Both the position numbers and the translations under genes were made by a program. 12,392 nucleotides of DNA from Campylobacteraceae bacterium (GTDB taxonomy: Bacteria; Campylobacterota; Campylobacteria; Campylobacterales; Sulfurovaceae), in NCBI GenBank assembly GCA_027083075.1, contig JALWQQ010000239.1, forward strand, positions 1-12,392, read 5' to 3'. Below the pieces are notes generated by a model. That model saw only the letters and a program-made list of their open reading frames with translations. It made no database searches and was not told the origin of the DNA. The first letter of the stretch is position 1. Each line of letters starts with the position of its first letter. Of this stretch, positions 1 through 12,392 are shown piece after piece.

Positions 1-186
<186 letters not shown>

Positions 187-447
187 TTATTCTACGATAC
201 CGAGTACATCGGAAGCTTCGAGAACCAGATACTCTTTGTCGTCAAGCACCAGTTCGTTACCTGCGTATTTGCCGAAAACAACCGTGTCGCCCTCTTTGAT
301 CTCTTCGACATCGTTGCCGACGGCAAGCACTTTGCCGCGCGAAGGCTTCTCTTTGGCGTTATCGGGGATGATGATCCCGCTTGCAGTGGTGTTTTCCTCT
401 TCGACTCTTTCGACAAGTAGTCTGTCGCCTAAGGGTCTGAACTTCAT
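187..447 (-). CDS. groES: Co-chaperonin GroES
   Basis: GroES is the heptameric lid of the GroEL folding chamber in the cytoplasm. The 86-residue protein has family-typical length. It begins [18 protein letters not shown], carries the mobile-loop region (about residues 17-35, including [16 protein letters not shown]) that contacts GroEL, and continues with GKVLAVG and the [11 protein letters not shown] segment of the beta-barrel core. The start at 447 has a strong GGAGGT ribosome-binding site at 453-458 with 5 bases between. It is the first gene of the groES-groEL operon. A near-consensus promoter and a HAIR-like inverted repeat lie upstream. No CIRCE element (TTAGCACTC-N9-GAGTGCTAA) is visible, so HrcA control is not supported by this stretch. 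Confidence 0.98.
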
Positions 448-480
448 GATGAACCTCCGTTATCGTAAAATTTTGATGCG

Positions 481-509
481 ATTGTACACAAATTTTTTTC
501 TTTTGTCAA
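481..509 (-). promoter_or_regulatory. Sigma-70 promoter of groES-groEL
   Basis: Read on the minus strand, a perfect -35 TTGACA (504-509) is separated by exactly 17 bases from a -10 TACAAT (481-486). The spacer is very AT-rich. Transcription should start near 474, giving a leader of about 25-30 bases before groES. A well-conserved -35 box is uncommon in Campylobacterota, which fits a strong housekeeping/heat-shock promoter that would be held down by a repressor. Confidence 0.85.
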
Positions 510-514
510 TAGAA

Positions 515-535
515 CTTTAGTGAAATAGACTAAGA
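515..535. promoter_or_regulatory. HAIR-like inverted repeat, possible HspR operator
   Basis: CTTTAGT, 7 bases, ACTAAGA lies directly upstream of the groES -35 box. The inner arms TTAGT/ACTAA (517-521 and 529-533) are perfectly complementary. The element matches the HspR-binding HAIR consensus CTTGAGT-N7-ACTCAAG at 10 of 14 arm positions with the exact 7-base spacer. HspR represses chaperone operons in Helicobacter and Campylobacter. The site is a candidate on similarity alone; no hspR gene is in the window. Confidence 0.4.
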
Positions 536-635
536 CTTTCTGTTTTGTTACCTATAAGATTTATTTCGTTTAAAGCTTATACAGGCTACCATATCATACA
601 ATTTTTGATTATTATTTGGATAAGGAGCTATTATC

Positions 636-878
636 ATGAGTGAGAAAAAGATGAAAAAAGTGGTACTGTTTACCTCTCCGACTTGCAAGTGGTGCAAGGT
701 TGCCAAAGATTACTTTAAAAAAGAGGGGGTTAAGTTCAAAGAGATCGACATCACCAAGGATCCCAAGGCAGCGAAAGATTGTGAGCGTCACGGATGCCGC
801 GGTGTACCCGTCGTGCTTGTGGGTAGCCGATGGATTTGCGGTTTTGATAAAAACGCCATCGAAAAAGCCCTGTCGTAA
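636..878 (+). CDS. Glutaredoxin-like thiol-disulfide oxidoreductase (80 aa)
   Basis: A small thioredoxin-fold protein of the glutaredoxin/NrdH kind, expected to reduce disulfides or glutathione/mycothiol-like mixed disulfides in the cytoplasm. Visible features are a first beta strand (VVLFTSPT), the redox motif C17-K-W-C20, the EIDITKD strand (about 36-42), the cis-proline loop GVPVVLVG with P58, and a C-terminal helix FDKNAIEKAL. The motif CKWC differs from the classical CPYC of glutaredoxins, and three further cysteines (C49, C54, C68) are present. The start has AAGGAG at 622-627 with 8 bases between. A possible -10 TACAAT sits at 597-602 without a good -35. The gene is divergent from groES and stands alone before a tRNA. 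The fold is clear; the physiological partner is unknown. Confidence 0.85.
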   Translation: MSEKKMKKVVLFTSPTCKWCKVAKDYFKKEGVKFKEIDITKDPKAAKDCERHGCRGVPVVLVGSRWICGFDKNAIEKALS

Positions 879-887
879 GGGCGCTTT
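867..887 (+). terminator. Weak hairpin overlapping the glutaredoxin stop codon
   Basis: GCCCT (867-871), loop GTCGTA, AGGGC (878-882), followed by GCTTT. The stem includes the stop codon. The T-tract is short and interrupted, so this may only be a weak terminator before the tRNA, whose likely -10 TAAAAT lies at 902-907. Confidence 0.35.
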
Positions 888-925
888 AAGAGAAAATCGA
901 TTAAAATCCCAAGCCTCAAAAGTAT

Positions 926-1002
926 GTCAAGGTAGCTCAGCTGGTTAGAGCGCTGGTCTCATAAGCCGGAGGTCGGGAGTTCAAGTCTCCCCCTTGACAC
1001 CA
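926..1002 (+). tRNA. tRNA with CAT anticodon (tRNA-Met, elongator type, or tRNA-Ile2)
   Basis: A full 77-nt cloverleaf including the encoded CCA. The acceptor stem GTCAAGG pairs with CCTTGAC, T8-A9 leads into the D-arm GCTC...GAGC, and the T-arm carries the conserved TTCAAGT loop within GGGAG...CTCCC. The anticodon CAT is at 960-962 in loop CTCATAA. The first pair is G-C, so it is not the initiator tRNA, which has an unpaired first base. CAT tRNAs can be elongator Met or Ile2 (lysidine-modified by TilS), and the sequence alone does not settle this. A likely -10 TAAAAT lies at 902-907. Confidence 0.95.
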
Positions 1003-1103
1003 CAAACACCCAAAAAACTCCCAAAAAAGTTCCGTAGCACTCATTTACCAAAACAGATACAAATTTTGACGATATAGTTTTTAAGATTAATTAATATAAA
1101 ATC

Positions 1104-1112
1104 TGATATGAT
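1104..1112 (+). promoter_or_regulatory. Candidate extended -10 promoter for the outer-membrane protein gene
   Basis: TGATATGAT is an extended -10 (TG-N-TATGAT). It sits below an AT-rich stretch (about 1078-1102) that could take the place of a -35 box, as is common in Campylobacterota. It would give a leader of about 60 bases before the start at 1177. The rest of the 1003-1176 gap shows no ORF or clear RNA element. Confidence 0.45.
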
Positions 1113-1176
1113 ATTGCTATCAAGCTCTACTGATGGGCATATTTATTGACTCGCAATGCAAATGAAGGAGTTTTCA

Positions 1177-1716
1177 ATGAGATTGAAAAAGATCTGTGTC
1201 GTATTTTTTTCCCTTTTGATCGCCTCTGGCTCTCTTGTCGCCGATGAGTTCGGTAGCGATGCATTTTTGGGTGTTGAGTTCGGTTATGGCGAACTGCAGG
1301 GTGACATCGGCGGTATTCTTGCAACGCCGAACTTTAAAGGAACGGGTGCCGGCTACGGCTTGCGTGCCGGAGCCCAAAATGCGGATTGGAGAACGGTACT
1401 TTCGCTCTACTTCTTTACCAAGGGCAAGCAAGATTTCAAAATGCTCAATATCGGTGTCGATTATCGCTTTGCACATGATAGCGAATCGTCGGTCGCGAGT
1501 ACGTTCGATCCTTATGTAGGTCTCAATATGGGTTACGGTAACTACCAGAGCACCGGGATTAATGCAAACGGATTTATGTATGGTGCGGAAGCAGGGGTTG
1601 TGATCAGCGTACTTAACTCTTTGGATGTGGATTTCGGTTATCGCTATTCGCTTTCGACGATTAAACCCTTCGATCATATGGGTAGTGCGATCGTTGCTTT
1701 TAACTACTTCTATTGA
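1177..1716 (+). CDS. Small outer-membrane beta-barrel protein, function unknown
   Basis: I set the start at 1177 rather than the in-frame ATG at 1156 because AAGGAG at 1165-1170 lies 6 bases before it and because the protein then opens with a proper signal peptide: MRLKK, a hydrophobic core to about residue 21, and likely cleavage after A22 (SLVA/DEF). The 179-residue product has glycine- and aromatic-rich alternating strands (GVEFGYGELQG, VGLNMGYGNYQS, DVDFGYRYSLS) and ends in the aromatic pair F-Y. This is the usual signature of an 8-strand OmpA/OmpW-like barrel inserted by the BAM machinery. Two MYGAEAG/NIGVDYRF-type strand repeats also fit opacity-type porins. It is followed 17 bp later by a large lipoprotein gene and is probably co-transcribed with it. 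No specific substrate can be assigned. Confidence 0.8.
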   Translation: MRLKKICVVFFSLLIASGSLVADEFGSDAFLGVEFGYGELQGDIGGILATPNFKGTGAGYGLRAGAQNADWRTVLSLYFFTKGKQDFKMLNIGVDYRFAHDSESSVASTFDPYVGLNMGYGNYQSTGINANGFMYGAEAGVVISVLNSLDVDFGYRYSLSTIKPFDHMGSAIVAFNYFY

Positions 1717-1733
1717 TTGCCGAGGAAAAGATA

Positions 1734-4346
1734 ATGAAAAAAATCGCTCATATATGCTTGCTTGCTTTTGCGGCGTTACTGGTGATCGGATGTGGAAACT
1801 ATACGATCGCCGGCGGTAGTGGTAATGGTAACGGTAGCGCATCGACACCGCAGCAATTTGTAGAGACGCATGCGTCTATTGTTGCACCTAAGAATGGAAA
1901 AGAGTTTAACCTCACTGTGCAATTTGTCAAAAAGCTATCCGCAAACTATACAATACGCCTCGATCGTTTTCGCGTAACAAGTATCGGTGGTTGTGTCATT
2001 TCGGATATCAAACTGCCACAAGCCGTTACCTTAAACGGCTCTGCCGGCAGTAGTAAAGAGGTGTTCATCACAGGTACTTTCGCCAATGCGGGATGTGATG
2101 CGACAAGGTATAAGTTTAGCTATGTGCAGACGGTTAATGACGGGATACAGACACAAAGCAAAACGATATACTACGACAGTGCACCGACTACCGGTAACGC
2201 CAATGCACCGAAACCCAAGCCAAAAAGTAGCTTTTTCAATGCAACGTCGCCACTGATCATAACCAAGTCCGACACTTCATATAAGATCAAAGTCCAGCTA
2301 CTCAAAGACGGCTACGCGCAGAGTGACCAGACGGTGCGGGTCAAGGCTTTTGACAGCCGCTACGGCATCATCTCCAATCCTACGACAAAGACAGGGCAGG
2401 ACGGCTTTGCGGTCTTTGATTACACTTCGCCGAAGCAATTGCCCGACGGAGAGAGTGTGACGATAGTGCTGACGCATGACGATAACGGTACCGTAATCTC
2501 TCAAAATGTCATATTGAAATTTAGTGTGATTAGTACGGGGAATATCGGTGCTACCGATATCAATACGACGCTTCCGACTGTTGTGGTTCCTACGCAACTT
2601 CGGAAGATTGTGCTTGATTCGAACAGTAAAACCGTCGATATACCGATAAAGGTTTTCAAAGATATCGCACCCTATACACAAGGAAGCGTAAGAGTAGAGC
2701 TGCCTCAAAAGGTTCTAAACGGAACCGATGTGGGTCAATTCGACTCCTACGAGGTAAAGGTCAATGCACAAGGGATTGCGCTCTTCCGTTATACGGGACC
2801 GAGTAATTTGCAAGCGCTACTGGACAACAACGATACCGGTAGTATCTTTAAATTTTATCATGTCGATAATAGTGCCGACAAGCAATCGGTTAAGGTAGAA
2901 TATCGGGTCCCGCCCAACCCTCATGTTACACGTAACTATACGTTGCGGGTCGTTACTTCCGGTAATTTCAGCATGGGTATCCCGAACAAAGAGAAGAGCT
3001 TCAATATTCTACTTGAGGCAAAAGATAGTGCCGGCAATAGTGTACCGCTGTCAACCGAGCGGATTACCGCTATTACGGTCAAAACGACTAATGCGACGAT
3101 TGCGCAGTTCTTGGATACCGCCAGCAATAGTTTAGTCGACAGACTCAATCTTAATCCGGTAAATAACAGTAGCTTTATACTTAGATCAAAAACCTTGTCG
3201 GGGTTGGTGCCGATTGAGGTGACGATTGGATTTGATGATATAAACGGTGTGTCGCAAACCCTGAGCACCATTGTTAATGTGCGTGTCTACTCCGGTCCGC
3301 CGACGGCGATCAGTATCTCTTATGTCAAAACGATGCAAGATGTCAATAGATCGAAATATATCGATGTGTTGGCGATCTCCGTTACCGACTCATACGGCAA
3401 TAAAGTCAATACCCGACCCAATGTTACGGTCGGTGCCATAGCGGGATATGCCGTTGATGGAAGGGAGGTGTCCGGCAAAGAGACCAATACGACACATAGG
3501 CTCTTCTTCGGTAAGAAGGAGATCGACAACGGTATCGCCAATGGGGTTATTTCAAGCCCGAACGGTGCACACAAAGCGACCTTTACCGATCCGTTGCAAG
3601 CCGATGTCTTCAGATATGTTAATGCCGAGGGGAACAATACCGACAAATTGGTTGTATTCGGTGCAAGGAAAAACTATGAAGCGATGGGTAAATGGGACAT
3701 CAATAGAACGGGCGCCAACAATACACTTGATCTGATAGATGACTATTTCGGGGTCTCGCGAAGCGGACTCTACTATGCAGTCGGTCACAACTACTATCAA
3801 GATCAGTGTAGACCGGATGGGCGCGAGTGGATAGGGTATACCGATTCGGACTCCTATCGGCTTGATGATCAGGGTACGGTGATCGTTAAATATATCTATG
3901 ACTATCATTTGACGGGAAAAGACGTAACGATCTGGGTCAATCTCGATGGCTTCCAGCCCGATACGGGTAAAAAGATTAGAGTCGGCGAGGCGGTAAAACA
4001 TACCCTTAGGGGCTACGGATTTACAAAGGCGCCCTCGGCAGGCTATAAGGTTGCCAAGGGAACAACAGCATACGCTACCTTTGTTATCTGGCATAAAAAT
4101 GCACCCGAACGCTATAGAAACGGACACTTTGGTCATGCGGTAAAATCGGGGAGCAACTGTTTTGCTGTCGAGGTTGCCAGCAGCAATAATTTTGATGCCA
4201 GAACCTGTGACAATCGTGTAACGATAGGCACCAAAACTTTTGGCTCAACAGACGGTACGGCATATGTTACTTATTTCTTGTCCGCTCCAATCGATAAGGA
4301 TTGCACTTTCGATATTACAAGTATTTTGGTTGCCCCCGAATTCTAA
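1734..4346 (+). CDS. Large lipoprotein with Ig-like (Big_1/invasin-type) repeats
   Basis: The start at 1734 is chosen over an in-frame TTG at 1713 because of GAGGA at 1722-1726 and because residue 1 then begins a lipoprotein signal: MKKIAHICLL, a hydrophobic stretch, and lipobox VIG-C20. The 870-residue product should be lipid-anchored at C20, followed by a Gly/Ser/Asn-rich linker (about 21-38). Next come a domain with a cysteine pair C87/C121 (about 40-150), a PKPKPK linker (160-164), and at least four beta-rich segments (about 165-266, 280-392, 393-530, 535-650). These show phrases typical of bacterial Ig-like domains, such as TKTGQDGFAVFDYTSP, VKVNAQGIALFRYTGP and ISVTDSYGNKV. The last 200 residues hold four cysteines and match nothing I recognise. 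It is probably cell-surface or periplasmic, working with the beta-barrel encoded just upstream. Function is unknown; adhesion or envelope binding is only a guess. Confidence 0.75.
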   Translation: MKKIAHICLLAFAALLVIGCGNYTIAGGSGNGNGSASTPQQFVETHASIVAPKNGKEFNLTVQFVKKLSANYTIRLDRFRVTSIGGCVISDIKLPQAVTLNGSAGSSKEVFITGTFANAGCDATRYKFSYVQTVNDGIQTQSKTIYYDSAPTTGNANAPKPKPKSSFFNATSPLIITKSDTSYKIKVQLLKDGYAQSDQTVRVKAFDSRYGIISNPTTKTGQDGFAVFDYTSPKQLPDGESVTIVLTHDDNGTVISQNVILKFSVISTGNIGATDINTTLPTVVVPTQLRKIVLDSNSKTVDIPIKVFKDIAPYTQGSVRVELPQKVLNGTDVGQFDSYEVKVNAQGIALFRYTGPSNLQALLDNNDTGSIFKFYHVDNSADKQSVKVEYRVPPNPHVTRNYTLRVVTSGNFSMGIPNKEKSFNILLEAKDSAGNSVPLSTERITAITVKTTNATIAQFLDTASNSLVDRLNLNPVNNSSFILRSKTLSGLVPIEVTIGFDDINGVSQTLSTIVNVRVYSGPPTAISISYVKTMQDVNRSKYIDVLAISVTDSYGNKVNTRPNVTVGAIAGYAVDGREVSGKETNTTHRLFFGKKEIDNGIANGVISSPNGAHKATFTDPLQADVFRYVNAEGNNTDKLVVFGARKNYEAMGKWDINRTGANNTLDLIDDYFGVSRSGLYYAVGHNYYQDQCRPDGREWIGYTDSDSYRLDDQGTVIVKYIYDYHLTGKDVTIWVNLDGFQPDTGKKIRVGEAVKHTLRGYGFTKAPSAGYKVAKGTTAYATFVIWHKNAPERYRNGHFGHAVKSGSNCFAVEVASSNNFDARTCDNRVTIGTKTFGSTDGTAYVTYFLSAPIDKDCTFDITSILVAPEF

Positions 4347-4355
4347 GCCATAGAG

Positions 4356-4380
4356 GCAAAAGCGCTTTGCTTTTGCTTTA
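4356..4380 (+). terminator. Hairpin terminator after the lipoprotein gene
   Basis: GCAAAAGC (4356-4363), loop GCTTT, GCTTTTGC (4369-4376): a perfect 8-bp stem starting 9 bp after the stop and followed by TTTA. The stem is AT-rich and the T-tract short, so efficiency may be modest. The -35 region of serS overlaps its 3' half. Confidence 0.6.
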
Positions 4381-4400
4381 TAGTCTCTTTCGGTTATAAT
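4373..4400 (+). promoter_or_regulatory. Promoter of serS
   Basis: A perfect -10 TATAAT at 4395-4400, 28 bases before the serS start, with a weak -35 candidate TTGCTT (4373-4378) at 16 bases spacing. The downstream ribosome-binding site is poor (only GGA at 4420-4422). Confidence 0.6.
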
Positions 4401-4428
4401 TTCTTCAAAATTACCATATGGATGTTTC

Positions 4429-5673
4429 ATGATCGATCTTAAGTATCTTGAAAATAGTTTTGATGAAGCTTCTACACGCCTTGTGCGCAAGGGTGTCGAC
4501 GAAGCGTTACTTGCCGAGCTCAAGGCACTCTTTGCCAAAAAGAAGGCAAAGAGTGCCGAACTCGAGGCGATGCGCGCGGAGCAAAACAGCCTCTCGAAGC
4601 AGTTTGGCATCTACAAAAGAGAGGGCAAGGATATCGCCGAGCTCAAAGCGAAACTCGATGCCAATAAAGCGGCAATGGCGCCACTCGATGCGGAAGTAAA
4701 GGCGCTTGAGAGTAAACTAAAAGAGTTGGCGCTTTCGATCCCCAATTTCCCCGATGCGTCCGTGCCCGTAGGCGAAGATGAGGCGCATAATGTCGAGATC
4801 AAGCGTGTGCTTGAGCCTAAACGCTTTGACTTTGCTCCCAAAGAGCATTGGGAGTTAGCAGAGCACAACGGGTGGATAGACTTTGAGCGCGGCGTGAAGC
4901 TTGCCAAGAGTCGCTTTAGTGTTTTGCGCGGCGAAGCGGCGCGACTGGAGCGCGCACTCATCAATTTCTTTTTGGATGAAAACCGCAAAGTAGGCTTCGA
5001 GGAGTACTGCGTACCCTTTATGAACAATGCCGCGATGCTGCAGGGTACGGGACAGTTGCCCAAGTTTGAAGAGGATCTCTTCAAGGTTTGCGACGAAGAT
5101 CTCTTTTTGATCCCCACTGCCGAGGTGCCGCTGACCAATCTCTATCATGACGAGATACTCTCTGAAGAGAGTCTGCCGCTCTTGATGACGGGGTATACCC
5201 CGTGTTTTCGTAAAGAGGCGGGTAGCGCCGGACGCGATACGCGCGGCATGATACGACAACACCAATTTGACAAGGTCGAGATGGTGGCGATTGCTCACCC
5301 CGAGAAGAGCGACGAGATCTTCGAGATGATGGTGGCGCACGCTTCGTCACTTCTGAGCAAACTCGGCTTGCCGCACCGCTTGGTAGAACTCTGTACGGGG
5401 GATCTGGGCTTCTCTGCGGCACGCACGATCGATCTGGAGGTGTGGCTTCCCGGACAAAACAGATACAGAGAGATCAGCTCCGTTTCCAATACGCGCGACT
5501 TTCAGGCGCGTCGTGCTAAGATTCGCTTCAAAGAGGGCAAGAAAAATCGCTTAGTGCACACCCTTAACGGTTCGGCACTGGCGGTCGGTCGTACGCTGAT
5601 TGCGATCATGGAGAACTACCAAAACGAAGCGGGTGAGATCACGATCCCCGAAGTGCTACGACCTTATATGTAG
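4429..5673 (+). CDS. serS: Seryl-tRNA synthetase
   Basis: A class II aminoacyl-tRNA synthetase that charges tRNA-Ser (and tRNA-Sec where present) with serine in the cytoplasm, working as a dimer. The 414-residue length is normal. The N-terminal part (about 27-105) is an alanine/lysine/glutamate-rich antiparallel coiled coil that grips the long variable arm of tRNA-Ser. The catalytic core has the serine-pocket loop PTAEVPLTN (229-237), motif 2 [14 protein letters not shown] (260-273) with R261 and the following RQHQFDKVE, the [11 protein letters not shown] segment (320-330), and motif 3 [10 protein letters not shown] (380-389) with the ATP-binding arginine. The start at 4429 matches the conserved MIDLKYLEN opening. 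It stands alone with its own promoter; tRNA-Pro follows 59 bp later. Confidence 0.98.
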
Positions 5674-5732
5674 CCTTTGGAAGGTATAGCTTTATTTTAG
5701 AAAAAAGTGAGTAAAATAACACCCTTCGAGTT

Positions 5733-5809
5733 CGGGGTGTAGCGCAGTTTGGTAGCGCGCATCGTTCGGGACGATGAGGTCGCAGGTTCGAATCCTGTCA
5801 CCCCGACCA
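5733..5809 (+). tRNA. tRNA-Pro (CGG anticodon)
   Basis: A 77-nt cloverleaf with encoded CCA. Acceptor CGGGGTG pairs with CACCCCG; the first C-G pair is a mark of bacterial tRNA-Pro. The D-arm is GCGC...GCGC, the anticodon stem CATCG/CGATG has loop TTCGGGA with anticodon CGG at 5767-5769, and the T-arm carries TTCGAAT. It reads CCG codons. The gene ends only 14 bp before the convergent leuA stop, with no room for a separate terminator. A TAAAAT at 5712-5717 could be its -10. Confidence 0.97.
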
Positions 5810-5823
5810 CTCTTATCTTCTGC

Positions 5824-7374
5824 TTACAATATCACATGTCTTGGACGCGTTTTGAGTTTTCCCTGCATACTAAGATAGCTGTTGAGCGCTGCGATATAGG
5901 CACGCGCACTCGCCACCATCGTATCGAGATGCAAGCCGTGACCGATCACCGCAGGTTCATTCTCGAAAGCGACCTTGACCGTTACATTGGCTAAGGCATC
6001 CTTGCCTTCACTGACCGATTTGACGCGGTAGTCTTGCAGTTCTCCTTTGTAGCCCGTCAGGCGATCGATCGCCTTAAAGACCGCATCGATCGTACCGTCA
6101 CCAATGGAGGCGTCAAGCAGTATCTCTTCACCCTTTTTGATCTTCACGGCGGCAGAGGGCACGCCTTCACTGCAATCCATCAGCTGCAAGGAGATCAACT
6201 CAAAGATGCGCGTTGCTTGTGCCATCTCGTTAGTTACCAATGCGCGAATATCATCATCAAAGATCTCTTTTTTGCGATCGGCAAGGATCTTGAAGCGCTC
6301 AAAGGCACGCTCAAACGCCTCTTTGTCCAGCGTAAAGCCGAGTTTGCCGAGCTTGTCCTTGAAGGCAGCACGCCCCGAGTGCTTACCAAGCACCAAGGTG
6401 TCGCTCAGATCAAGCCCGATCGTTTCGGGACGGATGATCTCATAGGTCTCTTTGTGCTTGAGTACGCCGTCTTGGTGAATGCCGCTCTCATGCGCAAAGG
6501 CGTTCTTGCCGACGATCGCTTTGTTGGGTTGCGGCTCTATGCCTGTGATACCGGCGATCAGACGGCTGGTAGGGTAGATCTCTTGGGTGTTGATGGCGGT
6601 ATCGATACCTTGGAAGATATCTTGACGCACTTTGATTGCCATGACGATCTCCTCGAGTGCGGCATTGCCTGCACGTTCACCCAAGCCGTTGATCGTACAC
6701 TCGACCTGCCGCGCCCCTTGGCGCACCGCTTCGAGCGAATTGGCTACGGCAAGTCCCAGATCGTTGTGGTTGTGCACGGAGATGATGGCACGCGAGCCTA
6801 CGAAATCGACCATCTCCTTGACCATCGCACCGATCTCTTGCGGCAAGCGATAACCTACGGTATCGGGAAGATTGATCGTTGTCGCACCCGCTTCGATCAC
6901 CGCGTCGGTGATCTCCTTGAGAAATGCAATGTCGCTCCGTCCTGCATCTTCGCAACTAAACTCGACATCTTCGACAAAAGTGCGCGCATAGCGCACCGCT
7001 TCTACGGCACGGCGTATCACCTCATCGGGCTTCATCTTGAGTTTATACTCCATATGGATAGGGCTGGTAGCGATAAAGGTGTGGATGCGCTTTTTAGGTG
7101 CATCGGCGATCGCTTCGCCTGCCGCTTTGATGTCTCTTTCAAGCGCACGTGCCAAAGAGCATACCGTAGAGTCGTGCACGACTTCGGCGATACGTTTAAT
7201 GGCATCGAAGTCGCCCGGACTAGCCGCGGCAAACCCCGCCTCGATGATGTCAACACCAAGGCGTTCTAACTGCTTGGCTATCTGTATCTTCTCTTCGGTA
7301 TTCATCGAAGCACCGGGGCTCTGCTCCCCGTCTCTTAAGGTGGTATCGAAAATTTTGACGATCTCTTGACTCAT
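5824..7374 (-). CDS. leuA: 2-isopropylmalate synthase
   Basis: Condenses acetyl-CoA with 2-oxoisovalerate to 2-isopropylmalate, the first committed step of leucine synthesis, in the cytoplasm; normally feedback-inhibited by leucine. The 516-residue length is full for the family. The N-terminal TIM barrel carries [12 protein letters not shown] (10-21), the metal ligands H201 and H203 in SVHNHNDLG, and NGLGERAGN (229-237). The linker contains GKHSG, and the C-terminal (about 390-516) LeuA dimer/regulatory domain includes the [19 protein letters not shown] segment that forms the leucine site. The start at 7374 is the natural beginning ([16 protein letters not shown]) with a modest site, TAAAAGG at 7383-7389. 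A leader peptide gene and promoter lie upstream, so expression is probably leucine-controlled. It is convergent with tRNA-Pro. Confidence 0.98.
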
Positions 7375-7418
7375 CGTTTTTGCCTTTTAACTACTATAAA
7401 AGAAAGCATTGGTCACAT

Positions 7419-7438
7419 TTTACCCTAAAAGGGGTAAA
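7419..7438 (-). promoter_or_regulatory. RNA hairpin in the leuA leader
   Basis: Read in the mRNA direction: TTTACCC (7438-7432), loop CTTTTA, GGGTAAA (7425-7419), a perfect 7-bp stem about 45 bases before the leuA start. No run of T follows, so it is not a standard terminator. The right arm can also pair with TTTACC (7487-7482) inside the Leu-codon end of the leader peptide gene, and loop bases CCTTTTA (7432-7426) are complementary to the leuA ribosome-binding site TAAAAGG. It could serve as a switch in translational or transcriptional attenuation. Confidence 0.45.
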
Positions 7439-7476
7439 GTAGACATAGCAAAAGGGATAGGGGAAAAATCGGAAGA

Positions 7477-7545
7477 TTATAGGTAAAGAGATAGGAGTGT
7501 GCTGTCGTGCTTGATAATGACATGCTGACGGATAATCGTTTTCAT
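7477..7545 (-). CDS. Leucine-rich leader peptide of leuA (22 aa), LeuL-like
   Basis: A 22-codon ORF upstream of leuA and too short for normal gene calling. It begins MKTIIRQHV and ends STLLSLYL. Six of the last codons read CTC CTA TCT CTT TAC CTA, giving four Leu codons in the last six before TAA. AAGGAG at 7552-7557 precedes the ATG with the ideal 6-base spacing, much stronger than the site of leuA itself. It lies just after a consensus promoter and ends about 100 bases before leuA. A ribosome short of charged tRNA-Leu should pause at these codons, which is the logic of leucine attenuation known from enterobacterial leuL. An in-frame ATG at 7566 is too close to the expected transcript start to be used. 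No relationship in sequence to enterobacterial LeuL is claimed. Confidence 0.7.
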   Translation of the reverse strand: MKTIIRQHVIIKHDSTLLSLYL

Positions 7546-7556
7546 GCTACACTCCT
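7493..7556 (-). promoter_or_regulatory. Long-range pairing between leader SD and its Leu codons
   Basis: AGGAGTGT (7556-7549), which contains the leader-peptide ribosome-binding site, is perfectly complementary over 8 bases to ACACTCCT (7500-7493), which spells Thr-Leu-Leu codons 16-18. If formed, the pairing hides the leader start site; translation through the Leu codons would break it. This is visible as complementarity only. Confidence 0.35.
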
Positions 7557-7573
7557 TAAGCTTCATTGCGGGG

Positions 7574-7602
7574 AGTATAGCAGGAGTCACCCGTTTTGTC
7601 AA
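7574..7602 (-). promoter_or_regulatory. Sigma-70 promoter of the leuA leader transcript
   Basis: On the minus strand a perfect -35 TTGACA (7597-7602), exactly 17 bases, then -10 TATACT (7574-7579). The predicted start near 7567 gives a leader of about 190 bases before leuA. The promoter lies immediately after the pssA stop, so leuA is transcribed separately from the upstream operon. Confidence 0.85.
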
Positions 7603-7611
7603 GGATAAAGA

Positions 7612-8331
7612 TTATCGTTTAAACTTGGGGCGTCGTTCATTGAGTGTTTTCATGGCTCTCAGTGGACCGTAGAGTGTATAGAGTGTGACGATCAGCGCAA
7701 AGCCTTCGCTGCTAAAGAGATAGAGCAACGAAGCGCACAGCAGCAGCACGATCATCGTCTTAAAAACCATCGGCTTGTCGAGTTGCACCTTTTTAAAAGA
7801 GGGGTAGCGCACATTGCTAACCATGAGCAACGAGAGCAGTAGCGTCGCGATCAAGAGGGGCAGGCGGAGCGCATCAAACGCATAGTTTTGAAGCAATACC
7901 ACCCACATGGCGATAAAGAGTGCCGCAGTCGGGATAGGAAGACCGATAAAGACATTGGGATCGCTTTTGGCACTTGAGATATTGAACCTTGCCAAGCGGA
8001 TTGCACCGAAGATCACATAGAGTGCACTCACCAGAATGCCGAATTTTCCGTAGTTTTCACCGGTAAAGAGATAGAGTAGAAGTGCCGGTGCCACACCGAA
8101 GGAGACGATATCCGCCAGTGAGTCGAACTCGACACCGAAGCGGCTACTTGTGCCGGTTAGTCTTGCGATCCTGCCGTCAAGCCCGTCAAAGAGTAGTGCC
8201 AAGAGGATCAGCCATGCCGCAGTAGTAAGGTTTCCGTGTATCGCTTCGATGATGGAGACGATGCCGCTAAAGATCGATGCGGCGGTAAAGAGATTGGGGA
8301 GGATGTAGATAAGCTGCGCCTGCTTATGCAT
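7612..8331 (-). CDS. pssA: CDP-diacylglycerol--serine O-phosphatidyltransferase (phosphatidylserine synthase)
   Basis: An integral membrane enzyme that joins CDP-diacylglycerol and serine to phosphatidylserine, the precursor of phosphatidylethanolamine. The 239-residue protein holds the full CDP-alcohol phosphotransferase motif D-x2-DG-x2-AR-x8-G-x3-D-x3-D, with D49, D52, G53, A56, R57, G66, D70 and D74. These coordinate the metal ions and CDP group at the cytoplasmic face. Several hydrophobic segments of transmembrane type follow (for example about 77-90, 95-112, 125-148 and 160-175). The length and the type II (Bacillus/Helicobacter-like) form fit. The start lies 2 bp after the ftsH stop, with AGAGG in the ftsH tail as its ribosome site, so the two genes are translated from one transcript. 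Confidence 0.93.
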   Translation of the reverse strand: MHKQAQLIYILPNLFTAASIFSGIVSIIEAIHGNLTTAAWLILLALLFDGLDGRIARLTGTSSRFGVEFDSLADIVSFGVAPALLLYLFTGENYGKFGILVSALYVIFGAIRLARFNISSAKSDPNVFIGLPIPTAALFIAMWVVLLQNYAFDALRLPLLIATLLLSLLMVSNVRYPSFKKVQLDKPMVFKTMIVLLLCASLLYLFSSEGFALIVTLYTLYGPLRAMKTLNERRPKFKR

Positions 8332-8333
8332 CG

Positions 8334-10334
8334 TTACGCCTCTTGCGAATCCTCATTTTGCCCCTCGTTATTCTCTTCGTCTTCTTTTTCCGATTTCTCT
8401 TCGACGCCGTCGTTGTGTGCCAAGCGAGAGGGTTTGTCGTATCGCTTTTCGAACGCTTCGATGATCTCGCGTACGGTGTGCCCCTCGATCACCTCTTTTT
8501 CAAGCAGCTCTTTGACCATCGCTTCGATCGCCTCGGCGTATTCGTTTAGCGTCGCTTTGACATACTCATAGCGCTCATTAAGGATACGCTTGATCGTCTC
8601 GTCGATCGCCTCGGCGGTCTTTTCGCTATACTCTTTGACCACTTGTCCGCCGTTGAGGAAAGCGCCGCCGACATTTTTCTCAAGAACCATCAGACCCGCC
8701 ACGTCGCTCATGCCGTACTTGGTGATCATCTCGCGCAAGATATCGGTGGCGCGTTGCAGGTCGTTTCCGGCACCCGTAGAGATCTCCTTTAAAAAGACCT
8801 CTTCGGCGGCGCGACCGCCGAGTAGCACGTCGATCTCTGCCATCAATTCGTGTTTTTGCATCAAAAACTTGTTCTCTTCATCGGGCAGATGAAGGGTATA
8901 GCCCAATGCACCCAGGCCGCGCGGAATGATGGAGACCTTTGTGACGCGTGTTGCACCCTCGGTGAGTTCCGCCATCAGAGCGTGACCGCTTTCGTGGTAA
9001 GAGACGATCTTCTTCTCTTTGTCGCTGATCTTGCGGTTTTTCTTCTCAAGCCCCACAAAGGCGCGTTCGATCGCTTCGAGCAGATCCTCTTGTTCGATCT
9101 CTTTTTTGTTTTTGCGTCCCGCCAAAAGTGCAGCTTCGTTGATGATGTTGGCGAGGTCAGCGCCCGCAAGACCCGCTGTCTGCTTCGCCACCTTTTCAAG
9201 ATCAACATCCTTGGAGAGCTTCACATCTTTGGAGTGTACCTTGAGTATCGCCAAGCGCCCCTCGAAGTCGGGTTTGTCGACCAAGACTTGCCTATCGAAG
9301 CGCCCCGCGCGCAGCAGTGCAGGATCAAGCGTCTCTGGACGGTTGGTGGCGGCCAAGACGATGACGGGCGTGTCGCTTCCGAAGCCGTCCATCTCCGCCA
9401 AGAGCTGGTTGAGGGTCTGTTCACGCTCGTCGTTACCGCCAAATTGCGCACCTGCAGCACGACTCTTGCCGATCGCATCGATCTCGTCGATAAAGATGAT
9501 CGAAGGCGCCTCTTTTTTAGCCTGCGCAAAGAGATCGCGTACACGGCTGGCGCCTACGCCCACGAACATCTCGATGAAGCTTGAGCCGCTTACGGAGAAA
9601 AACGGTACGCTCGCTTCGCCCGCTACCGCCTTCGCAAGTAGCGTTTTACCCGTACCCGGAGGACCGACCAGCAGCACCCCTTTGGGGATCTTAGCGCCCA
9701 GTTCGATATAGCGCTCGGGATACTTGAGAAAATCGACGATCTCTTTAACCTCCTCTTTTGCCTCTTCGACACCTTGTACATCGTCAAAGGTCACATCGGG
9801 CTTTTCGGAGTTGATAAGACCGTTTGCTTTGCCTGCGCCCAAAATGCCGCCGCCCATATTTTTGCTCATGCGTCGTGCCAAAAAGATCCAGATGGCAAAG
9901 AAGATCAAGATGGGGATCAGCGAACTGAGCAGATCAGTAAAAAAGCCGTTTCCGACGACCCCTTCGTAGGGGATGTGTTTACTCTCGAGTAGTGGAATAA
10001 GGTCTTTGTCGTAGGTGGGGATATTGGTAGCGATGTAGCGGATGCGTCTACCCGCCTCTTCGCCGATCGCTTCGATGACGCCGGGGGTGAGCTTGAGCTC
10101 TTTGATCTCACCTGCCTTGATCTTCTCTTTCATCTCCGAGTACTTCAGGTGCTTCGTAGCATAGACGCGTTGTTGTTGAGAGGCGATCATCGTTTCGAAG
10201 TTTTGCCCGCTGTTTCCGATAAAGAGTTTGAAGATAAAGATTACTACGATAGAGAATATCGCAAATGCAAGCAGGGGGTTGTTGTTGAAAAAGTTATTGT
10301 TGTTATTGTTGTCGTGTTGCGGTTGTTGTGCCAT
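8334..10334 (-). CDS. ftsH: ATP-dependent zinc metalloprotease FtsH
   Basis: A membrane-anchored hexameric AAA+ protease that extracts and degrades misfolded membrane proteins and selected cytoplasmic proteins. The 666-residue protein shows a first membrane segment (about 20-40), a small periplasmic domain, and a second membrane segment (about 135-154). The AAA module has Walker A GPPGTGKT (224-231), pore motif MFVG (256-259), Walker B IIFIDEID (279-286) and the second region of homology with arginine fingers R345 and R348. The protease domain has the zinc site HESGH (447-451) with D525 as third ligand. All catalytic residues are present. The extreme N-terminus is unusually rich in Asn (about residues 9-19) and the last 25 residues are acidic. 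AAGGAA at 10339-10344 supports the start at 10334. It is followed tightly by pssA. Confidence 0.98.
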
Positions 10335-10374
10335 CAGCTTCCTTTTGTCGTATCTCTCGTCGTATTTCTATCAC

Positions 10375-10380
10375 ATTATA
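10375..10380 (-). promoter_or_regulatory. Candidate -10 element upstream of ftsH
   Basis: A perfect TATAAT on the minus strand within the 57-bp gap between prmA and ftsH, about 41 bases before the ftsH start. No convincing -35 is visible at 16-18 bases. It may add ftsH-pssA transcription on top of read-through from the his/prmA genes. Confidence 0.45.
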
Positions 10381-10391
10381 CTTAAACGGAG

Positions 10392-11213
10392 TTAATCGTT
10401 ACGGTAAAGCAGGGTGACCCACTCTTCTCGTGCGATGCGCGCTACAGGTGTTAGCGTGCGATAGCTCTCTTTAACACGCGCCTCTTTTTTATCTAAAATG
10501 CCCGAAAGGATCAGTAGCGCCCCCGGTTTAAGCGCACGTTGAAGCTGCGGCGCGATGATGCACAGAACATCGGCGATGATATTGGCGATGACGACATCAT
10601 ACGCTTGCGCTTGCGCCTTGTTGGCAGAGCCTTCCCATAGCGTGCGATAGTGTGCATTGTTACGTTCAAAGTTCTCTTTGGCGCTTTGTACCGCCAACGG
10701 ATCGGTGTCGCAAAGATCGACCGTCGCACCGAGTTTGGCTGCCGCAAGCGCCAAGATCCCCGATCCGCAGCCCACATCCAGCACCGTATTCCCCTCATGC
10801 ACCTGCGCGCCTATCGCTTCAAGGCAGCTGTAGGTTGTGGCGTGATGCCCCGATCCGAAAGCCAGCGCGGGGTCGACGATGATCTCTATCTTCTCATGAT
10901 GCGGCGGATGCCAGCTTGCTCTGATATAAAAGGGATCTACCTCGATAGGCGATACCGAAGCTTGATAGTGCGCGATCCAGTCACGGTTTTGCAATACCTC
11001 GATCTTGCTTGTAAAAGTAAAACCCTCGATCTCTTGCTCAAGGTGCGCAAGGGCATCAAGGAGCGGCTTGGGATCCGCTTCGCTTCGTATAATAAGCTGC
11101 TGTGTGCCGATCTCTACGCCGTCAAAGCCTTGCGCGGTGATAAAGTCTGCGATAAGCTCTTCGAAGCCGGCAGGAACCGCGAGGGTAAGCTTGTAGTAGT
11201 TATCTTGCATCAT
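10392..11213 (-). CDS. prmA: Ribosomal protein L11 methyltransferase
   Basis: A SAM-dependent methyltransferase expected to methylate lysines and the N-terminus of ribosomal protein L11 in the cytoplasm. The 273-residue protein has an N-terminal substrate-recognition domain (about 1-75) and the motif FGSGHHATT (119-127), corresponding to the AFGTGxHxTT signature of PrmA. The Rossmann methyltransferase core has SAM-binding LDVGCGSG (145-152), the acidic residues CDTDP (168-172) at the end of strand 2, and VIANIIADV (208-216) as motif IV. Two adjacent ATGs are possible: 11213 or 11210. The second is better spaced from AAGG in the hisA end. The gene overlaps the end of hisA by 14 bp, so it is likely translationally coupled to it. 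Confidence 0.95.
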
Positions 11214-11916
11214 TCGCCTTGCGAAACGCTTCGCTTAGATCAAGTGTGCCTTCGTAAAAGGCTTTGCCCACGATCGTACCGTCGATGCCCGCTGCGAGGA
11301 GTGCTTCGATGTCGCGCATATCTCTCAGTCCGCCGCTGGCGATCGTCTCCAGTCCGCTTGATGCTTTGATCGCTTTGGTAAAGTCGATATTGATACCGCT
11401 AAGCATCCCGTCGCGCCCGACATCGGTGCAGATGATCGCCTCTACCCCGGCATCGGCGAACTTCTCAGCCAGTACGGTCGCTTTCATTTCGCTCACTTCC
11501 GCCCATCCTTCGACGGCGACCATCCCGTCGATCGCGTCGATGCCGACAACGATCGGATACTTTTGCGCCATCGCTTTGACAAAGTCTGGATCTTTGACCG
11601 CGACTGAGCCCAAGATCACCCGATCGATCCCTAAGTCAAGATACATGCGGATCGTCTCTTCGTCGCGGATGCCGCCGCCAAGTTCCAATTTCAAACCGGT
11701 GTTTTCACGAATCTTTTTGATCTGCTCTAAGTTTTTCGGCTCGCCCGCAAAGGCGCCGTTAAGATCGACCAGATGCACCCATTCGCTACCGAGTTCTTCA
11801 AAGCGTTTCGCTACTTGCCACGGCTCGTCGCTGTAGATCTTGGCACTCTCCATCAACCCTTTGGTGAGTCTAACCGCTTTGCCGTCTTTGAGATCTATCG
11901 CGGGAAGGATGGTCAT
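11200..11916 (-). CDS. hisA: ProFAR isomerase HisA (histidine biosynthesis)
   Basis: Catalyses the Amadori rearrangement of ProFAR to PRFAR, the fourth step of histidine synthesis, in the cytoplasm. The 238-residue (beta-alpha)8 barrel has catalytic D8 in LPAIDLKDG, the second catalytic aspartate D127 in [10 protein letters not shown]164 and D169 in CTDVGRDGM, and the two phosphate-binding loops LELGGGIRD (77-85) and [15 protein letters not shown] at 11921-11926 supports the start at 11916. The product of HisA is the substrate of HisH-HisF, and the partial hisH gene lies directly upstream. However, the usual tight spacing is replaced by a 157-bp repeat-bearing gap. Confidence 0.98.
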
Positions 11917-11937
11917 TGGGCACCTCGCGCCAAATGG

Positions 11938-12016
11938 AGTGAAGGGTGAAGAGTGATGAGTGAAGAGATAAGGAGTAGGGGCTTTAGCCCCGTCTTTTTA
12001 GTGAAGGGTGAAGGGT
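11938..12016. repeat. Degenerate 7-bp tandem repeats flanking a GC-rich hairpin
   Basis: From 11938 six consecutive 7-base units are readable: AGTGAAG, GGTGAAG, AGTGATG, AGTGAAG, AGATAAG and the degenerate GAGTAGG. After the hairpin at 11978-11991 the array resumes at 12000 with AGTGAAG, GGTGAAG and GGTG. The 14 bases AGTGAAGGGTGAAG occur exactly twice (11938-11951 and 12000-12013). The region fills most of the 157-bp hisH-hisA gap, and its composition differs from the coding sequence around it. Confidence 0.8.
11978..11999 (+). terminator. Hairpin with T-tract on the plus strand between hisH and hisA
   Basis: GGGGCT (11978-11983), TT, AGCCCC (11986-11991), then GTCTTTTT. It has the form of an intrinsic terminator for plus-strand transcripts, yet both neighbouring genes are on the minus strand. 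In the minus (his operon) direction the stem is not followed by a T-run, so it should not stop his transcription. It may be part of the repeat element or stop antisense RNA. Confidence 0.55.
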
Positions 12017-12073
12017 GTTTGTGTGCATTGCTTTGCGATCTTTTTTGAATCTGTTTTGTTTGCATGGATATCC

Positions 12074-12392
12074 TTAGAGGTTGATAAAGTTTTCGATGAT
12101 CTTCAGACCGTTGTCGTGACTCTTTTCGGGGTGGGGTTGGATGCCGTATATGTTGTCGTTTTGTACCGCACTGACAAATGCGTAACCGTAGTGTGTCTTG
12201 CCGATGACATATCGGTCGTCGCAAACTGCATGAAAAGAGTGGACAAAGTAGAGATAAAAGGCTTCGGGTAGTCCGGCAAAGAGTTTGCTGCTATTTGGCG
12301 GGGTCAGAGCCGCAGGCGATGCATCGCTTCGCAACATATCATCGGAGCTCAGACCCCTAAATAGTTCATTCCAGCCCATATGCGGTACCTTA
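12074..12392 (-). CDS. hisH: Imidazole glycerol phosphate synthase glutaminase subunit HisH, C-terminal part (cut by window edge)
   Basis: HisH releases ammonia from glutamine and passes it to HisF, giving imidazole glycerol phosphate and AICAR. The visible 106 residues start at KVPHMGWNEL, the conserved class I amidotransferase segment. They continue through YLYFVHSFHA and KTHYGYAFVSAVQ to the catalytic His and Glu in GIQPHPEKS and the terminal helix. The nucleophile Cys lies beyond the edge. Odd feature: between GWN and FVHSF there are 40 residues where Escherichia coli HisH has about 21. The extra residues (from RGLSSDD to AALTPP) are encoded by an imperfect palindrome at 12300-12357. The frame stays open and the later catalytic motifs are intact, so the protein is probably functional with an extra surface loop. 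Confidence 0.95.
   Translation of the reverse strand, partial: KVPHMGWNELFRGLSSDDMLRSDASPAALTPPNSSKLFAGLPEAFYLYFVHSFHAVCDDRYVIGKTHYGYAFVSAVQNDNIYGIQPHPEKSHDNGLKIIENFINL
12291..12364. repeat. Palindromic element inserted in frame in hisH
   Basis: The inner arms GGGGTCAGAGC (12300-12310) and GCTCAGACCCC (12347-12357) are complementary at 10 of 11 positions. They enclose a perfect inner palindrome GCGATGCATCGC (12316-12327). Outer flanks CTATTT (12291-12296) and AAATAG (12359-12364) also pair. The GGGGTC...GACCCC span is 58 bp, close to the size of the excess in the encoded protein (about 19-20 codons). This makes it look like a small inserted repeat of REP or Rickettsia-palindromic-element type. 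No second copy is in this window. Confidence 0.7.

Follow-up and report, generated by a model that had tools for sequence, protein, structure and literature searches.

What is a palindrome doing inside the reading frame of hisH in a Sulfurovaceae bacterium, and how did it come to be translated? The window, by which we mean the whole stretch of 12,392 nucleotides analysed here (contig C239, from a fragmented assembly of 1.39 Mb in 296 contigs that is 83% complete), ends within this gene, which encodes the glutaminase subunit of imidazole glycerol phosphate synthase (12074..12391, minus strand). The gene is recognized by a GATase match, and HisH of a relative (L008) matches TIGR01855. Its 5' end is missing at the contig end, and a full-length protein (P0050, 223 aa) has the same C-terminal part and the same loop as the window HisH. 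The initial annotation had described an intact frame through the insert, and the minus strand is indeed open from 12391 to 12074, right across the palindrome. The host sequence GWNELF (12359..12376, minus strand) precedes the insert and LFAGLPEAF (12257..12283, minus strand) comes after it. From GWN to FVHS there are 40 residues in the window HisH, as had been counted before, and 21 in insert-free relatives, whose existence was confirmed when the HisH proteins of relatives were compared. Solved HisH chains likewise lack the stretch in three alignments, where they match as far as GWN(E) and again from near the YFVHS strand.

The element itself occupies 59 nt (12300..12358, minus strand; model match of 73.5 bits); it belongs to what we call the long class, reads AGGGGTCTGAGCTCC...CTCTGACCCC in the sense direction and is translated as RGLSSDDMLRSDASPAALTP. 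The palindrome lies where the initial annotation had put it: 11-nt arms with one mismatch (12300-12310 and 12347-12357) belong to a 58-bp core, GGGGTC...GACCCC, spanning 12300-12357, and the wider extent that had been proposed (12291..12364) is explained by complementarity of the host flanks CTATTT and AAATAG, which prolong the stem beyond the element with a small bulge. The perfect 12-bp inner palindrome, GCGATGCATCGC, is present as well (12316-12327), but it is off the hairpin axis, and as aligned copies mostly have GCGATGAATCG at this place, it is not the symmetry axis of the family. With 23 of its 26 pairs formed, the family hairpin fits the hisH copy better than any other of the 24,666 window positions on both strands, although this ranking is partly circular, as the hisH copy is among the 23 copies aligned. 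One pair (11-50) shows a compensatory double change in hisH, from C-G to G-C. RNA folding of the palindrome is modest (z -2.38, with 3 of 200 shuffles equally good), and it is the other genomic copies, not folding energy, that are the decisive evidence for the palindrome being no product of chance. The hisH copy is 83% identical to a copy of a relative, and with such divergence it is no recent arrival.

That the same repeat might occur elsewhere in the genome had been suggested from the window alone, and this turned out to be the case. A covariance-model search of the source genome (E <= 1; 150 of the 513 first-look candidates were scored, and 31 copies built the model) gave 31 matches, corresponding to 30 places, since two of them are the two strands of one place. 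This model (RNAalifold structure, mixed alignment), in which misalignment of the short class leaves only 19 positions paired, was used for searching only. Blast with a relative's copy gave 24 matches in the source genome at E <= 0.1, many of which cover just 16-17 nt at an end of the element. Matches at E <= 0.001 were found in 42 of 150 genomes of the same family, the source genome included, and in 8 of 11 genera; for the good-quality genomes of the family sample the figure is 22 of 88. Two classes can be told apart, a long one of 59 nt with variants of 55-56 nt (arms TCAGATGAT...ATCGTCTGC) and a short one of 54 nt (arms TCAATGACAATGC). The element ends read AGGGGTC(T/A)GACC. The short class is in the majority in the source genome; the hisH copy is of the long class. 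Among named genomes the pattern was met in 21 stretches, 12 of them labelled Sulfurovum and 6 from other Campylobacterales-type or Nitratifractor assemblies. Two stretches of Alcaligenaceae CAII-53 (L078 and L085) and one of a Rickettsiales assembly (L079) hold apparently unrelated GGGGTCTGACCCC palindrome clusters sharing the terminal motif. The relatives and the named records carrying the element suggest that the source organism is Sulfurovum-like. A short-class copy was also seen on a contig classed as viral (L087, IMG/VR, 33,677 bases), at 7441-7494.

The hairpin is conserved. In an alignment of 23 copies of 59 nt, the class on which alone pair counts were made, 96.3% of the 598 cells of the 26-pair hairpin are paired, while structures slid along the same alignment as a control pair only 33-45%. 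Compensatory change affects 12 of the 26 pairs, with 34 cells altered on both sides, a level reached by none of 500 shuffles. As the copies are related and partly coding, these figures speak for a palindrome that has been kept, be it by selection or by template-switch correction; its maintenance could stem from the latter rather than from mobility.

Copies of the element are found in intergenic DNA and within genes, both those for proteins and that for RNase P RNA. In the source genome, its in-frame hosts among family-matched open reading frames are hisH, folC (matched by NCBIfam, with no Pfam match at 1e-5) and alaS; folC carries the long class in two stretches and the short class once, and the alaS copy is of the short class. 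Hosts in relatives are pyrD, alaS, an sdhA/frdA/nadB-like flavoprotein gene, the ciaB/DUF7897 family (in several genomes), an mnmC2-like gene, rqcH/NFACT, a cobT-like gene, hemW and the genes for a Cu/Zn transporter, phosphomannomutase and dihydroorotase; L178 was not counted as a verified host, as neither NCBIfam (1e-20) nor Pfam (1e-8) assigned it to a family. The flavoprotein gene has three tandem-pair sites in G009 and a fourth site in G163, G168 and G169. Homologous sites without the element exist. The folC gene lacks it in all 14 readable relatives (19 loci taken), G004 having another, longer loop. For alaS, 12 of 15 readable loci (19 taken) are free of it, and the other three comprise one with the element (G006), one with a degenerate trace (G001) and one with another insert (G009). 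It is absent from pyrD in 4 of 6 genomes, a further 4 of the 10 genomes searched giving no match, and at flavoprotein site D (12 readable of 14 genomes) six genomes are without the element, three have it and three have other inserts. What we see is a dispersed, multi-copy palindrome within a genome, which also lies in frame in intact, unrelated genes with insert-free homologues. In the phosphomannomutase gene of G006 (L177), a PPITNHESPITIH stretch beside the short-class element looks like another translated repeat.

The long class is read in a single frame. All 14 verified sites (hisH, folC, alaS, the ciaB family, pyrD, flavoprotein A-D, mnmC2, rqcH, cobT-like, hemW and the Cu/Zn transporter) use the frame RGLTSDD...SAGLTP; this count omits the dihydroorotase copy L169, whose ends are rearranged, and the YidD copy L071, in which the element lies near the end of the open reading frame. 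Exactly three frames are open in 25 of the 31 long-class copies of the coding set and in 9 of 12 outside genes and rnpB. Were three frames equally likely, 14 of 14 would occur by chance about 2 times in 10 million, or about 2 times in a million if flavoprotein A-C are counted once (12 sites), but proteins may tolerate some of the frames better than others, and so targeting does not follow from the use of a single frame. Of 25 short-class copies outside genes and rnpB, 21 have one open frame, which is also the one used by the three coding copies of this class (L002, L112 and L177). In alaS and folC of the source genome, the short class is read in another frame than the long class, giving a different peptide (GQTRNDNAKALSLRSDP and variants). 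Unit length is a multiple of 3 in 28 of 31 coding copies, which are not independent of one another, versus 22 of 52 elsewhere. Judging from protein sequences, GGTCTGACC at both ends may allow a 45-nt unit of the long class to be duplicated or deleted in frame, which would leave RGLTP footprints.

The element is not confined to proteins. It lies within bacterial RNase P RNA (RF00010) in 16 of 40 loci scanned, the source genome included, with 15 of 20 coming from a set partly chosen for rnpB-like flanks and 1 of 20 from a second set. In the source genome (L052) it is found at the tip of the helix after ACAGAGAGUAGACC, which we take to be P12. Three of the 16 RNase P copies (L145, L150 and L153) have the opposite orientation, so that both orientations occur in rnpB, as would be allowed where no reading frame matters.

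Comparison of HisH proteins shows that the loop is a turnover site, occupied in relatives by two other dispersed repeats. Of the 120 best protein matches, 111 have a loop exceeding the plain spacing of 29 residues; this sample was ranked by similarity to an insert-bearing query and is hence biased. Labels given from amino-acid patterns with hand corrections divide these 120 into 41 with the GGGGTC element, 17 with VGAD...CPLF, 21 heptamer-like (e.g. IRNEKLEIRN), 15 with MEDGR repeats, a mixed TST group of 11, 9 plain, and 6 with a GLTP-like remnant, of which 3 are clean short footprints (P0017, P0054 and P0055). Two of the other insert types were searched for as dispersed repeats. The GTAG palindrome of the G026 HisH loop had 22 matches in that genome, hisH included (a reversed control pattern gave 0); the same pattern gave 0 matches in G017, where it did not fit the variant present. 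The heptamer of the HisH loop had 18 partly overlapping matches in G036, hisH included, 18 in the source genome and in G012 only 2, both at hisH. On a tree built without the loop, the labels need 49 changes (the least possible is 6 and the shuffled mean 71). This tree is weakly supported, with 13 of 116 inner branches starred, and the starred branches force at least 6 changes for the element alone. P0057 and P0083 have identical kept columns and different inserts, and P0063 carries VGAD in tandem with the GGGGTC element. Of the 29 best-scoring hisH loci, 25 are from the same family, and 11 of these have a loop of more than 29 residues; in the 4 from other families it is plain. Genome G012 has two hisH-like genes (L042 on C66 and L015 on C46), one with the palindrome in its loop and the other with an IRNEKLEIRN-type insert.

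The insert had been supposed to form a disordered surface loop, and an AlphaFold2 model of P0050 (38 sequences; mean pLDDT 76.1) agrees with this in part. Residues 121-124 and 126-150 have pLDDT below 50 and no secondary structure, and the second half of the model is only moderately confident. Very low confidence fits a disordered loop, but the insert covers approximately residues 130-154, and the weak stretch begins ahead of it and includes conserved residues beside the insert, GWN among them, so the low confidence describes a broader region than the insert alone.

How the element moves can be approached from its flanks and from the transposases present. No target-site duplications were seen by eye in comparisons of the pyrD and flavoprotein sites. 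In pooled sets, pairing between the two host flanks of the element exceeds that of shuffled flanks. Taken by set, none of 200 shuffles was as low for the rnpB copies (n=16), 31 of 200 were for coding copies without the flavoprotein site (n=28) and 184 of 200 for copies outside genes and rnpB (n=36). We thus rejected flank pairing as a general feature of coding copies, the pooled signal stemming from rnpB and the flavoprotein site. At the latter, the flank stems of G163 and G169 differ and still pair perfectly, which fits template-switch extension there. As regards transposases, a mobilizing RAYT gene had been postulated, and one Y1 transposase domain gene (PF01797) is present in the source genome; the domain was found in 8 of 8 genomes examined. 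The gene of the source genome is bounded by a perfect 21-bp inverted repeat, TAGGGTCAGGCGTTGAAAATT, beginning TAGGGTCAGG... Against the REP-associated transposase model NF047646 (80-bit cut-off), its product scores 67.6 bits, below the cut-off, and that of G016 81.2, above it. Terminal repeats of the form (T/A)AGGG(G)TCAG stand on both sides of 5 of 22 Y1 loci, several of which are cut by contig ends. The element and these terminal repeats have about 8-9 end bases in common and not the whole element. Such similar termini are a lead rather than proof, and they suggest that Y1 (RAYT/TIRYT) transposases probably move the element as single-stranded DNA.

We consider it very probable that the palindrome in hisH is a copy of a hairpin element, non-autonomous and about 54-60 nt long, which has spread in Sulfurovum-like Campylobacterota and is translated where it sits in tolerant loops. 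The spread is shown by the many copies, the conserved hairpin and the homologous sites with and without the element. In protein genes, only copies with an open frame at a tolerant loop would survive, adding about 20 mostly polar residues; we infer that such loops are tolerant, that the insert is disordered and that its peptide has no function. The initial annotation, which held that a repeat family had landed in hisH and been kept as protein, was right in substance, as genome copies and insert-free relatives testify. An ordinary, lineage-specific HisH loop in which the palindrome is a mere coincidence could be imagined, given that the HisH loop of a same-genus genome (G001, L009) is slightly long and lacks this palindrome and that folding alone is unimpressive (the z of -2.38 given above). 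However, the genome holds numerous copies of this nucleotide element, with rnpB and unrelated genes among their sites, and they bear compensatory changes; the genome-wide copies rule this idea out, and we leave it practically no probability.

It is also conceivable that what has spread among proteins is a selected peptide module with a function of its own, such as that of an interaction tag. Usage of one frame at all 14 long-class sites and the conserved peptide GLTSDD...SAGLTP would agree with that, but the short class of alaS and folC in the source genome is read in another frame as a different peptide, RNase P RNA holds the element in both orientations, the HisH loops of relatives hold other repeats instead, and some HisH proteins retain just a short RGLTP-like remnant. 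We thus regard a peptide module as quite improbable. A more serious competitor, though still an unlikely one, is spread without any transposase, with hairpin-driven template switching during replication, or recombination, copying repeats between sites. On one hand, the flavoprotein flank stems that differ between two relatives and yet pair perfectly, as well as the occupation of the same HisH loop by heptamer repeats without transposase-like ends, speak for it. On the other hand, flank pairing is not general (no excess over shuffles is left once rnpB and the flavoprotein site are set aside, and the pairing at rnpB may reflect a pre-existing stem), dispersal to unlinked genes requires copying at a distance, and Y1 transposases with similar ends exist. 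A non-autonomous element translated in tolerant loops is the reading we prefer. A bolder extension of it, which we put forward tentatively and hold to be somewhat less likely to be true than false, is that Sulfurovum-like bacteria possess "landing loops": HisH, AlaRS and the SdhA-like flavoprotein, together with the RNase P hairpin loop, may repeatedly take up unrelated dispersed repeats, duplicate them, lose them and swap one for another, with the GGGGTC palindrome being suited to genes by its one preferred frame and by a 45- or 42-nt unit that may be copied or deleted in frame.

In-frame palindromes are already in print from Rickettsia and, as GTAG/CGTC REPs, from other bacteria. The parts of PMC10969869 and PMC6649704 concerned with Rickettsia palindromic elements describe them as multi-copy, translated repeats of about 150 bp lying in frame in unrelated genes, each family encoding a conserved peptide. 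By this description our element is alike in being a multi-copy palindrome translated in frame in unrelated genes, and it differs in its size of about 59 nt, in its Sulfurovum-like host, in being present in RNase P RNA as well and in having a HisH site common to other repeats. The idea that this is repeat-to-protein conversion outside Rickettsia holds as an instance but not as the first, since the relevant sections of PMC3733652 report GTAG- or CGTC-tagged REPs inside open reading frames of several non-rickettsial bacteria, over half of these REPs being dimers or groups encoding 20-30 residues, and list Sulfurovum NBC37-1 with both repeat types. Identity with such REPs was rejected: unlike them, the element has no conserved GTAG tag (of the 83 copies whose flanks could be read, 5 have GTA immediately in front of GGGG) and ends as given above, and no CGTC end was found in the copies inspected, which had been gathered with a pattern or model that includes the GGGGTC end. 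Y1 genes with such terminal repeats are named TIRYT in the same paper, whose sections on them and on TIRtrons give a GGGGWSAS motif common to some of their terminal repeats and report none inside proteins or rnpB; one strand of our element begins GGGGTCAG, fitting this motif, but only the first 8-9 bases are in common. As far as PMC6649704 describes them, the palindromes of Nematomorpha mitochondria also coexist with coding function, template switching being proposed to keep their arms alike, but they are long perfect inverted repeats of mitochondrial genes, presented as distinct from the Rickettsia elements.

Within RNase P RNA, a different kind of repeat is known from cyanobacteria. STRR repeats lie inside rnpB like our element, but they are tandem heptamers, not a palindrome that also enters proteins. 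Our literature searches found no description of the GGGGTC palindrome element and no report of such an element in RNase P RNA. As far as these searches show, what is new is the element itself, with its many housekeeping-gene hosts and its copies in RNase P RNA, and a HisH loop common to unrelated dispersed repeats. Protein-coding palindromes are best known from Rickettsia, and here we have a comparable system in housekeeping genes and in a ribozyme. As many related genomes show sites with and without the element, one can ask whether its survival in frame reflects pure selection or targeted insertion; the rate of insert turnover and the role of the Y1 transposase become addressable questions too. 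The system is also a warning that an unusual loop in a protein from a metagenome may be a translated repeat.

The neighbourhood of hisH in the window holds further repeats. Between hisH and hisA there is a GTAG-type REP followed by a T run (11975-11991, GTAGGGGCTTTAGCCCC), and a palindrome similar to this REP flanks a Y1 transposase gene in G025 (L098). Heptamer-like repeats, GTGAAGG/GTGAAGA, are located in the same intergenic region at 11938-11966 and 12000-12017, and they resemble inserts in the HisH loops of other species (VKSEERRVKS).
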